64,000 nt of DNA from Solimonas aquatica (GTDB taxonomy: Bacteria > Pseudomonadota > Gammaproteobacteria > Nevskiales > Nevskiaceae), in assembly GCF_900111015.1 (NCBI RefSeq), contig NZ_FOFS01000007.1, forward strand, positions 124,001 through 188,000. The letters are read 5' to 3'. Within the stretch, counting starts at the first letter, position 1; every line of letters begins with the position of its first letter. The notes below the pieces were generated by a model. It was not told the DNA's origin. It worked only from the letters and a program-made list of their open reading frames with translations, and searched no databases. The translations under genes were made by a program, and so were the position numbers. Below, in pieces: positions 1-64,000 of this stretch.

Positions 1-32
1 ATGCCGTTGGCATTGAGCGAAATGACTTTCAC
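1..32 (-). CDS. Exodeoxyribonuclease III / Crc-type protein, N-terminal fragment
   Basis: Only the first ten codons lie in the window; the gene continues past the left edge. Reading the minus strand from a GTG at 32 gives VKVISLNANG, the conserved beginning of the exodeoxyribonuclease III family (xthA, and the related Crc catabolite repression protein). The divergent pairing with pyrE matches the crc-pyrE arrangement of pseudomonads. Whether this copy is an active nuclease or a Crc-type regulator cannot be decided from ten residues. Confidence 0.7.
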   Translation of the reverse strand, partial: MKVISLNANG

Positions 33-100
33 GCGGGTGTCCTGTCGATGGGGCTGGATCAGGCCGTATCATAGCGGCCCGCCTTCGCCTTTCGACCGCC
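33..100. promoter_or_regulatory. Divergent promoter region for exoIII-like gene and pyrE
   Basis: This 68-bp gap separates two divergent starts. It contains overlapping -10-like hexamers facing opposite ways: TATCAT at 67-72 on the plus strand and TATGAT at 73-68 on the minus strand. No convincing -35 boxes were identified, so the call rests on position and the -10-like sequences only. Confidence 0.35.
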
Positions 101-739
101 ATGCTCGACCATCAGACCGATTTTCTGCAGCTGGCCTTGCAGCACGAGGTGCTCAAGTTCGGGCAGTTCACGCTCAAGTCCGGGCGCCAGTCGCCGTACT
201 TCTTCAACCTGGGAAAAATCGCCTCGGGCGCCGCGATGCGCCGGCTGGCGCAAGCCTATGCGCGCACGCTCAAGGCCGCGGGCATCGAATGCGACATGCT
301 GTTCGGCCCGGCCTACAAGGGCATTCCGCTGGTCACCGCCGTGGCCTGCGCGCTGGCGGAGTGGGGCACGGACCTGCCCTTTGCCTACAACCGCAAGGAA
401 GCCAAGGATCACGGCGAAGGCGGCACCCTGGTGGGTGCGCCGCCGCGCGGTCGCGTGGTGATCATCGACGATGTGCTCACCGCCGGCACCGCGCTGCGCG
501 AGGCCGTGGCCATGCTCAAGAAAGCCGGCGCACAACCGGTGGCGGCGCTGATTGCGCTGGACCGTCAGGAGAAAGGGCCTTCGGGTCTGTCCGCCGTGCA
601 GGAAATGGAGCGCGACTCGGGCGTGCGCGTGATTCCCATCGTCAGCGTGCGCGAGGTGCTGAGCTATCTCGCCGAAGGCCGCGTCGATGCGGCGACGCTG
701 GAGGCGATTCGCGCTTATCAGGGGCAGTATTGCATTTGA
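101..739 (+). CDS. pyrE: Orotate phosphoribosyltransferase
   Basis: Catalyses orotate + PRPP to orotidine 5'-monophosphate plus pyrophosphate, the fifth step of de novo pyrimidine synthesis, in the cytoplasm. The 212-residue length fits the family (about 213). The PRPP-binding loop VVIIDDVLTAGT lies at residues 119-130, and the N-terminal segment with KFGQFTLKSGRQSPYFFN is typical of proteobacterial PyrE. The ATG at 101 begins the conserved N-terminus; a longer frame upstream runs into the divergent gene and was discarded. It is convergent with argB, and a repeat pair lies between them. Confidence 0.97.
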   Translation: MLDHQTDFLQLALQHEVLKFGQFTLKSGRQSPYFFNLGKIASGAAMRRLAQAYARTLKAAGIECDMLFGPAYKGIPLVTAVACALAEWGTDLPFAYNRKEAKDHGEGGTLVGAPPRGRVVIIDDVLTAGTALREAVAMLKKAGAQPVAALIALDRQEKGPSGLSAVQEMERDSGVRVIPIVSVREVLSYLAEGRVDAATLEAIRAYQGQYCI

Positions 740-744
740 GGGTT

Positions 745-872
745 CCCCCTCTCCCCTGACCACTCTCCCGCGAGGGGAGAGGGGAATGGTTTCGTTTGAA
801 TCTGAAGCCTTCAATCCGGCCGCGAAACTGAAGCCCCTCTCCCCTCGCGGGAGAGGGGTTGGGGAGAGGGGG
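745..872. repeat. Inverted pair of GC-rich intergenic repeats between pyrE and argB
   Basis: Two roughly 40-bp units (745-784 and 834-872) are inverted copies of each other. Each is itself palindromic, built on CCCTCTCCC...GGGAGAGGG with a CTCGCGGGAG core. Together they can fold into a large hairpin between the convergent genes pyrE and argB, so a bidirectional terminator role is plausible. This is a REP-type intergenic element; no transposase is associated. Confidence 0.75.
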
Positions 873-875
873 CGC

Positions 876-1827
<952 letters not shown>

Positions 1828-1836
1828 AGGAAAAGA

Positions 1837-2295
1837 TCAATGCCGGCCGGTGTGGCCGAAGCCGCCTTCGCCGCGCGCACTGGCGGCGAACTCGCTGACG
1901 ATCTGGAAATCGGCCTGCACCACCGGCACGAACACCAGCTGCGCGATGCGCTCGCCGGGATTGATGGTGAAGCTGGCCTGGCCACGATTCCAGCAGGACA
2001 CCATCAATTCGCCCTGGTAGTCGGAGTCGATCAGGCCCACCAGATTGCCGAGCACGATGCCGTTCTTATGGCCCAGGCCCGAGCGCGGCAGGATCACCGC
2101 CGCCAGATTCGGATCGGCGATGTAGATCGAAAGGCCGGTCTTGATCAGGGTGCTGGCGCCGGGGGCGAGTTCCAGCGGCGCATCGAGCAGGGCGCGCAGG
2201 TCCAGGCCGGCGGCGCCGTCGGTGGCATAGGCGGGCAGGGGCAGTTCCTTGCCCAGGCGCGGATCGAGAATCTTGAGTTGGATGTTTTTCTTCAT
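1837..2295 (-). CDS. dut: dUTP diphosphatase (dUTPase)
   Basis: Hydrolyses dUTP to dUMP and pyrophosphate, keeping uracil out of DNA and feeding thymidylate synthesis. With the start at the ATG at 2295 ([14 protein letters not shown]) the protein has 152 residues, the usual homotrimeric dUTPase length. The five family motifs are visible: AGLDLRA near 29-35, PRSGLGHK at 70-77, [11 protein letters not shown] at 87-97, [10 protein letters not shown] at 113-122 and the C-terminal [10 protein letters not shown] at 141-150. A longer in-frame start ten codons upstream lacks family support. It follows coaBC, as in many gammaproteobacteria. Confidence 0.96.
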
Positions 2296-2339
2296 GGTGG
2301 TGGCGGATGCAAATGGGCCGCGCAATCGGGTGTTGGGGT

Positions 2340-2417
2340 CATGCCCGCGCCAGCGGGCATCCAGCTCCGGCCCTGCATGGGGGCGGTGAATGCTGGATAC
2401 CCGCTGGCGCGGGCATG
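2340..2417. repeat. Inverted repeat pair between coaBC and dut
   Basis: Arms at 2340-2364 and 2393-2417 are complementary (CATGCCCGCGCCAGCGGGCA against TGCCCGCTGGCGCGGGCATG, with small differences). Each arm is also a hairpin. The GCGGGCAT-CCAG core recurs at 22130-22154 and 27537-27622, so this is one member of a dispersed REP family in this genome. Confidence 0.75.
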
Positions 2418-2468
2418 GCAGAAGTAAAAAAGGTTCTGGCCTGAGGGGGGCCTCGTCGTCCGCCTGCT

Positions 2469-3692
2469 TCAGGATTTTTTCGCCGCATAGCGCTGCGCGA
2501 TCAGCGCCGCCAGCTCGCGCGCGATCCGGGTCTTGTCGGCCTGCGCCAGTTCCTGCGCGCCGCCGTGCCAGTACACGCTCAGCGCGTTTTCGTCGCGATC
2601 AAAAGCGCGGCCATTGCCCACCCAGTTGGCGGCAATCATGTCCAGCTTCTTGCGCTTGAGCTTGCCCAGGGCGTGCTCTTCCAGCTTCTCGGTCTCGGCG
2701 GCGAAGCCGACGATGAACAGCTGGGGATAAGCCTCGCGCACCTGCGCGATGATGTCGGGATTGCGTGCGAGGCTGATCGCCATCTTCGCCTCGTTCTTCT
2801 TGATCTTCTCGGTGGCCGGCGCTTCCACACGGTAATCGGCCACGGCCGCGGCGCCAATGAAGACATCGGCGATGCGCGCCGCCGCCAGCGACTGTTCCAG
2901 CAGCTGCTCGGCGGTCTCGATCTCGATGCGGGTCACGCCCGGCGGCGCGGGCAGGTTCGTCGGGCCGCTGAGCAGGGTCACCTGCGCGCCCAGCGCGCGC
3001 AGCGCGCCGGCCAGGGCGTAGCCCATCTTTCCCGAGGAGCGGTTGCTGATGAAGCGCACCGGGTCGATGGCCTCGCGCGTGGGGCCGGCGGTGAGCACCA
3101 CCTTCACGCCCTGCAGCGGGCCTTCACTCAGGCGCTGCACCACCGCCTCGCGGATCTGCAGCGGCTCCCACATGCGGCCTTCGCCGGTTTCGCCGCAGGC
3201 CTGGCTGCCGGCGCCCGGCCCCAGGAACTGCACGCCGCGCGCGCGCAGCGTGGCCACGTTCGCCTGGGTGGCGGCATGCGCCCACATCAGGCGGTTCATG
3301 GCCGGCGCCACCGCCAGGGGCTTGTCGCTGGCCAGGCACAGGGTGCTGAGCAGATCGTCGGCCGCGCCGTGCGCGAGCCTGGCCAGCATGTCGGCGCTGG
3401 CCGGGGCGATCAGAATCAGATCGGGCCAGCGCGCCAGCTCGATGTGCCCCATCGCCGCCTCGGCGGCGGGGTCGAACAGGGCCGTGCGCACCGGTCGTCC
3501 GGACAGGGCCTGGAAGGTCAGCGGCGTGACGAACTGCTGCGCGCCGGCGCTCATCACCACCTGCACCTCGGCGCCGGCGTCCTTCAGGCGGCGGACCAGA
3601 TCGGCGGCCTTGTAGGCGGCGATGCCGCCCGTCACCCCCAGCAGGATGCGGCGGGATGCGAGCGTGAGCACGGTTTCGTCGGCGGGATTCAT
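2469..3692 (-). CDS. coaBC: Bifunctional phosphopantothenoylcysteine decarboxylase/phosphopantothenate-cysteine ligase
   Basis: Carries out two successive coenzyme A steps: ligation of cysteine to 4'-phosphopantothenate (CoaB, C-terminal) and decarboxylation to phosphopantetheine (CoaC, N-terminal flavoprotein). The protein has 407 residues, standard for Dfp/CoaBC. The CoaC half has the active-site His at 83 in MGHIEL and the PAMNRLMW motif at 130-137. The CoaB half starts with [19 protein letters not shown]. It is divergent from radC with only 38 bp between, and shares its orientation with dut downstream. A TAAAAT hexamer lies six bases before the ATG. Confidence 0.97.
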
Positions 3693-3698
3693 CGCAGC

Positions 3699-3704
3699 AT
3701 TTTA
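3699..3704 (-). promoter_or_regulatory. -10-like TAAAAT directly upstream of coaBC
   Basis: On the minus strand TAAAAT is followed by six bases and then the coaBC ATG. If this is the -10 box, transcription would begin at or within a base or two of the start codon, giving a leaderless or nearly leaderless mRNA. No good -35 box is visible at 16-18 bp. Confidence 0.35.
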
Positions 3705-3730
3705 GCCGGTACGGACGGGGGAGTAGGGCC

Positions 3731-4405
3731 ATGGCGATCCGCGACTGGCCGCAGGCCGAAAGGCCGCGCGAAAAACTGCTGAGCCGGGGGGCTGGCGCGC
3801 TCAGCGATGCCGAGCTGCTGGCGATCTTCCTGCGCACCGGCGTGGCCGGCAAAAGCGCGGTGGATCTGGCGCGGGAGCTGATCGGCGCCTTCGGCGGCCT
3901 GCGTCCGCTGCTGGATGCCGATCTCAAGCGCTTCAGTGCCGCGCACGGCCTGGGCGCGGCCAAGTACGCGCAGCTGCAGGCGGTGCTGGAGCTGGCGCGC
4001 CGGCATCTGGCCGAAACCCTGCAGCGCGGCGAGGGCCTCAACGATCCCATGGCCGCCGAGCGTTATCTGCGTGCGCGCCTGCGCGATCTGGACCACGAGG
4101 TGTTCGCGGCGCTGTTTCTCGACGCCCAGCACCGCGTGCTGGCCTTCGAGGTGCTGGCCAGCGGCACCCTGGACGGTGCCGCCGTCTACCCGCGCGAGGT
4201 GGTCAAGGCCGCGATCCGTCACCGCGCGGCAGCGCTGATCTTCGCCCACAACCATCCCAGCGGCAGCGTCGAACCCAGCGCCGCCGACCGTGCGCTCACC
4301 GAGCGCCTGCGCCAGGCGCTGGCCACCATCGACGTGCGCGTGCTGGACCACCTGGTGATCGGCGAAGGCCCGCCGGCCAGCTTCGCCGCACGCGGCTGGC
4401 TGTAG
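3731..4405 (+). CDS. radC: RadC family protein (JAB1/MPN domain)
   Basis: RadC-family protein of 224 residues. The N-terminal half carries the helix-hairpin-helix-like region ([14 protein letters not shown]). The C-terminal half is a JAB1/MPN metalloprotease-like fold with the HNHPSG...SAAD JAMM metal motif near residues 174-187. The biological role of chromosomal RadC is uncertain; the old assignment to DNA repair has been questioned. A GGGGGAG ribosome-binding site precedes the ATG. It is divergent from coaBC, the usual neighbour. Confidence 0.95.
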
Positions 4406-4408
4406 GCC

Positions 4409-5248
4409 TCAGTCGTGCTGGGCGTGGCCCTGCAGGAAACGCAGGATCTGCGCGCGGCAATGGTGGTAGCGCGGGTCTTCGGCCAGGGCCAGACGGTCGC
4501 GCGGACGCGGCAGGTCCACATCGAGAATCTGCGCGATGGTCGCCGCCGGGCCATTGCTCATCATCACCACGCGGTCGGCCAGCAGCACCGCCTCGTCCAC
4601 GTCGTGGGTGATGATCATCAGCGTCATGCCCAGCTGCGCGTGCAACTGCATGGTCACGTCCTGCAGCGCGGCGCGGGTCAGCGCGTCGAGGGCGCCGAAG
4701 GGCTCGTCCATCAGCAGCACCTTGGGTTCCATGGCCAGGGCGCGGGCGATGCCCACGCGCTGCTTCATGCCGCCGGAGATCTCGCCGGGCCGCTTGTGCA
4801 TGGCGTGGGACAGGCCCACGCGGTTCAGGGCCTGCTCGGTGCGCGCGCGCAGCTGCGCGCGCTTCTCCTGCGCGCCGAACACTTTCTCCACCGCCAGGTA
4901 CACATTGTCGAAGCAGCTCAGCCAGGGCAGCAGGGAATGGCTCTGGAACACCACGGCGCGTTCGGGGCCGGGGCCGGCCACTTCCTTGTTGCCGCAGATC
5001 ACGCCGCCGGTCGTGGGCATCAGCAGGCCCGCGAGCAGATTGAGCAGCGTGGACTTGCCGCAGCCGGAATGGCCGATCACGGCCACGGCTTCGCCGCGCG
5101 CGATATCGAGATTGACCTCGCGCAGCGCCTCGAAGCGCGCCTTGCGGGTCTGGAAGGTGAGGCCCACCTGCTCGATGCGCACGAAGCGCGCATCGGCGGG
5201 GGCGGAGCTTTGAGGATTCATGAGCAGAGAGTCGCTTGCGTCGAACAT
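4409..5248 (-). CDS. nrtD: Nitrate/nitrite ABC transporter ATP-binding protein
   Basis: ATPase subunit of a nitrate/bicarbonate-family ABC importer. Walker A GHSGCGKST, signature SGGMKQR, Walker B VLLMDEP and the switch histidine THD are all present in order. Two starts are possible: MFDASD at 5248 (279 aa, 11 bp after the permease stop) or MNPQSS at 5221 (270 aa). Neither has a clear ribosome-binding site; I chose the longer because of its tight spacing to nrtB. It is the last gene of the nitrate uptake operon and is convergent with radC, 3 bp apart, with no obvious terminator between. Confidence 0.93.
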   Translation of the reverse strand: MFDASDSLLMNPQSSAPADARFVRIEQVGLTFQTRKARFEALREVNLDIARGEAVAVIGHSGCGKSTLLNLLAGLLMPTTGGVICGNKEVAGPGPERAVVFQSHSLLPWLSCFDNVYLAVEKVFGAQEKRAQLRARTEQALNRVGLSHAMHKRPGEISGGMKQRVGIARALAMEPKVLLMDEPFGALDALTRAALQDVTMQLHAQLGMTLMIITHDVDEAVLLADRVVMMSNGPAATIAQILDVDLPRPRDRLALAEDPRYHHCRAQILRFLQGHAQHD

Positions 5249-5259
5249 GGCGGCGGCGT

Positions 5260-6030
5260 TCAGCGGTAATCGAAGCGGCGCGCCGCCAGCAGCGCCAGCT
5301 GCTCGATGGCCAGACCCACCAGGCCGACGATGATGATGGCGATGAGGATGTGCGCGACGTTGAGGTTGTTCCATTCGTCCCAGACCCAGAAGCCCAGGCC
5401 GGTGCCGCCGGTGAGCATCTCGGCGGCCACGATCACCAGCCAGGCCACGCCGATCGACAGGCGCACGCCGGTGAGCACGCTGGGCAGCACCGCCGGGAAC
5501 AGGATGCGCGTGAATACCTTCCATTCGGAGAGCTGCAGCACGCGCGCCACGTTCAGATACTCCTGCGGCATCTGCCGCACGCCGTCGGCGGTGTTGAGCA
5601 CCATCGGCCAGAGGCTGGAGATGAAGATCACCCAGATCGAGGCGGGGCTGGCCTTCTGGAACACCAGCAGGCCGATCGGCAGCCAGGCCAGCGGCGATAC
5701 CGGCCGCAGCACGCTGATGATCGGCGCCGCCAGATCGGCGATGAAGGGCGAGCGGCCGAGGATGAAACCCAGCGGGATGCCGATCAGCGCCGCCAGGCCG
5801 AAGCCCAGGCCGACGCGCTGCAGCGAGTGCAGGATGTTCCAGCCGATGCCCTTGTCATTGGGGCCGTTGTCGTAGAAGGGATGCGCAAACAGCTCCAGCG
5901 CCGAATGCCAGGTGGTCAGCGGTCCCGGCAGATCGGCGCGCACGGCGGCCAGCGCCGCCCAGATGCCGCAGAACAGCAGCACGCCCAGGCCCATCGCCAG
6001 CGCGCGTCGCGCAAGCAGTACACGATCCAT
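5260..6030 (-). CDS. nrtB: Nitrate ABC transporter permease
   Basis: Inner-membrane permease of 256 residues in the NrtB/SsuC/TauC group. A first membrane helix lies near residues 10-30, and five or so further helices follow. The EAA-type cytoplasmic loop region (YLNVARVLQLSEWKVFTRI) sits in the C-terminal half. It lies between the binding protein and ATPase genes in the same orientation, with gaps of 27 and 11 bp, consistent with co-transcription and one assembled transporter. Confidence 0.93.
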   Translation of the reverse strand: MDRVLLARRALAMGLGVLLFCGIWAALAAVRADLPGPLTTWHSALELFAHPFYDNGPNDKGIGWNILHSLQRVGLGFGLAALIGIPLGFILGRSPFIADLAAPIISVLRPVSPLAWLPIGLLVFQKASPASIWVIFISSLWPMVLNTADGVRQMPQEYLNVARVLQLSEWKVFTRILFPAVLPSVLTGVRLSIGVAWLVIVAAEMLTGGTGLGFWVWDEWNNLNVAHILIAIIIVGLVGLAIEQLALLAARRFDYR

Positions 6031-6057
6031 GATTCACCTCCGTCCGTGGTGCGGTGA

Positions 6058-7302
6058 TCAAGCCTTGAGTGCGAACGAAGCCGCGTAGGCGGCGGCGTCC
6101 TTGCCGTCCCAGGTCTTGCCGTCGAGCAGCTTGGAGCTGCGCGTGACCTCCTTGGGGGCGCTGATGCCGAGCATGGTGCAGGCATCGCGATAGACATCCA
6201 GGCGATTGATCTTCTGCGCCACCGCCAGATAGTCGGGTTCTTCCTTGAGCAGGCCCCAGCGGCGATGCTGGGTGAGGAACCACATGCCGTCCGACAGCCA
6301 GGGATAGTTCACCGCGCCATCGTCGAAGAAGCGCATGTAATGCGCGTCCTTCCACTTCTTGCCGATGCCGTTGTCGTACTCGCCCTTGAGGCGGCCGGCG
6401 ATCACCGAGACATCGGTGTTGACGTAGGACTTGTCGGCGACGATCTCGGCCAGCTCGGCGCGATTGGCCTCGGCATCGCACCAGCGTGCGGCATCCAGCA
6501 CCGCAGCGGTCATCGCGCGCGCCGTATTGGGATACTTGGCGATGAAATCCGCGGTCATGCCCAGCACCTTCTCGGGATGATCGGTCCAGATCTCCTGCGT
6601 GGTGATGGCGGTGAAGCCGATGCGATCGACGATGGCGCGCGCGTTCCAGGGCTCGCCCACGCAGTAGCCGTCCATATTGCCCACGCGCATGTTCGCCACC
6701 ATCTGCGGCGGCGGAATGGTGGTGGTCTTCACGTCCTTGAAGGGATGCACGCCGTTGGCGGCCAGCCAGTAGTACAGCCACATCGCGTGCGTGCCGGTGG
6801 GGAAGGTCTGCGCGAAGGTGTATTCGCCCTTCTCCCTGGCGATCAGCTTGCCCAGACCCTCGCCGTCCTTCACGCCCTTGGCCTGCAGCGCATTGCTGAG
6901 CGTGATCGCCTGGCCGTTGCGGTTCAGGCCCATGGTGATGGCCATCTCGCGCTTCGGGCCGCCGATGCCCATCTGCACGCCGTAGATCAGGCCATAGAGC
7001 ACATGCGAGGCATCGTTCTCGCCATTGATCAGCTTGTCGCGCACTGCCGCCCAGGAGGCTTCCTTGGACGGCACGATCTTGATGCCGTACTTCTTGTCGA
7101 AACCCTTGACCGCCGCCACCACCACCGGCGCGCAGTCGGTGAGCGGAATGAAGCCGATCTTGATTTCGGTTTTTTCGGGTGCGCCGGCGGCGTAGGCCAG
7201 ATGCGCGGGTAGTGCGGTTCCCATGGCGGCAGCGGCAGCAAGCTTTGCGCCATTTTGCAGCATGCGGCGCCGGATTGGGTCAAAACTATTGAGATCGTCC
7301 AT
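6058..7302 (-). CDS. nrtA: Nitrate-binding periplasmic protein
   Basis: Solute-binding protein of the NrtA/NasF family, 414 residues. The N-terminus has a twin-arginine-like segment (IRRRMLQNGAK) followed by an alanine-rich hydrophobic stretch ending near AYAAGAP, consistent with Tat export. The body begins with IKIGFIPLTDCAPVV, characteristic of nitrate-binding NrtA proteins. Together with nrtB and nrtD it forms a complete ABC importer. NasS, the cytoplasmic nitrate sensor that normally partners NasT, is homologous to NrtA but lacks a signal; this copy has one, so I read it as the transporter subunit. Confidence 0.93.
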   Translation of the reverse strand: MDDLNSFDPIRRRMLQNGAKLAAAAAMGTALPAHLAYAAGAPEKTEIKIGFIPLTDCAPVVVAAVKGFDKKYGIKIVPSKEASWAAVRDKLINGENDASHVLYGLIYGVQMGIGGPKREMAITMGLNRNGQAITLSNALQAKGVKDGEGLGKLIAREKGEYTFAQTFPTGTHAMWLYYWLAANGVHPFKDVKTTTIPPPQMVANMRVGNMDGYCVGEPWNARAIVDRIGFTAITTQEIWTDHPEKVLGMTADFIAKYPNTARAMTAAVLDAARWCDAEANRAELAEIVADKSYVNTDVSVIAGRLKGEYDNGIGKKWKDAHYMRFFDDGAVNYPWLSDGMWFLTQHRRWGLLKEEPDYLAVAQKINRLDVYRDACTMLGISAPKEVTRSSKLLDGKTWDGKDAAAYAASFALKA

Positions 7303-7325
7303 GGCAATGCCCTCGTGTCGGTGAA

Positions 7326-8549
7326 TCAGAACTTGAATTCGGCCTGCAGCCAGAATTTCCCGGTGTCGCTGGAAAAACCCCGGGCGTCATAGCTCGCGTA
7401 CTTGGCCAGCACGCTGAGCTGCTTGGTGATGGGCCGGCTCAGCGAGGCATCGAACTCCTCGCCATAGGCCGCGCCGGTTTCGTCGGCCTTGAAGCCGTGC
7501 CAGACCAGCGTCGCCGTGGTTTTCCACTGCGTCAGCGCCAGGCTCGCGTACTTGTGTTGCAGGCCGTTGTTGGGTGTGGTGAGGAACTGATCGGCCCAGC
7601 CGTCGAAGGCATGCAGCGTGGCCAGCGGCGTCTGGAAGCCATAGAGGCCGTCATGGCTGCCCAGCAGCTCGTAGCCCAGCTTGAGCGTGGCGTAGGCGTA
7701 GCTGAGGCCTGCTTCGGCGTTCCAGTAGTCGGCATCCACCTTGGACGTGGCATCCGCATAGCGGCGCTGCTGCGCGTACTCGGCGGCGTAGCTGAGCTTG
7801 AGCTGCGCGGGCAGGGCGTAGCTGCCGGTGGCGCGCAGGCCGGTGCTGCGCGAATCCTGACGATTGGCGGCCGTGGACGGCATCTCGAAGTCCAGCCAAT
7901 AGCTGTAGCCGACCAGCTTCAAGGCATCGCCGAAGGTGTAGGCAATGTTGGCCAGATGCGTGGCGCTCATCGGCACATTGGCATAGGCCGGTGTGTTGAT
8001 GTTGTGGAAATACGCGTAGTTGATTTCCAACGCCGGCAACGGCGCCGGCTTGATCAGAACGCTGCCGCCATCGTAGGTCTGTTCGTTCTGGCGCCAGCCG
8101 ACATTGCCGACGAAGCGCTGATTGTCGAGCGTGTAACGCTGACGGCCGAGCTTCAAGGTGGTCCAGGGCAGGCCGGTGTAGCGCAGCCAGTATTGGTTGA
8201 GTTCATTGCCCACCGGATCGGCAATCGCCGGACGGTTCTTCACCGTGTTCAGGCCGCTGTTGTAGCTCTTCTCCTGATACGCGGCGGTGCCTTCGTATTC
8301 CAGCTGTGCATCCAGATTGTTCCACTTGCCGGTGGTGTAGCCCAAACGGGTGCGTGCGGTGAGCGCGGATGAATCGCGTGGATTGCTGCTGGTTTCGTTG
8401 TCGACGTGCTCGTAGCGCGTGCGCAAGTCCAGATTCGGTGCGCCGCCGAGCACGGCGAAGCTCAGGTTTTCAAGTGAATCGGCAGCGCCGGCGAATTGCG
8501 AGACGAGAAGGGCCGCGCCGGCCAGCGGCCAGCAATGAATGTGCTTCAT
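7326..8549 (-). CDS. Outer-membrane porin of the alginate-export/OprB-like beta-barrel type
   Basis: The 407-residue protein starts with a signal peptide (hydrophobic core LAGAALLVSQFAGA, likely cleavage after AGAA). Many alternating aromatic and polar strands follow (RTRYEHVDNE, RLGYTTGKWNNLDAQLEYEG, LKLGRQRYTLDNQRFVGNVG), and it ends with a terminal aromatic, WLQAEFKF. This is the pattern of alginate_exp-type barrels. It lies between the regulator nasT and nrtA in one transcriptional direction, so a role as the outer-membrane entry channel for nitrate is inferred from position only. Confidence 0.85.
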   Translation of the reverse strand: MKHIHCWPLAGAALLVSQFAGAADSLENLSFAVLGGAPNLDLRTRYEHVDNETSSNPRDSSALTARTRLGYTTGKWNNLDAQLEYEGTAAYQEKSYNSGLNTVKNRPAIADPVGNELNQYWLRYTGLPWTTLKLGRQRYTLDNQRFVGNVGWRQNEQTYDGGSVLIKPAPLPALEINYAYFHNINTPAYANVPMSATHLANIAYTFGDALKLVGYSYWLDFEMPSTAANRQDSRSTGLRATGSYALPAQLKLSYAAEYAQQRRYADATSKVDADYWNAEAGLSYAYATLKLGYELLGSHDGLYGFQTPLATLHAFDGWADQFLTTPNNGLQHKYASLALTQWKTTATLVWHGFKADETGAAYGEEFDASLSRPITKQLSVLAKYASYDARGFSSDTGKFWLQAEFKF

Positions 8550-8689
8550 GAGTGGGAGATTCCTGGAAATGAGAAAGGCGCCCGCCGCTTGTGCGGCTGG
8601 ACGCCTTTGCCCGAGGTGATCAGTCTTCGTGATTCGAGGCTGTGCCCAACATTGAGTGCGCTTGCGCGCGAGCCTGGAATCGGAATTCT
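8550..8689 (-). promoter_or_regulatory. Hairpin-rich leader between nasT and the porin, candidate ANTAR-controlled attenuator
   Basis: On the transcribed strand this 140-nt leader holds a small hairpin at 8669-8658 (GCG-CGCAAG-CGC). A long hairpin at 8608-8574 follows: outer stem AAAGGCG/CGCCTTT, inner stem GCCGC/GCGGC, with the centre readable as CCG-CACAAG-CGG. The hexaloops share the pattern C-R-CAAG. The long hairpin ends in a short pyrimidine tract. ANTAR proteins such as NasR and NasT act on leader RNA hairpins to prevent termination, and the regulator gene is directly upstream. The match to a formal ANTAR motif is not proven. Confidence 0.5.
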
Positions 8690-9301
8690 CTACCGCAAGC
8701 TGCGTGCCATTTCTGCCGCAATCGCGTCCAGATTGTTTTCCTCACGCAGCACCAGACGCGCGAAGTCCGGCAGCTTCTGCGCGCGGCGCATCGCCGCGCG
8801 ACGCAGATGGTGATACGCCTCGGATTCCTTCATCGCATAGCGATCCATGAGCAGGCACTTGGCGCGATCCACATCGCGGCGGTCGCCCAGCTCGGCCTGC
8901 GCGCAGGCCAGCGATTCGCGCAGCACCTGCTCGCGCTGGAACTGCGCGAGCGAGACCTGCACCAGAGACTGCAGCAGCACCGGCGAGAAATCATCGACGG
9001 CGTAGAAGCTGAAGCCGGCGTGGCTGAGCTGCTGCTGCAGCGAGGATTCCGCCTTGGCGCAGATCGTCACCACCGGCTTGGGTGCCCGCTCGTGGAACAC
9101 GGCGAGGTTTTCCAGGGTGTCGCGATCCGGCGATTCGGCGTGAATCAGAATCACGTCGGGTGCGAGATCCCGCACCACGGCTTCGAGATTGAAAAGAGGT
9201 TCCGGCGCGGTGAGCACCGTAAAGCCAGCTTGTTCCAGCGCGGCGCAAAGCCGCGCCTTGTAGCCGGCAGCGCTGCCAGCAATCAACACGCGAGTTTTCA
9301 T
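8690..9301 (-). CDS. nasT: NasT-like response regulator with ANTAR RNA-binding domain
   Basis: A 203-residue protein starting at the ATG at 9301 (MKTRVLIAGSAAG). Residues 1 to about 120 resemble a receiver domain, but the phosphoacceptor aspartate is replaced (VILIHAESPD), as in pseudo-receivers. The C-terminal region carries an ANTAR signature: DVDRAKCLLMDRYAMKESEA, then a YHHLRRAAM segment. NasT proteins bind leader RNA and antiterminate nitrate assimilation operons. It lies directly upstream of the porin and nrt genes. The usual partner sensor NasS is not next to it. Confidence 0.9.
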   Translation of the reverse strand: MKTRVLIAGSAAGYKARLCAALEQAGFTVLTAPEPLFNLEAVVRDLAPDVILIHAESPDRDTLENLAVFHERAPKPVVTICAKAESSLQQQLSHAGFSFYAVDDFSPVLLQSLVQVSLAQFQREQVLRESLACAQAELGDRRDVDRAKCLLMDRYAMKESEAYHHLRRAAMRRAQKLPDFARLVLREENNLDAIAAEMARSLR

Positions 9302-9672
9302 TGTGATGAACCTGTGGACGATCAACGGCACCGCCCAAGCTCGCGCCGTTGCCAGCCTGAGGCACGCAGCTTCCGCCGCAAAACCGGTGCCAAATTGGGG
9401 GAAAGCCCGCAGTTTGACGGTAACTGCCGAGCCGTGCAGCCAAATCGCCCACACGACCGGCGCGCGTGATGGACGGCTCGGCGGCGTCACTGCGCCGCCT
9501 TGGCGCCGGGCCTGCGCCAAATGCGCGCGCCGGCGCCCGGTGCTGCTGCTTGCTGGCGCATCGCGGCGCTGCCGGCGACTGGCCGGCGCTGCGCAAAGAC
9601 CGCACAATATTCATCGAGCGCTTGGGCAACCGGGCGCTTTTCTTTTTTGGCTCCGTTTGAAGAGGTGTGTCC
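9302..9672. other. Intergenic region between divergent nasT and argJ
   Basis: This 371-bp stretch contains no frame with family support. It must carry the promoters for nasT (minus) and argJ (plus). A GC-rich region with several GCCGGCGC-type inverted repeats occupies 9480-9600. AGAGG at 9661-9665 is the argJ ribosome-binding site. No clear -10/-35 pair was identified. Confidence 0.4.
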
Positions 9673-10893
9673 ATGGCCGTGAATCTTTCCGAACCCGCGC
9701 CGCTGCTGCCGATTGCCGGCCTGCGTCTGGGCAGTGCCGAGGCGGCGATCAAGAAGCCGGGTCGTCAGGACCTGCTGCTGATCGAACTGGCCGAGGGTTC
9801 GCGCGTGGCCGGTGTGTTCACCCAGAACGCCTTTGCCGCCGCGCCGGTGCAGCTGTGCCGTGAGCGTCTGGGCGCCAGCAGCGCGATCCGCGCGCTGCTG
9901 GTCAATGCCGGCAATGCCAATGCCGCCACCGGCACGGGCGGGCTGGACGATGCACGCGCCACCACCGCCGCAGTGGCGGCGGCACTGGGCTGCGCGCCGG
10001 AAGCGGTGCTGCCGTTTTCCACCGGCGTGATCGGCCAGCGCCTGCCGGTGGATCGCATGAGCGCCGCCATTCCCAAGGCCGCCGCCGCGCTGTCCGCCGA
10101 GGCCTGGAATGGCGCGGCGCGCGCGATCATGACCACCGACACCGTGCCCAAGGGCGCCAGCCGCCGCGTGCAGACCTCGCAGGGCGCGGTGACGGTGACC
10201 GGCATCGCCAAGGGCGTGGGCATGATCGAGCCGCACATGGCCACCATGCTCGCCTTCATCGCCACCGATGCGCGGCTCACCGCCGCTGCCGCGCAGACCG
10301 CGCTGCGCGATGCGGTGAACGAGTCCTTCAACTGCGTGACCGTGGACAGCGACACCTCCACCAATGATTCCTGCGTGCTCTGCGCCACCGCGCAGCTCGG
10401 CGCGCGCGAGGTCGGCGTGGACGATGCCGACTACGCGCTGATCTACGGCGCGATCCGCGAGGTCTGCGTGCAGCTGGCGCAGGCGGTGGTGCGCGATGGC
10501 GAAGGCGCCACGCGCTTCATCACCATCGAGGTCGGCGGCGCCGGCAGCGTGGCCGAAGCGCGGCAGGTGGGCTATGCCATTGCCAACTCGCCGCTGGTGA
10601 AGACCGCGATGTTTGCCGGCGACGCCAACTGGGGCCGCATCGTGATGGCCATCGGCAAGGCCGGCGTGGCAGGCCTCAATCCCGCGACCGTGGCGATCCG
10701 CCTTGATGATGTGCAGCTGATCGAAGGCGGCGAGCCGCATCCGGATTACCGCGAGGAGCGCGGCGCGGCGGTGGTGGCCAAGCCGGAGTTCACCATCGCC
10801 GTGGACCTGGGCCGTGGCAGCGCGCAGGCGCGGCTGTGGACCTGCGACTTCAGCTACGAGTACGTGAAGATCAATGCCGAGTACCGCACCTGA
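9673..10893 (+). CDS. argJ: Bifunctional glutamate N-acetyltransferase / amino-acid acetyltransferase
   Basis: Transfers the acetyl group from N-acetylornithine to glutamate (and often from acetyl-CoA), recycling acetyl in arginine synthesis. The precursor self-cleaves before a threonine inside the conserved HMATML motif, here between Ala190 and Thr191, giving alpha and beta chains. The 406-residue length fits. I chose the ATG at 9673 because AGAGG lies 7 bp upstream; an in-frame GTG two codons earlier is possible. The mutT-thiE fusion overlaps its 3' end by 20 bp. Confidence 0.97.
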   Translation: MAVNLSEPAPLLPIAGLRLGSAEAAIKKPGRQDLLLIELAEGSRVAGVFTQNAFAAAPVQLCRERLGASSAIRALLVNAGNANAATGTGGLDDARATTAAVAAALGCAPEAVLPFSTGVIGQRLPVDRMSAAIPKAAAALSAEAWNGAARAIMTTDTVPKGASRRVQTSQGAVTVTGIAKGVGMIEPHMATMLAFIATDARLTAAAAQTALRDAVNESFNCVTVDSDTSTNDSCVLCATAQLGAREVGVDDADYALIYGAIREVCVQLAQAVVRDGEGATRFITIEVGGAGSVAEARQVGYAIANSPLVKTAMFAGDANWGRIVMAIGKAGVAGLNPATVAIRLDDVQLIEGGEPHPDYREERGAAVVAKPEFTIAVDLGRGSAQARLWTCDFSYEYVKINAEYRT

Positions 10894-11851
10894 GGCGCGA
10901 GGCGTGACACCTGAGACGGGAGATGCGCTGCCGCTGATCCAGGTGGCGGCGGGTTGCCTGGTGGATGCACAGGGGCGGGTGCTGATCGCGCAGCGTCCGG
11001 AAGGCAAGATCGCGGCGGGGCAGTGGGAGTTTCCCGGCGGCAAGATCGAGCCGGGCGAGTCGGCGCGGGCGGCGCTGGCACGTGAGCTGCACGAGGAGCT
11101 GGGCGTGGAGGTGATCGAGGCCCGGCCCTTGATTGCGGTGACGCACGCCTACTCGGACCGCCGCGTGCGCCTGGATACCTGGAAGGTCACCGCCTGGCGC
11201 GGGCAGCCGCAGAGCCGCGAGCAGCAGGCCTTTGCCTGGGTGGCGCCGCAGGACATCGAGCGCTATCCGGTTCTCGCTGCCGACGGGCCGATTCTCGCGG
11301 CGCTGAAGCTGCCGGCGCATTACGTGTTCACCGCGCCGGCGCAGTGCGAGCCGGAGATCGTGGCCGGGCTCTCGCAGCTGCCGGCGAACGCGCTGCTGCG
11401 TCTGCGTCTGCCGGCGCTTGCCGATGCCGAGTACGCGGCGCTGGCGCAGCGGCTGCTGCCCCTGGTGCACGCCCGGGGCCTGCGTCTGCTGCTGGATCGC
11501 GCGCCGGCCCTGGTCGGCGAGCTGGGTGCCGATGGCTGGCACGCCACGTCCGCGCAGCTGCGGGCGCTGGACCAGAAGCCGGCAGGCCTGTGCATCGCTT
11601 CCTGCCACGATGCCGCAGAACTGCAGCGCGCCCGCGCGCTGGGCTTTGACGCCGCGGTGCTGGGCAGCGTGCTGGCCACCGCCTCGCATCCGGGCGGCGC
11701 GACGCTGGGCTTGGCGGCGGCGGGCGCGCTGACGCAGCAGGCGAATCTGCCGCTGTTCTGGATCGGTGGCTTGTCGCCGGCGGAACTGGACCGCGTGCAG
11801 CAGGCTTACGCGCAGGGCATCGCCGGCATCGGCGCTTACTGGCGGCGCTGA
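10874..11851 (+). CDS. mutT: MutT (Nudix) and thiamine phosphate synthase-like fusion protein
   Basis: 325 residues. The N-terminal Nudix hydrolase domain (about 20-150) has a complete Nudix box at residues 55-78, from GGKIEPGE to ELHEELG, as in 8-oxo-dGTP diphosphatase MutT. The C-terminal domain (about 165-325) resembles thiamine monophosphate synthase (ThiE/TenI) with GWHATSAQL, CHDAAELQRA, VLGSVLAT and WIGGLS. This fusion is common in gammaproteobacteria. Sanitisation of 8-oxo-dGTP is the likely activity; the ThiE-like part is of unclear function. The start lies inside the argJ tail, and the stop overlaps yacG on the opposite strand by 16 bp. Confidence 0.92.
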   Translation: MPSTAPEARGVTPETGDALPLIQVAAGCLVDAQGRVLIAQRPEGKIAAGQWEFPGGKIEPGESARAALARELHEELGVEVIEARPLIAVTHAYSDRRVRLDTWKVTAWRGQPQSREQQAFAWVAPQDIERYPVLAADGPILAALKLPAHYVFTAPAQCEPEIVAGLSQLPANALLRLRLPALADAEYAALAQRLLPLVHARGLRLLLDRAPALVGELGADGWHATSAQLRALDQKPAGLCIASCHDAAELQRARALGFDAAVLGSVLATASHPGGATLGLAAAGALTQQANLPLFWIGGLSPAELDRVQQAYAQGIAGIGAYWRR

Positions 11852-12048
11852 GAAGCCGCCATGTCCTCGCTCAGGGGCTCGTCCTCGGCGGGGATGCTGT
11901 AACGCTCCTCAAACCACTGGCCGAGATCGATCAGCTTGCAGCGTTCGCTGCAGAACGGCCGCCAGCGGTTCTCGGTTTCCAGCAGCGAAGGCTGGCTGCA
12001 CTGCGGGCAGCGGCCGCGACGCACGGACCGGCTCACAGATTGCAGCAC
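11836..12048 (-). CDS. yacG: DNA gyrase inhibitor YacG, zinc protein
   Basis: Small 70-residue protein with four cysteines binding zinc: Cys14 and Cys17 (CPQC), Cys33 and Cys37 (CSERC). The family is known to bind the gyrase GyrB subunit and inhibit supercoiling. The flanking RWRPFCSERCKLIDLGQW segment is highly characteristic. It overlaps the zapD stop by 16 bp and the mutT fusion gene by 16 bp on the other strand. The order pilD-coaE-zapD-yacG is conserved in gammaproteobacteria. Confidence 0.95.
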   Translation of the reverse strand: MLQSVSRSVRRGRCPQCSQPSLLETENRWRPFCSERCKLIDLGQWFEERYSIPAEDEPLSEDMAASQRRQ

Positions 12049-12812
12049 TGCAGGGCGAAGGGAATGTCCACGCGTGCCTGCTGGGCACGGGTGGCCAGAT
12101 CACGCACCTGCATGAAGCGCACCGTGAAGCGGTGGCGGCCGGCGCTGATTTCCGGATAGACCTCGGCGCTCTGCTTCACGTGCACGCGCACCAGCAGGCA
12201 GGGGCCGGTGGGCGTGTGCAGATAGATGCCGCTCTGCGCGGACAGGGTTTCCGCCGGGGCGCTGGCGCGCAGCAGGCGCAGGTACAGCTCGATGCCGCGC
12301 TCGAAGGGTTCCAGATCGGCGAACCAGGCTTTCAGATCGCGGTCGATGCGCTCGTAAGGCTGCGACAGCCAGTGCTGGAAATGCGGCAGGTCGAAGCCGC
12401 AGGTGCCGCCGGGTATTGTCGAGCGGTTGAGCACGCTGACCAGAAAATCGCTGCCGCGCAGCAGGGCGCTGGCGAACTGCGTGGTGAGCTGCTGGAAGCC
12501 GTTGATGGCGGTGGCCAGCTCGCCGAGCACGCCCTGCAGCTGCTCGCGGTTCTCGGCCGACTGCGCGGCCAGGCGCGTCAGGTGCAGATGCTGGTCGGAG
12601 AGTTCCTTGACGATGTCGGACTTCAGGTCCGAGCGCGAAATCACCACCAGCAGGTCCAGCAGGGAATGCAGGCTGGCGCGCACGCCGCACTGGCTGTGAT
12701 CGCGGCGATGGTGCCGGTGCTGGGCGAACAGCAGTTCCAGGCGCAGGAAGCTGCGCACCCGCTCGGTCAGCGGCTGCTCGAAAACCAGCAGAGACGGCGT
12801 CCCTTCCGACAC
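12033..12812 (-). CDS. zapD: Cell division protein ZapD
   Basis: Cytoplasmic FtsZ-bundling factor that stabilises the division ring. The sequence begins SEGTPSLLVFEQPLTERVRS, matching the usual ZapD N-terminus, and contains the long helical core and the GGTCGFDLPHFQHWL segment typical of the family (DUF1342). There is no ATG. I prefer the GTG at 12812 (259 aa); a TTG at 12833 would add seven residues and overlap the coaE stop by 4 bp. It overlaps yacG downstream. Confidence 0.93.
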   Translation of the reverse strand: MSEGTPSLLVFEQPLTERVRSFLRLELLFAQHRHHRRDHSQCGVRASLHSLLDLLVVISRSDLKSDIVKELSDQHLHLTRLAAQSAENREQLQGVLGELATAINGFQQLTTQFASALLRGSDFLVSVLNRSTIPGGTCGFDLPHFQHWLSQPYERIDRDLKAWFADLEPFERGIELYLRLLRASAPAETLSAQSGIYLHTPTGPCLLVRVHVKQSAEVYPEISAGRHRFTVRFMQVRDLATRAQQARVDIPFALQCCNL

Positions 12813-12829
12813 GCGGCTTGAATCCCGAA

Positions 12830-13498
12830 TCAATGGGGGCCGGAGATTCTGACGGACTCGGCAGGCTGCGGCAAACGCAGGCCCGGTGCACGCGGCGTGT
12901 TACGCGCCGCCAGATCGAGGTAATAGCGATGCAGCTCACGCACCGCCGCGCACAGGGCCTCGGGCGTACCCGCGTTGACCAGCACATCGTCGGCGGCCGC
13001 CAGGCGCTGGGCGCGCGTGGCCTGCGCGGCCAGCATCTGTGCGGCCAGCTCGGCACCGATGCTGTCGCGCGCCTGCAGGCGCGCCCGCTGCAATTCCTCG
13101 GGCGCATCCACCACCAGCACGCGCTGCACCAGGCTCTGCATGCCGCCCTCGATGAGAATCGCGACGCTGAGCATGGCGTAGGGCGCGGTCTGCTGCGCCA
13201 GCCAGTCGCGCATCTGCGCGCGGATCAGCGGATGGGTGATGGCCTCCAGCTCGCGTCGCGCCTCGGGCCTGGCGAAGACATGCTCGCGCATGCGGCGGCG
13301 GTCGAGCTGGCCATCGGCCTGCAGGAAGGCCGGCCCGAAGTGCGCGGCAATCGCCGCCAGCCCCGCCGAACCGGGCGCGACCACGGCGCGCGAAACCTGA
13401 TCGGCATCCAGCACCGGCACGCCGAGCGCTTCGAACTCGCGCTGGGCCAGGGATTTGCCGCTGGCGATGCCGCCGGTCAGACCGATGCTGAGGCTCAT
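12830..13498 (-). CDS. coaE: Dephospho-CoA kinase
   Basis: Phosphorylates the 3'-hydroxyl of dephospho-CoA, the last step of coenzyme A synthesis. The P-loop GLTGGIASGKS lies at residues 6-16, and the conserved VLDADQVSR and the HPLIRAQMRDWL segment follow. 222 residues versus about 206 in E. coli. The ATG at 13498 overlaps the pilD stop by 4 bp, so translation is probably coupled. Confidence 0.96.
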   Translation of the reverse strand: MSLSIGLTGGIASGKSLAQREFEALGVPVLDADQVSRAVVAPGSAGLAAIAAHFGPAFLQADGQLDRRRMREHVFARPEARRELEAITHPLIRAQMRDWLAQQTAPYAMLSVAILIEGGMQSLVQRVLVVDAPEELQRARLQARDSIGAELAAQMLAAQATRAQRLAAADDVLVNAGTPEALCAAVRELHRYYLDLAARNTPRAPGLRLPQPAESVRISGPH

Positions 13499-14361
13499 GA
13501 AGTCAGGAACTCGAAATACCAGCGCTGCAGCTGCGGGCCGAACACCAGCACCAGCCAGCCCGCAGCGGCGAGATAGGGGCCGAAGGGAATCGCACTGTGA
13601 CGGCCGGCGCGGCGCAGGACAATCAGCACGATGCCCACCAGCGCCGCCGAAATCGAGGACAGCAGCACGATGGCCGGCAGCGCCTGCCAGCCCAGCCAGG
13701 CGCCGAGCAGGGCCAGCAGCTTGAAGTCGCCATAGCCCATGCCTTCCTTGCCGGTGGCGAGGCGGAACAGCCAGTACAGCGACCACAGGCTCAGGTAACC
13801 GAAGGCCGCGCCCAGCAGCGCCGCCGGCAGCGGCGCGTAGATCGGCACCAGGGCCGCGAGCAGGCCCAGCCAGAGCAGCGGCAGGGTCAGGGCGTCGGGC
13901 AGCAGCAAGGTCTGAAAATCCATCACGGCCAGCGCCAGCAGCGTCCAGCTCAGCAGCAGGGCGGCGGCCAGCTGCGGGCTGTAGCCGAAGCGCCAGACGC
14001 AGGCCAGGGCCATCAGCGCAGCCGCCAGCTCCACCAGCGGATATTGCAGGCTGATGCGCGCGGCGCAGTGCGCGCAGCGGCCGCGCAATAGCAGAAAGCT
14101 CAGCAGCGGAATGTTCTGCCAGGGCCTGAGCGGGGTCTTGCAGTGCGGGCAGTGCGAGCCCGGCTGGAACAGATCCGCCGGCGGGGTTTCGGTCTCCGGC
14201 AGCTCCAGCACCGCGCGCGCCTCCAGACGCCAGGCGTATTCCAGCAGCGGCGGCAGACGCAGGATCAGCACATTGAGAAAGCTGCCGACGATCAGGCCGG
14301 CCAGACCTGCAAGCAGATACAGCAGGCTCGTGTTGCTGGCCAGCGCTTGGGTAAGGCTCAT
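13495..14361 (-). CDS. pilD: Type IV prepilin peptidase / N-methyltransferase
   Basis: Inner-membrane bifunctional enzyme that cleaves type IV prepilins (and type II pseudopilins) and methylates the new N-terminus. 288 residues. The cytoplasmic zinc site has two CxxC pairs, Cys71/74 and Cys96/99. The two catalytic aspartates are Asp148 (VMDFQT) and Asp212 (GYGDFK). About seven or eight hydrophobic segments are visible. It follows pilC after 20 bp, and its stop overlaps the coaE start. Confidence 0.97.
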   Translation of the reverse strand: MSLTQALASNTSLLYLLAGLAGLIVGSFLNVLILRLPPLLEYAWRLEARAVLELPETETPPADLFQPGSHCPHCKTPLRPWQNIPLLSFLLLRGRCAHCAARISLQYPLVELAAALMALACVWRFGYSPQLAAALLLSWTLLALAVMDFQTLLLPDALTLPLLWLGLLAALVPIYAPLPAALLGAAFGYLSLWSLYWLFRLATGKEGMGYGDFKLLALLGAWLGWQALPAIVLLSSISAALVGIVLIVLRRAGRHSAIPFGPYLAAAGWLVLVFGPQLQRWYFEFLTS

Positions 14362-14381
14362 GCTCGCAGGACTAGGATTTT

Positions 14382-15572
14382 CTAAAGGGACTGGCCGAGC
14401 CGGAAGATCGGCAGATACAGGGCCAGCACCAGACCGCCCACCATGATACCCAGGATCAGCATCAGCAGCGGCTCCAGCAGCCGCGTCATCGCCTCGATGC
14501 GCGCGTCCAGCTCTTCCTCACAGAGCAGGGCCAGACGCAGGGCCATGGCCTCCAGCTGCCCGCTGCTTTCGCCGATCTGGATCAGCTGCACCGCCAGCGG
14601 CGGAAACAGTGCATCGTCCTGCAGGGCTGCATGCAGCAGCGTGCCGGACAGCACCTGCTCGCGCAGGCGCGTCACGGTGCGGGCGTAGGCCGCGTTGCCC
14701 GCAGTGTCGGCCACGGCCTGCAGGGCTTGGGCCAGCGGCACGCCGGCCGCCAGCAGGCTGGCGAGGCTGCGCGCGAGGCGCGCCAGCGCCGCTTGCCGCA
14801 AGAGCGCGCCGAACAGCGGCAGATGCAGCAGCAGCGTGTCGCAGCGCAGGCGAAAGGCTGCCTGCTGGCGGTAGCGCTGGCGCAGGATGAGCGCGGCGCT
14901 CAGCAGCAGCGCGCCGGCCGGCAGCGCCAGTCGCTGCGTCCAGGCCGAGAGCTGCAGCACCGCGCGCGTGAAGGCCGGCAGCTCGCCGCCGAAGCTGGCG
15001 TAGAGCGCGGCAAACTGCGGCACCGCAAAGCGCAGCAGGCCGAAGGCCACCAGCATCGCCACCAGCAGGACCGCCAGCGGATAGCTCAGGGCCTTGATCA
15101 GCTTGCGCCGCAGCGCCTCGGCTTTTTCCTGATCCAGTGCCAGGTCGGCCAGGGTTTCGCTCAGGCTGCCGGCACGCTCGGCGGCGGCGATGCGCGCCCG
15201 CAGCGAGCCGCTGAACACGCCCTCGGCCTGGGCCAGGGCCTCGGCGAAGCTGCTGCCGGCTTCGATCTCGGCGCTCAGCGCGTCCAGCAGCGCACGCAGC
15301 GGCGGCCGGGCCTGCTGCGCGGTACTGCGCAGCGCGCTCAGCAGCGGCAGGCCGGCCTTGAGCAAGGTGGCCAGCAGGCGCAGCCACACCGCCAGCTCGC
15401 GGGCGCGAAAGCGCAGCCGCTGGCGCGGCGGGGCCTGCAGCCGCTGCGGGCGTATGCCCTGGCGCAGCAGCTGCAGGCGGGCTTCTTCCGGGCTGGCGGC
15501 GATCAGCTCGCCCGCCACGCGCTGCTGCTGCGGGTCGAGACCCTGCCAGCGGAAGCGCAGCGGCCGCGCCAT
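14382..15572 (-). CDS. pilC: Type IV pilus assembly platform protein PilC
   Basis: Inner-membrane platform protein that couples the PilB motor to the growing pilus. 396 residues with two T2SF domains (about 65-190 and 265-390), each followed by hydrophobic segments; the C-terminus is a membrane helix (LMLILGIMVGGLVLALYLPI). The ATG at 15572 shares one base with the pilB stop, so the frame upstream of it is rejected. Slightly shorter than the usual 405-410 residues. Confidence 0.95.
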   Translation of the reverse strand: MARPLRFRWQGLDPQQQRVAGELIAASPEEARLQLLRQGIRPQRLQAPPRQRLRFRARELAVWLRLLATLLKAGLPLLSALRSTAQQARPPLRALLDALSAEIEAGSSFAEALAQAEGVFSGSLRARIAAAERAGSLSETLADLALDQEKAEALRRKLIKALSYPLAVLLVAMLVAFGLLRFAVPQFAALYASFGGELPAFTRAVLQLSAWTQRLALPAGALLLSAALILRQRYRQQAAFRLRCDTLLLHLPLFGALLRQAALARLARSLASLLAAGVPLAQALQAVADTAGNAAYARTVTRLREQVLSGTLLHAALQDDALFPPLAVQLIQIGESSGQLEAMALRLALLCEEELDARIEAMTRLLEPLLMLILGIMVGGLVLALYLPIFRLGQSL

Positions 15573-17203
15573 CAGTCCGCCACCGTCGCGGCGTAGACCT
15601 GCGCCAGATCGGTGAGCCCGGCTGCGGCCTTGCGCAGCGCCGCGCGGCGCAGGCTCAGCACGTTCTCGCGCGTGGCCTGCGCAGCCAGCTCGCGCGCGCT
15701 GGCGCCGCGCAGCAGCAGCGCGCCCATGGCTTCGGAAAACGGCATCACCTGAAACACCCCGCAGCGACCGGCGTAGCCGTCCTGGCACTGCGCGCAGCCG
15801 CGCGCGCGATAGAGCTGAAAATCCGGCGCCTGCAGGTCTTCGGCGCTGAAACCCTGTTCGAGCAGCGCCTCGCGCGGCAGCTGCAGCACCTGCCGGCAGA
15901 CCGGGCAGAGCTTGCGCACCAGGCGCTGCGCAATCACCAGACTCAGGGTCGCCGCGATCTGATAGGCCGGCAGGCCCATGTGCAGCAGGCGCGTCACGCT
16001 CTGCGGCGCGTCGTTGGTGTGCAGGGTGGAGAGCACCAGATGCCCGGTCTGCGCGGCCTTGATCGCGATCTCGGCGGTTTCGCTGTCGCGGATTTCGCCG
16101 ACCATGATCACGTCCGGGTCCTGGCGCAGGAAGGCGCGCAGGGCCGTGGCGAAGTTCAAACCCGCTTTGGGATTGATGTTGAGCTGGTTGATGCCGGGCA
16201 GATCGATTTCCGCCGGATCCTCGGCGGTGGCGATGTTGCGCGACTCGCCATTGAGCTGCGCCAGTGCGGCGTACAGCGACACGGTCTTGCCCGAACCCGT
16301 AGGACCGGTGACCAGAATCAGGCCCTGCGGCTGCGCCAGCGCGCGCTGATAGGCCTCGCGCTGCGCGGGCTCATAGCCCAGGGCATCGAGGTCCAGGGGC
16401 ATGGCCTTGGGATCGAGAATGCGGCAGACGATCTTCTCGCCGTGCAGGGTCGGGCAGCTGGACAGGCGCAGGTCCACGCGCTGCGCGCCGCTTGCGCCCG
16501 GCAGGGCGTAGTCGATGCGGCCATCCTGCGGCAGCCGCCGCTCCGCCAGATCCAGGCCCGCCATCACTTTCAGGCGGGCGGCCAGGCGCGGCGCCAGACT
16601 CGCCGCGGGCCGTGCCACCACGCGCAGCTCGCCATCGAGACGGCGACGGATGCGGTAGCGCTGCGCATAGGGTTCGAAGTGCACATCGGAGGCGCCGGCG
16701 GCGATGGCCTCGCGCAGCACGCGGTCGATCAGGCGCACGGCGGATTCGTCCTCGGCGTGCTCGCTGCTGCCGGGTTCCGCCGGCGTCTGCGCGCGGCGTC
16801 GCTGCAGCGCGCGCTGCAGCTGATCCTGCGCCACCAGCACGGGAATGAGCGCGGCATCGGCCGGCAGGCGCTGTGGATCGGCCAGCGCCACCACCAGCGC
16901 CTGATCCTGACGACACAAGGGCAGCAGCTGCGCGTCGGGCATCGGCAGCGCGAGTGCCTCGCTGTCGAACACAAAGGCTTCCAGATCCAGCAGCGGCCAG
17001 CCGGTTTCGCGGCTGAAGGCCTGGGCCAGGGCGGATTGCGGCAGGCTGGTGTCCTGCAGCAGCTGCTGCACCACGCCGGTGTTCTGCAGTCTTGCCCGTT
17101 CGCGCAGCGCGCCGAGCTGTGCGCTGCTGAGCAGGGCTTCGGCCAGCAGGCGGCGCAGCAGCGGCTCGGCATCGGCAGCGTAGTCGGCGCGGTTCTGGCT
17201 CAT
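15572..17203 (-). CDS. pilB: Type IV pilus extension ATPase PilB
   Basis: Hexameric cytoplasmic ATPase powering pilus extension. 543 residues: an N-terminal MshEN-like region (1-130), then the secretion ATPase core with Walker A GPTGSGKT at 300-307, Walker B and His boxes (PDVIMVGEIRDSETAEIA, TGHLVLSTLHTND) and a four-cysteine zinc motif (CPVC...CAQC) near the C-terminus. The ATG at 17203 (MSQNRADYAA) gives the usual N-terminus. No pilA pilin gene is in this window, although pilA often precedes pilB. Confidence 0.95.
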   Translation of the reverse strand: MSQNRADYAADAEPLLRRLLAEALLSSAQLGALRERARLQNTGVVQQLLQDTSLPQSALAQAFSRETGWPLLDLEAFVFDSEALALPMPDAQLLPLCRQDQALVVALADPQRLPADAALIPVLVAQDQLQRALQRRRAQTPAEPGSSEHAEDESAVRLIDRVLREAIAAGASDVHFEPYAQRYRIRRRLDGELRVVARPAASLAPRLAARLKVMAGLDLAERRLPQDGRIDYALPGASGAQRVDLRLSSCPTLHGEKIVCRILDPKAMPLDLDALGYEPAQREAYQRALAQPQGLILVTGPTGSGKTVSLYAALAQLNGESRNIATAEDPAEIDLPGINQLNINPKAGLNFATALRAFLRQDPDVIMVGEIRDSETAEIAIKAAQTGHLVLSTLHTNDAPQSVTRLLHMGLPAYQIAATLSLVIAQRLVRKLCPVCRQVLQLPREALLEQGFSAEDLQAPDFQLYRARGCAQCQDGYAGRCGVFQVMPFSEAMGALLLRGASARELAAQATRENVLSLRRAALRKAAAGLTDLAQVYAATVAD

Positions 17204-17273
17204 GGCGAACGGCAGCGGCGGGCTTGATGCGAATCTAGGCCCGAGGCCGCGACAGCGCCTGCGCACTGCCGCA

Positions 17274-17309
17274 CAAAACAAAACGGGCGACCCGATGGGC
17301 CGCCCGTTT
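17274..17309 (-). terminator. Rho-independent terminator after rho
   Basis: On the minus strand, 23 bases past the rho stop, AAACGGGCG pairs with CGCCCGTTT (17309-17301 with 17289-17281), with an inner CCC/GGG extension. A T-rich tail TTTTGTTTTG follows. This is a classic intrinsic terminator. Confidence 0.85.
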
Positions 17310-17331
17310 GCGATACCGCTGCAGCAGACTT

Positions 17332-18864
<1,533 letters not shown>

Positions 18865-18877
18865 AAGGGGGAGCGAC

Positions 18878-19219
18878 TCAGGCGACGGAGAGATGAGGAG
18901 CGACGAAGGCGGCGAGCTGCGCCTTGTGCACGGCACCGACCTGGGTGGCGGCCGGCTGGCCGTTCTTGAACAGGATCAGCGTGGGAATGCCGCGGATGCC
19001 CATGGCGGCGGGCGTCTGCGGGTTTTCATCGACATTGAGCTTCACCACCTTGAGCTTGCCGACGTTGTCGGCCGCCACCTGCTCCAGGATCGGCGCGATC
19101 ATGCGGCAGGGGCCGCACCACTCCGCCCAGAAGTCCACCAGCACCGGCTGGTTGTTGCTGGCGGCGCGGACGTCCTGCTCGAAGCTGGCATCGGTGACTG
19201 CGGAGATGTTTTCGCTCAT
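18878..19219 (-). CDS. trxA: Thioredoxin 1
   Basis: Cytoplasmic disulfide reductase of 113 residues. The active site WCGPC has Cys35 and Cys38. The fold-defining cis-proline is in GIPTLILF. The ATG at 19219 is preceded by a GAGG ribosome-binding site with good spacing. The trxA-rho pair divergent from rhlB is the standard gammaproteobacterial arrangement. Confidence 0.97.
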
Positions 19220-19486
19220 GTGTTGCCTCGTGGGGAGAAGAAGAGTACGGGCCAGGCCCGCACGTTCCGGTAGTGGGGATCGCGACCTGCGAGCCGGAGC
19301 CGCGCAAAAAGCGCGGCGGATCGCTATGATTTGTCTTTCAGAGACGGGGAAGTGACTCGGCTCGGCAGCTCGAAGCGATGAACCAGACGCCGCAGCCTTC
19401 AAAGATACCCGTTATTTGAGCCGAAACTTATCCGCCTTGCAAGAGCCGCCCGCCGGCCGCCGCAGGACGCTCATTCCTCATACGCA
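19220..19486. promoter_or_regulatory. Divergent regulatory region between trxA and rhlB
   Basis: A 267-bp gap between divergent genes. A plus-strand TATGAT (19325-19330) could be a -10 box for rhlB with a long leader of about 150 nt. A perfect hairpin GCCGCGC-AAAAA-GCGCGGC lies at 19299-19317. A long leader is in keeping with autoregulated RNA helicase genes but is only inferred here. Confidence 0.4.
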
Positions 19487-20761
19487 ATGCAACCCGACCA
19501 TCTCTCCAGTCTCGCTTTTGCCGATCTGCCCTTGCATCCGCGCCTGCAGAGCGGCCTGCAGAAACTTGGTTTCTCGCACTGCACGCCGATCCAGGCGCAG
19601 GCGCTGCCGCGCGCGCTGGCGGGCGAAGATCTCGCCGGACAGGCGCAGACCGGCACCGGCAAGTCCGCCGCGTTTCTGCTCGCCACCATGCAGCGCCTGC
19701 TCACCGTGCCGCGCGCCGAACAGGACGAACCGGGCCAGCCCCGCGCGATCATCCTGGCGCCCACGCGCGAGCTGGCGGTGCAGATCTACAACGATGCCGT
19801 GGGCCTGGGCGTGGACAGCGGTCTGCGCCTGACGGTCTGCTACGGCGGCGCCGGCTACGAGCTGCAGCGGCAGAACATCGAGGCCGGCGTGGACATCCTG
19901 ATCGGTACGCCGGGCCGTCTGATCGACTACTTCAAGCAGGGCACGTATCACCTCAAGCAGATCGAGGTGCTGGTGCTGGACGAGGCGGATCGCATGTTCG
20001 ATCTCGGCTTCATCGCCGACATCCGCTATCTGATCCGCAAGATGCCGCCGCCGGCGCAGCGCAAGAACTACCTGTTCTCGGCCACGCTCTCGCAGCGCGT
20101 GCTGGAGCTCGCCTACGAGCACATGAACAGCCCGCAGAAGATCGAGATCGCGCCCGATCAGGTCACCGCCGAGCGCGTGCGTCAGCAGCTGGTGCATGTC
20201 GCCAATGACGAGAAGCTGCCGTTTCTGGTCGGTCTGCTGCGCAAGCTCAATGCCTTCCGCTCGCTGGTGTTCATCAACACCAAGCGCGGCGCCGAAGATC
20301 TGGAGCGCGGCCTGCGCGCCAATGGTTTCGAGGCGCGCGTGCTCTCCGGCGATGTCTCGCAAGGCACGCGCCTGCGCCTGCTGGAGGACTTCAAGGAAGG
20401 CAAGCTGCCGGTGCTGGTGGCCACCGATGTCGCCGCGCGCGGCCTGCACATCCCCGGTGTGGATCTGGTGGTCAACTACGATCTGCCGCAGGACCCCGAG
20501 GACTATGTGCATCGCATCGGCCGCACCGCGCGCGCAGGCGCTTCCGGCGACGCCATCTCGCTGTGCTGCGAGACCTGGGTGTACTCGCTGCCGGAGATCG
20601 AGAAGTACATCGGCAACCGCATTCCGCTGATGGCCGATGCCCATGCCCTGATCCCCGAGGACGTGGTGCGGGTGGCGCGTGAGGGCCGCTCGCGCCCGCG
20701 CAACGGCGGTGGCGGCGGTGGTGGTGGCCATGGCCGTCGGTCGTCGCGCCGCCGGCGTTGA
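19487..20761 (+). CDS. rhlB: ATP-dependent DEAD-box RNA helicase RhlB
   Basis: Degradosome-type RNA helicase of 424 residues. Helicase motifs in order: Q motif (FSHCTPIQAQALP), Walker A AQTGTGKS, PTRELA, TPGR, DEAD (VLDEADRMFD), SAT, and HRIGRTAR. The C-terminal tail is a Gly run followed by RRSSRRRR, a basic RNA-binding tail like that of RhlB. Position divergent from trxA-rho supports rhlB over other DEAD-box paralogues. Confidence 0.95.
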   Translation: MQPDHLSSLAFADLPLHPRLQSGLQKLGFSHCTPIQAQALPRALAGEDLAGQAQTGTGKSAAFLLATMQRLLTVPRAEQDEPGQPRAIILAPTRELAVQIYNDAVGLGVDSGLRLTVCYGGAGYELQRQNIEAGVDILIGTPGRLIDYFKQGTYHLKQIEVLVLDEADRMFDLGFIADIRYLIRKMPPPAQRKNYLFSATLSQRVLELAYEHMNSPQKIEIAPDQVTAERVRQQLVHVANDEKLPFLVGLLRKLNAFRSLVFINTKRGAEDLERGLRANGFEARVLSGDVSQGTRLRLLEDFKEGKLPVLVATDVAARGLHIPGVDLVVNYDLPQDPEDYVHRIGRTARAGASGDAISLCCETWVYSLPEIEKYIGNRIPLMADAHALIPEDVVRVAREGRSRPRNGGGGGGGGHGRRSSRRRR

Positions 20762-20838
20762 TCAGGGAATCCCCGACAGGCATTGCGCCTAGAGAAAATG
20801 CTGCCTATATTTCGAGGCTTAGATCACAAACTTCGACC

Positions 20839-22032
20839 ATGAACCCGGCCGAGCCTCGAACCCAGCGGGATTTTGCGAACCAGCCAGCGACCGCCCGGCG
20901 CTCCCGGGGTCTACAGCTGCTGCTGGGCCTGTTTGCCGCCGGCTGCTTCGGCAGTGCCTGGTTGCTGGGCGAGCAGGGCGATGCACAGGCCAGCGCCCGG
21001 CTGGCGCAGACGGTCGATGTCACGCCGGAACCGGCCGCAGCGGCACAAGCGCCGGCGGCCGAGCAGCTGGCCCTGGCCGAGCCGGCCAGTGCTGCCAGCG
21101 AGCCGGCGCAGGACGAGGTGCCGGAAGCGGCGGCGCCCAGCCAGGAAGAACGCGAAGTCATCGAAGGCATCGACGCGCAGATCAAGGCCGCGCCGGTGCG
21201 TCGCAAGCTCACGCTGCCGGCCGGGCTGCGCCTGCGCTCCAGCGGCGTGCTGGTGATCGACCAGAACAGCGGCGAAGTGCTGGCCGAGCAGAATGCCGAT
21301 GTGGTGCAGCCCATCGCCTCGCTGACCAAGCTGATGACCGCCGTGGTGGTGCTGGAAGCCCATCAGCCGCTGGACGAGGTGCTGGAAATCACCGGTGACG
21401 ATATCGACCGCGAGAAGCACAGCTACTCGCGCCTGCGCACGGGGCTGAAATTCACGCGACACGAGCTGCTGCAGCTGGCGCTGATGTCCTCGGAAAACCG
21501 CGCCGCCTCGGCCCTGGGCCGCAATTATCCGGGCGGGCAGGCGGCGTTTCTGAAAGCCATGAATGCCAAGGCGCGCAGCCTGGGCATGGGCAGCACGCAC
21601 TACGTGGACGCCAACGGCCTGGGCGATGGCAACGTGTCCACCGCGCAGGATCTGGCCAAGCTGGTGGCGGCCGCCTACAAGGTGCCGCTGGTGCGCGAGC
21701 TGTCCACGGCGGTGGAACGCACCGTGCGGCCCGGCAAGCGCGATATGCATTTCGTCAGCAGCAACAGCCTGATCCGCGCCAAGAGCAGCGACTGGCGCAT
21801 CGGCCTGCAGAAGACCGGCTTCACCAACGAGGCGGGCCGCTGTCTGGTGATGCAGGCCACGGTGAAGAACCGGCCGCTGATCATGGTGCTGCTGGATTCC
21901 GACGGCAAATTCACCCGCTTCGCCGACGCCCAGCGCGTGCGCGCCTGGCTGGAAGATGGCGGCCGCACGCAGAAGACCGCCAGCCGCAGCAACAACAAGC
22001 GCCATGGCCGGCGTGTGGCTGAGGCGGGCTGA
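20839..22032 (+). CDS. pbpG: D-alanyl-D-alanine endopeptidase (PBP7-type)
   Basis: Periplasmic low-molecular-weight penicillin-binding protein of the S11 family, cleaving peptidoglycan cross-links. With the ATG at 20839 it has 397 residues: a signal anchor at about 24-44 (GLQLLLGLFAAGCFGSAWLL), an Ala/Pro/Glu-rich linker to about 115, then the catalytic domain with SLTK (Ser161, Lys164), SEN (218-220) and KTG (325-327). A frame upstream of 20839 overlaps the end of rhlB and lacks support. It lies 77 bp after rhlB, possibly with its own promoter. Confidence 0.93.
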   Translation: MNPAEPRTQRDFANQPATARRSRGLQLLLGLFAAGCFGSAWLLGEQGDAQASARLAQTVDVTPEPAAAAQAPAAEQLALAEPASAASEPAQDEVPEAAAPSQEEREVIEGIDAQIKAAPVRRKLTLPAGLRLRSSGVLVIDQNSGEVLAEQNADVVQPIASLTKLMTAVVVLEAHQPLDEVLEITGDDIDREKHSYSRLRTGLKFTRHELLQLALMSSENRAASALGRNYPGGQAAFLKAMNAKARSLGMGSTHYVDANGLGDGNVSTAQDLAKLVAAAYKVPLVRELSTAVERTVRPGKRDMHFVSSNSLIRAKSSDWRIGLQKTGFTNEAGRCLVMQATVKNRPLIMVLLDSDGKFTRFADAQRVRAWLEDGGRTQKTASRSNNKRHGRRVAEAG

Positions 22033-22129
22033 GGCGGGCTTTCAAGAATCACCCTGAGGCGCTCGGAACGCCAAGGCCAAAACCGCTTTTGATCAAGCGA
22101 AAGCTTCAGGCCCGCAGACCTTTGTTTCC

Positions 22130-22154
22130 GTCATTCCCGCTTGTGCGGGCATGA
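22130..22154. repeat. Single REP-like hairpin after pbpG
   Basis: GTCATTCCCGC followed by GCGGGCATGAC forms a short hairpin related to the units at 27537-27622 and 2340-2417. It lies in the 207-bp gap between convergent pbpG and the nucleotidase gene and may help end transcription. Nothing else was recognised in the gap. Confidence 0.6.
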
Positions 22155-22239
22155 CTGCCGGATAGAGATTCGGCGCGGATCACAATCCCGCTTCACGCTC
22201 TGATGGCGCCTCTGCGTGATTCTGTCGCCCTCAGGGCGT

Positions 22240-22926
22240 CTAAGCCGGCACCCCCGCCGTCAGCTCCGCGATCGTCGCCACCGAGCGCATCGCCGGCAGC
22301 GGCCGCTCCGGCAGATTGCGGTCGGGCTTGCGGATTCCGATCACCTGCGCGATGCCGTAGGCCTCCGCCGCCGAGAGCACCGGCATCGAGTCGTCCACGA
22401 ACAGGGTGCGCGCCGGATCGAAAGGCTGCTGCGCCTGCAGGGCCTGCCAGAAGCGCTGGTCTTCCTTGGGGTGGCCGTAGTCGTGCGAACAGATCACCTG
22501 CTCGAAATACTGCCCGATGCCGGTGACCTCCAGCTTCAGCCGCCAGCTGTCGCGATGCGCATTGGTGGCCAGCCAGATGCGCCGGCCGCTGCGCCGGACC
22601 GCGCGCAGGAATTCCTCGGCACCGGGAATCACGCCGATGCGGCCGCGCACCTCCTGCTTGAGCGCCGCCAGGTCCAGGCCGGTTTCGCGGCTCCAGTGGT
22701 CGGTGCAGTACCAGGGCAGGGTGTGCTGCACGGCCAGGAACTTCGGCTCCAGCTGCGCCCGCGCGTCCTCCAGCGCCAGGCCGTGCTTCTCGGCGTAGCG
22801 CATCGGCACGTGCTCGCGCCAGAAGAAATTGTCGAAGGACAGATCGAGCAGGGTGCCGTCCATATCCAGCAAAACCCAGTCGATATCCGCCCAATTCAGA
22901 AGATGTGCATTCGCCAAGTGTTCCAT
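22240..22926 (-). CDS. yrfG: HAD-family GMP/IMP nucleotidase (YrfG-like)
   Basis: Haloacid dehalogenase-fold phosphatase of 228 residues. Motif I LLDMDGTLLD lies at about 18-27, motif II LATNAHRD near 117-124, motif III K in GHPKEDQRFW, and motif IV FVDDSMPV. The DNFFW and HWSRETGLDL segments match the YrfG group, purine nucleotide 5'-nucleotidases acting on GMP and IMP. It is divergent from cysQ with only 20 bp between starts, a neighbourhood typical of gammaproteobacteria. Confidence 0.9.
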   Translation of the reverse strand: MEHLANAHLLNWADIDWVLLDMDGTLLDLSFDNFFWREHVPMRYAEKHGLALEDARAQLEPKFLAVQHTLPWYCTDHWSRETGLDLAALKQEVRGRIGVIPGAEEFLRAVRRSGRRIWLATNAHRDSWRLKLEVTGIGQYFEQVICSHDYGHPKEDQRFWQALQAQQPFDPARTLFVDDSMPVLSAAEAYGIAQVIGIRKPDRNLPERPLPAMRSVATIAELTAGVPA

Positions 22927-22931
22927 GCCCT

Positions 22932-22937
22932 TATGAT
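22932..22937 (+). promoter_or_regulatory. -10-like TATGAT next to the cysQ start
   Basis: TATGAT is followed by nine bases and then the cysQ ATG at 22947. If used, the transcript would carry a leader of only a few bases. No clear -35 box. The divergent neighbour starts at 22926, so the promoters of both genes must overlap coding sequence. Confidence 0.35.
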
Positions 22938-22946
22938 ACGCAGACC

Positions 22947-23756
22947 ATGAACGCCAATACCGCAGTCTCCGCCGCTCTTTTTGATGAGGTCGTGCGCATC
23001 GCCCGCGAAGCCGGTGATCGCATCATGACCGTCTACCGCAGCGACTTTGCCGTGCAGCACAAGGGCGATGATTCGCCCCTGACGCAGGCCGACCTCGCCG
23101 CGCACACCCACATCCTGCTCGAACTGGGCAAGCTGCAGCCGCAGCTGCCGGTGCTGTCCGAGGAAGCCGCCGACATCGCCTACGAAGTGCGTCGCAGCTG
23201 GACGCGCTACTGGCTGGTGGACCCGCTCGACGGCACCAAGGAATTCATCAAGCGCAATGACGAATTCACCGTCAACATCGCGCTGATCGAAGACGGCGTG
23301 CCGGTGCTGGGCGTGGTGCACGCCCCGGCACTGGAGGAAACCTATGCCGGCGCGCGTGGCCTGGGCGCCGTGCGCTGGAAGAAGGGCCAGCGCGAAAAAA
23401 TCCAGACCCGCCGGCCGCCGGCCGCCACGCCGGTGTTCGTGGTCAGCAAATCGCATCGCGACGCCGCGCTGGAAACCTTCCTCGCCAAGGCCCCGCCGCA
23501 CGAAGCGGTGAGCCGTGGTTCCTCGCTGAAGTTCTGCCAGGTGGCCGAAGGCTCGGCCGACGTCTATCCGCGCACCGGCCCCACCTCCGAGTGGGACACC
23601 GGCGCCGGCCAGTGCGTGGTCGAGCAGGCCGGCGGCATCGTGCTGCGCACGCCCGAGCTGGATCCGCTGCGCTACAACAGCAAGGACTCGCTGCTCAATC
23701 CCACCTTCGTGGTGATCGGTGATCCGGCCTTCGGCTGGCAGCAGAAGCTGTACTGA
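22947..23756 (+). CDS. cysQ: 3'(2'),5'-bisphosphate nucleotidase CysQ
   Basis: Removes the 3'-phosphate from PAP (and PAPS), a by-product of sulfate assimilation. 269 residues, inositol monophosphatase fold: metal-binding SEEAAD (about 69-74), DPLDGTKEFI, and the C-terminal SEWDTGAGQ. The start MNANTAVSAAL at 22947 is preferred over an earlier in-frame codon that lies inside the divergent gene. The VanY-like peptidase gene follows after 11 bp. Confidence 0.95.
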   Translation: MNANTAVSAALFDEVVRIAREAGDRIMTVYRSDFAVQHKGDDSPLTQADLAAHTHILLELGKLQPQLPVLSEEAADIAYEVRRSWTRYWLVDPLDGTKEFIKRNDEFTVNIALIEDGVPVLGVVHAPALEETYAGARGLGAVRWKKGQREKIQTRRPPAATPVFVVSKSHRDAALETFLAKAPPHEAVSRGSSLKFCQVAEGSADVYPRTGPTSEWDTGAGQCVVEQAGGIVLRTPELDPLRYNSKDSLLNPTFVVIGDPAFGWQQKLY

Positions 23757-23767
23757 TCGCGCAGGCC

Positions 23768-24295
23768 ATGCGCGCGCGCCTGCCCGCCAGCGTCCGCGCG
23801 CTGTTCGCCGAGTTCGGCATCGAGCCCGCGCTGCCTGTGCAGCGCGGGCTTGCCTTTGTGCCTGAGGCGCGGAGCCTGCGCTTTGTCGAGCTGGGCACGG
23901 ATGGTCGCGACAAATTCCTCACCCCCGCCGCAGCGCGTGCCTACAAGCAGCTGCGCGAAGCCGCGCAGCGCGACGGCCTGGCGCTGCAACTGATCTCCGC
24001 GTTCCGCAGCATCGACTTTCAAGCCGCGCTGATCCGCGCCAAGCTCGCACGGGGCATCAGCCTGGACGAAGTGCTGCGCATCAACGCCCCGCCGGGTTAC
24101 AGCGAACACCACAGCGGGTGCGCAGTGGACCTCGGCGTGGCCGACGTCGCGGCGCTGGACGAAGCCTTCGAGAACACCGCCGCCTATGCCTGGCTCCGCG
24201 AGCATGCGGCGCGCTTTGGCTTCGTCCTTTCGTATCCAAGGGGCAATGCGCAGGGCTATTGCTATGAGCCTTGGCACTGGTGTTATCGCGCCTGA
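23768..24295 (+). CDS. VanY-type D-alanyl-D-alanine carboxypeptidase family protein (M15B)
   Basis: 175-residue zinc peptidase of the LAS/M15B family. The metal motif SEHHSGCAVDLG (SxHxxGxAxD) and the catalytic/metal EPWHW segment near the C-terminus are both present. No signal peptide is visible, so it may act in the cytoplasm on recycled muropeptides, or the start may be misassigned. It lies 11 bp after cysQ and is likely co-transcribed. Confidence 0.85.
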   Translation: MRARLPASVRALFAEFGIEPALPVQRGLAFVPEARSLRFVELGTDGRDKFLTPAAARAYKQLREAAQRDGLALQLISAFRSIDFQAALIRAKLARGISLDEVLRINAPPGYSEHHSGCAVDLGVADVAALDEAFENTAAYAWLREHAARFGFVLSYPRGNAQGYCYEPWHWCYRA

Positions 24296-24338
24296 GGCAC
24301 GTTCATGCTTGGCTTCGTGCGCCTGTCGGCGACGCCAT

Positions 24339-24370
24339 GGCGGGTTACGGCGCTTCGCGCCTAACCCGCC
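24339..24370. terminator. Strong hairpin between convergent VanY-like gene and pqqE
   Basis: GGCGGGTTA and TAACCCGCC flank a GGCGC/GCGCC inner stem, giving a nearly continuous 14-bp stem. The sequence is a widespread intergenic repeat (GGCGGGTTACGGCGC...). Its location between convergent genes suggests a bidirectional terminator, though no T-tract follows on either strand. Confidence 0.6.
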
Positions 24371-24410
24371 CTACGATGCATCGATGTGTCGATGCGACAG
24401 GATCAACCCA

Positions 24411-25529
24411 TCAGAACGGCTGATCGATCCGCCGCGACTCCGCCGGCCCGCGAAAAATCAGCGGCTGCTCGGTGAGCTTTGGCTGCGTGGCCTGCTCGCG
24501 TGCCTGCAGGATCAGCTCGTGATGCGCTGATTTGTCGCAGACCGGATCGGTGGCGCCGGCGTCCTGCGTGAGCATGTAGGCCTGACAGCGGCAGCCGCCG
24601 TGATCCTTCTCCTTCTCCGGGCAGCTGCGGCAAGGCTCCGGCAGCCAGCCCGTGCCGCGATAACGGTTGAAGCCTTCCGAGCGCAGCCAGATGTCTGCGA
24701 CGTTCATCTCGCGCACGTTCGGAAAGGCCAGGCCCGGCAGCATGCGCGCGGTGTGACAGGGCAGGGCGGTGCCATCCGGCGTGACGGTGAGAAAGACATT
24801 GCCCCAGCCGTTCATGCACTTCTTCGGCCGCGACTCGTAATAGTCCGGCACCACGAACAGCAGCTTCATGCGCGTGCCCAGACGCTCGCGCCACTGCTGG
24901 GTGATTGCCTCGGCACGCTGCAGCTGCTCGTGCGTGGGCATCAGCTGCGCGCGATTGCGCTGCGCCCAGGCGTAGAACTGCACGTTCGCCAGCTCCAGAT
25001 AATCCGCGTCCAGTTCCACCGCCAGCTCGATGATGCGCTCGATATGCTCGATGTTGAGGCGATGGATCACGCAGTTCATCACCATCGGATAGTTCTGCGA
25101 CTTGATCAGCGCCGCCGCCTTGCGCTTCAGATCGAAGGTGCGCGTCGAGGAGAGAAAATCATTGACCTCGCGCGTGGAGTCCTGGAACGAGAGCTGGATG
25201 TGATCCAGGCCCGCGTCCTTCAGTGCGCGGATGCGGCGCTCGTTCAGGCCGATGCCGGAGGTGATCAGATTGCTGTAATAGCCCAGGCGATGCGCCTCGG
25301 CGACCAGCACTTCCAGATCATCGCGTTGCAGCGGCTCGCCGCCGGAGAAGCCGCATTGCACTGCGCCCAGGGCGCGCGCCTCGCGCAGCACGCGCAGCCA
25401 GTCCTCGGTGGAAAGTTCTTCCTCATGCCGCGCGAAGTCCACCGGGTTGTAGCAGAAGGCGCAGTGCAGCGGGCAGCGGTAGGTGAGCTCCGCCAGCAGC
25501 CAGAACGGTGGGCCGATGGCTTCGCTCAT
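24411..25529 (-). CDS. pqqE: PQQ biosynthesis radical SAM enzyme PqqE
   Basis: Radical SAM enzyme forming the carbon-carbon bond between Glu and Tyr of the PqqA peptide, the first step of PQQ synthesis. 372 residues. The 4Fe-4S motif CPLHCAFC lies near residues 19-26 after LLAELTYR, and the C-terminal SPASM cysteines are in CRSCPEKEKDHGGCRCQ. The ATG at 25529 overlaps the pqqD stop by 4 bp (ATGA). Needs PqqD as peptide chaperone, encoded just upstream. The longer frame to 25745 is rejected because it reads through pqqD. Confidence 0.97.
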   Translation of the reverse strand: MSEAIGPPFWLLAELTYRCPLHCAFCYNPVDFARHEEELSTEDWLRVLREARALGAVQCGFSGGEPLQRDDLEVLVAEAHRLGYYSNLITSGIGLNERRIRALKDAGLDHIQLSFQDSTREVNDFLSSTRTFDLKRKAAALIKSQNYPMVMNCVIHRLNIEHIERIIELAVELDADYLELANVQFYAWAQRNRAQLMPTHEQLQRAEAITQQWRERLGTRMKLLFVVPDYYESRPKKCMNGWGNVFLTVTPDGTALPCHTARMLPGLAFPNVREMNVADIWLRSEGFNRYRGTGWLPEPCRSCPEKEKDHGGCRCQAYMLTQDAGATDPVCDKSAHHELILQAREQATQPKLTEQPLIFRGPAESRRIDQPF

Positions 25530-25789
25530 GCCCATTGCAGCCAGCGCTGTTCCGTGGCCAGATTCAGAAACGCGCGCACCTCGGGTTCCAGGCCGGTGCA
25601 GGCGTACTGCTGTTCCAGTTCGGCGATGATCTCGGGCACGCTGCGCGCACCATCGCAGCGGCTCAGGATCGCACCGGCGCTGGCATTGAGCTTGACCATG
25701 CCTTCCGGATACAGCAGCACGTGCGCCTGCTGCGCCTCCTCCCACTGCAGGCGAAAGCCGCGCCGGATGCAGGGATGTCCGCTATCCAT
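25526..25789 (-). CDS. pqqD: PQQ peptide chaperone PqqD
   Basis: 87-residue RiPP recognition element protein that binds PqqA and presents it to PqqE. The start [20 protein letters not shown], followed by VLLYPEGMVKLN and AILSRCDG, is typical. Start and stop overlap pqqC (TGATG) and pqqE (ATGA), showing tight translational coupling. Confidence 0.95.
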   Translation of the reverse strand: MDSGHPCIRRGFRLQWEEAQQAHVLLYPEGMVKLNASAGAILSRCDGARSVPEIIAELEQQYACTGLEPEVRAFLNLATEQRWLQWA

Positions 25790-26484
25790 CAGGCGACGCC
25801 GTAGGCCTGCGCCATGGCATCGTTCATCACCCACAGGATGTCGAGCTTGAACTTGAGGATGTCCAGCGCGCGCTGCTCGGCGGCCGGGCCCTGGAAGTAA
25901 TCCAGCGTCACGCGCAAACCTTGCTCCACATCGCGCCGCGCCTGGGTGAGGCGGTTGCGGAAATACTGCAGACCGATGGGCTCGATCCAGGGATAGTGCT
26001 GCGGCCAGGTGGACAGGCGCTCCTGATGAATCTTCGGCGCGAACAGCTCGGTGAGCGAGGAGCACATCGCCTCCTGCCAGGGCGCGCGGCGCGCGAAGTT
26101 CACATAAGCGTCCACCGCGAAGCGCACGGAAGGCAGCACATGGCGCTGGTCCTCCACTTCCGCGCGGCTCAGACCCACGGCCAGGCCCAGGCGCGTCCAG
26201 GCTTCGATGCCGCCGGGGTCTTCGCCGTGGCCATCGTGATCGAGAATGCGCTGAATCCATTCGCGGCGCGCCTCGCGGTCCGGGCAGTTGGAGAGAATGG
26301 CCGCGTCCTTGATCGGAATCGCGATCTGGTAGCAGTAGCGGTTGGCCACCCAGCCGCGAATCTGCTCCGGGCTGGCGCGGCCTTCGTTGAGCATGCGGTT
26401 GAAGGGATGGTAGATGTGATAAGCGCTGCCCTGCGCGCGCAGGCGTGATTCAAAGTCGGCAGCTCGGTCGAGTACGGCGCTCAT
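25789..26484 (-). CDS. pqqC: Pyrroloquinoline-quinone synthase PqqC
   Basis: Cofactor-free oxidase that performs ring closure and the final oxidations to PQQ. 231 residues, TenA/PqqC helical fold; [32 protein letters not shown] and [19 protein letters not shown] are family hallmarks. Its ATG overlaps the pqqB stop by 4 bp. Last gene acting in the pathway. Confidence 0.97.
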
Positions 26485-27398
26485 AGCGAGAATTCCATGC
26501 AGTCGTGGGCGAGTTCCACGCCTTGCGCGCGCAGCTGCGCATGCTCGGCGCTGTCCTCATCGAGAATCGGATTGGTGTTGTTGATGTGAATCAGGATGCG
26601 GCGGGTGCGCGCCGGCAGCCGCGCCAGCTGCGCGAGCATGCCCTGCTCACCGCTCTGCGGCAGATGGCCCATCTCGCGCGCGGTCTTGTGCGAGATGCCC
26701 AGCGCGATCAGTTCATCGTCCTGCCAGCAGGTGCCGTCCACCAGCACCACGTCGGCGCTGCACATCGCATCCAGTACCGCCGGCTGCATCACGCCCAGGC
26801 CTGGCGCGTAGAACAGCCGGCCGCCGCTGCGGATGTCTTCCACCAGCAGGCCGATGTTGTCGCCGGGCACCGGACGGTCGCGATGCGGCGAGTAGGGCGG
26901 GGCATTGCTGATCAGCGGGATCGCGGCGAAGCGCAGGCTGGGCAGCTGCGGCACGGTGAAGCTGCGGCCATCGGCCTGCAGGCAGTGCCAGTCCACGCTG
27001 CAGTAGTGCGCCAGCAGACGCAGGATGGGATTGCCCTGCGTGAGGTCTTCGTAAACCGGCTGCGTGCACCACAGCGCCAGTTTCTCGCGGTGCTCGCGCA
27101 GCATGTACAGCCCGGTGCTGTGGTCGATCTGCGCGTCGATCAGCAGCACGCCCGCCAGCGCGGTGTCGCGCAGCGCGCGCGCCGGTTGCGCGCCGGGGAA
27201 GTGCTGCAGCTGGGTGAGGATGTCGGGCGAGGCATTGCACAGGAGCCAGTGGCCCTCGTCGTCGCCGATGGCGATGGACGACTGCGTGCGCGCCCGCGCC
27301 TTGAGCGTGCCGGCGCGCAGGCCGGCGCAATTGCGACAGTTGCAGTTCCATTGCGGGAAACCGCCACCGGCGCCGGCGCCGAGGACGTGGATGCGCAT
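26481..27398 (-). CDS. pqqB: PQQ biosynthesis protein PqqB
   Basis: Metallo-beta-lactamase-fold protein proposed to hydroxylate the tyrosine-derived part of the PQQ precursor. 305 residues starting [19 protein letters not shown], with [16 protein letters not shown] and a C-terminal HINNTNPI. A clear AGGAG ribosome-binding site lies 7 bp before the ATG at 27398. A 236-bp gap containing REP repeats separates it from pqqA. Confidence 0.97.
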
Positions 27399-27536
27399 GA
27401 GGCTCCTCTTCTTGTCGTAAGGCTGTCGTGTCCGCGTTCGCGGGCAGGACAAGCCCTTAGTTGTTTCGCGTGCGGCTAGGCTTGCGCCGCTGCGCTCGGC
27501 CAGCGCTTGATGCGCGCTGCCGTGACGGGAAAAGCT

Positions 27537-27622
27537 GTCATTCCCGCATCAGCGGGAATCCAGTGCCGGCGCCGGGCTGCTGCTGCGCCGGATCGCTGGA
27601 TGCCCGCTTGCGCGGGCATGAC
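27537..27622. repeat. REP-like inverted pair between pqqA and pqqB
   Basis: Two units, 27537-27563 (GTCATTCCCGC/GCGGGAATCCAG) and 27596-27622 (CTGGATGCCCGC/GCGGGCATGAC), are inverted copies. Placed between pqqA and pqqB they could hold back part of the transcription, so that the small precursor gene pqqA is expressed more than the enzymes. Confidence 0.7.
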
Positions 27623-27634
27623 AAGCCGGTTTCC

Positions 27635-27709
27635 TCAGCGTGCGGCGATGTACATCGTGATTTCAAAGCCGAACCGCATGTCGCAGGCCTTCGGGGTTTC
27701 CCATTTCAT
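27635..27709 (-). CDS. pqqA: PQQ precursor peptide PqqA
   Basis: 24-residue peptide, MKWETPKACDMRF followed by GFEITMYIAAR. Glu16 and Tyr20 (ExxxY) are the residues joined by PqqE to build PQQ. A strong GGAGG ribosome-binding site is 6 bp upstream. As first gene of pqqABCDE it is expected to be highly expressed. No pqqF lies in this operon; an M16 peptidase is encoded nearby on the other strand. Confidence 0.97.
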   Translation of the reverse strand: MKWETPKACDMRFGFEITMYIAAR

Positions 27710-27867
27710 CGTGTGCCTCCAGATCGTGTGGTGAAGACGGCCGGAATGGACCGTCGCGACCAAGTCTGTCCGCTGTGCCGGCGCTGGCGCGTCGCGAATG
27801 GCGTGATTGCGCACTCACGATTTTCTGTAGTTTGCCGGGCGGTGCCCGCGCAGTAGCATGCGGGTCG

Positions 27868-27903
27868 GCAGGGTGATGCAAAACTAGTTTTGCATCACCC
27901 TGC
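27868..27903. promoter_or_regulatory. Perfect 36-bp palindrome between pqqA and the two-component operon
   Basis: Positions 27868-27903 form a perfect inverted repeat with no mismatch and no spacer, half-site GCAGGGTGATGCAAAACT, centred on ACTAGT between 27885 and 27886. It lies in the 237-bp divergent region, 159 bp from the pqqA start and 44 bp from the kinase start. An operator for a dimeric regulator is the simplest reading; a cruciform or recombination site is an alternative. Confidence 0.6.
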
Positions 27904-27946
27904 TAAACCAGAGCGACGGCCGTCGTCGCCAGCGAGGAGTCCGGGC

Positions 27947-29311
27947 ATGAGCGGTATCAGCGGCGCCAGCCTGCGCCTGCGCATCAATCTTCTGATCACC
28001 GGCCTGCTGCTGGCCTTCATCCTGGTGCTGCTGGCCTTGCAGCTGGCCGGCACGCGCAAGAGCGTGCAGGAGGAAATCACCGCCGGCAGCGAGGTGGCGG
28101 GACGTCTGCTGGGCTCGATGCTGGCACCGGGCTGGATGATCCGCGCGCAGACCCTGCAGGCCTTCCTGCAGCAGATGGGCCGGCTGCGCGCCACCGAGCT
28201 GAGCCTGCGCGACGGCAGCGGCCGCGAGCTGTATCACTCGCCGCCCTCGGCCTACAAGGCCGGCCGCGATGCGCCGGACTGGTACGCGCGTCTGGTCTCG
28301 CCGCCGGCCGTGCAGCGCCGTTTCACGCTGCAGGATGGCGAGCTGCTGATGCAGGACAATCCTTCGCGCGCCGTGCTCGATGGCTGGGACGACATGCTGC
28401 GCCTGCTGGCGCTGGGGCTGGCCGCGCTGCTGCTGGCGCAGGCCCTGGTGTACTGGCGCGTGGGCCGGCTGACGCAGCCGCTGCGGCAGATCGCGCAGGG
28501 CCTGCAGGACATGACGCAGGGCGCCTATCACACGCGCCTGCCGGCGCTGCCCGGCGCCGAGGCCGCCGCCATCGGCAGTGCCTTCAACCGCATGGCGCAG
28601 GCCATCGAGGACAATCTGCAGGCGCGCGCGCAGGCCGCCGAAGCCGAGGCGCGCCTGCAGCAGAGTCGCGAGATTGCGCAGCTGGTGGAGCGCCGCCTGG
28701 AAGACGAGCGGCGCCAGATCGCCCGCGAGCTGCACGATGAAACCAGCCAGAGCGTCACCGCCATTCACAGCCTGGCGCTGCTGCTGGCGCAGCGCGGCGG
28801 CGATGCGCACAGCCGGCAGATCGCGCAGACCATCGTCGAGGCCGCCGGCCAGCTGCATCGCGCGGTGCAGCAGATGATTCCGCGTCTGCGCCCGCCCGCG
28901 CTGGACAATCTGGGTCTGGGCGATGCGGTGCAGAACCAGATCGACGACTGGCGTCTGCAGCATCCGCAGCGGCAATTCGAGCTGCGCCTGCCACCGCTGC
29001 CGGCGGAGCTGGATGCCGACGTCTCCCTGGCCGCGTTTCGCGTCATGCAGGAAGCCTGCGCCAATGCCCTGCGTCACGGCCGCGCGCAGCGCCTGAGCTT
29101 CACCCTGGGGCTGGATGGGGACGGCCTGCAGCTCTGCGTCGAAGATGATGGTGTGGGCCTGCCGCCCGACTGGCCGCAGGCGCGCGGCTTCGGCATCCGC
29201 GGCATGCAGGAGCGCGCGCAGATGCTGCGCGGCGAGCTGCAGCTGTCCGCACGCACACCGCGCGGCACGCGCGTCGAGCTGCGCCTGCCGCTGCCTGGGG
29301 CGGCGGCATGA
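27947..29311 (+). CDS. Sensor histidine kinase, HisKA_3 (NarX/UhpB-like)
   Basis: 454 residues starting at the ATG at 27947, preceded by GAGGAG. Membrane helix at about 14-34, a periplasmic segment of about 110 residues, a second helix near 150-170, a HAMP domain (170-225), the HisKA_3 phosphoacceptor His263 in ARELHDETSQ, and a C-terminal ATPase domain (VMQEACANALRHG, DDGVGLPP, GFGIRGMQERA). Partner of the next gene, with which it overlaps by 4 bp. The signal sensed is unknown; its position divergent from pqqABCDE suggests control of PQQ or quinoprotein genes. Confidence 0.93.
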   Translation: MSGISGASLRLRINLLITGLLLAFILVLLALQLAGTRKSVQEEITAGSEVAGRLLGSMLAPGWMIRAQTLQAFLQQMGRLRATELSLRDGSGRELYHSPPSAYKAGRDAPDWYARLVSPPAVQRRFTLQDGELLMQDNPSRAVLDGWDDMLRLLALGLAALLLAQALVYWRVGRLTQPLRQIAQGLQDMTQGAYHTRLPALPGAEAAAIGSAFNRMAQAIEDNLQARAQAAEAEARLQQSREIAQLVERRLEDERRQIARELHDETSQSVTAIHSLALLLAQRGGDAHSRQIAQTIVEAAGQLHRAVQQMIPRLRPPALDNLGLGDAVQNQIDDWRLQHPQRQFELRLPPLPAELDADVSLAAFRVMQEACANALRHGRAQRLSFTLGLDGDGLQLCVEDDGVGLPPDWPQARGFGIRGMQERAQMLRGELQLSARTPRGTRVELRLPLPGAAA

Positions 29312-29949
29312 GCGCCAGGCTGCGGGTGATGCTGGCCGATGATCACGCCATGGTGCGCATGGGTTTTCGCATGCTGCTGGCCAGTCATGCCGACATCGAG
29401 GTGGTGGCCGAGGCCGAGGACGGCGAGCGCGCCTATCAGCAGTACGAGCAGGTCAAACCCGATGTGCTGGTGATGGACCTGTCCATGCCCGGCATGGGCG
29501 GCCTGGAGGCGCTGCGCCGGCTCACCGCGCGCGATGCGCAGGCGCGCGTGCTGGTGCTGTCCGCGCACGAAGACAGCGCGCATCCGCGTCGCGCGCTGAA
29601 AGCCGGCGCCCTGGGTTATGTGTGCAAGCGCAGCGCGCCGGAAGAGCTGGTGGATGCCGTGCGCAGCGTCGCCGCCGGGCGCCTGTATCTGGGCGCGGAG
29701 CTGGCGCGGCGTCTGGCGCTGCAGGATCTCAACGGCGGTGCCAGCCCGGTGGAGCAACTCTCCGAGCGCGAGTTCGCGGTGTTCCTGCGTCTGGCGCAGG
29801 GCGAGTCGGTGGCGCAGATCGCCGAGGTGCTGCATCTGTCGGCCAACACCGTGGGCACGCATCTGTACAACATCAAGCAGAAGCTGGGCGCCAGCAATCA
29901 GGCCGAGCTGACCCTGATCGCGGTGCGCAACGGCCTGCTCGACGTCTGA
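29308..29949 (+). CDS. LuxR/NarL-family response regulator
   Basis: 213 residues. Receiver domain with the acidic pocket DD (11-12), phosphoacceptor Asp57 (VLVMDLSMPG) and Lys in CKRSAPEELV. C-terminal LuxR helix-turn-helix (LSEREFAVFLRLAQGESVAQ and onward) near 145-205. It starts inside the kinase stop and its own stop overlaps the M16 peptidase start (TGATG). Pseudomonads use comparable regulators (AgmR/ExaE type) for PQQ-dependent alcohol oxidation; that parallel is inference. Confidence 0.93.
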   Translation: MSARLRVMLADDHAMVRMGFRMLLASHADIEVVAEAEDGERAYQQYEQVKPDVLVMDLSMPGMGGLEALRRLTARDAQARVLVLSAHEDSAHPRRALKAGALGYVCKRSAPEELVDAVRSVAAGRLYLGAELARRLALQDLNGGASPVEQLSEREFAVFLRLAQGESVAQIAEVLHLSANTVGTHLYNIKQKLGASNQAELTLIAVRNGLLDV

Positions 29950-32429
29950 TGCCGGACACGCCGCCATGCCGCCGGCTGCGCCTGGGCAATGGCCTGCGTC
30001 TGCTGCAGGTCCCGGCACCGGGCGCCGGCCTGGTGGCGGTGCATCTGGCCTATCGCGTCGGTGCCGCCGATGAGCCGGAAGACGCCAGGGGCCTGGCGCA
30101 TCTCAGCGAGCATCTGATGTACGCCGGCAGCCGCGCGCTGCCGGGTTCGCATCTGCGTCATCTCGATGCCGTGGGCGCCAGCGATCTCAATGGCCGCACC
30201 GGCCTGGACAGCACGCATTACTTCCAGACCGTGCCGCTCGCCGCGCTGGAGTTCGCACTGCACGCCGAGGCCGCGCGCATGGCCGCGCCGCTGCTGCGCG
30301 CGCGCGATTTCGTACTGCAGCGGCGCGTGGTGATCGAAGAGCTGCGCCAGCGCCGCGCGCAGGCCGAGCAGCGCGTGGCCGAACACTGGCAGGCCTGCCT
30401 GTATCCCGCGCCGCATCCTTACCATCGTGGCAGCGGAGGTGATGCACAGCAGCTCACGGCCTTGTCGCTGACCACGCTGCGGTACTGGCAGCAGCGCTAT
30501 TACCAGCCCGGCAATGCCGTGCTGGCGCTGGCTGGTGATCTGAGCTTTGCGCAGGCGCGGCAGCTGGCGCAGCGCTACTTCGGCCAGCTGCCCGCCGCGC
30601 CGTGCTGCGCGCCCGCGCCGCTGCCGCTGCGCTCGACCGCGCCGCCGCCGTTCCGCCTGCAGGAAGCGCTGCCGGCGCCGCGCCGGTATCAGGCCTGGCG
30701 TCTGCCACCCGCGCTGGCGCGTGCGCAGCATGAGGCCTTCTGCTGGCTGCGCCAGCTGCTCGCGCAGCGCCTGCAGGCGCGCCGGCCGGCGACGGCGGAG
30801 CTGCTGGTGCATTTCGATGCCCTGCGTCTGGGTGCCGCGCTGAGTCTGGAACTGCGCGGCGCCAGCGCGCCGCATCAGGTCTGGCTGTCCGCGCAGTGGC
30901 AGCAGCTGCTCGCGCAGGGTTTCAGCAAAGACGAGTGGCGGCAGGCCGGCGCTGAGCTGGCGCGGCAGCGGCAGCTGCGCCGCGAGAGCCTGCAAGGCCT
31001 GGCGGCGCAGGCAGTGGAGGCCGAGCTGCAGCGCGGCGACGCGCGCCTGGCTTTTTCGCAGCCGGCTGGGGCACCGGATGCGGATGCCTTGCTGGCCCTG
31101 CTGCGCAGCTGCGCCAGCTGCGCGCCGCTGCAACTGGACGTGCTGCCGGCGGCGCCGGTTTCACGCCGCAGCAAGCCGCTGCCAGCCGCGCGAGCCTCAT
31201 CGCGCAAGGCTGCACGCGAAACGCCGGCGCCGCTGCCGGGCGAGCATCGGCTGGATGCCTGGCTCGCCACGCGGCGCGGATCGGGCCTCATCGCCGGCAG
31301 CTTGCTGCTGCCTGCCGGCGCCCGGCATGAGCGTGCGGCTGAGGCAGGGCTGGCCGCGCTGTCCGCACGTCTGTTCGCCGCTGATGAGGTGCTGCGCGCC
31401 AGCGCCGAGGCCTGGCAGCTGCGCATCGACGCGCAGCGCGAATCCACGCAGCTGCGCTGGTGCTGCCGCAGCGAGGAGATGCCCGTGCTGCTGCGGCGCC
31501 TGGCGCAGGCGCTGCAACAGCAGCAGATCACCGAGGCGATGTTCGCGGCGCAGCGTCAGCGCCAGCACGAGGCGCTGCAGGCGCAGCACGCGGACATCGT
31601 CGCGCGCACCCAGCAGCTGCTGGGCCGGTTGCTATGGAAGGCGCCGCCACTGCTCGGCACGCCAGCCACGCTGGCGCAGCTGGACCTCGCGGCGCTGCAA
31701 GCGTTTCGCGCGCAGCAATATCGCCCTGGTGGCGCACAGCTGCTGCTGGCCGGTGATCCGGGCCGCTTGCAGTTGGATGCGGAGCTGGCCGCTTGCCTCG
31801 CGCCCTGGTCAGGCACCGCCGCCGCGCCACAAAAATCTGCCGCCGCGCTGCGCAAGAGCATTGCGCATTGCGAAGCCGTGCCCGGCGCCCGCGCCGTGCT
31901 CCTCACCATGGCCTGGCCGCTGCCGCCGCCCACGCCGCAAGGTGAAGCGGTGCAGCAACTGGCCGATCAGCTGCTGGCCGGCAGCTTTGCCTCGCGTCTG
32001 AACCTGCGTCTGCGCGAACAGCTGGGCTGGACCTATGGTTTGCGCAGCGCGGCGCAGGGCGAAGCCGCGCAGCGGCATTACCAGATTCAGTGCTGGCTGC
32101 CGGCTGATCGTGCGCTGGCCGCTGTCGAGGAAGTGCGCGTGGCCTTGCGCTGGCTGGCAGAGGCGGTGAGCGCCGCGCAGCTGCGCCGGGCACGGGATCG
32201 CCTCTGGTGGTCTGCGGCCGGGCGCGTGGAACGCAGCGAGCAGCTGCTGGACGCGCTGCAGCGCCATGTGCGCCTGGGTTTCGATGAAGTGCAGTGGCGG
32301 CGGCAGCATCAGGTGCTGGCGGAGGTCTCGCTGTCGCAGATGCGGCAAAGGGCCGAGCAGCTGCTCAATCAGCCTTCGCTGTGCCTGCTGGTGGGCGAGG
32401 TGCTGCCCTTGCATCGGCTCCTCTCCTAG
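29949..32429 (+). CDS. M16-family zinc peptidase, candidate PqqF-like processing protease
   Basis: 826 residues containing two M16 halves. The inverted zinc motif HLSEH (His51, Glu54, His55) is intact, and a downstream glutamate near 130-131 (VVIEEL) is the likely third ligand. The C-terminal half (SRLNLRLREQLGWTYGLRS) matches the inactive partner half of pitrilysins. Translationally coupled to the response regulator. M16 peptidases (PqqF/PqqG) cut PQQ precursor peptides in other bacteria, and the adjacent pqq operon lacks one, so a role in PqqA processing is plausible but unproved. Confidence 0.88.
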   Translation: MPDTPPCRRLRLGNGLRLLQVPAPGAGLVAVHLAYRVGAADEPEDARGLAHLSEHLMYAGSRALPGSHLRHLDAVGASDLNGRTGLDSTHYFQTVPLAALEFALHAEAARMAAPLLRARDFVLQRRVVIEELRQRRAQAEQRVAEHWQACLYPAPHPYHRGSGGDAQQLTALSLTTLRYWQQRYYQPGNAVLALAGDLSFAQARQLAQRYFGQLPAAPCCAPAPLPLRSTAPPPFRLQEALPAPRRYQAWRLPPALARAQHEAFCWLRQLLAQRLQARRPATAELLVHFDALRLGAALSLELRGASAPHQVWLSAQWQQLLAQGFSKDEWRQAGAELARQRQLRRESLQGLAAQAVEAELQRGDARLAFSQPAGAPDADALLALLRSCASCAPLQLDVLPAAPVSRRSKPLPAARASSRKAARETPAPLPGEHRLDAWLATRRGSGLIAGSLLLPAGARHERAAEAGLAALSARLFAADEVLRASAEAWQLRIDAQRESTQLRWCCRSEEMPVLLRRLAQALQQQQITEAMFAAQRQRQHEALQAQHADIVARTQQLLGRLLWKAPPLLGTPATLAQLDLAALQAFRAQQYRPGGAQLLLAGDPGRLQLDAELAACLAPWSGTAAAPQKSAAALRKSIAHCEAVPGARAVLLTMAWPLPPPTPQGEAVQQLADQLLAGSFASRLNLRLREQLGWTYGLRSAAQGEAAQRHYQIQCWLPADRALAAVEEVRVALRWLAEAVSAAQLRRARDRLWWSAAGRVERSEQLLDALQRHVRLGFDEVQWRRQHQVLAEVSLSQMRQRAEQLLNQPSLCLLVGEVLPLHRLLS

Positions 32430-32505
32430 CCGGTTTCAGGCAGAGGTGAGCCGTCGCCAGGCCATTCACGTAGCCCGGATGCGGCTGGCCGAGTGGAATC
32501 AGGCC

Positions 32506-33180
32506 CTAAACTCCCACCCCAGAAAAATCCCCCGCCTGCGCATGCGCCGCAAACGGCTTGGCCTTGTCATCGCGAATCAGCTGGCAAGTCTGCAGTCCGG
32601 CCGCTCGCGCGGCGTCGAGTTCTTCGCCCACGTCGGAGAGAAACAGCACGGACTCGCCCTGCAGGCCGATCTGGCGCAGGATCTCGCGGTAGGACGCGGT
32701 TTCGCGTTTGCCGCCGATGCGGGTGTCGAAGTAGCCGGAGAACAGGGGCGTCAGATCGCCGTAATCGGTGTGGCCGAAGATCAGCTTCTGCGCTTCCACC
32801 GAGCCGGAGGAGTAGACGTAGAGCTTGAGGCCCTGCGCATGCCATTGGCGCAGATACTCGGGCGTGTCGGCGTAGACGTGGCCCTTGAGTGCGCCGCTTT
32901 CGTAGCCGATCTTCCAGATCATGCCCTGCAGGGTCTTCAGCGGCGTGAGTTTCTTGTCCTCGACGATCCACTGCTCCAGCACATCGGCCGCCTCGTTCAG
33001 GGACAGGTCGCGACTGACGATCTGCTCGACGTCGTCGATCAGACGCTGCACCTGCTCATCGCCGGCCTGCTCGCGCAGGAAGCTGCGCAGATGCGCCTTG
33101 GCGTAGGGGAACAGGGTCTGGTGGACGAAGTCGATGGAGGAGGTGGTTCCTTCGATATCGGTGACAATTGCTTTGATCAT
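32506..33180 (-). CDS. mtnC: Enolase-phosphatase E1
   Basis: Methionine salvage enzyme converting 2,3-diketo-5-methylthiopentyl-1-phosphate to the acireductone. HAD fold, 224 residues; motif I is IVTDIEGTTSS with Asp9 and Glu11, and motif III and IV residues follow (GGKRETASYRE, FLSDVGEE). The start at 33180 has a good AGGAG ribosome-binding site, which is itself part of a repeated unit upstream. Two extra copies of the first eleven codons lie at 33316 and 33452. Confidence 0.96.
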   Translation of the reverse strand: MIKAIVTDIEGTTSSIDFVHQTLFPYAKAHLRSFLREQAGDEQVQRLIDDVEQIVSRDLSLNEAADVLEQWIVEDKKLTPLKTLQGMIWKIGYESGALKGHVYADTPEYLRQWHAQGLKLYVYSSGSVEAQKLIFGHTDYGDLTPLFSGYFDTRIGGKRETASYREILRQIGLQGESVLFLSDVGEELDAARAAGLQTCQLIRDDKAKPFAAHAQAGDFSGVGV

Positions 33181-33280
33181 TTTTCTCCTGAGCCGTCCAT
33201 GGCGCTTTGGTCCTGCCCGGCCATCCCTGGCCGTGCGTTCGCCGGGTCGAATGTCCCCCGGACATTCGACAAGTCCCGGC

Positions 33281-33316
33281 TCACCCCTCAATGTCCGTAA
33301 CGATTGCTTTGATCAT
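33281..33316 (-). pseudogene. Eleven-codon duplicate of the mtnC start (copy 2)
   Basis: Encodes MIKAIVTDIEG and then TGA. It has the same AGGAGAAAC-type ribosome-binding site as mtnC, so it could be translated as a leader peptide. Compared with the real mtnC start it differs at six of the first ten codons, always at the third position and always silently (ATT>ATC, GTC>GTT, ACC>ACG, GAT>GAC, ATC>ATT, GAA>GAG). Confidence 0.75.
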
Positions 33317-33416
33317 GTTTCTCCTGAGCCGTCCGTGGCGCTTTGGTCCTGCCCGGCCATCCCTGGCCGTGCGTTCGCCGGGTCGAATGTCCACTGGACA
33401 TTCGACAAGTCCCGGC

Positions 33417-33452
33417 TCACCCTTCGATATCGGTGACAATTGCTTCGATCAT
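33417..33452 (-). pseudogene. Eleven-codon duplicate of the mtnC start (copy 3)
   Basis: Encodes MIEAIVTDIEG and then TGA. It lies 29 bp after the mtnD stop, where the ancestral mtnC start would be expected, and differs from the real start by one base in the first ten codons (AAA to GAA). Upstream there is CCCGAAAAAA rather than a ribosome-binding site. Confidence 0.7.
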
Positions 33453-33481
33453 TTTTTTCGGGCCGCTTTGAGCGACCGGGG

Positions 33482-34033
33482 TCAAGCCGCCGCCTCGTAC
33501 TTCGGGAAGCGCTCGGCAATCGCATCGCCGGTGAAGCGGCCCACCCAGCCTTCCGGAATGCGGAAGAAGCGGATCGCCTTGAAGTTGGGCTTCGGGCCCA
33601 TGTCGAACCAGTGCGTGGTGTTGGCCGGCAGGTTGATCAGATCGCCCTGGGTGCAGATCAGCTGGTAGACCTTGCCGCCGGCGCGGATGTAGAAGGCGCC
33701 GGCGCCGTCCACGAAGAAGCGCGTTTCGAAATCATCGTGCGTGTGCTCGGCCAGGAACTTGCCGCGCGCCTCGGCGGCGTTCGGATGTTCCGGATGCATG
33801 CTGACCACGTCCACGGTGACGAAGCCGTACTTCTTCTTCAGGGTCTCGATGGCATCGGCATAGGCGGCGAACACTTCCTCCGGCGCGGCGGTGGCCGAGA
33901 GCGGACGGCTGGCCTCCCAGCGTTCGAATTCCACGCCTAAACCTGCGAGCAGTTCGCGGATGGCGCCGAAGTCCTGCAGATGGTTCAGCGCGCGGCTGGC
34001 GTCGGTTTCGGCATAGACGGTGAGGGTGGTCAT
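33482..34033 (-). CDS. mtnD: Acireductone dioxygenase
   Basis: Cupin-fold enzyme of 183 residues that oxidises the acireductone to the keto acid precursor of methionine (Fe form) or to an off-pathway product (Ni form). Metal ligands His97, His99, Glu103 and His141 are all present (EHTHDDFE and NTTHW). It lies between mtnB (12 bp) and mtnC, and all three are consecutive in the salvage pathway. Confidence 0.97.
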   Translation of the reverse strand: MTTLTVYAETDASRALNHLQDFGAIRELLAGLGVEFERWEASRPLSATAAPEEVFAAYADAIETLKKKYGFVTVDVVSMHPEHPNAAEARGKFLAEHTHDDFETRFFVDGAGAFYIRAGGKVYQLICTQGDLINLPANTTHWFDMGPKPNFKAIRFFRIPEGWVGRFTGDAIAERFPKYEAAA

Positions 34034-34045
34034 GGCAGGGCTCCT

Positions 34046-34648
34046 TTACGGCCGGTGGCTGTGCAGCTCGCAGTCGAGCATGAATTCGATGGCTTCCACG
34101 CGCCAGCGCGCCTGCGCCACATCGGCGCCCCAGGCGTAGAGGCCGTGGCCGGCAATGAGATAGGCCGGGGTTTCGGGATGCTGTTTCATGTGCGCGTCCA
34201 CCCGCGTGGCCAGGCGCGGAATGTCCTGGTCGTTGGCGAACACCGGAATGCTCACGCGCGCCTCATGCGTGCGGATGCCGGGCAGCAGCTTGAGCAGCTC
34301 GTAGCCGGCCAGCTCGATGGCGGGCAGGCGCCGTGACAGCACGGTGTTGGCGATGCTGTGCGTGTGCAGCACCGCGCCGATGGCCGGGTCGTGGCGATAC
34401 AGCTGGCAGTGCAGCAGGGTTTCGTAGGAGGCCTTGCGCGCGCTGCCGATGGGCACGCCGTCGAAGCCGGCGACGAGAAAATCCTCGCGGGCCAGCTCGC
34501 CCTTGTGGCAGCCGCTGGCGGTGATCAGCATGCGCGTGGCATCGAGCCGTGCGGAGAAATTGCCGCCGGTGGCCGGCACCCAGCCGCGCTGGTGAAACAG
34601 GCGGCCGGCGGCAATCAGCGCCTCGGCGTAGTCGGTAGGGGTGTTCAT
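34046..34648 (-). CDS. mtnB: Methylthioribulose-1-phosphate dehydratase
   Basis: Class II aldolase-fold zinc enzyme, 200 residues from MNTPTDYAEAL at 34648. GGNFSARL and the zinc-binding LHTHS are visible, with a further histidine in LIAGHGLYAWG. An upstream ATG at 34681 would add eleven residues without family support. First gene of mtnBDC; mtnA and mtnK or mtnP are not in this window. Confidence 0.95.
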   Translation of the reverse strand: MNTPTDYAEALIAAGRLFHQRGWVPATGGNFSARLDATRMLITASGCHKGELAREDFLVAGFDGVPIGSARKASYETLLHCQLYRHDPAIGAVLHTHSIANTVLSRRLPAIELAGYELLKLLPGIRTHEARVSIPVFANDQDIPRLATRVDAHMKQHPETPAYLIAGHGLYAWGADVAQARWRVEAIEFMLDCELHSHRP

Positions 34649-34808
34649 GGATCGCGCATTGTGGGGCAGCGTGCTTTGCATGCCAATGACTATGCTTATG
34701 GCGGCTGGGACTGCCCGGTGAGGCGTGAGGTGGGGCGGGCTTTTGCGGGATGTCCGGGCGTTTGTCAGATCGCGCCTGAGCCGGCTGAGTGACGAGGGCG
34801 GCCTTCTC

Positions 34809-36257
34809 TTACGGAATCAGAATCAGCGAAGCCAGGCCCAGGAAGATGAAGAAGCCCATGCTGTCGGTGGTGGCGGTGAGCATCACGCTGGAGCCCATGA
34901 TCGGGTCGCGGCCGAAGCGCTGCAGCAGCACCGGAATCAGCAGGCCGGCGGTGGCGGCCAGCAGCAGCTCCAGCAGCATCGCCGAGCCGATCACGCCGGC
35001 CAGCTTCCAGTCGTGATAGAGCAAAAAGGTGACGCCGCCCAGGGCCGAGCCCCAGACCGTGCCGTTGATGCCGGCGATCAGCACCTCGCGCAGCAGCATC
35101 TTGCGCAGCTGCTGCGGACCCATCTGGTTGAGTGACAGGCCGCGGATCACCAGGGCCATGGTCTGGTTGCCGGTGTTGCCGCCGATGCTGGCGACGATGG
35201 GCATCAGCGTGGCCAGGGCCACCAGCTGCGCGATGACGGGTTCGAAGGCGTCGATCACACGCGAGGCGACGAAGGCGGTGAGCAGGTTCAGCGCCACCCA
35301 GGGCCAGCGCTTGCGGGCGCTGGTGACGGGCGAGGTGAACAGGTCTTCGTCGTCCTCGGACAGACCCACCTGACGCAGGCCCTCGCTCTGCGCGCGCTCG
35401 TTGATCTCGTCGATCACCGCATCCACGGTGATGCGGCCCACCACCTGGCGGTGCAGGTTCACCACCGGCGCCGAGATCAGATCGTATTTCTCGAAGGCGT
35501 CCACCGCGTCGCGGTCGCGGTCATCGGTGTAGAAGAAGGTGGGCTCGGGCAACATCACCTTGCTGACCTCGTCCTCCGGTTCTTCCAGCAGCAGGCGGTC
35601 CAGGGGCAGCACGCCGCGCAGGCTGTTGTTGCGGTCCACCACGATCAGTTCGTTGGTGTGCGGCGGCAGCGGCTTCTTGCGTCGCAGCAGGCGCTGCACG
35701 GCTTCCAGCGAGGCGTCCTCGCGTACCGCGATGAAGTCCAGGTCCATCATCGCGCCGACGCTGTCCTCGGGGAAGCTCAGCACCGAGCGCACCTCGGCCT
35801 GGTCGGCGCGGTCCACGTGCTCCAGCACGGCGGCGCGCTGCTCGTCGGGCAGACTGCTGACCAGATCGGCGATGTCGTCGGAATCCAGGGTGCGCATCAC
35901 CGCCGAGATTTCCTCGGGCGCCATGCTTTCCACCAGCGAGCGGCGCACGTTGTCGGAGGCCTCCAGCAGCACCGCACCGCGCCGCTCGCCGCGCACCAGC
36001 GCCCAGGCCATCTCGCGGGCCTCGGGCGCGAGGTTTTCCAGCACGAAGGCGATGTCGGCGGGATGAAAGCGCATCAGCCGCTGTGCCAGCGCCGCCTGAT
36101 GCTGGCGCACCACCAGCTGCGCCACCACGTCGGACTTGCGGTTCTCCGAGCGCGACAGCAGATCGCGCTCGATCGCCTGACGCGACAGCAGCTCGATCAC
36201 CTGGGCACGGGCGTGCTCCAGATGTCGGTGATGGGGCGTGTCGGTGGATTCGGGCAT
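34809..36257 (-). CDS. mgtE: Magnesium transporter MgtE
   Basis: Homodimeric Mg2+ channel of 482 residues. Order: N-terminal superhelical domain (MgtE_N, to about 150), two CBS domains (about 155-275) that sense Mg2+, and a C-terminal membrane domain with five helices (VALNLLTAFVASRVIDAF onward), including the GGNTGNQ pore-region motif. The ATG at 36257 begins MPESTDTPHHRH; the longer frame upstream lacks family support. Confidence 0.95.
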   Translation of the reverse strand: MPESTDTPHHRHLEHARAQVIELLSRQAIERDLLSRSENRKSDVVAQLVVRQHQAALAQRLMRFHPADIAFVLENLAPEAREMAWALVRGERRGAVLLEASDNVRRSLVESMAPEEISAVMRTLDSDDIADLVSSLPDEQRAAVLEHVDRADQAEVRSVLSFPEDSVGAMMDLDFIAVREDASLEAVQRLLRRKKPLPPHTNELIVVDRNNSLRGVLPLDRLLLEEPEDEVSKVMLPEPTFFYTDDRDRDAVDAFEKYDLISAPVVNLHRQVVGRITVDAVIDEINERAQSEGLRQVGLSEDDEDLFTSPVTSARKRWPWVALNLLTAFVASRVIDAFEPVIAQLVALATLMPIVASIGGNTGNQTMALVIRGLSLNQMGPQQLRKMLLREVLIAGINGTVWGSALGGVTFLLYHDWKLAGVIGSAMLLELLLAATAGLLIPVLLQRFGRDPIMGSSVMLTATTDSMGFFIFLGLASLILIP

Positions 36258-36343
36258 GGCGGCGCGGGCAGGCGCGCCACGGTTGCGGCGCGTCCCGCGT
36301 ATCTTACGCCTGCGCTTGCGACAGCCGCAGCGCGACCCGCGCC

Positions 36344-36349
36344 TATAAT
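36344..36349 (+). promoter_or_regulatory. Consensus -10 box TATAAT six bases before the start of a small membrane protein gene
   Basis: TATAAT matches the sigma-70 -10 consensus perfectly and is followed by six bases and the ATG at 36356. Transcription starting about seven bases downstream would begin at the start codon, so a leaderless mRNA is likely. No -35 at standard spacing was seen. Confidence 0.45.
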
Positions 36350-36355
36350 GCCGGC

Positions 36356-36694
36356 ATGCGCTTCCGTTCCCCGTTTTTCTTCTCGCTGCTTCTGCTGGCC
36401 GCCCTGCACGGGCGCCCGGTGTGTGCCGAACCGGCGTCGCCGCCAGCCGATGCACCGCCCGCGCCGGTCTATCTGATTCCGGAACAGGACGCCAGGCGCG
36501 CCGTGGTCGCGCAGACCCGCGCCAGGGAAGAGGAGCGCGAGGCGGTGCAGACGCGCATCCAGGGCACGCTGGGCGCGATGCGGCACATGGGCTGGGTCAC
36601 GCTCTCGGCGCTGGCCATGCTGTTCGGCTCCGCCGTGCTGGGCGTGGTGCTGGCGCTGGGCCGCAACCTCTACCAGAAGCGGCGCGGAACCTGA
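36356..36694 (+). CDS. Small exported membrane protein of unknown function
   Basis: 112 residues. N-terminal signal peptide (FFFSLLLLAALHGRPVCA, likely cleavage after VCA). A proline-rich and then charged, possibly coiled region follows (ARREEREA-like residues 50-70). One membrane helix near the C-terminus (VTLSALAMLFGSAVLGVVLAL) ends in a basic tail NLYQKRRGT. The topology suggests a periplasmic helix anchored to the inner membrane. I do not recognise the family. It is divergent from mgtE and has a consensus -10 box directly before its ATG. Confidence 0.75.
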   Translation: MRFRSPFFFSLLLLAALHGRPVCAEPASPPADAPPAPVYLIPEQDARRAVVAQTRAREEEREAVQTRIQGTLGAMRHMGWVTLSALAMLFGSAVLGVVLALGRNLYQKRRGT

Positions 36695-36725
36695 GCGCGG
36701 CGCGGCAGGAAAAGCCGCAAGGTTT

Positions 36726-37874
36726 TTACGCCCGCACCAGGCGCAGATGCGTGATTTCCGCCGGCGCGCCCAGGCGCAGGGGCGGGCCCCAGTAGCCGGT
36801 GCCGCGACTCGTATAGACCCAGAGCGACTGCCAGCGCTTCAGGCCGGCAATGAAAGGTTGCTGCAGGGGCACGAAGAAGTTCCAGGGCAGGAACTGTCCG
36901 CCATGCGTGTGACCCGAGAGCTGCAGGTGAAAGCCGGCCTCGGCGGCGCGCTCGGCGCTGCGCGGCTGGTGGGCGAGCAGGAGCTTCATCGCGATATCTG
37001 CCGGCGCACCGGCCAGGGCCTGATGCGGATCGCTGCGATGCTCGCGGTGAAAGACATGCGCGGAATAATCGGTGACGCCGGCCACCAGCAGACGCTCGCC
37101 CTCGTGCTCCAGCACCGCATGCTCGTTGAGCAGCACGCTCAGGCCCAGCTCGCGCCAGTGCGCGATCCAGTCAGGTGCGCCGGAGTAGTACTCGTGGTTG
37201 CCGGTGACTGCGTACACGCCATGGCGCGCCCGCAGCTGCGCCAGCGGCGCGACATGCGCGCGCAGCGCCGCCACGCTGCCGTCCACCACATCGCCGGTCA
37301 CGGCCACCAGATCGGCATTCAGCGCGTTCACCGCCTGCACGATCTTGTGCAGGTAATCGTGCTTGATGGTGGGGCCGACGTGGATATCGCTGATCTGCGC
37401 GATGGCAAAGCCGTGCAGCGCCTCCGGCAGGCCGGCGATGGGCACATCGACCTGCACCACGCGTGCCAGCATGCGCGCATTGCGGTAGCCGATGAGCACC
37501 AGCCCGGCGCTGAGCGCCAGCACCGCGAGCGCCGAGACCTGCGCCAGCGTGGACAGCGGAATCAGTTCCGGGTGCAGCCAGTCGAGCACCTGCGCCAGCA
37601 GCAGGAGCAGTTCGCGCAACAGGCTCAGCACGAACAGGAAGGAGAACACGCCCATGGCCAGAAAGCCCAGGCCGCTGAGCGCATCGGGCAGATCGCGCTG
37701 CCAGACGATGCGCGCCAGCAAGGGCAGGGGCAGCAGCAGGGCGGAGGCCAGCAGATACGCGCCGGCCAGCCAGGGCAGCGGGCCGGCCGGCAACAGCGGC
37801 AGCAGGCGCCAGGCCAGATAGCCGTGCAGCGCGGCGCTGAGCGCCAGCAGAATCCAGGCGGCCGAAGATCTCAT
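36726..37874 (-). CDS. Membrane-anchored metallophosphoesterase
   Basis: 382 residues. The N-terminal 135 residues hold about four membrane helices. The C-terminal calcineurin-like phosphoesterase domain has the full metal-binding set in order: SDIHVG, GDVVDG, GNHEYY, and GHTHGGQ. This is the YaeI/YkuE-like group. Substrate unknown; related enzymes act on UDP-diacylglucosamine or phosphodiesters. The ATG at 37874 has GGGGAA upstream; an in-frame TTG four codons earlier is less likely. Confidence 0.9.
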   Translation of the reverse strand: MRSSAAWILLALSAALHGYLAWRLLPLLPAGPLPWLAGAYLLASALLLPLPLLARIVWQRDLPDALSGLGFLAMGVFSFLFVLSLLRELLLLLAQVLDWLHPELIPLSTLAQVSALAVLALSAGLVLIGYRNARMLARVVQVDVPIAGLPEALHGFAIAQISDIHVGPTIKHDYLHKIVQAVNALNADLVAVTGDVVDGSVAALRAHVAPLAQLRARHGVYAVTGNHEYYSGAPDWIAHWRELGLSVLLNEHAVLEHEGERLLVAGVTDYSAHVFHREHRSDPHQALAGAPADIAMKLLLAHQPRSAERAAEAGFHLQLSGHTHGGQFLPWNFFVPLQQPFIAGLKRWQSLWVYTSRGTGYWGPPLRLGAPAEITHLRLVRA

Positions 37875-38201
37875 TACGTTCCCCAAAGCGGTTGATGAAG
37901 TCTGGTTTTCCGCATCGCCTGGCGATGGGGGGAAGGGTCAGGGCGAGGCATTGGCCACCATCGACTGGCGCTGCAGCCTGATCCGGCGGCGTCCCCTCAG
38001 CCTACCTTCCCGCCCGGCATGCGCCGAGAGGCAGAGCCAGAGCCTGCGTTGCGCCGACCGCTCTGATCCGCTACTGCGCATTCAAGGTCCCTTATGGCGC
38101 CGTTGCCGCCACTTGCAAGAGCCGGCCTTGATCCCTGTGCCTGCCACCCCCAAGTCTGAAGGCTCTACAGTAGCGCCCCATCGCACGCCGCCGACCGCCA
38201 C
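37875..38201. other. Intergenic region between divergent phosphoesterase and ABC exporter genes
   Basis: 327 bp without a supported gene. It must hold divergent promoters. An 84-codon open frame inside has no recognisable protein features. TACAGT at 38166-38171 is -10-like, but no -35 stands at the right distance. No repeats were seen. Confidence 0.4.
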
Positions 38202-40055
<1,854 letters not shown>

Positions 40056-40135
40056 GGCCCTGCTGCATTCCGGTGAGGCGCGCGCCGCGCCGCTGACGCA
40101 CAATTCCCCCATCCGAACGAAAAGGGGAGATGAAC

Positions 40136-41047
40136 ATGCTGTCCTTCGAAAATCGCGTCGCCATCGTCACCGGTGCCGGCAACGGCCTGGGCAGGCAGCA
40201 TGCGCTGGCGCTGGCCAGACGCGGTGCAAAGCTGGTGATCAACGATCTGGGCGGCGCGCGCGACGGTCGCGGCGGCAGCTCGGCGGCGGCCGAGGCGGTG
40301 GCGCAGGAAATCATCGCGGCCGGCGGTCAGGCCATCGCCAGCGGCGCTTCGGTGACCGATGCCGCGGCCGTGGAAGCGATGGTGGCGCAAGCGGTGGCCA
40401 AGTGGGGCCGCGTGGACATCCTCATCAACAACGCCGGCGTGCTGCGCGACAAGACCTTCAGCAAGATGACGCTGGAGGATTTCCGCTTCGTGGTGGAAGT
40501 GCATCTGATGGGCGCGGTGATCTGCACCAAGGCGGTCTGGGAGCGCATGCGCGAGCAGAACTACGGCCGCATCCTGATGACCACCTCGTCCACCGGCCTC
40601 TACGGCAACTTCGGCCAGTCCAATTACGGCGCCGCCAAGCTCGCGCAGGTGGGCCTGATGCAGACCCTGGCCCTGGAGGGCGCCAAGTACAACATCCGCG
40701 TCAACGCCCTGGCGCCGGCCGCCGCCACGCGCATGACCGAGGACATCATGCCGCCCGAGGCGCTGGCCAAGCTGCAGCCGGAAGCGGTGAGCGAGGGCAT
40801 GCTGCATCTGGTGTCGGAGCATGCGCCCACGCGCGCCATCCTCTGCGCCGGCGGCGGCGCGTTCGAGGCCGCGCACATCACGCTCACGCAGGGCATTTAC
40901 GTCGATGACTTCGGCGCCATCGCCGAGACCGTGGCGCAGCGCTTCGATCAGGTCCGCGCGCGAGAGAACGAGTTCGTGCCTGACAATGGCATGCAGCAAT
41001 CGGTGTTCGAGCTGGAGAAGATTCAGAAAGGCCTGAAGCGCGGCTGA
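40136..41047 (+). CDS. Short-chain dehydrogenase, multifunctional enzyme type 2 (HSD17B4)-like
   Basis: 303 residues. Rossmann fold with GAGNGLGR (about 13-20), NNAG, catalytic Ser in TTSSTG and Tyr/Lys in SNYGAAK. The NDLGGARDGRGG segment and the extended C-terminus are typical of the (3R)-hydroxyacyl-CoA dehydrogenase part of peroxisomal-type multifunctional enzymes. A fatty-acid or steroid beta-oxidation role is likely. GGGGAG sits 6 bp before the ATG at 40136, so I prefer it to the ATG at 40130. The DUF3617 gene follows after 2 bp. Confidence 0.9.
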   Translation: MLSFENRVAIVTGAGNGLGRQHALALARRGAKLVINDLGGARDGRGGSSAAAEAVAQEIIAAGGQAIASGASVTDAAAVEAMVAQAVAKWGRVDILINNAGVLRDKTFSKMTLEDFRFVVEVHLMGAVICTKAVWERMREQNYGRILMTTSSTGLYGNFGQSNYGAAKLAQVGLMQTLALEGAKYNIRVNALAPAAATRMTEDIMPPEALAKLQPEAVSEGMLHLVSEHAPTRAILCAGGGAFEAAHITLTQGIYVDDFGAIAETVAQRFDQVRARENEFVPDNGMQQSVFELEKIQKGLKRG

Positions 41048-41049
41048 GC

Positions 41050-41469
41050 ATGCGCCGCGGCCTGCTGCTGGCGCTGTTGCTGCTGGCCACCACGGCCGGG
41101 GCGCAGGAGGCGCTGCGCGAAGGCCGCTGGCGCTTTGCCGAAACCCTGGCGCTCGACGGCCTGCCGGCGCTGCCGCAGGCGCCCGGGCCGCGATCGTTCG
41201 AGGTCTGCCTGAGTCAGGCCCGGCCGCTGCCGCTGGATGCGCAGCACGAGCGCAACTGTCGCGTCGCCAGCCTGCGCTGGGAGCAGGCGCAGCTGAGTTA
41301 TCTGGTCAGCTGCGAACGGCTGGAGGGCGGCATCGCCGAGTCGGCCGGCAAGGGCAGCTACCGCGAGGACGGCGCCGATTTTTCGGTGAGCACCAAGGTG
41401 ATGGGCGCCGGTCATCCGATGTGGATGCGGCGCCACCTGCAGGGCGTTTATCTGGGTGCTTGCGAGTAG
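41050..41469 (+). CDS. Exported DUF3617 family protein
   Basis: 139 residues with a signal peptide (RRGLLLALLLLATTAGAQEA, cleavage after GAQ or AGA). The body matches the DUF3617 pattern of small periplasmic proteins: LREGRWRFAE, two Cys near the middle, and LSYLVSCERLEG. Function unknown. Its TAG stop codon lies inside the terminal inverted repeat of the element at 41467-41632, so that insertion may have replaced the original C-terminus. Confidence 0.8.
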   Translation: MRRGLLLALLLLATTAGAQEALREGRWRFAETLALDGLPALPQAPGPRSFEVCLSQARPLPLDAQHERNCRVASLRWEQAQLSYLVSCERLEGGIAESAGKGSYREDGADFSVSTKVMGAGHPMWMRRHLQGVYLGACE

Positions 41470-41632
41470 TGGGCTGTAACGGTCATTTCGGTAGTGAGCC
41501 GGCGAGCGCATCCGGCGCCGCTGTCGAGGCGCGAGGAGGAGGCATAGCCTGGACTATGGTGACGACGAGCAACGAGGGCAGCGGTGGCGGGGCGCCGCCG
41601 GACGCTATCGAAATGGCTGTTACAGTCCACTA
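41467..41632. mobile_element. Miniature inverted-repeat element (MITE-like), 166 bp
   Basis: Terminal inverted repeats of 28 bp begin TAGTGGGCTGTAACGGTCAT on the left; the complement of the right end begins TAGTGGACTGTAACAGCCAT. They match at about 24 of 28 positions. There is no internal gene. It lies exactly between the convergent DUF3617 gene and the chaperonin gene that ends the monooxygenase operon. The parent transposon was not identified. Confidence 0.75.
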
Positions 41633-41637
41633 AAGCC

Positions 41638-43326
41638 TCAGCTGTCGAAGGCGCCGCCGGCCGCGAGCTTGCGATACACCTGCTGCGTACCCTGGAAGTT
41701 TTCCGGCAGCGCCGTTTCGCCGCCGCGACAGACCAGCGCGCCGGTGGACAGCAGCGAGCCCGCCATGCTGGTGGCCACCGTCACGATCTTGCGCACCATC
41801 AGGAAGGAATCCAGGACGCCGGCGGCATGCAGATCGCCGTAGCAGCCGCGCGCGGCGTCCAGACCGTGGAAGCAGTCCGCCTCGCTCAGCACGCGATCCA
41901 GGCACTCTTCGGGCTGATGGCCGCTGTTGCGCACCACCCAGGCAAACGGCGCCTGCAGTGCCGACAGCAGCGCTTCGGCGCCCAGCCGGGCATCGTCCTG
42001 CAGCGTGCTGAGGCGGCTCCTGGCGGCCAGCGCCGCGCGCAGCATGGCCACGCCGCCGCCGGGCAGCACGCCCGTGCTCGCCGCGGCCAGCAGGGCGCGG
42101 CGGCCGTTCTCGGCAATCGGCATCCTGGCCTTGATCGCCACGTCCGTCGCCCCGCCCAGCTGCAGGCTTGCGGTGGCGCCGAGCAGGATCTGCAGGCGCT
42201 CCTGGCATTTGTCGCTGTGATCGAGCTGGCCGCTGGGGGAGGCCGTGCTGCGGCCCGAGCCTTCCATCTCGCTGCGCAGCAAGGCGATGCGGTCCTGCCG
42301 CTCGCGGGCATCGCCATGCGCGCCGTGCAGGATCGCGCTGCCGGCGTCCACCACCGCGCGATCCACACTGCCCAGATCGTCGCGGGACAGCGCGGCGATC
42401 GTGCGAAAGCCGTTCTCGACGAACGCGCTGCCGCCGCACAGGGCCGCCAGATCGCCCAGACATTCCTGGCGGGTGTCGCCGAACATCGGCGCTCTGACCA
42501 CGGTCACATCGACCACGTTTTCGCGGGCATTGCGGACGATGGCGGTGCGCACGCCATCGGAGACATCGCCGGCCAGAATCAGCAGCGGACGCTGCTCGGC
42601 ACGGGCGATCTCCATGGCCGGAATCAGGGCCTGCAGATCATCGAGTTCGCCATCGTGCAGCAGCGTCAGGGGCCGCAGCAGCTGACGTTCACCCGCAGAC
42701 GCCGGCAGGCCGCTGGCCAGCAGGAGGCTTTCGAAGCGGTGACCGAGTTTCACGTCCAGCACATCGTGCATGGCATTGCCCATCTCGATCTTGATGACGC
42801 CCTCGCTGCCGACACGCGCATACGCATCGGCGAGCAGCGCGGCCAGCGGCGCATCGCCGTTGACGGCGGTGCGGGCCACGGCCTGCAGTGCGTGCTGATC
42901 CGCCGGGCGCGCCATCGCCGCCAGCTCGCTGAGCACCGTGGCGCCGGCCATCGCCAGGCCATAACGCATTTCGCTGACATTGAGCGGATGCGAGCTGGCG
43001 GCCATGCAGCGCGTCGCCAGCGCCGCCGACAGCACGATGGCGGTGGTCGTGCCGTCACCCACGGAAGCGGAAATGCTGATCGCGGCATCCCGCAGCAGGC
43101 GCACGCCCATCTCCTCCTCGCGGCCGGCGACTTCCATGGTGCGCGCGATCTCGACGCCGTCCTTGCTCAGGCGCGGTGCCAGACCGCTGCGATGTTCCAG
43201 GATGACATGCCGTCCACCAGGGCCCAGGGTGACCGCCACCACCTCGGCCAGGATGCGCATGCCCGAGGACAGCTTGCCCAGGGCACCGAAGCCGTCGCTC
43301 ACCCGGCAGTTCTTTCCATTAGTCAT
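41638..43326 (-). CDS. mmoG: GroEL-like chaperonin of the di-iron monooxygenase operon (MmoG-type)
   Basis: 562 residues, group I chaperonin fold throughout: VTLGPGGRHVIL (33-44), SKDG with Asp56 (E. coli Asp52), GDGTTTA (90-96) and GVLPGGGVAML. Such divergent GroELs accompany soluble methane, butane and propane monooxygenases and are needed for folding the hydroxylase or for its regulation. The position matching the ATP-hydrolysing Asp398 of GroEL is Asn407 here (AENGRRALLAA). The usual GGM-repeat C-terminus is absent. It overlaps the 103-residue gene by 8 bp. Confidence 0.9.
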   Translation of the reverse strand: MTNGKNCRVSDGFGALGKLSSGMRILAEVVAVTLGPGGRHVILEHRSGLAPRLSKDGVEIARTMEVAGREEEMGVRLLRDAAISISASVGDGTTTAIVLSAALATRCMAASSHPLNVSEMRYGLAMAGATVLSELAAMARPADQHALQAVARTAVNGDAPLAALLADAYARVGSEGVIKIEMGNAMHDVLDVKLGHRFESLLLASGLPASAGERQLLRPLTLLHDGELDDLQALIPAMEIARAEQRPLLILAGDVSDGVRTAIVRNARENVVDVTVVRAPMFGDTRQECLGDLAALCGGSAFVENGFRTIAALSRDDLGSVDRAVVDAGSAILHGAHGDARERQDRIALLRSEMEGSGRSTASPSGQLDHSDKCQERLQILLGATASLQLGGATDVAIKARMPIAENGRRALLAAASTGVLPGGGVAMLRAALAARSRLSTLQDDARLGAEALLSALQAPFAWVVRNSGHQPEECLDRVLSEADCFHGLDAARGCYGDLHAAGVLDSFLMVRKIVTVATSMAGSLLSTGALVCRGGETALPENFQGTQQVYRKLAAGGAFDS

Positions 43327-43630
43327 CGTCTTGCCTGTTCGTGTTGAGATGCTTCATTGCGCTGCGCCCGACGTCCCGTCGCAGGGCGTGCAGCTTCGCC
43401 AGCCGGGCCCAGGTCCACAGCAGCTTGCGCTCCCAGTAAGCCAGGGAGTTGCGGACCTCGATCCCTTCTTCCCGATCGAGGCGCTGCTCGAACAGCGCCT
43501 GCAGTCGTTCAATCTGTTCCGCGCCCAGCTTCTCGTGCAGCATCTGACGCCGTTCTTCCAGACGAAGGATTTCCTCATCCAGCGCCCGCGCCGCATCGGA
43601 GAAAAAGAATTCGATCTCGTCGCTGCTCAA
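43319..43630 (-). CDS. Small helical protein of unknown function in the monooxygenase operon
   Basis: 103 residues, strongly charged and helical, with a likely coiled coil from about 14 to 55 (LDEEILRLEERRQMLHEKLG) followed by a Trp-rich helix (AYWERKLLWTWARLAKLHAL). I do not recognise a family. It overlaps the chaperonin start by 8 bp, so the two are translationally coupled, and is separated from mmoC by an inserted element. A role as an assembly partner of the chaperonin or hydroxylase is conjecture. Confidence 0.7.
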   Translation of the reverse strand: MSSDEIEFFFSDAARALDEEILRLEERRQMLHEKLGAEQIERLQALFEQRLDREEGIEVRNSLAYWERKLLWTWARLAKLHALRRDVGRSAMKHLNTNRQDDD

Positions 43631-43654
43631 GCCGGCCTGCTCCCTGGCTGTGCC

Positions 43655-43926
43655 TTAGAACCTATCCGTGAATTGCGCACGTCTGCGTTGCTGCCGAAAA
43701 TCGCGCCGGGCAAGGCGCGAAACGCAGGCCTTGGTGGTTCCAAGGCCAAGTTTCGCAACGCCGCACGGCGCGATTTTCGGCGCAACCCTTTCGGGACGGG
43801 GCCGTTTTGCCGCAGGGCGGCGTTGGCAGCCGCTTGCTTGGAACCACCAAGCGGCGCGTCTGCCGCCTTGCCCTGCGGCAAAACGACCTCCGTCGCAGAC
43901 GCGCGCAATTCACGGATAGGTTCTTA
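43655..43926. mobile_element. Miniature inverted-repeat element with TTA target duplication
   Basis: The element spans 43658-43923. The ends GAACCTATCCGTGAATTGCGC and its exact complement form perfect terminal repeats of about 21 bp. Direct TTA repeats flank it (43655-43657 and 43924-43926), a TNA-type target duplication seen with IS5-family transposons. The interior has two more long inverted repeats (GCCGAAAATCGCGCC/GGCGCGATTTTCGGC and CCGTTTTGCCGCAGGGC/GCCCTGCGGCAAAACG), so it can fold extensively. No gene inside. Confidence 0.85.
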
Positions 43927-44979
43927 GCCGCCACTGGCCACGAACTCCTCGCGGTGGACCCTGTGTTCCGGAATGTTCAGGCGTTCGCAGCTGGCACGCG
44001 TGGCCTCGACCATCGCGGCCGGGCCGCAGATGTAGACCTCGGGCTTGCGCGCGAGCGCAGCGAAATGCTGCTCGAAGGCCGTCACCGCATTGCCGGTGTA
44101 GCCCTGCCATTGCGGCGGCGGATCCATCAGCGCCAGATGCAGGGTCAGGCGCGGCATCGAAGCCGCCAGCTCGCGCAGCTCGTCTTCGTAGTACAAGGCC
44201 GCCTGATCCTGCATGCCGAAGAACAGATGGCATTCGCCGCGATAGTCCTGGCGCGCCAGCCCACGCAGCATGCTCAGCAGCGGCGCAAGGCCGGTGCTGC
44301 CGCCGACGAAGGCATGGAGCCCTTCGTCCTGATCGCCGGGCTGGAAGGTGAACGCGCCGAGCGGGGCGCGCAGCTTCAGAACGTCGCCGGGCACGGCGCG
44401 CTGCTGCAGATAGGTGGAAAAGCAGCCGCCCGGAACCAGGCGGATGAGGAATTCCAGAAGTCCGGAATCGTCCGCAATGTTGGCGAAGGAGAAGGCGCGC
44501 GTCTGCTCGCCGTCCGGCAGCTGCAGCTCTGCATACTGCCCCGGCTGGAACTCGATGCGCTTGGCTTCGTGGCTCACGGGGTCGCGCACCTGCAGCAGCA
44601 GCTTGTAGACCGTGCTGGACAGGCGTTCGACGATTTCGACCTGCGCTTCAAGATTCTCGCTGCTGCAGCTGCCCAGGCGGTCGCTGGTGTAGGGGAAGGC
44701 CAGCGCCATGTCGCTGCGCGGGAAGGTGTCGCAGGCAACCACGACGCCATCTTCTTCTTCCTTGGGCGAGAGCACCTGCACATTGACGCGATCGCCGAAG
44801 GCATATTCGCCTTCCATGCATAAGGCCTTGCAGCTGCCGCAGAAGGCCTTGCGGCAGGAGCACAGCAGAACCACCTGCTGGCGCAGGGCGGCGCTCAGAA
44901 TGTCTTCGTTCTCCGCGCATTCGAACTGGTGCAGAGCGCCATCCTCGAAATTGGCGGTAATGGTGTAACGGCTGTCCAT
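43924..44979 (-). CDS. mmoC: Soluble methane monooxygenase-type reductase component
   Basis: NADH-dependent reductase that feeds electrons to the di-iron hydroxylase. 351 residues (M. capsulatus MmoC is about 348). The N-terminal plant-type [2Fe-2S] ferredoxin has cysteines 42, 47, 50 and 83. The FAD-binding motif is RAFSFAN and the NAD-binding segment GGSTGLAPLLSML. The stop codon TAA is formed by the TTA target-site copy of the adjacent inserted element, so the last residues may not be ancestral. Preceded by mmoD after 62 bp. Confidence 0.95.
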   Translation of the reverse strand: MDSRYTITANFEDGALHQFECAENEDILSAALRQQVVLLCSCRKAFCGSCKALCMEGEYAFGDRVNVQVLSPKEEEDGVVVACDTFPRSDMALAFPYTSDRLGSCSSENLEAQVEIVERLSSTVYKLLLQVRDPVSHEAKRIEFQPGQYAELQLPDGEQTRAFSFANIADDSGLLEFLIRLVPGGCFSTYLQQRAVPGDVLKLRAPLGAFTFQPGDQDEGLHAFVGGSTGLAPLLSMLRGLARQDYRGECHLFFGMQDQAALYYEDELRELAASMPRLTLHLALMDPPPQWQGYTGNAVTAFEQHFAALARKPEVYICGPAAMVEATRASCERLNIPEHRVHREEFVASGG

Positions 44980-45041
44980 GCTTTGAAAAAATCCCCGGAA
45001 ATGAAATTGAATTGACTGGTTCTGATGGCTGAGCGGCCGGC

Positions 45042-45338
45042 TCAGCTCGGATCGTTCGGCGAAGCTTCATCGCCCGCCGCGATCAGCCGCGCCACCGTGG
45101 GGCGCCTGAAGAAGCCGATCTTGCCTTTGGCACTGACGATGCAGCTCTCCACCCGCAGGGCGCTGCCGGTGTGCAGGTGACGGTCGCCTTGAAACAGGTC
45201 CCAGCGCAGCAGCATTTCGAGTTCTGTCGCGTAAACCCGGAACTCGCCGTCCTCGTGGATCAGAACGGTGGCGCCGACTGCCTGCGGGAGTCCATCCAGC
45301 CTCGGAATGGCCGGGGTGTCGCCGCTTCTGGTGTTCAC
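45042..45338 (-). CDS. mmoD: MmoD-like regulatory/assembly protein
   Basis: 98 residues in the position of mmoD, between the gamma subunit and the reductase. It shares the MmoD pattern recalled from M. capsulatus: Y-A-x-x-L-x-x-x-x-R-W (here YATELEMLLRW) followed by an (S/A)L-x-x-ES stretch (SALRVES). MmoD binds the hydroxylase and is implicated in assembly and in copper-dependent control of sMMO expression. Overlaps the zinc-ribbon gene by 4 bp. Confidence 0.8.
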   Translation of the reverse strand: MNTRSGDTPAIPRLDGLPQAVGATVLIHEDGEFRVYATELEMLLRWDLFQGDRHLHTGSALRVESCIVSAKGKIGFFRRPTVARLIAAGDEASPNDPS

Positions 45339-45577
45339 GATTCGTCTCCGCCCGGCGCGATGATCGAATGAAAGCGGTCGTTGCGGGTGTGCGCGATGTA
45401 ATCGTTCTTGCGCACATCCTCATCGCTGGGAAACGACACGATCTGCTCCTTGCATCGCGGGCAATGCAGCCTGCCGCCGACGCTCAGGGTCATGCCCGCG
45501 GAAAACTTGTGCGCGCAGGCGCCGCACTTGTAGCTGTATTCGAACTGCTTCGTGCTCAGCTCGTCTGGATATTTCAT
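45335..45577 (-). CDS. Small zinc-ribbon protein in the monooxygenase operon
   Basis: 80 residues from the ATG at 45577, preceded by a strong GGAGGAG. Four cysteines in two CxxC pairs (Cys18/21, Cys39/42) form a zinc ribbon; a basic and acidic tail follows. This gene is not part of the standard mmoXYBZDC set. Tight coupling to mmoD (ATGA) suggests joint action, perhaps in metal handling or assembly. Function unknown. Confidence 0.8.
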   Translation of the reverse strand: MKYPDELSTKQFEYSYKCGACAHKFSAGMTLSVGGRLHCPRCKEQIVSFPSDEDVRKNDYIAHTRNDRFHSIIAPGGDES

Positions 45578-45636
45578 CTCGCTCCTCCCTCGCGCCGGAT
45601 GACGATGCGGGCCAGCCCGCCGCACTTGGCGAGCGT

Positions 45637-45678
45637 CCCTCGTGAGCGGGGCGCGCAGGCGCACCCCGCTCACGAGGG
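45637..45678 (-). promoter_or_regulatory. Perfect 15-bp-stem hairpin between mmoZ and the zinc-ribbon gene
   Basis: CCCTCGTGAGCGGGG (45637-45651) pairs exactly with CCCCGCTCACGAGGG (45664-45678), loop 12 nt. No T-tract follows in the direction of transcription, so it is more likely an mRNA stability or processing element than a terminator. It divides the hydroxylase genes from the mmoD-mmoC part. Confidence 0.7.
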
Positions 45679-45692
45679 CTCGCGCATCGTGG

Positions 45693-46199
45693 CTACTGGA
45701 CGTGTATGGGCGTCACGTTACGGGCCTTGCGCAGTTCCTCGATCGGCGTCACCAGATAGTTCTCGGCGCGCAGCTTGAGGAGCTTGCTGACCAGCTTCTT
45801 CTCCACCGGGGCGAAGTAGTTGATCGGCATCATCGGCGGCTTGCAGGCCTTGCGGTACGCAACGCAGAGCTGGCCCAGTTCGATGGCGGAGTCGACTTGC
45901 GCGGCTTTCTCCCACCAGCTGTTCGCGACCTCGCGGGCGCAGCGGCCGTCGATGGTCTTGTGCAGCAGATCGTCATCGGACAGCGTTTCCTCGGCGTGCA
46001 GCTGCGAAACCCGCATCTCGATGCGCGATTCGATCCAGTTGGCTTCCTTCTTGAGATCGTAGGTCTTGCGGTCGGGACCCAGATGCTGCTCGCGGAAGTT
46101 GCGCAGCATCTCGATGCCCTCGCGGGCGGTGCGCAGGGTGCCGATCCGTTCCAGCCACTCATCGCGCGTGGGAGTGTGGTACCAGTGCTGTTTGGACAT
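45693..46199 (-). CDS. mmoZ: Di-iron monooxygenase hydroxylase gamma subunit
   Basis: 168 residues (MmoZ is about 170), all-helical small subunit of the (alpha-beta-gamma)2 hydroxylase. The family features WYHTPTRDEWLERI at the start, EANWIESRIE in the middle and the C-terminal PIEELRKARNVTPI are recognisable. It is 10 bp downstream of mmoB. The alternative frames covering this stretch lack any family match. Confidence 0.92.
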   Translation of the reverse strand: MSKQHWYHTPTRDEWLERIGTLRTAREGIEMLRNFREQHLGPDRKTYDLKKEANWIESRIEMRVSQLHAEETLSDDDLLHKTIDGRCAREVANSWWEKAAQVDSAIELGQLCVAYRKACKPPMMPINYFAPVEKKLVSKLLKLRAENYLVTPIEELRKARNVTPIHVQ

Positions 46200-46209
46200 T
46201 GTCGTCTCC

Positions 46210-46626
46210 TCAGTAGACGCTATCGATCTTCGTTTCCAGGCCCAGCAGTTCGTTGGTGAGGACGAACTGATTGCCCAGTGTCATGGCCCGGCCGATGGTG
46301 GTGCTGACGTTGACCAGGAAGTCATAGACCGTGTACTTCTTGCCCAGGATTTCCGTGGCTTCGTCGCAGTCGATCACGATCTTGCCGTTGACCTTGATCC
46401 ACCAGTAGCCGCCCCTGTCGTCGACGGCCAGCGCGGGGTTGTCATCCATCATCGGCCGGATCATTTCATCGACGATGACGTTGATCTCCTCGGTCTTCAT
46501 CAGCGCCAGCACCACCGCGTCACTGGTGGGCAGCGTGCAGTTCTTCTCCGAGAGGAATTCGTCGACGAAGGCCTGTCCGGTCTTGTTGTTGGTTCCGGAG
46601 TTGTATCCGTTGATATTCGTGCTCAT
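46210..46626 (-). CDS. mmoB: Di-iron monooxygenase coupling/effector protein
   Basis: 138 residues (MmoB is about 141), the cofactorless effector that docks on the hydroxylase and gates oxygen and substrate access. DRGGYWWIKVNGKIVIDCDE and YDFLVNVSTTIGRAMTLGN closely follow MmoB. The flexible N-terminus, important for regulation, begins MSTNINGYNSG. The ATG at 46626 has an AAGGGGA ribosome-binding site. It lies 14 bp after mmoY. Confidence 0.95.
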   Translation of the reverse strand: MSTNINGYNSGTNNKTGQAFVDEFLSEKNCTLPTSDAVVLALMKTEEINVIVDEMIRPMMDDNPALAVDDRGGYWWIKVNGKIVIDCDEATEILGKKYTVYDFLVNVSTTIGRAMTLGNQFVLTNELLGLETKIDSVY

Positions 46627-46640
46627 GGTCGATCCCCTTC

Positions 46641-47816
46641 TCAGTAGCCTTGCATCACGTCGGCGATGAATGCTTCGGCGTCGAAGCGGTAGTCGATCGG
46701 CTCGGCGAAACGGCGCGCCCAATCGTTGACGATGCGCCGCACCGCGGCCTCGACGCTCGCCTTGCAGGTGATGCCCTCGACCTGCAGCGGCAGCGTCTTG
46801 TAGATGGCCAGGAAGGCCTTGAGGGCGGCCTGCGTGCCGGGCAGATAGCGCTTGGTCCAGGCGCGCAGGTAGCGACGGTTGTGCGCGCCGTACACCGGCT
46901 CTTCATCGATCAGCATCTTCACGCAGAAGGCCTGCAGGGCATCGCTGGCCTGCTGGTGATAGGTGAGTGCCTGCGACTGGATGAACGGCGTCAGGGTGTC
47001 GCCATGCAGGCCCGCCAGGCGCTGGAAGAACTCGCGACGCACGAACTGGCCGAAGATGTGATCGTAGATGCCGTGAATCGCCCACAGCTGCTCGACCCAG
47101 TCATAGACGCCCATCCAGATGTGCTGGACGAACTCGCGCGCCGGCTGCCAGATCGGGTCCTGCATCCAGGCCTGCTTGGCGGCGGCCAGGCTCGGGTCGA
47201 AGTCGGCGAACAGCTTGCCGAGCAGGATGCGCTCCATCTGGATCATCTGGCCGGCGTCGTTCTTGTCGAAGCCCGCCTCGGAAATCCAGGTCTTCAGCAG
47301 ATCGGACAGTGCGCTGTAGACGGTGGTCGAGTGCGCGCTGAACAGGCCGTACTCGTTGTAGACCAGGGCGCCGTAGTGCGTGCCGAGAATCTGGTTGCGC
47401 CAGTCGGCATTCATCATGCCGGCGTCGCCGCTTTCCGCCCAGCTCTTCATGGTGCGCTCGGCAGTCTGACCTTCCTCGGTCTTCTGCTTGACGTAGGGCA
47501 TGAACCAGCGCTTGGCCGGATCGCGGAAGTAGAACCAGTTTCCGGCGATCACCGCGGTGGATTCGATGCTGTAGTTGGGACGCCCGCCCGGCCACTTCTG
47601 CACCGACTCGCCAACCTCCTGGCTGCCGGGCACCGAGTCCACGGAGTTCTGTGCGTGCAGCATCACGGCCTCATACTCGGTGAGGCGCCGCCAGCCACGC
47701 TTGGCGAAGGGAATGTGATCGCGCTTGCTCTCGAGCGGCTGCTCGGGAATGGCGGCCTGGATGATGGTCTGGCGATAGGGATCGACCATTCCTCTGACAA
47801 AGCTATTGGAAGACAT
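46641..47816 (-). CDS. mmoY: Di-iron monooxygenase hydroxylase beta subunit
   Basis: 391 residues (MmoY is about 389). It starts MSSNSFVRGMVDPYRQ at 47816 with an AAGGAA ribosome-binding site. Family segments include KRGWRRLTEYEAVMLHAQ, YFRDPAKRWFMPYVK and HIWMGVYDWVEQLWAIHGIYD. It has the ferritin-like helical fold without iron ligands and supports the alpha subunit dimer. A 158-bp hairpin-rich gap separates it from the GFA gene. Confidence 0.95.
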   Translation of the reverse strand: MSSNSFVRGMVDPYRQTIIQAAIPEQPLESKRDHIPFAKRGWRRLTEYEAVMLHAQNSVDSVPGSQEVGESVQKWPGGRPNYSIESTAVIAGNWFYFRDPAKRWFMPYVKQKTEEGQTAERTMKSWAESGDAGMMNADWRNQILGTHYGALVYNEYGLFSAHSTTVYSALSDLLKTWISEAGFDKNDAGQMIQMERILLGKLFADFDPSLAAAKQAWMQDPIWQPAREFVQHIWMGVYDWVEQLWAIHGIYDHIFGQFVRREFFQRLAGLHGDTLTPFIQSQALTYHQQASDALQAFCVKMLIDEEPVYGAHNRRYLRAWTKRYLPGTQAALKAFLAIYKTLPLQVEGITCKASVEAAVRRIVNDWARRFAEPIDYRFDAEAFIADVMQGY

Positions 47817-47909
47817 GTTCTGTTCCTTCGTGAAAGACGTCGAAGTAGCAGGAGCCCACCCCTGCCCGTGCTGGGGCAAGGCTCCGTAAGCGCTGAGGGA
47901 GAAACCGGG

Positions 47910-47948
47910 CCCGGCTCGCGTCGGCGCCGCCAGAGACGGCGAGCCGGG
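47910..47948 (-). promoter_or_regulatory. Intercistronic hairpin between the GFA gene and mmoY
   Basis: CCCGGCTCGC (47910-47919) pairs with GCGAGCCGGG (47939-47948), and the loop can pair further (GTC/GAC). Smaller hairpins flank it (GGCCGGTTCCCGGCC nearby, and GCCCCAGCACGGGCAGGGG toward mmoY). Likely mRNA structure elements within the operon. Confidence 0.55.
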
Positions 47949-47974
47949 CGCGGCCGGTTCCCGGCCACCGCTGT

Positions 47975-48382
47975 TCAGCCGGGCATGCGCGCGAAGCTCG
48001 GCAGGCCGGCGGCGATCTGATGGAACGGTTGCTGGTCAACCGTGAAGATCGCCACCTGCGGGCCGCCAAAGGCGTCCGGGCGGTCCAGCGTGCCGAGCTT
48101 GATCACCGTGGTGCCGGGCAGTGCCGGGGAGTGCGTCACCATGTGGGTGCCGCATTCCGGGCAGAACTCGCGGCTCACCGGATTTTCCAGATCGCTGCGC
48201 CGGAACTGCTTGACCTTGCCTTGCAGATAGCGGAAGCCGGAATCCGGCACCACCACGCAGACATTGGGACTGCCACCGGAAATGTACTGGCATTCCCGGC
48301 AGTGACACTGGGCGACCAGTGTCGGCTCGGCGTCGATCTCGTAACGCACGGCCTTGCAGTAGCAACCGCCCTGGATTTTCAT
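47975..48382 (-). CDS. GFA/CENP-V family zinc protein inside the monooxygenase operon
   Basis: 135 residues with the complete GFA cysteine set: Cys7 and Cys9 (GGCYCK), Cys26, Cys28, Cys31 (CHCRECQ), and Cys74, Cys77 (FCPECGTHM). The founding member was described as glutathione-dependent formaldehyde-activating enzyme, though most family members have no proven activity. A GAGGAG ribosome-binding site precedes the ATG. Insertion between mmoX and mmoY is not part of the classical sMMO operon. Confidence 0.88.
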   Translation of the reverse strand: MKIQGGCYCKAVRYEIDAEPTLVAQCHCRECQYISGGSPNVCVVVPDSGFRYLQGKVKQFRRSDLENPVSREFCPECGTHMVTHSPALPGTTVIKLGTLDRPDAFGGPQVAIFTVDQQPFHQIAAGLPSFARMPG

Positions 48383-48436
48383 GCTTGCTCTCCTCTTTGT
48401 GATGGATGCGGTGTCGTGCCGCATCCCGCTGGGTGG

Positions 48437-50029
48437 TCAGTGCGCAGGCTGCCAGTTCAGGATCCGCATCGGATCGGGAACGGTGAAGTTGATGCGCTTG
48501 AGATCGTCCAGTGTCCACATGTCGGTGGAACGCAGATGCGGCTGCGCCATCAGGGTCTTGCCGTCGCTGCGCACGCCGCCCGCGGCCTTCACCAGATCCG
48601 ACAGTTCCCAGCCTTCGAACTGCTCGAAGAAGTTCTGGAATTCATAACGCTCCGGCTCCTGCAGCCACATGCGCTCGCCGTGCGGTTCGGAGAAGGCGAA
48701 GCGCTTGCCGTTCTTTTCCAGGAAGCTGGGCTTGAGCGCGCCCTTACCCAGCGTCGGGCAGAACGGCAGCGAGGAGGTGTGGTCGATGAAGATGCCGTGT
48801 CCGCGCTGCAGCATCCAGACCGCGCCGCTGAATCCGGAGCGGGGATCCTCGAAGCCCAGGGCGCGCCACTCTTCGTAGATCTTGCCGTAGTGCTCGTACC
48901 AGCCCGGATAGTTGGCTTCGAACCATTCCATGTCCTGACGGTCCGGCAGCTCCAGGCGGATGCCGGTCAGCGGCCACAACGCGAAGGCCAGCAGCGCCAG
49001 ATCGTGATGCGCCCACACCGCGTCCTTCTTGGCATCGGCCAGGCACTTGGGCGACTTCAGGCCGAACTGCTGCAGGCGGCCCAGCCAGATGCCGGCCCAG
49101 TCCTCGTACACCCAGCGGTTCCAGGACTTTGCCCAGGGCTCCACCTTGAAGCGCGAACCGTACTCCAGCGCCGCGCCGACGAAAGGCGTGAGGAACTTGT
49201 GCTGGGTCCAGAACGCGTTGTCGAGATCGGTCTGCAGATACTTCATCGTGTCCGGGTTGTTCATGATGGAGACGATGGTCTGATAACCGTTGGCCATGTG
49301 CCGCAGCTCATCGGTTTCGATCGACAGGAACACGGTCGGGGTGATCTCGTCGCCATTGGCGGCCGCCCATTCGGTCAGCGCCACGATCAGCGGATTGGTG
49401 AAGCAGGCCTCGGCCACCAGCTGCAGATTAATCGAGCTTTCCACCGCGTCGCCGGCGAGGAAGCCTTCGCCGAAGGCGCGCTTGACGCCCGGGTACAGCG
49501 GGTTGATCGCGCGCAGCTGGCGCATGTTGGTGAAGCCGGCCGGATCGTAATAGTGCTTGCTGTAGTAGTAGCTGACCGAGGCGCACTGATTGACGTGGCG
49601 GACCTCGTCGATGACCTGCGCCAGATAACCGTTGCGCTGTTCCGGCGACTGCGCCGTGTCCCACAGCAGCGCCGAACCGGCGAGCGCGCCGTATTCACCG
49701 GTTTCGAGGAAGTTGGCAACCAGCTTCATGAACTCGCCCCAGCGCGGATGCACCTTGTTGCCGGCGTCGAGACGATCGAGTCCGTCGAGCAGGGTGCCGA
49801 ACTGGCGTTCTTCCTTGGCCGACTCCATGCGCGCGTACTCCTTGGCGGTGAGCTTGAACTGCTCGCGCGTGTTGACGTCCATGTCGTACTTGGTCGGATA
49901 CTTTCCGGCCTTTTCCTTGAAGTCCCAGGTGAAGTCCTGCAACCACTTGTGGACTTCCTGCGGATCGACGCTGCTGGGCGCCGGATTGTTCTTGAGGGCC
50001 TGCTTCACAGCCAGGTTCGATGCTGCCAT
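48437..50029 (-). CDS. mmoX: Group III soluble di-iron monooxygenase hydroxylase alpha subunit (MmoX-like)
   Basis: Catalytic subunit of 530 residues (MmoX is about 527). Iron ligands, with M. capsulatus numbering two higher: Glu112, Glu142 and His145 (DEVRH), Glu207, Glu241 and His244 (DELRHM). Pocket residues Leu108, Gly111, Cys149 and Thr211 match Leu110, Gly113, Cys151 and Thr213 of MmoX. Similarity runs end to end, including a 20-residue stretch from EACFTNPLIV and the ETDELRHMANGYQ region. AGGAAG precedes the ATG. First structural gene of the operon. Confidence 0.97.
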   Translation of the reverse strand: MAASNLAVKQALKNNPAPSSVDPQEVHKWLQDFTWDFKEKAGKYPTKYDMDVNTREQFKLTAKEYARMESAKEERQFGTLLDGLDRLDAGNKVHPRWGEFMKLVANFLETGEYGALAGSALLWDTAQSPEQRNGYLAQVIDEVRHVNQCASVSYYYSKHYYDPAGFTNMRQLRAINPLYPGVKRAFGEGFLAGDAVESSINLQLVAEACFTNPLIVALTEWAAANGDEITPTVFLSIETDELRHMANGYQTIVSIMNNPDTMKYLQTDLDNAFWTQHKFLTPFVGAALEYGSRFKVEPWAKSWNRWVYEDWAGIWLGRLQQFGLKSPKCLADAKKDAVWAHHDLALLAFALWPLTGIRLELPDRQDMEWFEANYPGWYEHYGKIYEEWRALGFEDPRSGFSGAVWMLQRGHGIFIDHTSSLPFCPTLGKGALKPSFLEKNGKRFAFSEPHGERMWLQEPERYEFQNFFEQFEGWELSDLVKAAGGVRSDGKTLMAQPHLRSTDMWTLDDLKRINFTVPDPMRILNWQPAH

Positions 50030-50496
50030 GAGTACTTCCTCCAGTCTTGGTGATACCGCTTGCCCGCCTCAGTCTCCGGCGTCCTCGTTCATTCGCGGTA
50101 TCGCGGACCATCCTCCTGCGGGATCGCCTGCTCGCGGACTTCAGATCGCAGCCGGTGCTTCTGACGCTATGGCGGCGACATTAGGCAGTCGCGGCAGGCT
50201 TGTCGCCTATCATTTGTTAGGAAATATCAGGGGGTGCACCGGGGCGAGAAAACGCAGTGCTGATGCGCCTTTCGCGTTTACATTCTCATTCACATTGGCG
50301 GCGTGAATGCCCGCTTTACACGGTGCTTCCGCTGCCCGCCTTGATCCAGGTCAAGCAAGGCTTCGGCTGATCGATGCAGCGCTGCGGCGCCGCCCGGACG
50401 CGTCACGCCGCCCTTGCAAGGCGGTGGATGCCAGCGGTGCGTGACGATGCCGCTTGCGGCCGGGCCCGGGCAAGCGCAATAAGAGGAAGCGGTGTC
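50030..50496 (-). promoter_or_regulatory. Upstream region of the monooxygenase operon
   Basis: 467 bp without a supported gene. Two notable inverted repeats: CATTCAC-N9-GTGAATG at 50287-50309, and CGTCACGC/GCGTGACG at 50401-50446, which encloses the palindrome CCTTGCAAGG. The first could be an operator; the second may be a terminator for the pip gene upstream. I searched for a sigma-54 -24/-12 promoter as in methanotroph mmoX and found none with correct spacing. No regulator gene is adjacent. Confidence 0.45.
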
Positions 50497-51444
50497 CTAC
50501 AGCGCGGCGAAGCGGTCCGTGGCGTCCACCAGCCTGGCCAGCGTGCCCGGCTCGCTGGCGGCGTGACCGGCATCGGCGACGATCTGCAGCTCGGCTTCCG
50601 GCCAGGCGCGATGCAGATCCCAGGCCGAACGCATGGGGCACACCACATCGTAGCGGCCCTGCACGATCACGCCGGGAATGTGGCGGATGCGGCCGATGTC
50701 GGCCAGCAGCTTGTCGTCGCGATCGAAGAAGCCCTTGTTGACGAAGTAGTGACATTCGATGCGGGCAAAGGCCTCGGCGAAATGATCCTCGCCGAAGCGC
50801 GCCACCATATCGGTGTTCGGAAACAGCTTGCTGGTCGCGCCTTCCCAGATGCTCCAGGCGCGCGCCGCAGCGACGCGCACGGCTGCGTCCTCGCTGGTAA
50901 GGCGGCGGTAATAGGCGCTCAGGTAGTCGTGACGCTCTTCGCTCGGAATCGCGGCCTCGTAAGGTTCCCAGGCATCCGGGTACAGGCAGTTGGCGCCGTG
51001 CTGATAGAACCAGTCGATCTCCTGCTTGCGCAGCAGGAAGATGCCGCGCAGCACCAGCGCGCTGCAGCGCTCGGGATGCGTCTCGGCATAGGTGAGCGCC
51101 AGCGTCGAACCCCAGGAGCCGCCGAACACCAGCCAGCGCTCGATGCCCAGGTGCTCGCGGATGCGTTCCATGTCCGCGACCAGATCCCAGGTGCTGTTCT
51201 CGCGCAGCTCGGCATGCGGTGTGGAGCGTCCGCAGCCGCGCTGATCGAAGAGCACGATGCGGTAGCGCGCCGGATCGAAGAACTGGCGATGCCAGGCTTC
51301 GCTGCCGCCGCCGGGGCCGCCGTGCACGAAGATCGCCGGCTTGCCTTGCGGATTGCCGGATTCCTCCACATAGATCTCGTGCAGTTCGCTGACGCGCAGG
51401 CGCAGTGTGCGATAGGGCTCGATCGGAGGATAAGGCTTGGCCAT
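50497..51444 (-). CDS. pip: Prolyl iminopeptidase
   Basis: Alpha/beta hydrolase releasing N-terminal proline from peptides. 315 residues starting MAKPYPPIEPYRTLRL at 51444. The oxyanion segment HGGPGGG, nucleophile elbow GGSWGS, catalytic Asp in YDVVCP and His in DAGHAASEPG are all present. The longer frame upstream overlaps the divergent mltD-like gene and was discarded. Confidence 0.95.
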   Translation of the reverse strand: MAKPYPPIEPYRTLRLRVSELHEIYVEESGNPQGKPAIFVHGGPGGGSEAWHRQFFDPARYRIVLFDQRGCGRSTPHAELRENSTWDLVADMERIREHLGIERWLVFGGSWGSTLALTYAETHPERCSALVLRGIFLLRKQEIDWFYQHGANCLYPDAWEPYEAAIPSEERHDYLSAYYRRLTSEDAAVRVAAARAWSIWEGATSKLFPNTDMVARFGEDHFAEAFARIECHYFVNKGFFDRDDKLLADIGRIRHIPGVIVQGRYDVVCPMRSAWDLHRAWPEAELQIVADAGHAASEPGTLARLVDATDRFAAL

Positions 51445-51592
51445 GGTGGGGCTCGGTTCGGAACGCCGTCGTCGGAGTGTTTGATTCTCCCGGTACGCGC
51501 CGTTTGCAGCAAGCCGCCGGGCCGCTGTCGTTAGACATTCGCGCCGGCAGTTACTACCATCGATTGCAGCCCGCGCCACACCTCGATACAGG

Positions 51593-53449
51593 ATGCTGAA
51601 CTTGCTGCACGCCGCAAGAATTTCGCTGCCGCGAGGCCTCGCCCTCATCGCTGTGCTGATGCTCTGCGCGGCGCGCAGCGGGGCACAGGAGTCGGCAGGC
51701 GCTGGCGCAGGCACCGCGCTCAGCAACCCGACGCCAGCAGCTGCGGCCCCGGCGCCCGTCAGCACGGGTGCGCCGCCGGCTTCGATCGCCGCGCCGGCGG
51801 CGCCTGCAGCCCCCAGCGCCGTGGTGATGCCGGCGGTGGCACTGCCGCAGACCGTGCTGCCCGACAACCGCTTCCCGCGTTACGAGGCGCTCAAGCCGGC
51901 GGTGAGTTTCTGGACGCGCGTGTTCGGCGAATACTCCGAGCTGCAGAGCGTGGTGCATTCCACGCTCTATCCCAATCGCGTGTTCAAGGTGCTGGATTAC
52001 CGCCAGGACGCCTTGTGGCAGGACCGCTTCCAGCTCGACAAGCGCCGGCGCGGCGAGGAGCAGGACGCCAAGGAAGAGTTCGACCGTCTGCTCAAGCAGG
52101 TGGACGAGCAGCGCTACGCGCCGCAGAACCTCAGCGGCGAAGCGCGGCGCCTCTACGATCTCTATGCCGATCTGCCCGGCGAGGACAAGTACCGCAAGCT
52201 GATCGGCACCGCGCGCGTGCAGCGCGGTCTCAAGGAGCGCACCGACAAGGCTCTGGAAGTCTCGGACCGCTATCTGCCGTCCATGGAGAAGACCTTCCGT
52301 GGCTACGAGCTGCCGGTGACGCTGACGCGTCTGCCGCTGGTGGAATCCAGCTTCAATCTCGATGCCTATTCCAAGGCCGGCGCCGCCGGCATCTGGCAGT
52401 TCATCCCCTCCTCGGCGCGCATCTACATGCGGCTCAACGAGGTGGTGGACGACCGCCGCGATCCCTGGGCCTCCACCGATGGCGCGGCGCGGCATCTGAA
52501 GGACGATTACACCCTGCTGCAGGACTGGCCGCTGGCGATCACCGCCTACAACTACGGCCGCGCCGGCATCGCCCGCGCCCTGGACAAGGTGCAGGGTGCC
52601 AGCCTCATGGACCTGATCAATCGCTTCGAAAGCGATCGCTTCGGCTTTGCCTCGCGCAATTACTACGCGGAGTTTCTCGCGGCGGTGGACGTGGAGCGCG
52701 CCTATCGCGCGCGCGCGGCCCTGAGCGCAGCGGCCAAGCCGCTGGAGTTCGAGGTGGTGGAAACCCAGCACTACGTGCCCTACGACACCCTGCGCCGCCT
52801 CTGCGGTGCCAGCGACGAGGCCTTCCAGCGCCTGAATCCCGCGTATCGGCCCGAAGTCATCGAAGGCAAGCTCTACGTGCCGCCGGGCCATCTGATCCGC
52901 GTGCCCTACGGCAGCGCGCGCGCCTTTGAGGTTGGCTACGCCAAGCTCGGCGAGCACGAACGCTTCGACAGCCAGCGCGTCATGTATCTGCTGCACAAGG
53001 TTGCCAGCGGCGAAACCCTGGGCCGCATCGCCCACGACTATCACGTGCCGCAGAAGGCCATCATCGCCGCCAACGAGCTGAAGTCGGTGCACGCGCTGCG
53101 CGTGGGGCAGGTGATCCGGATTCCGCCGCGCGAGGAAGCGCGGCCCGGTCCGATCACGGTGGCGCTGGGCGAGGCCACGCCCTCGCAGACCCTGGAGCAG
53201 AAGCTCAAGCAGGCGCGTGAGGAACAGCGTGAGGACGCCGCTTCACGCCAGTACGAGCAGAAGCAGAAACAAAAGCAGAAGGACAAGGCCAGGCTCAGCG
53301 TCGCGCGCACCCACAAGGTCGCCGCCGGGCAGACGCTCAGCGGCATCGCCAAGCGCTACAAGGTGTCGGTGACGGCGCTGCGCGAGGCCAACAACCTGCC
53401 CGAATCGGCCACGCTGCGCGTGGGGCAGAAGCTCAAGGTCCCCGGCTGA
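51593..53449 (+). CDS. mltD: Membrane-bound lytic murein transglycosylase D-like protein with LysM repeats
   Basis: 618 residues. N-terminal signal peptide (LPRGLALIAVLMLCAARSGA), then an Ala/Pro-rich linker to about 80. The SLT catalytic domain (about 235-380) has catalytic Glu in LPLVESSFN, then AGAAGIWQF and NYGRAGI. Two LysM peptidoglycan-binding repeats sit near 465-510 and 570-615, with a Lys/Gln-rich linker between. No lipobox Cys is visible, unlike E. coli MltD. It ends one base from the DUF456 stop on the other strand. Confidence 0.92.
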   Translation: MLNLLHAARISLPRGLALIAVLMLCAARSGAQESAGAGAGTALSNPTPAAAAPAPVSTGAPPASIAAPAAPAAPSAVVMPAVALPQTVLPDNRFPRYEALKPAVSFWTRVFGEYSELQSVVHSTLYPNRVFKVLDYRQDALWQDRFQLDKRRRGEEQDAKEEFDRLLKQVDEQRYAPQNLSGEARRLYDLYADLPGEDKYRKLIGTARVQRGLKERTDKALEVSDRYLPSMEKTFRGYELPVTLTRLPLVESSFNLDAYSKAGAAGIWQFIPSSARIYMRLNEVVDDRRDPWASTDGAARHLKDDYTLLQDWPLAITAYNYGRAGIARALDKVQGASLMDLINRFESDRFGFASRNYYAEFLAAVDVERAYRARAALSAAAKPLEFEVVETQHYVPYDTLRRLCGASDEAFQRLNPAYRPEVIEGKLYVPPGHLIRVPYGSARAFEVGYAKLGEHERFDSQRVMYLLHKVASGETLGRIAHDYHVPQKAIIAANELKSVHALRVGQVIRIPPREEARPGPITVALGEATPSQTLEQKLKQAREEQREDAASRQYEQKQKQKQKDKARLSVARTHKVAAGQTLSGIAKRYKVSVTALREANNLPESATLRVGQKLKVPG

Positions 53450-53941
53450 TCACAGCCAGTAGGAAATCAGGAAGATCCCGATCATCGCCAGGCTCAGCGC
53501 GAGCTTGGCCAGGGTGCCGATCAGCATGCCGAACCAGGTGGCAAAGCCCACGCGTGCGGCTTGTGTGACATGGCTGCGCGCCATCAGCTCGCCGATCACG
53601 GCGCCGGCAAACGGCCCGATCAGCAGACCCGGAATGCCGAAGAACATGCCGGCGAAACTGCCGATCAGTGCGCCGCTCAGCGCCTGCTTGCTGGCGCCCA
53701 CGCGCTGCGCGCCCAGCGCCGAGGCGACGAAGTCGATGGCCACGGTCAGCAGCACCAGCACGCCGAGCAGAATCAGGGTCGGCGTGCCGACGTGCCGGTA
53801 ATCATCCAGCAGCGCCGCCAGCCATAGGCCGAAGAACACCAGCGGCGGACCGGGCAGTACCGGCAACAGCGTGCCGACCAGGCCGCCGGCAATCAGCAGC
53901 GCGACGCCGGTCCATCCCAGCAGCTGCAGCAGCGTGTCCAT
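53450..53941 (-). CDS. DUF456 family membrane protein
   Basis: 163 residues, almost all hydrophobic with about four to five membrane helices (WTGVALLIAGGLVGTLLPVLP at the start). The glycine-rich GMFFGIPGLLIGPFAGAVIGEL segment is the DUF456 hallmark. Function unknown. The ATG at 53941 is preferred over an in-frame TTG two codons earlier. Its stop abuts the mltD stop. Confidence 0.88.
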   Translation of the reverse strand: MDTLLQLLGWTGVALLIAGGLVGTLLPVLPGPPLVFFGLWLAALLDDYRHVGTPTLILLGVLVLLTVAIDFVASALGAQRVGASKQALSGALIGSFAGMFFGIPGLLIGPFAGAVIGELMARSHVTQAARVGFATWFGMLIGTLAKLALSLAMIGIFLISYWL

Positions 53942-53980
53942 GGGCAAGGCTCCTGCGCCGCGGCATCGCGGCGACGGTGC

Positions 53981-54391
53981 TTATTTCTGCTTGAGCAGAT
54001 CGCGGATCTCGACGAGCAGCCTGGCTTCCGCGCTCGGTTCCGGCGGAGGCGGCGGCGGCGCGGGCGCAGCTGCCTGCTCGCGCTTGAGGCGGTTGATCAG
54101 CTTCACGAACATGAAGATCGCAAAGGAGATGATGATGAAGTCGAAGACGGTCTGGATGAACTTGCCGTAGGACAGCAGCACCGCTGCCTTGTCGCCTTCA
54201 GCGGCCTTGAGCGTGAGCGCGAGATCGGAGAAATCCACGCCGCCGATCAGAACGCCGATCGCCGGCGTGATGACGTCGCCCACCAGCGAGGACACGATCT
54301 TGCCGAAGGCGGCGCCGATCACCACACCGACGGCGAGATCGACGACATTGCCGCGCATCGCGAATTCGCGAAACTCCTTGATCATGCTCAT
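53981..54391 (-). CDS. mscL: Large-conductance mechanosensitive channel
   Basis: Pentameric stretch-activated channel protecting against hypo-osmotic shock. 136 residues: N-terminal amphipathic helix [15 protein letters not shown], first helix [20 protein letters not shown], periplasmic loop, second helix [20 protein letters not shown], and a cytoplasmic coil after a Pro-rich linker ([10 protein letters not shown]). GGAAGAG precedes the ATG. Confidence 0.97.
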
Positions 54392-54421
54392 CGGCTCTTC
54401 CTTTGGTTCCCGGGTGCTGTG

Positions 54422-55291
54422 TTATTGGATGCAGGACGGCAGACCGCTGGCCAGATCCGGATAGCGCGGCGTGAACTTCAGCTCGCTGCGCAGGCGATCC
54501 GTCTTCAGACGCCTGGATTCTTCCATAAACGACCACATCGCGGGAGACAGTGCGGCTTGTGCCTGCGCGTAATCCAGCTGCGGCGGCTGCGGCAGGCCCA
54601 GCAGCTGCGCGCAGCGGATGAAGTAGTCCGCCATGCTGCTGGGCGTGCCGTCGCTGACGTGATAGGCGCGACCGGCGCGGCCGTATGCCGCCGCGTGCAG
54701 CGCGGCGCGCGCCAGATCATCGGCATGGATGCGATTGCTGCAGGGCGACTGCTCGGGCTTCACGATCGGCAGCCCCTGGCGCAGACGTTCGATGGGCAGA
54801 CGTCCGGGGCCGTAGATGCCGGGCACGCGCAGGATGATGACCTCGCCCGCGCCCTGCGACTGCCAGTGCAGCAGCGCGCGTTCCGCATCCAGGCGCCGGC
54901 GGCCACGCGCGCTGCGCGGCGCCAGCGCTTCGTCCTCGTCGATCCAGCGGCCCTGGCAGTCGCCGTACACCGCCGGTGTGGAGATGTAGACGATGCGCGT
55001 GATGCGGCCGCGCTGCGCCGCCAGCCAGCCGCGCAGGCGCGCATCGCCTTCATCCTGCGTGGACGGCGGCGCGAACCAGAACAGCAGCGGCCAGTCGCCG
55101 ATGTCCTGCGGCTGATCCAGATCGTGCAGCTGCCGCTGCGCGACGTCCGGCTGCAGCAGGCGTCGGGCATCGCGCAGCAGCGCGTGGGGCGTGCAGGGCG
55201 AGTCGTGCAGCAGACGCGCGACGCGCATGCCGATATCGCCGTAGCCGGCGATCAGCGCACGTGGCGGCAGCAGGGAGAAAAGTCCGGACAT
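54422..55291 (-). CDS. NAD-dependent epimerase/dehydratase-like protein (YeeZ-like)
   Basis: 289 residues from MSGLFSLLPPRALIAGYGDI at 55291. The Rossmann loop GYGDIGMRVARLL is N-terminal; YISTPAVYGDCQG holds the Ser/Thr and Tyr positions, though the SDR YxxxK lysine is not obvious. LRVPGIYGPGR and HVSDGTPSSMADYF are typical of the YeeZ-like atypical SDR group. Substrate unknown. It lies 30 bp upstream of mscL in the same direction. Confidence 0.85.
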   Translation of the reverse strand: MSGLFSLLPPRALIAGYGDIGMRVARLLHDSPCTPHALLRDARRLLQPDVAQRQLHDLDQPQDIGDWPLLFWFAPPSTQDEGDARLRGWLAAQRGRITRIVYISTPAVYGDCQGRWIDEDEALAPRSARGRRRLDAERALLHWQSQGAGEVIILRVPGIYGPGRLPIERLRQGLPIVKPEQSPCSNRIHADDLARAALHAAAYGRAGRAYHVSDGTPSSMADYFIRCAQLLGLPQPPQLDYAQAQAALSPAMWSFMEESRRLKTDRLRSELKFTPRYPDLASGLPSCIQ

Positions 55292-55351
55292 GGCCGGCAG
55301 TGTAACGCCGGCCTGCTGCGTCAGCGTGCAGCGGCCGCGCCTTTGCGAAGC

Positions 55352-55393
55352 GACAGGCCCAAGGGCAGCGATGCCCTTGGCCATCGCCCTGTC
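55352..55393 (-). terminator. Hairpin overlapping the end of the DUF1501 gene
   Basis: CCAAGGGC (55359-55366) pairs with GCCCTTGG (55373-55380), and GACAGG/CCTGTC extend the stem outward over the stop codon. No T-tract. A role in ending the DUF1800-DUF1501 transcript is possible. Confidence 0.4.
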
Positions 55394-56765
55394 AGCTGCT
55401 CATGAAACCGATGTTGCGCGTGCTGAAATTGCGCAGATTGGGGAACACGGTGTCGAGATCGGCCGAGGACACGCCGAACCAGCTGGCCAGGGTCGCGCCC
55501 AGCTGTTCGGTCGAGTAGTAGGGAATCACGCGGCCGGAGCCGGCATCATCGCTGTTGTTGAGCAGCAGCGAGGGCATGGCGCCGTAGACGCCGCCGCCGG
55601 TCACGCCACCGCCGATCACCAGCGACTGCGAACCCCAGCCGTGATCGGAGCCGTCGCTGTTGGCGGTCAGGGTGCGGCCGAAGTCGGTGGCGGTGAAGGC
55701 GGTGACATTGCCGCTCACGCCGAGCGCTTCGGTGCTGGCCTGGAAGGCGCCGAGGCTGGCGCTGAGGTCGGCGAACAGCTTGGCCTGCGTGGCCAGCTGA
55801 TTGTCATGCGTGTCATAGCCGCCCTGGCTGACGAAGAACAGCTGGCGCTTCACGCCCAGACTGCCGCGCGCGGCAATCATCTTCGCCACCATCGCCAGCT
55901 GCTGGCCGAGGCTGGAGCTGGGGAAGCTCACCGGCGTGCTGATGCCGTTGAGTGCGGTGGCCAGACGCTCGGCGGTGTTGATCGCGCGGCGCTGCACCTG
56001 CGAGACCTGCTGGATCATCGGATTGCTTTCGGCATCGGCCGCATCGAGCAGGCCGGTGAACAGCGCGCGGCGTGCGCTGGCGCGCGAGTCGCCGGCCTGC
56101 CAGTAACGCATGCGCGGTGCGCCGCTGCTGCTGAGCACATAGGGCACGGTGTCGATGCCGGCCTGCCAGGTGTTGCGGCCGGCGATGCTGATATTGGTGG
56201 CGAGGGCGCTCTGCGCGGCGGCGCTGGCCATCAGATCGGCGACGCGTCCGGCCCAGCCGCTGGGCTCGCTGCCGGCCATGCCCGCCATCACCTGGCGTTG
56301 CTGATCGATGTGCGAGAACAGCTGCGGCGGCAGCGGCACGCTCTTGGCCTGGAACTGCGCGCGCGTCAGCGGCGCCACCAGCGGACCGACATTGCCGACG
56401 ATGGCCAGCTTGCCGTTGTTGTACAGCGACTGCAGTTCCGGACAGGCAGCATGAAAGCCGTAGCGATTGCTGCCGAGCAGCGGCAGCGACAGCAGCGAAT
56501 TGAGCGAGAGCAGTCCGCTCAGCGGCAGCGTCAGCGTGCTGCGGATCGCGCTGTACAGGCCATAGGCGCTGGCCGAGGTGGGCACCACCAGATTGGCGGT
56601 GTCGCAGCCGCCGAACAGGAACACGCAGACCAAGGCGCGGTAATCGCCGGAGGCGCTGGAGGTGGCGGCGAGCGCGCGCTGATAGGCACCCAGCGTGGCG
56701 AACAGCGAGCTGCCGGCGGCGATGCGGACACCGAGCTGGAGCAGGCGGCGGCGGTCGGGATTCAT
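55392..56765 (-). CDS. Tat-exported DUF1501 family protein
   Basis: 457 residues. The N-terminus MNPDRRRLLQLGVRIAAG is a twin-arginine signal, with likely cleavage near RALAATS. The body is sulfatase-like: VFLFGGCDTANLVVP, QGGYDTHDNQ and TATDFGRTL are DUF1501 hallmarks. Function unknown; proteins of this family are encoded next to DUF1800 proteins in many bacteria, as here (39 bp gap). Confidence 0.9.
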   Translation of the reverse strand: MNPDRRRLLQLGVRIAAGSSLFATLGAYQRALAATSSASGDYRALVCVFLFGGCDTANLVVPTSASAYGLYSAIRSTLTLPLSGLLSLNSLLSLPLLGSNRYGFHAACPELQSLYNNGKLAIVGNVGPLVAPLTRAQFQAKSVPLPPQLFSHIDQQRQVMAGMAGSEPSGWAGRVADLMASAAAQSALATNISIAGRNTWQAGIDTVPYVLSSSGAPRMRYWQAGDSRASARRALFTGLLDAADAESNPMIQQVSQVQRRAINTAERLATALNGISTPVSFPSSSLGQQLAMVAKMIAARGSLGVKRQLFFVSQGGYDTHDNQLATQAKLFADLSASLGAFQASTEALGVSGNVTAFTATDFGRTLTANSDGSDHGWGSQSLVIGGGVTGGGVYGAMPSLLLNNSDDAGSGRVIPYYSTEQLGATLASWFGVSSADLDTVFPNLRNFSTRNIGFMSS

Positions 56766-56804
56766 GAACAGGACCTCGGATGGCAGATCAGGAGAACGGT
56801 TTTT

Positions 56805-58469
56805 TCAGCGCTGCACATAGGACTGCGGCAGATGCATCAGCAGGTCCAGCGCTTCGAACACCCGCACTTCCGGCTGTGTGGAGGGAATGGTGGCCAGATA
56901 GGTGCTGAGCTTTTTCTGCACCGTGGGCGAGGTGCTGCTGTTGTTCAGATACAGATCCAGCTGTGCCACCAGATTCACCGGCGAAGACGCCAGCGTTTCC
57001 CAGGGCCGCAAGTCCAGGCTCACCGTGGTGCTGTCGCTGACCGTGCTGTTCTTGCTGGCGCGGTAACGGATCGCGAAGTAGTACAGCGCGGTGCCGCCGT
57101 TGTTGACCGTGGACTCGTCGAGGATCTGCAGCTCCGGCGCCACCAGACCGGCATTGGCCAGGGCGCCCGGCGGGCTGTAGTCGGGACGGTAGAAATTGAA
57201 GACCGAGGGCGAGCGCAGCGGCGCCTGGGCGAACGCTGCTTCGGGATAGGGGAAGTCATAGCGGCCGTTGCCGGCGCTGGCCTGGAACAGACGCCACATC
57301 TGCGCCAGACGGATCAGCGGTTCGCGCACCTTGCCGTAGCCGCTGCTGCCCAGGGCCTCGCTGTCGAGCAGGATGGCCCTGGCCACCGCCAGCAGATCGC
57401 CGCGCACGCCCGAACCATTGTTGTTGAACACCGCCGCGACGCGGGCGACATAAGCCGGCGAGGGATTGCTGCTGACCAGACGCTGGATCAGCTGGCGGCT
57501 GATGAAGGGCGCGGTGTTGGCGTGGTTGAACAGCGTGTCGAGCACGCGGTTGAGCTCGGCGTCGGCGCTCTGTCCGGCGGCGATGCTGACGTTGTCGATG
57601 ATGGTCTTGGCGCTGACATCGTGCATCGAGGCGGTGGCCTGCATCGGTGCGGTCCACTGCGCGGTGCCCCAGATGAAAGTGCCGCCGGGCCAGCCCCAGC
57701 CGGTCAGGGCATTGGCCTGCTGCTCCACCTGGGTCTGCGTGTAGGTGGCAATGGTGGCGCCGCTGCCGTCGGTCTGCGCGGCGCCATTGGCCTGCAGCTT
57801 GATCAGGCCGACGGTGAACAGCTGCATCAGCTCGCGCGAGAAATTCTCGTCGGCGCGGATGTTCTTGCTGGGGTCGGCCTTGCGGCTGCCGAACATGTTC
57901 AGATACCAGCCCATCGCCGGTGCGCGCGCCACCTCGCCGAGCAGCGTGCGGTAATTGCCCAGCGCGTTGCGGCTGAGGATGTCGTAGTAGTAGGCCAGCG
58001 CGCGCGGCTGGCCGGCCAGCGTGCTCTGATCGGAGACCACCAGAATCTGCGAGAGCGCAAAGGCCATGCGCTGACGCAGCTGATCGCTGCCTTGCACGGC
58101 GCAATACCACCAGGCTTCGACGCGCGCGGCCTGCGAGAGCGTGTAGCCCTGCGCGGTCTGCGCGTCCACCCGCGACAGCTCCGAGCAGGGCGTGGCGGCG
58201 GCCTGCGTCGCAAACCATTTGTCGTAGCTGGTCTGCGCGGCCAGCGAATTGATCTCGGCCTGCGTGCCGCCGAAGCTGGCGCGTGCCAGGAAGCGTGCCG
58301 CCGCAGCGCTGCCGATGGTCTTGCTGGCGGCGGTTTCCATCACCGCGGTGTCGCTGCCCAGCAGGCCGCTGTCGGACGCGGTGCTGCCGGTGCTGCCGCT
58401 CCCGCCACCGCCCCCGCAGGCACAAAGCAGGACGAGCAGGAAGGCGGGCGAGCGAGCGAGCAGTTTCAT
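56805..58469 (-). CDS. DUF1800 family lipoprotein
   Basis: 554 residues. The N-terminus MKLLARSPAFLLVLLCACGG has a lipobox-like LLCAC followed by a Gly/Ser-rich stretch, so it is probably a lipoprotein. The DUF1800 core is seen in RFLARASFGGTQAEINSL, RQRMAFALSQILVVSD, ENFSRELMQLFTVGL and QLIQRLVSSNPSPAYVARV. Function unknown. First gene of the pair with DUF1501. Confidence 0.9.
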   Translation of the reverse strand: MKLLARSPAFLLVLLCACGGGGGSGSTGSTASDSGLLGSDTAVMETAASKTIGSAAAARFLARASFGGTQAEINSLAAQTSYDKWFATQAAATPCSELSRVDAQTAQGYTLSQAARVEAWWYCAVQGSDQLRQRMAFALSQILVVSDQSTLAGQPRALAYYYDILSRNALGNYRTLLGEVARAPAMGWYLNMFGSRKADPSKNIRADENFSRELMQLFTVGLIKLQANGAAQTDGSGATIATYTQTQVEQQANALTGWGWPGGTFIWGTAQWTAPMQATASMHDVSAKTIIDNVSIAAGQSADAELNRVLDTLFNHANTAPFISRQLIQRLVSSNPSPAYVARVAAVFNNNGSGVRGDLLAVARAILLDSEALGSSGYGKVREPLIRLAQMWRLFQASAGNGRYDFPYPEAAFAQAPLRSPSVFNFYRPDYSPPGALANAGLVAPELQILDESTVNNGGTALYYFAIRYRASKNSTVSDSTTVSLDLRPWETLASSPVNLVAQLDLYLNNSSTSPTVQKKLSTYLATIPSTQPEVRVFEALDLLMHLPQSYVQR

Positions 58470-58645
58470 GGGGAGGACCCGACACAGGAAGCTGCAAGCT
58501 GTAACGGTTACTGCATCGCGCCGGCGCAGGGCCGCCGCGACTCAAGGGCGTGGATTGACGGACGGAAGGAGGCTTGCGTTTTGCACTACGGGAAACCCTT
58601 ATCAGGCTGTGCCCGACAAAGGCGGAACGCTGGCGCGGGTGACGG

Positions 58646-58669
58646 AAAAACGTAAGCCTGAAGCGGCTT
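58646..58669 (-). terminator. Short intrinsic terminator after hemY
   Basis: Just past the hemY stop, on the minus strand, AAGCC-GCTTCA-GGCTT forms a 5-bp stem followed after three bases by TTTTT. Weak stem but correct layout for the end of the hemCDXY operon. Confidence 0.5.
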
Positions 58670-58672
58670 TTT

Positions 58673-59863
58673 CTACGAGGACAGGACGGTGAACTCCAGG
58701 CCCTGTTTGTAGAACTGCCGCGCTGCGTCGCTGTTCTGGGTGAGTTCGGACAGTCGCGCCAGTTCCAGATAGGCGGCCGGGCTGGGCGCGACGCGCAGCA
58801 CCGCGTCGAGATAGCTGCGCGACTTGCCCCAGAGCTTGTTGCGCAGGCAGACGCGGCCGGCGGTGATCAGCAGCTCGGGGCGTTCGCCGTAGCGCAGCAG
58901 CCAGCTCTCGATGGCCGCAAGCTGGCTGAGTGGCTCGTCGCTGTGCAGCTCGCCGTAGAGCGTGGCCAGGGTGGCGTCCCAGTCGCGCGCCATCACCTCG
59001 CTGATCAGGGCCAGGGCCTCGGCATGCGCATTGAGCCGTGCCAGACCGCGCAGATATTCGTTGCGCACGGACGCCTGCTGGCGCAGCTCGCGCGGCGCGC
59101 TGTCCCAGACCGTCTTGAGCCGTTCCAGACGCGCCTGCTCGCGTGCGTCGCGCAGGCAGGCCAGCAGCGCCGGCGTCAGCAGCTCGGTGTAGCGCTGCTC
59201 GCTGAGCAGGGCGCGCGCGCCCGGTTCCAGCAGCAGCTGGCGCAGCGATTCGTGCGCCTGCAGGCCGGCATAGCTCAGCGCCAGCAGTTCCAGCGCGTAG
59301 GGATGCTGGGCATTGAGGCCGCGCAGCTTCAGCGCGGTGTCGCGCGCGGCGGTGTGCTGGCCGCGTTCCAGCTGCAGCTCGGCCTGCGTCAGCAGCGTCG
59401 CGAATTCCATTTCCGGCGCGATCTCGCTGGCCAGACGCAGGTAGTGGTCGCGACGATCGCCGGCGCCCAGCTGCTGCGCGGCGCGCGCGGCGGCCAGGTA
59501 GTTGAGATGGCCGGCGTGATGGTCGGCGGCGCGGCGCACCAGCTCGATCTCGGCGCGCTTCCAGTTGCCTTCCAGCAGACGCAGCAGGCCGGCCTCGAAG
59601 GATTCCTGCGCCTTGCGCTCGCGACGCTGCGCCAGCGCGCGGCGCACGGTCATGGGCAGCACCAGCATCGCCAGCAGCAGGCGCAGGCCGCCGCCGAGCA
59701 GCAGCAGTATCAGCGCCAGACTGCCGATCAGACCCAGCAGCGAGGTCTCCACGATCCAGTGATGGAAGCTGATCAGCACATACCCGGTTTCCGCGCGCAG
59801 ATAGAACGCGGCCATCGCGCCCAGGGCCAGCACCGCCAGGGCAATCAGCAGCACGCGGATCAT
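58673..59863 (-). CDS. hemY: HemY-type tetratricopeptide membrane protein
   Basis: 396 residues. Two N-terminal membrane helices (VLLIALAVLALGAMAAFYL and SLLGLIGSLALILLLLGGGL) are followed by the HemY_N domain and TPR-like helices. The protein acts in a late, not fully defined, part of heme metabolism and is unrelated to protoporphyrinogen oxidase of the same name. Its ATG overlaps the hemX stop by 4 bp. Confidence 0.93.
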   Translation of the reverse strand: MIRVLLIALAVLALGAMAAFYLRAETGYVLISFHHWIVETSLLGLIGSLALILLLLGGGLRLLLAMLVLPMTVRRALAQRRERKAQESFEAGLLRLLEGNWKRAEIELVRRAADHHAGHLNYLAAARAAQQLGAGDRRDHYLRLASEIAPEMEFATLLTQAELQLERGQHTAARDTALKLRGLNAQHPYALELLALSYAGLQAHESLRQLLLEPGARALLSEQRYTELLTPALLACLRDAREQARLERLKTVWDSAPRELRQQASVRNEYLRGLARLNAHAEALALISEVMARDWDATLATLYGELHSDEPLSQLAAIESWLLRYGERPELLITAGRVCLRNKLWGKSRSYLDAVLRVAPSPAAYLELARLSELTQNSDAARQFYKQGLEFTVLSS

Positions 59864-60891
59864 GGCGCGGCGGCCAGGAACTGGCGCAGCAGGCCGAGGC
59901 TGCGGCTGGTGTCGGGCAGCGGCGGATTGAGGTCCAGCGGCTGCAGGCGCTGCAGCTCGGCCTTGGCCGCGGCCACGCCGGGATCGTCGTCGCGGAAATA
60001 AGCGTCGAGCCAGGCGCCGGCGGATTCGGCCAGATCGCGGAAGCTCACGGTGTCACGCCGCAGCAGCGCCACGCGCGCGCCTTCCAGCTTGAGCGCCAGC
60101 ACCTGCACGATCAGCGCTTCCTGTTCCTGCGTGAGCAGCTGCGGCGCCGGACCGTTGTCGCGGCGCACGGTGAAGATATCGCCCAGGGCCTGACGCACCG
60201 AAGCCCAGAGCCGCCCGTACCAGGGCGCGTCATCGGCCACCAGCACCCGCTGCGGATGCGCGTCGAAGCGCGAGGGCGCATGCGTGGCCAGCGGCAGATG
60301 CGGCACGCGCTCGATCAGGCTGGAGAGCGTCAGCGCGGCGCCGGTGAAATCGGGCAGCGGCACGGCCTGCAGCTGCGCCCTCTCTTGCGCCAGGGCCTGA
60401 CGCACGGCGTACAGGCGCGGCTCGCGCAGATTGGCCAGGCGCGCGTCGGCCTCGTCCAGTGCGACGAGGGCGGCCGGCACGTCGCCGGCCAGCTGCAGAC
60501 GGTCGCTGGCCAGCAGCAGCAACTGCTCCACGGAGGCCAGCTGGAAGCGGCCGCGGCCGCCGGAGAGCTGTTCCTTGAGCTGGCCCAGGCTCTGGTCCTG
60601 GGCATCGAGGCGCTGCGCGAAGCTGGACACCTGGCTGCTGCTGCGCTGCGTGCTGGCGGCGAGATCGGCCTGATGCGCCTCCAGGCGGTCGGCCTGTGCT
60701 TCCAGGGCATTGAGGCCGCGCACCAGCTGCTGCTGGGTGTCGCGCTGCAGCGCCAGGCTGCTGGCGATGCGCGTGTACAGCCAGGCGCCGCCGCCGGCCA
60801 GCAAGGCGGCGAGCAGCAGCAGCAACAGCCAGCGGCGCAGCGAAGCGCCGCTGCTCTCGGAGTCCTCGGTCACGGCCTTATGCGAATCCAC
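59860..60891 (-). CDS. hemX: HemX-type membrane protein of the hemCD operon
   Basis: 343 residues. A single N-terminal membrane helix (WLLLLLLAALLAGGGAWLY) is followed by a long coiled-coil region (about 40-105) and the HemX domain with EQLLLLASDRLQLAGDVPAA. Annotated in enterobacteria as a putative uroporphyrinogen III methyltransferase, but no SAM-binding motif is seen. A 36-bp gap follows hemD, and it is translationally coupled to hemY. Confidence 0.9.
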   Translation of the reverse strand: MDSHKAVTEDSESSGASLRRWLLLLLLAALLAGGGAWLYTRIASSLALQRDTQQQLVRGLNALEAQADRLEAHQADLAASTQRSSSQVSSFAQRLDAQDQSLGQLKEQLSGGRGRFQLASVEQLLLLASDRLQLAGDVPAALVALDEADARLANLREPRLYAVRQALAQERAQLQAVPLPDFTGAALTLSSLIERVPHLPLATHAPSRFDAHPQRVLVADDAPWYGRLWASVRQALGDIFTVRRDNGPAPQLLTQEQEALIVQVLALKLEGARVALLRRDTVSFRDLAESAGAWLDAYFRDDDPGVAAAKAELQRLQPLDLNPPLPDTSRSLGLLRQFLAAAP

Positions 60892-60927
60892 GATGTGTTC
60901 GATTGAAAAACGGTTGCGGATGCCGGT

Positions 60928-61683
60928 CTACGACGCCAGCGCTTGTTCCAGGCAATGCAGATAAGCCGCGTCGCTGACCTGCTCGGGCAGCAGCAATGGG
61001 CCCTGACAGCCCAGCGTGCGCGCCTGTTCTACCACACGCTGGCTTGGCACAACCAGCCGGGCCTGGCACAGCAGCGCGCGCGCCGCCTCGTCACACAAGG
61101 CCAGCAGCTGCTGCAAGGCCTCGCCGCTGGTGAGCAGCACGGCGTCGCAATCCTGCAGCGCGGCGCGGACCCGTTCCGGCGTGTGTGGCAAGGCCACGCG
61201 CCGGTACACCGCCGCCAGCTCCACCTGTGCGCCGCGCGCGCGCAGGGTCTCGGCCATCAGCTGGCGCGACTTCTCCCCGGTGACGATCAGCAGACGCTGG
61301 CCGGCGACGGCCTGCAGCAGCGGCAGGGCCAGCACGCCCTCGCTGGAGAAAGCGTCCTCGGGCAGCAGCGGCAGCTGGCCGCGCGCCTCCAGGGCGACGG
61401 CGGTGGCGGCGCCGATGGCGATGCTCTGCGGCCAGGGACCGGCATCGAGCTGCGCGGCGAACTCCACGGCATTGACGCTGGTGAAGATCCAGGCTCTGGC
61501 GCCGTGCGCCTCGCGCAGCTGGCGCGCGGCGGCGGCCGGCTGGCGCACCGCCTCGATGCTCTGCAGCGGCAGGCGCCGGACCTCGGCGCCGCGCGCCTGC
61601 AGCAGACGACAGAGGTTTTCGGCCTGCGCCGCCGGCCGCGTCACCAGTACGCGCCGGCCTTGCAGGCTGGCGGCGGCGCTCAC
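60928..61683 (-). CDS. hemD: Uroporphyrinogen-III synthase
   Basis: Closes hydroxymethylbilane to uroporphyrinogen III with inversion of ring D. 251 residues with weakly conserved sequence; [18 protein letters not shown] at the start, [11 protein letters not shown], and the [13 protein letters not shown] segment support the family. The ATG overlaps the hemC stop by 4 bp. Confidence 0.93.
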
Positions 61684-62606
61684 GCGGTGTGTATGCCCAG
61701 GGCCGCGAGAATCTCGCCGGCGCCTTGCGCCAGCAACTGCGTGGCGAGCTGCGCGCCCAGCTGTGCGGCATGTGCCGCCGGGGCACGCGATTCGCAGCGG
61801 ATCAGGCGCGAGCCATCGGGAGCGCCGACGATGCCGGTGAGCAGCAGCTGGTCGCCCTGCGCCACGGCGTGCCCGGCCACCGGCACCTGACAGGCGCCGC
61901 CCAGGCGCGCGTTCATGCTGCGCTCGGCGGCCAGACGCGTGGCGGAGGCCGCATCGGCCAGCGGTGCCAGCAGCGCCTGTGTGCGCGCGTCGTGTTCACG
62001 GCATTCGATGCCGATCACGCCCTGGCCGATGGCAGGCACGAAGCGCTCCACGGCAAAGCTTTCGCGGATGCGCGCGCCCAGGCCCAGGCGCGACAGGCCG
62101 GCGTGGGCGAGCAGGATCGCGTCGTAGAGCGCCTCATCGAGCTTGCGCAGGCGCGTGCCGACATTGCCGCGCAGATCGCGGATGGTGAGGTCGGGACGCA
62201 TCGCGCGCAGCTGCGCCTGCCGGCGCAGGCTGGAGGTGCCCACCACCGCGCCCGCCGGCAGATCATCCAGGCAGGCGAAGTGATTGGAGACGAAGGCGTC
62301 GCGCGGGTCTTCGGTGGCGAGGAAGGCCGCGAGCTTGAGGCCCTCGGGCTGCTGCACCGGCACATCCTTCATGGAATGCACGGCGATGTCGGCGCGCTGC
62401 TCCAGCATCGCCTGTTCCAGCTCCTTGACGAACAGGCCCTTGCCGCCGACCGCCGCCAGCGGGCTGGACAGCAGCTGGTCGCCGCGCGTGGTCATCGGCA
62501 CCAGTTCGACCTGCAGCTGCGGATGCGCGGCCTGCAGCCGGCTCTTGACGTGCTCGGCCTGCCAGAGCGCGAGCGGTGACTCGCGCGTTGCGATTCTTAA
62601 GAGCAT
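61680..62606 (-). CDS. hemC: Porphobilinogen deaminase (hydroxymethylbilane synthase)
   Basis: Polymerises four porphobilinogen molecules into hydroxymethylbilane. 308 residues. [17 protein letters not shown] at the start, HSMKDVP, and the dipyrromethane cofactor cysteine in [13 protein letters not shown] are all present. It heads hemCDXY. It lies 86 bp downstream of algR in the same direction, as in pseudomonads. Confidence 0.97.
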
Positions 62607-62692
62607 GTGAGGCGTGAGGAGTGAGGCGCAAAAAAGATTAAGGGTGGTGCAATCGCGGTGGGCGCGGAGTTTAACGCCTCACCCCTCCCGCC

Positions 62693-63436
62693 TCAGGCCT
62701 CGGTGAGGAAGCGCCGCACTTCCGCCAGGCGCCGGCGCGAGACCGGCAGCGGTTGCGCGGCGTGCTTCATCTTCAGCCAGTGGTGCTGCTCGCCGTGACG
62801 ATCGCGGTCGAGGCTGGCGATGAACTTGGTGTTGACCAGGGCCTTGCGGTGGATGCGCAGGAACTGCGGCTGCAGATCCTCTTCCAGGGTCTTGAGCGAT
62901 TCTTCGATCAGCACCTCGCCGTGCAGATGCGCGACGGTGGTGTATTTCTGGTCGGCGAGGAAGTACACCACGTCCTGCACCGGCACGCGCACCAGACCGT
63001 CACGGGTGGTGGCGAGAATGAATTCGCGCTTGAGCGGCTTGTCGGCGGGCGCCGCGACTTCGCGCGGACGCTGCGCGCGGGTGGGCTTGCGCACGCGCTG
63101 CAGGGCGTCGCGCAGCTTCTCCATGCGGATCGGCTTGAGCAGATAGCCCTGCGCGGCGGCCTCGAAGGCCGACACCGCGTGCTCGGAATAAGCCGTGGTG
63201 TAGATCACCGCCGGCGGCACATCCATTTCCGCCAGCTGGCGTCCCACCTGCAGGCCGTCCATGCCGCCCATGCGGATGTCGAGCAGCACCAGATCGGGCT
63301 CCTCGTCGTCGATCACGTCCAGGGCCGACTCGCCGTCGGAGGCTTCGCCCACGACCTCGTAGCCGGGAAACTCCTGCAGCAGACGCTTCAGACGCTCGCG
63401 AGCCAGCGGCTCGTCATCCACGATCACGACACGCAT
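62693..63436 (-). CDS. algR: LytTR-family response regulator AlgR
   Basis: 247 residues. The receiver domain (1-120) has DDEP, phosphoacceptor Asp in LVLLDIRMGGMDG and Lys in LLKPIR. The C-terminal LytTR DNA-binding domain (about 145-245) includes RVPVQDVVYFLADQKYT and RRLAEVRRFL. In pseudomonads AlgR controls alginate and type IV pilus genes. Follows algZ after 35 bp. Confidence 0.95.
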   Translation of the reverse strand: MRVVIVDDEPLARERLKRLLQEFPGYEVVGEASDGESALDVIDDEEPDLVLLDIRMGGMDGLQVGRQLAEMDVPPAVIYTTAYSEHAVSAFEAAAQGYLLKPIRMEKLRDALQRVRKPTRAQRPREVAAPADKPLKREFILATTRDGLVRVPVQDVVYFLADQKYTTVAHLHGEVLIEESLKTLEEDLQPQFLRIHRKALVNTKFIASLDRDRHGEQHHWLKMKHAAQPLPVSRRRLAEVRRFLTEA

Positions 63437-63471
63437 GGGGCACTCTCCGTGTAAGTCAGTCCGCCGTCTTT

Positions 63472-64000
63472 CTAGGTGCGCGGCAAGGGCGCTGTGAGTC
63501 GTGACAATACCAGTCTGGCGCGAAACACGCCGCCCTCCAGCCGCAGGTCGCGGCCCAATTCCAGCCGCGCACCGTCACCGTAAATCAGCTTGAGGCGTTG
63601 GGCAATATTGTCGACGGCGACGCGATTGCCATGCTTGTTGCCGGCGTCCGGCGGCATGGGGTTGCTCACTTCCAGAACCAGGCGGCCGAAGATCTCGCGC
63701 GCGGCGATGCGTACCGTGCCGTTCTGCGCCAGACGCGAGATGCCGTGGTGCACGGCGTTCTCGATCAAGGGCTGCAGAATCAGCTTGGGCACCGGCCATT
63801 CCAGCAGCTCCTCGGGAATGTCCCACTCCACGGCGAGCTTGTCGCCCAGGCGCAGCTTCTCGATGCGCAGATAGGCGCTGCACAGGGAAATCTCTTCCAT
63901 CAGCTGCGCCATCTGCTGGCCTTTCTCCAGGCTGGCGCGGAACAGGTCGGAGAGGTCTTCCACCATCATCTCGGCATCGTGCGGACGGATCTGGATCAGC
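63472..64000 (-). CDS. algZ: Sensor histidine kinase AlgZ/FimS-type, C-terminal part (gene runs off the window)
   Basis: Only about 176 C-terminal residues are in the window; the frame is open to the right edge. The segment holds the end of the HisK_5YM-type kinase domain: IRPHDAEMMVEDLSDLFRAS, PKLILQPLIENAVHHGIS (N box) and DNIAQRLKLIYG. This unorthodox kinase family pairs with LytTR regulators such as the AlgR next to it. The membrane part lies outside. Confidence 0.93.
   Translation of the reverse strand, partial: LIQIRPHDAEMMVEDLSDLFRASLEKGQQMAQLMEEISLCSAYLRIEKLRLGDKLAVEWDIPEELLEWPVPKLILQPLIENAVHHGISRLAQNGTVRIAAREIFGRLVLEVSNPMPPDAGNKHGNRVAVDNIAQRLKLIYGDGARLELGRDLRLEGGVFRARLVLSRLTAPLPRT

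Follow-up and report, generated by a model that had tools for sequence, protein, structure and literature searches.

The 64,000-nucleotide stretch of Solimonas aquatica DNA analysed here (the window) very probably carries a complete soluble butane-monooxygenase (BMO)-type operon, whose predicted product, a C2-C4 alkane hydroxylase, would feed PQQ alcohol dehydrogenases. The operon is present and intact on the minus strand, from 50029 to 41638, in the order X-GFA-Y-B-Z-zinc ribbon-D-C-MmoE-GroEL, with open reading frames in all ten genes and two overlapping gene pairs. A preliminary description of this DNA had reported a complete X-Y-B-Z-D-C operon with a GroEL-like gene; reading frames and Pfam matches confirm it at that place, the order being obtained only when the inserted GFA and zinc-ribbon genes are passed over. 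Judged from its sequence, the locus belongs to the group III soluble di-iron monooxygenases, and within them to the BMO branch.

The 530-residue X protein (48437-50029, minus strand, as are all genes of the operon) was identified by Pfam, solved-chain match and alignment as a bmoX/mmoX-type hydroxylase alpha subunit. Its alignments with MmoX chains of solved structure span about 508-521 residues (best E 9.8e-249), a match far beyond chance. All six di-iron ligands, E114, E144, H147, E209, E243 and H246, are kept in X, at positions that we take to be those of the ligands and with letters taken from the alignment. The hydroxylase beta subunit Y (bmoY/mmoY; 46641-47816), the 139-residue coupling/regulatory protein B (bmoB/mmoB; 46210-46629), the gamma subunit Z (bmoZ/mmoZ; 45693-46199), the NADH reductase C with 2Fe-2S, FAD and NAD domains (bmoC/mmoC; 43924-44979) and the GroEL-like chaperonin (bmoG/mmoG; 41638-43326) were assigned from Pfam, NCBIfam and the comparison of loci. 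X, Y, B, Z, C, the GFA-family protein and the GroEL-like protein score above their Pfam cut-offs, Z reaching 130.4 bits against PF02964 (MmoZ-type gamma subunit, cut-off 25). The MmoD-like protein D (45042-45338, 98 residues) has a GTG start that overlaps the stop of the zinc-ribbon gene, and matches TIGR04550 weakly (25.1 bits, E 1.1e-5, cut-off 80). Neither D nor the 103-residue protein encoded at 43319-43630 (TTG start) has a Pfam match, and neither X nor the 103-residue protein has any NCBIfam match at E 0.01.

Three extra genes had been described as setting this operon apart, and only one of them does so. The GFA-family zinc protein, encoded at 47975-48424 between the X and Y genes, is found in none of the 80 other loci. 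The 103-residue protein, which lies directly 5' of the GroEL-like gene, is not new: it is the known orf1/MmoE (described in a section of PMC9324122). It occurs in 65 of 80 related loci, each of which has it no more than 700 bp 5' of the GroEL-like gene. The small zinc-ribbon protein between Z and D (45335-45580, 81 residues from the first ATG), whose Pfam and NCBIfam matches stay below cut-off, has relatives at the same place in two of the 80 loci (L012 and L013), both from the BMO branch.

In alpha-subunit trees X groups with MmoX and BmoX, apart from the other di-iron monooxygenase groups, which bears out the group III placement first proposed. The group numbers of the outgroup alpha subunits are those we presume them to have, and group I/II rows are present in an earlier quick tree only. 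The BMO branch, six rows including X and Thauera butanivorans BmoX, has a support of 93/95 in a careful tree made of 32 hand-picked rows from the 86 of the quick tree, 97 in the quick tree and 95 in the earlier one. This support is good but falls short of overwhelming: in 90% of 200 bootstrap trees the rows form one branch, and the tree program flagged long outgroup branches. The trees omit three partial X sequences (L076, L083 and L088), and 80 of 81 relatives were kept. The sister of X inside the branch is unsure, L009 and L010 being placed there at 94/90 in the careful tree and the node being unresolved in both quick trees. The alpha subunit of plasmid pMYCCH.01 from Mycolicibacterium chubuense NBB4, presumably SmoX, is sister to the 78 BMO and MMO rows and has a DUF4242 gene nearby; it differs from X in its lower identity (55-57%) and its position outside both branches.

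Pairwise identities follow the same division. X is 87.5% identical to its counterpart in an uncultured betaproteobacterium (L009), 87.2% to that of T. butanivorans (L010) and 83% to those of L011-L013. Towards the BMO loci the identities are 68-75% for Y, 67-80% for B, 60-70% for Z, 56-57% for C and 47-56% for the GroEL-like protein, versus 38-44%, 45-58%, 31-41%, 36-43% and 29-36%, respectively, towards the rest of the 80 loci. The sMMO systems (mmoXYBZDC, orf1/mmoE, mmoG) share the architecture, subunit set and di-iron ligands of the window operon, but their X is only 63-65% identical (63.4% in Methylococcus, L032; 64.5% in Methylocella, L026). Against the NCBIfam equivalogs for methane monooxygenase, the window proteins score below cut-off throughout (bits/cut-off: Y 412/700, B 171/245, Z 142/230, C 350/500, D 25/80). 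The Thauera proteins used as controls are likewise below for all five, whereas those of Methylococcus are above for Y, B, Z and C. On these missed cut-offs, with their controls, and the placement of X in the BMO branch, a methane monooxygenase in the narrow sense was rejected, and the label "methane-monooxygenase-type" first given to the operon is not supported in that sense.

Single residues of X agree with this assignment. In Methylococcus MmoX numbering, Gly116, Leu282, Phe285, Gln323 and Phe324 match T. butanivorans, as does position 289. Of the 72 group III rows outside the BMO branch, none has the window residue at 116, 282, 285 or 323 and one has that at 324, the sMMO enzymes having other residues at these five positions. 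Cys151, by contrast, is sMMO-like, the other five BMO rows having Thr. Occurring naturally in an otherwise BMO-type protein, this Cys151 may be of use in finding out which residues shift group III enzymes between methane and longer alkanes.

The closest characterized system is bmoXYBZDC-bmoG of T. butanivorans, with the same order X-Y-B-Z-D-C-E-G and identities of 87% (X), 74% (Y), 77% (B), 70% (Z), 54% (D), 57% (C), 45% (MmoE) and 47% (GroEL). It lacks a GFA gene between X and Y, and has a 96-residue reading frame, which we take to be DUF4242-like, where the window has the zinc ribbon. The other members of the branch, HGW-Betaproteobacteria-11, two Rhodospirillales MAGs and Acidiphilium sp. 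STC_13 (L009, L011-L013), come from other host lineages, and none of the four has GFA. L012, which ends at a contig end, and L013 share with the window the order zinc ribbon, D, C, MmoE, GroEL; the L011 locus ends after Z. Rhodoblastus PC2 and PC3 carry bmoXYBZDCG according to a part of PMC9213486, and are likened to the window by that description, outside the tree.

Expression, subunit assembly, substrate and products are those we infer from the genes. X, Y and Z would form an (XYZ)2 hydroxylase whose di-iron site is carboxylate-bridged; B would gate this hydroxylase and C would supply it with electrons from NADH. The GroEL-like protein, D and MmoE would assist its folding and its uptake of metal. 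The enzyme would insert one of the two atoms of O2 into C2-C4 (and nearby) alkanes to give mainly 1-alkanols. These may then be oxidized by PQQ alcohol dehydrogenases whose genes lie outside the operon; five such enzymes in the genome score above cut-off. The probable short-chain alkane oxidation proposed in the preliminary description is supported. With the Thauera enzyme, ethane, propane and butane yield mainly primary alcohols (as stated in a passage of PMC10560718). Methylocella tundrae PC1 and PC4 carry a more distant BmoX-like cluster, yet they do not grow on butane according to a part of PMC7660913; thus a BmoX-like gene alone does not amount to growth on butane. Group III enzymes accept a wide variety of substrates and four further di-iron alpha genes lie elsewhere in the genome (C16), which would suit a main use on short alkenes, chlorinated or aromatic compounds, or in co-oxidation, rather than on gaseous alkanes; we regard such a use as extremely improbable, the closest characterized relative being an alkane enzyme.

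Among the kinds of gene that the preliminary description proposed to look for, those of the pmoA family, of the methanol-dehydrogenase type and for RuBisCO occur elsewhere in the genome. Two copper membrane monooxygenase operons are present, and such genes were noted earlier in S. aquatica (in a section of PMC6215863). Both PmoA-family proteins score under the AmoA and the methane/ammonia A cut-offs. On contig C30, the gene of a PQQ dehydrogenase with a motif that we take to be XoxF-type has as neighbours genes for MoxJ-like and MoxR-like proteins, a cytochrome, S-formylglutathione hydrolase and the gamma subunit of formate dehydrogenase, the last accompanied by a NuoF-like partner. The RuBisCO large subunit gene, on contig C11, adjoins that of an AAA protein taken as CbbX. 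With these genes and the sMMO-like Cys151, one may envisage a true methane monooxygenase, the methanol being handled by XoxF, glutathione-linked formaldehyde oxidation and formate dehydrogenase, with CO2 fixation by RuBisCO. We find this quite unlikely, given the position of X in the BMO branch, the inability of T. butanivorans to grow on methane (stated in part of PMC7660913), the cut-offs missed by both PmoA-family proteins, and the absence of fae from the genome, which by that marker leaves no tetrahydromethanopterin route. An equally unlikely case is a natural-gas generalist outside the known methanotroph genera, in which the BMO-type enzyme and both copper membrane monooxygenases act on C1-C4 alkanes, methanol goes to CO2 via XoxF and glutathione-linked steps, and RuBisCO fixes the CO2; such an organism could grow autotrophically on methane and also on propane and butane. 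Growth on methane is possible but not indicated. An AlkB-type gene is also found elsewhere in the genome, and the best reading of the host is a broad hydrocarbon oxidizer. In ecological terms, the operon is one more case in which an mmoX-like gene does not in itself mean methane oxidation.

The 500 bp upstream of X contain no sigma-54 -24/-12 pattern, and the contig of the operon carries no BmoR-like gene; four long relatives at 38-42% identity are encoded elsewhere in the genome. A sigma-54 promoter with a BmoR-type regulator belongs to the Thauera system and was not used to define the enzyme. T. butanivorans differs in having a sigma-54 site at -91; strict matches occur in two of the six BMO-branch loci (L010 and L013). 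One sigma-70 promoter and six terminators were found versus 1.1 and 6.5 in shuffled sequences, hence no excess. These observations, the GFA gene unique to this locus, and letters of X at 153, 155 and 168 seen in none of the 77 other group III rows would fit an acquired operon that is silent or decaying, split between X and Y by GFA and separated from its regulator. This is very unlikely, given the ten open frames, the intact di-iron ligands, the two overlapping gene pairs and the ribosome-binding-like sequence of GFA (GAGGAG, 5' of a second possible start, an ATG near 48382). The GC content at third codon positions also speaks against decay, the operon genes (0.77-0.88) being inside the range of the other window genes (0.72-0.92), in a scoring trained partly on operon genes.

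On the chromosome, the BMO-type operon is located at the break where one conserved block ends and another begins. A search of 10 congeners and 47 genomes of the same family gave no relative of X above 39% identity, which indirectly supports the earlier view that the host lies outside the known sMMO methanotroph genera. This lack of relatives and the location at the block break make it likely that the operon was acquired by horizontal transfer. A plasmid origin was rejected, as none of the 69 matching records among 72,556 plasmid records reaches 60% (best 57.4%). A 16S comparison with plasmid records gave a rough placement of the host, Methylomagnum ishizawai (85.4%) being the first hit listed and one record falling into the 90-95% band. 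Among the papers listed in searches of the open-licence literature of PubMed Central, none was seen to report such an operon in such hosts. This is a known enzyme in a new host, not a new methane oxidizer, and the host range of the BMO branch is widened to a genus in which 10 other species searched lack the operon.

Among the adjacent genes scanned, no alcohol dehydrogenase family was found except a short-chain dehydrogenase (40130-41047), which is part of the conserved left flank. This result, the missing sigma-54 pattern and local BmoR-like gene, Cys151, the M. tundrae example and the limits of the branch support were counted against the BMO reading.

The GFA protein was also considered as a dedicated formaldehyde enzyme, S-(hydroxymethyl)glutathione synthase, and rejected (TIGR02820, 19.4 bits versus a cut-off of 234.55). 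Among the matches listed, GFA genes at 49-62% identity occur in at least three same-family genomes (G012, G015 and G026), versus otherwise 38% or less in the own genome and the congeners; a source of this gene within the family is thus possible.

The operon recorded in the preliminary description as methane-monooxygenase-type is present, with Pfam support. Between positions 50029 and 41638, the minus strand carries ten open genes, in the order X, GFA, Y, B, Z, zinc ribbon, D, C, 103-aa gene, GroEL-like gene. Two hydroxylase subunits, the coupling protein, three reductase domains, GFA and the chaperonin score above their Pfam cut-offs. The gamma subunit (Z) reaches 130 bits against a Pfam cut-off of 25, the zinc ribbon has a Pfam match under the cut-off, and the 98-aa gene D has a weak NCBIfam match to MmoD. 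Genes overlap in two pairs, and ribosome-binding-like sequences lie 5' of X and 5' of GFA.

We performed one pattern scan for relatives of the alpha subunit X (48437-50029) over 84,980 species genomes, which found 81, of which 80 were kept. The closest are from HGW-Betaproteobacteria-11 (88%), Thauera butanivorans (87%), and two Rhodospirillales MAGs and Acidiphilium sp. STC_13 (83%). The remaining 75 lie at 61-67%, except for one incomplete sequence (L076) at 70%. The window and its five closest relatives form a single branch, the BMO branch, in a quickly built tree with 86 rows (SH-aLRT 97). In a careful tree of 32 rows chosen by hand, the same six rows have a support of 93/95, and bootstrapping (200 trees) recovers them as a single branch 90% of the time. 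Other subunits agree with this placement: Y is 68-75% identical to its counterparts in the five BMO-branch loci versus 38-44% in the rest of the 80, and the GroEL-like protein 47-56% versus 29-36%. The window falls under the NCBIfam MMO cut-offs for Y, B, Z, C and D, as does Thauera, whereas Methylococcus is above them for the four proteins given (Y, B, Z, C); the miss is thus a property of the branch rather than a sign of decay. Judged from its sequence, the operon encodes a known kind of enzyme, BMO-type; the host is new, and one inserted gene is unusual. Beyond Thauera, operons of this type have already been published for Rhodoblastus isolates (in sections of PMC9213486).

All six di-iron ligands are kept in X. 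The other positions compared (Methylococcus MmoX numbering) are those that we take to be singled out by site-directed studies of the Thauera enzyme and by MmoX structures. X has Gly116, Leu282, Phe285, Gln323 and Phe324 in common with Thauera BmoX; the 72 non-BMO group III rows all carry Asn116, Phe282 and Lys323, with Val, Ala or Ile at 285 and, in 71 of the 72, Tyr324. Acidiphilium is unlike the rest of the BMO branch at 116 and 323. Position 151 is Cys in the window versus Thr in the other five BMO rows, and Cys in 68 of the 72 non-BMO rows. At positions 118, 153, 155, 168, 262 and 519, X has letters absent from all 77 other group III rows. Ser153, Ser155 and Phe168 occur in the window's X alone among the 78 rows; every other row has Asn at 155 and His at 168.

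The operon had been considered distinct by virtue of three extra genes (GFA, zinc ribbon, 103-aa protein), which holds for GFA and not for the other two. The 103-aa protein is orf1/MmoE, found by tblastn in 65 of the 80 loci, several of the 80 ending at contig ends, and in each of the 65 it lies no more than 700 bp 5' of the GroEL-like gene. It was discussed earlier as a possible partner of MmoG (a section of PMC9324122). The zinc ribbon occurs in 2/80 loci, one from a Rhodospirillales MAG (L012) and one from Acidiphilium (L013); in its place Thauera carries another reading frame, of 96 aa. GFA was found in none of the 80 related loci, and the X and Y matches are 50-280 bp apart at 75 of the 76 loci having both, the exception (L048) being due to a tandem second X. 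Thus, GFA is the one real peculiarity of the operon. Its identity as the formaldehyde-activating equivalog was ruled out by the NCBIfam score, so the name gives no ground for a C1 role. In L048 (about 10001-13600), from the Methylophilaceae MAG P-RSF-NP-02, the tandem mmoX copies lie 5' of mmoY; two more near-identical copies (L049, L050) are on the same contig, and the flanking sequence covered gave no match to Y, B, Z or C. In addition to its operon of the BMO branch, the Acidiphilium MAG harbors, on another contig, a group III operon from the MMO side (L052); this pairing may be real or reflect a mixed bin.

Matches to X of some kind were observed in 21 of 100 genomes searched, its own included. 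The best outside its own genome (39% in G015; 38% in G026) fall with the propane-type outgroup in the tree, apart from group III; thus, X has no close relative in the 10 congeners or the 47 same-family genomes searched. The right-hand neighbours, a proline iminopeptidase-like gene and a lytic transglycosylase, are together in 10/10 congeners, and the left-hand block (ARD, aldolase, MgtE, ABC, SDR) in 5/5 congeners, chosen for a clear SDR orthologue. In those five the two blocks are on separate contigs, and no left-block genes were found over 13-15 kb next to the iminopeptidase gene. Thus, the operon and an accompanying DUF3617 gene are at a synteny break. Its GC content is 64.6% versus 67.9% for the rest of the window. 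Together, the lack of close relatives, the synteny break and the GC difference are consistent with this species having acquired the operon.

The host genome (G000; completeness 98.43%) harbors two xmoCAB copper membrane monooxygenase operons with C-A-B order (C11:163516-164268 and C21:110236-110925; loci L150, L151, L153, L155), whose A subunits are only about 38% identical. Both A subunits and the C11 C subunit score under the AmoA/AmoC and methane/ammonia cut-offs; the C11 B subunit is above the AmoB cut-off and under the methane/ammonia B cut-off (383 vs 395 bits). Relatives of the C11 A subunit at 72-77% occur in 7/58 other genomes searched, two congeners and one genome of another family among them; a second copy and one further genome reach 41-42%. 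The C21 xmoCAB has as neighbours, within about 25 kb, genes for an aldehyde dehydrogenase, an acyl-CoA ligase, a PQQ alcohol dehydrogenase (with a haem motif at its C terminus), a BmoR-like activator and an AlkB-type desaturase-rubredoxin fusion; with xmoCAB and a CopD-cytochrome protein, they make up a hydrocarbon cluster (L111, L155). C30:42000-60000 (L110) carries a dehydrogenase that we take from its motif to be XoxF-type, with MoxJ-like, cytochrome, MoxR-like, S-formylglutathione hydrolase and formate dehydrogenase gamma genes; the first of these (L110:10579-12234) encodes a fusion of the MoxJ-like protein with ankyrin repeats. RuBisCO is present in the genome and fae is absent from it. 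About 25 kb of C16 (C16:100641-126012; L114, L115) contains another four alpha genes of soluble di-iron monooxygenases, plus four additional same-family matches resembling their second subunits. With these oxidation genes, likely consumers exist for alcohols made by the operon, and the host may plausibly oxidise C1 compounds to CO2. The operon serving methane oxidation, a use that the preliminary description allowed for beside that of other short-chain alkanes, is a case that rests on these C1 genes and to which we assign a low probability. As to the BMO-type reading, a bmoX-like gene is no proof of butane growth: Methylocella tundrae strains whose BmoX-like cluster is more distant did not grow on butane (as stated in part of PMC7660913).

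In a BMO-type enzyme of this kind, C would most likely relay electrons from NADH to the di-iron centre of (XYZ)2, with gating controlled by B. O2 would be split and one atom transferred to the alkane, yielding mainly primary alcohols, the main products described for the Thauera enzyme (a section of PMC10560718). The alcohols would then enter acid metabolism through PQQ dehydrogenases. Beyond the presence of the genes, we infer each of these steps from relatives. A Thauera-type sigma-54 site was not found within 500 bp upstream of X, nor a BmoR-like gene on the operon's contig. The missing regulator and Cys151 are points where the window's copy departs from that of Thauera. Four long BmoR-like relatives (38-42%) are encoded elsewhere in the genome.
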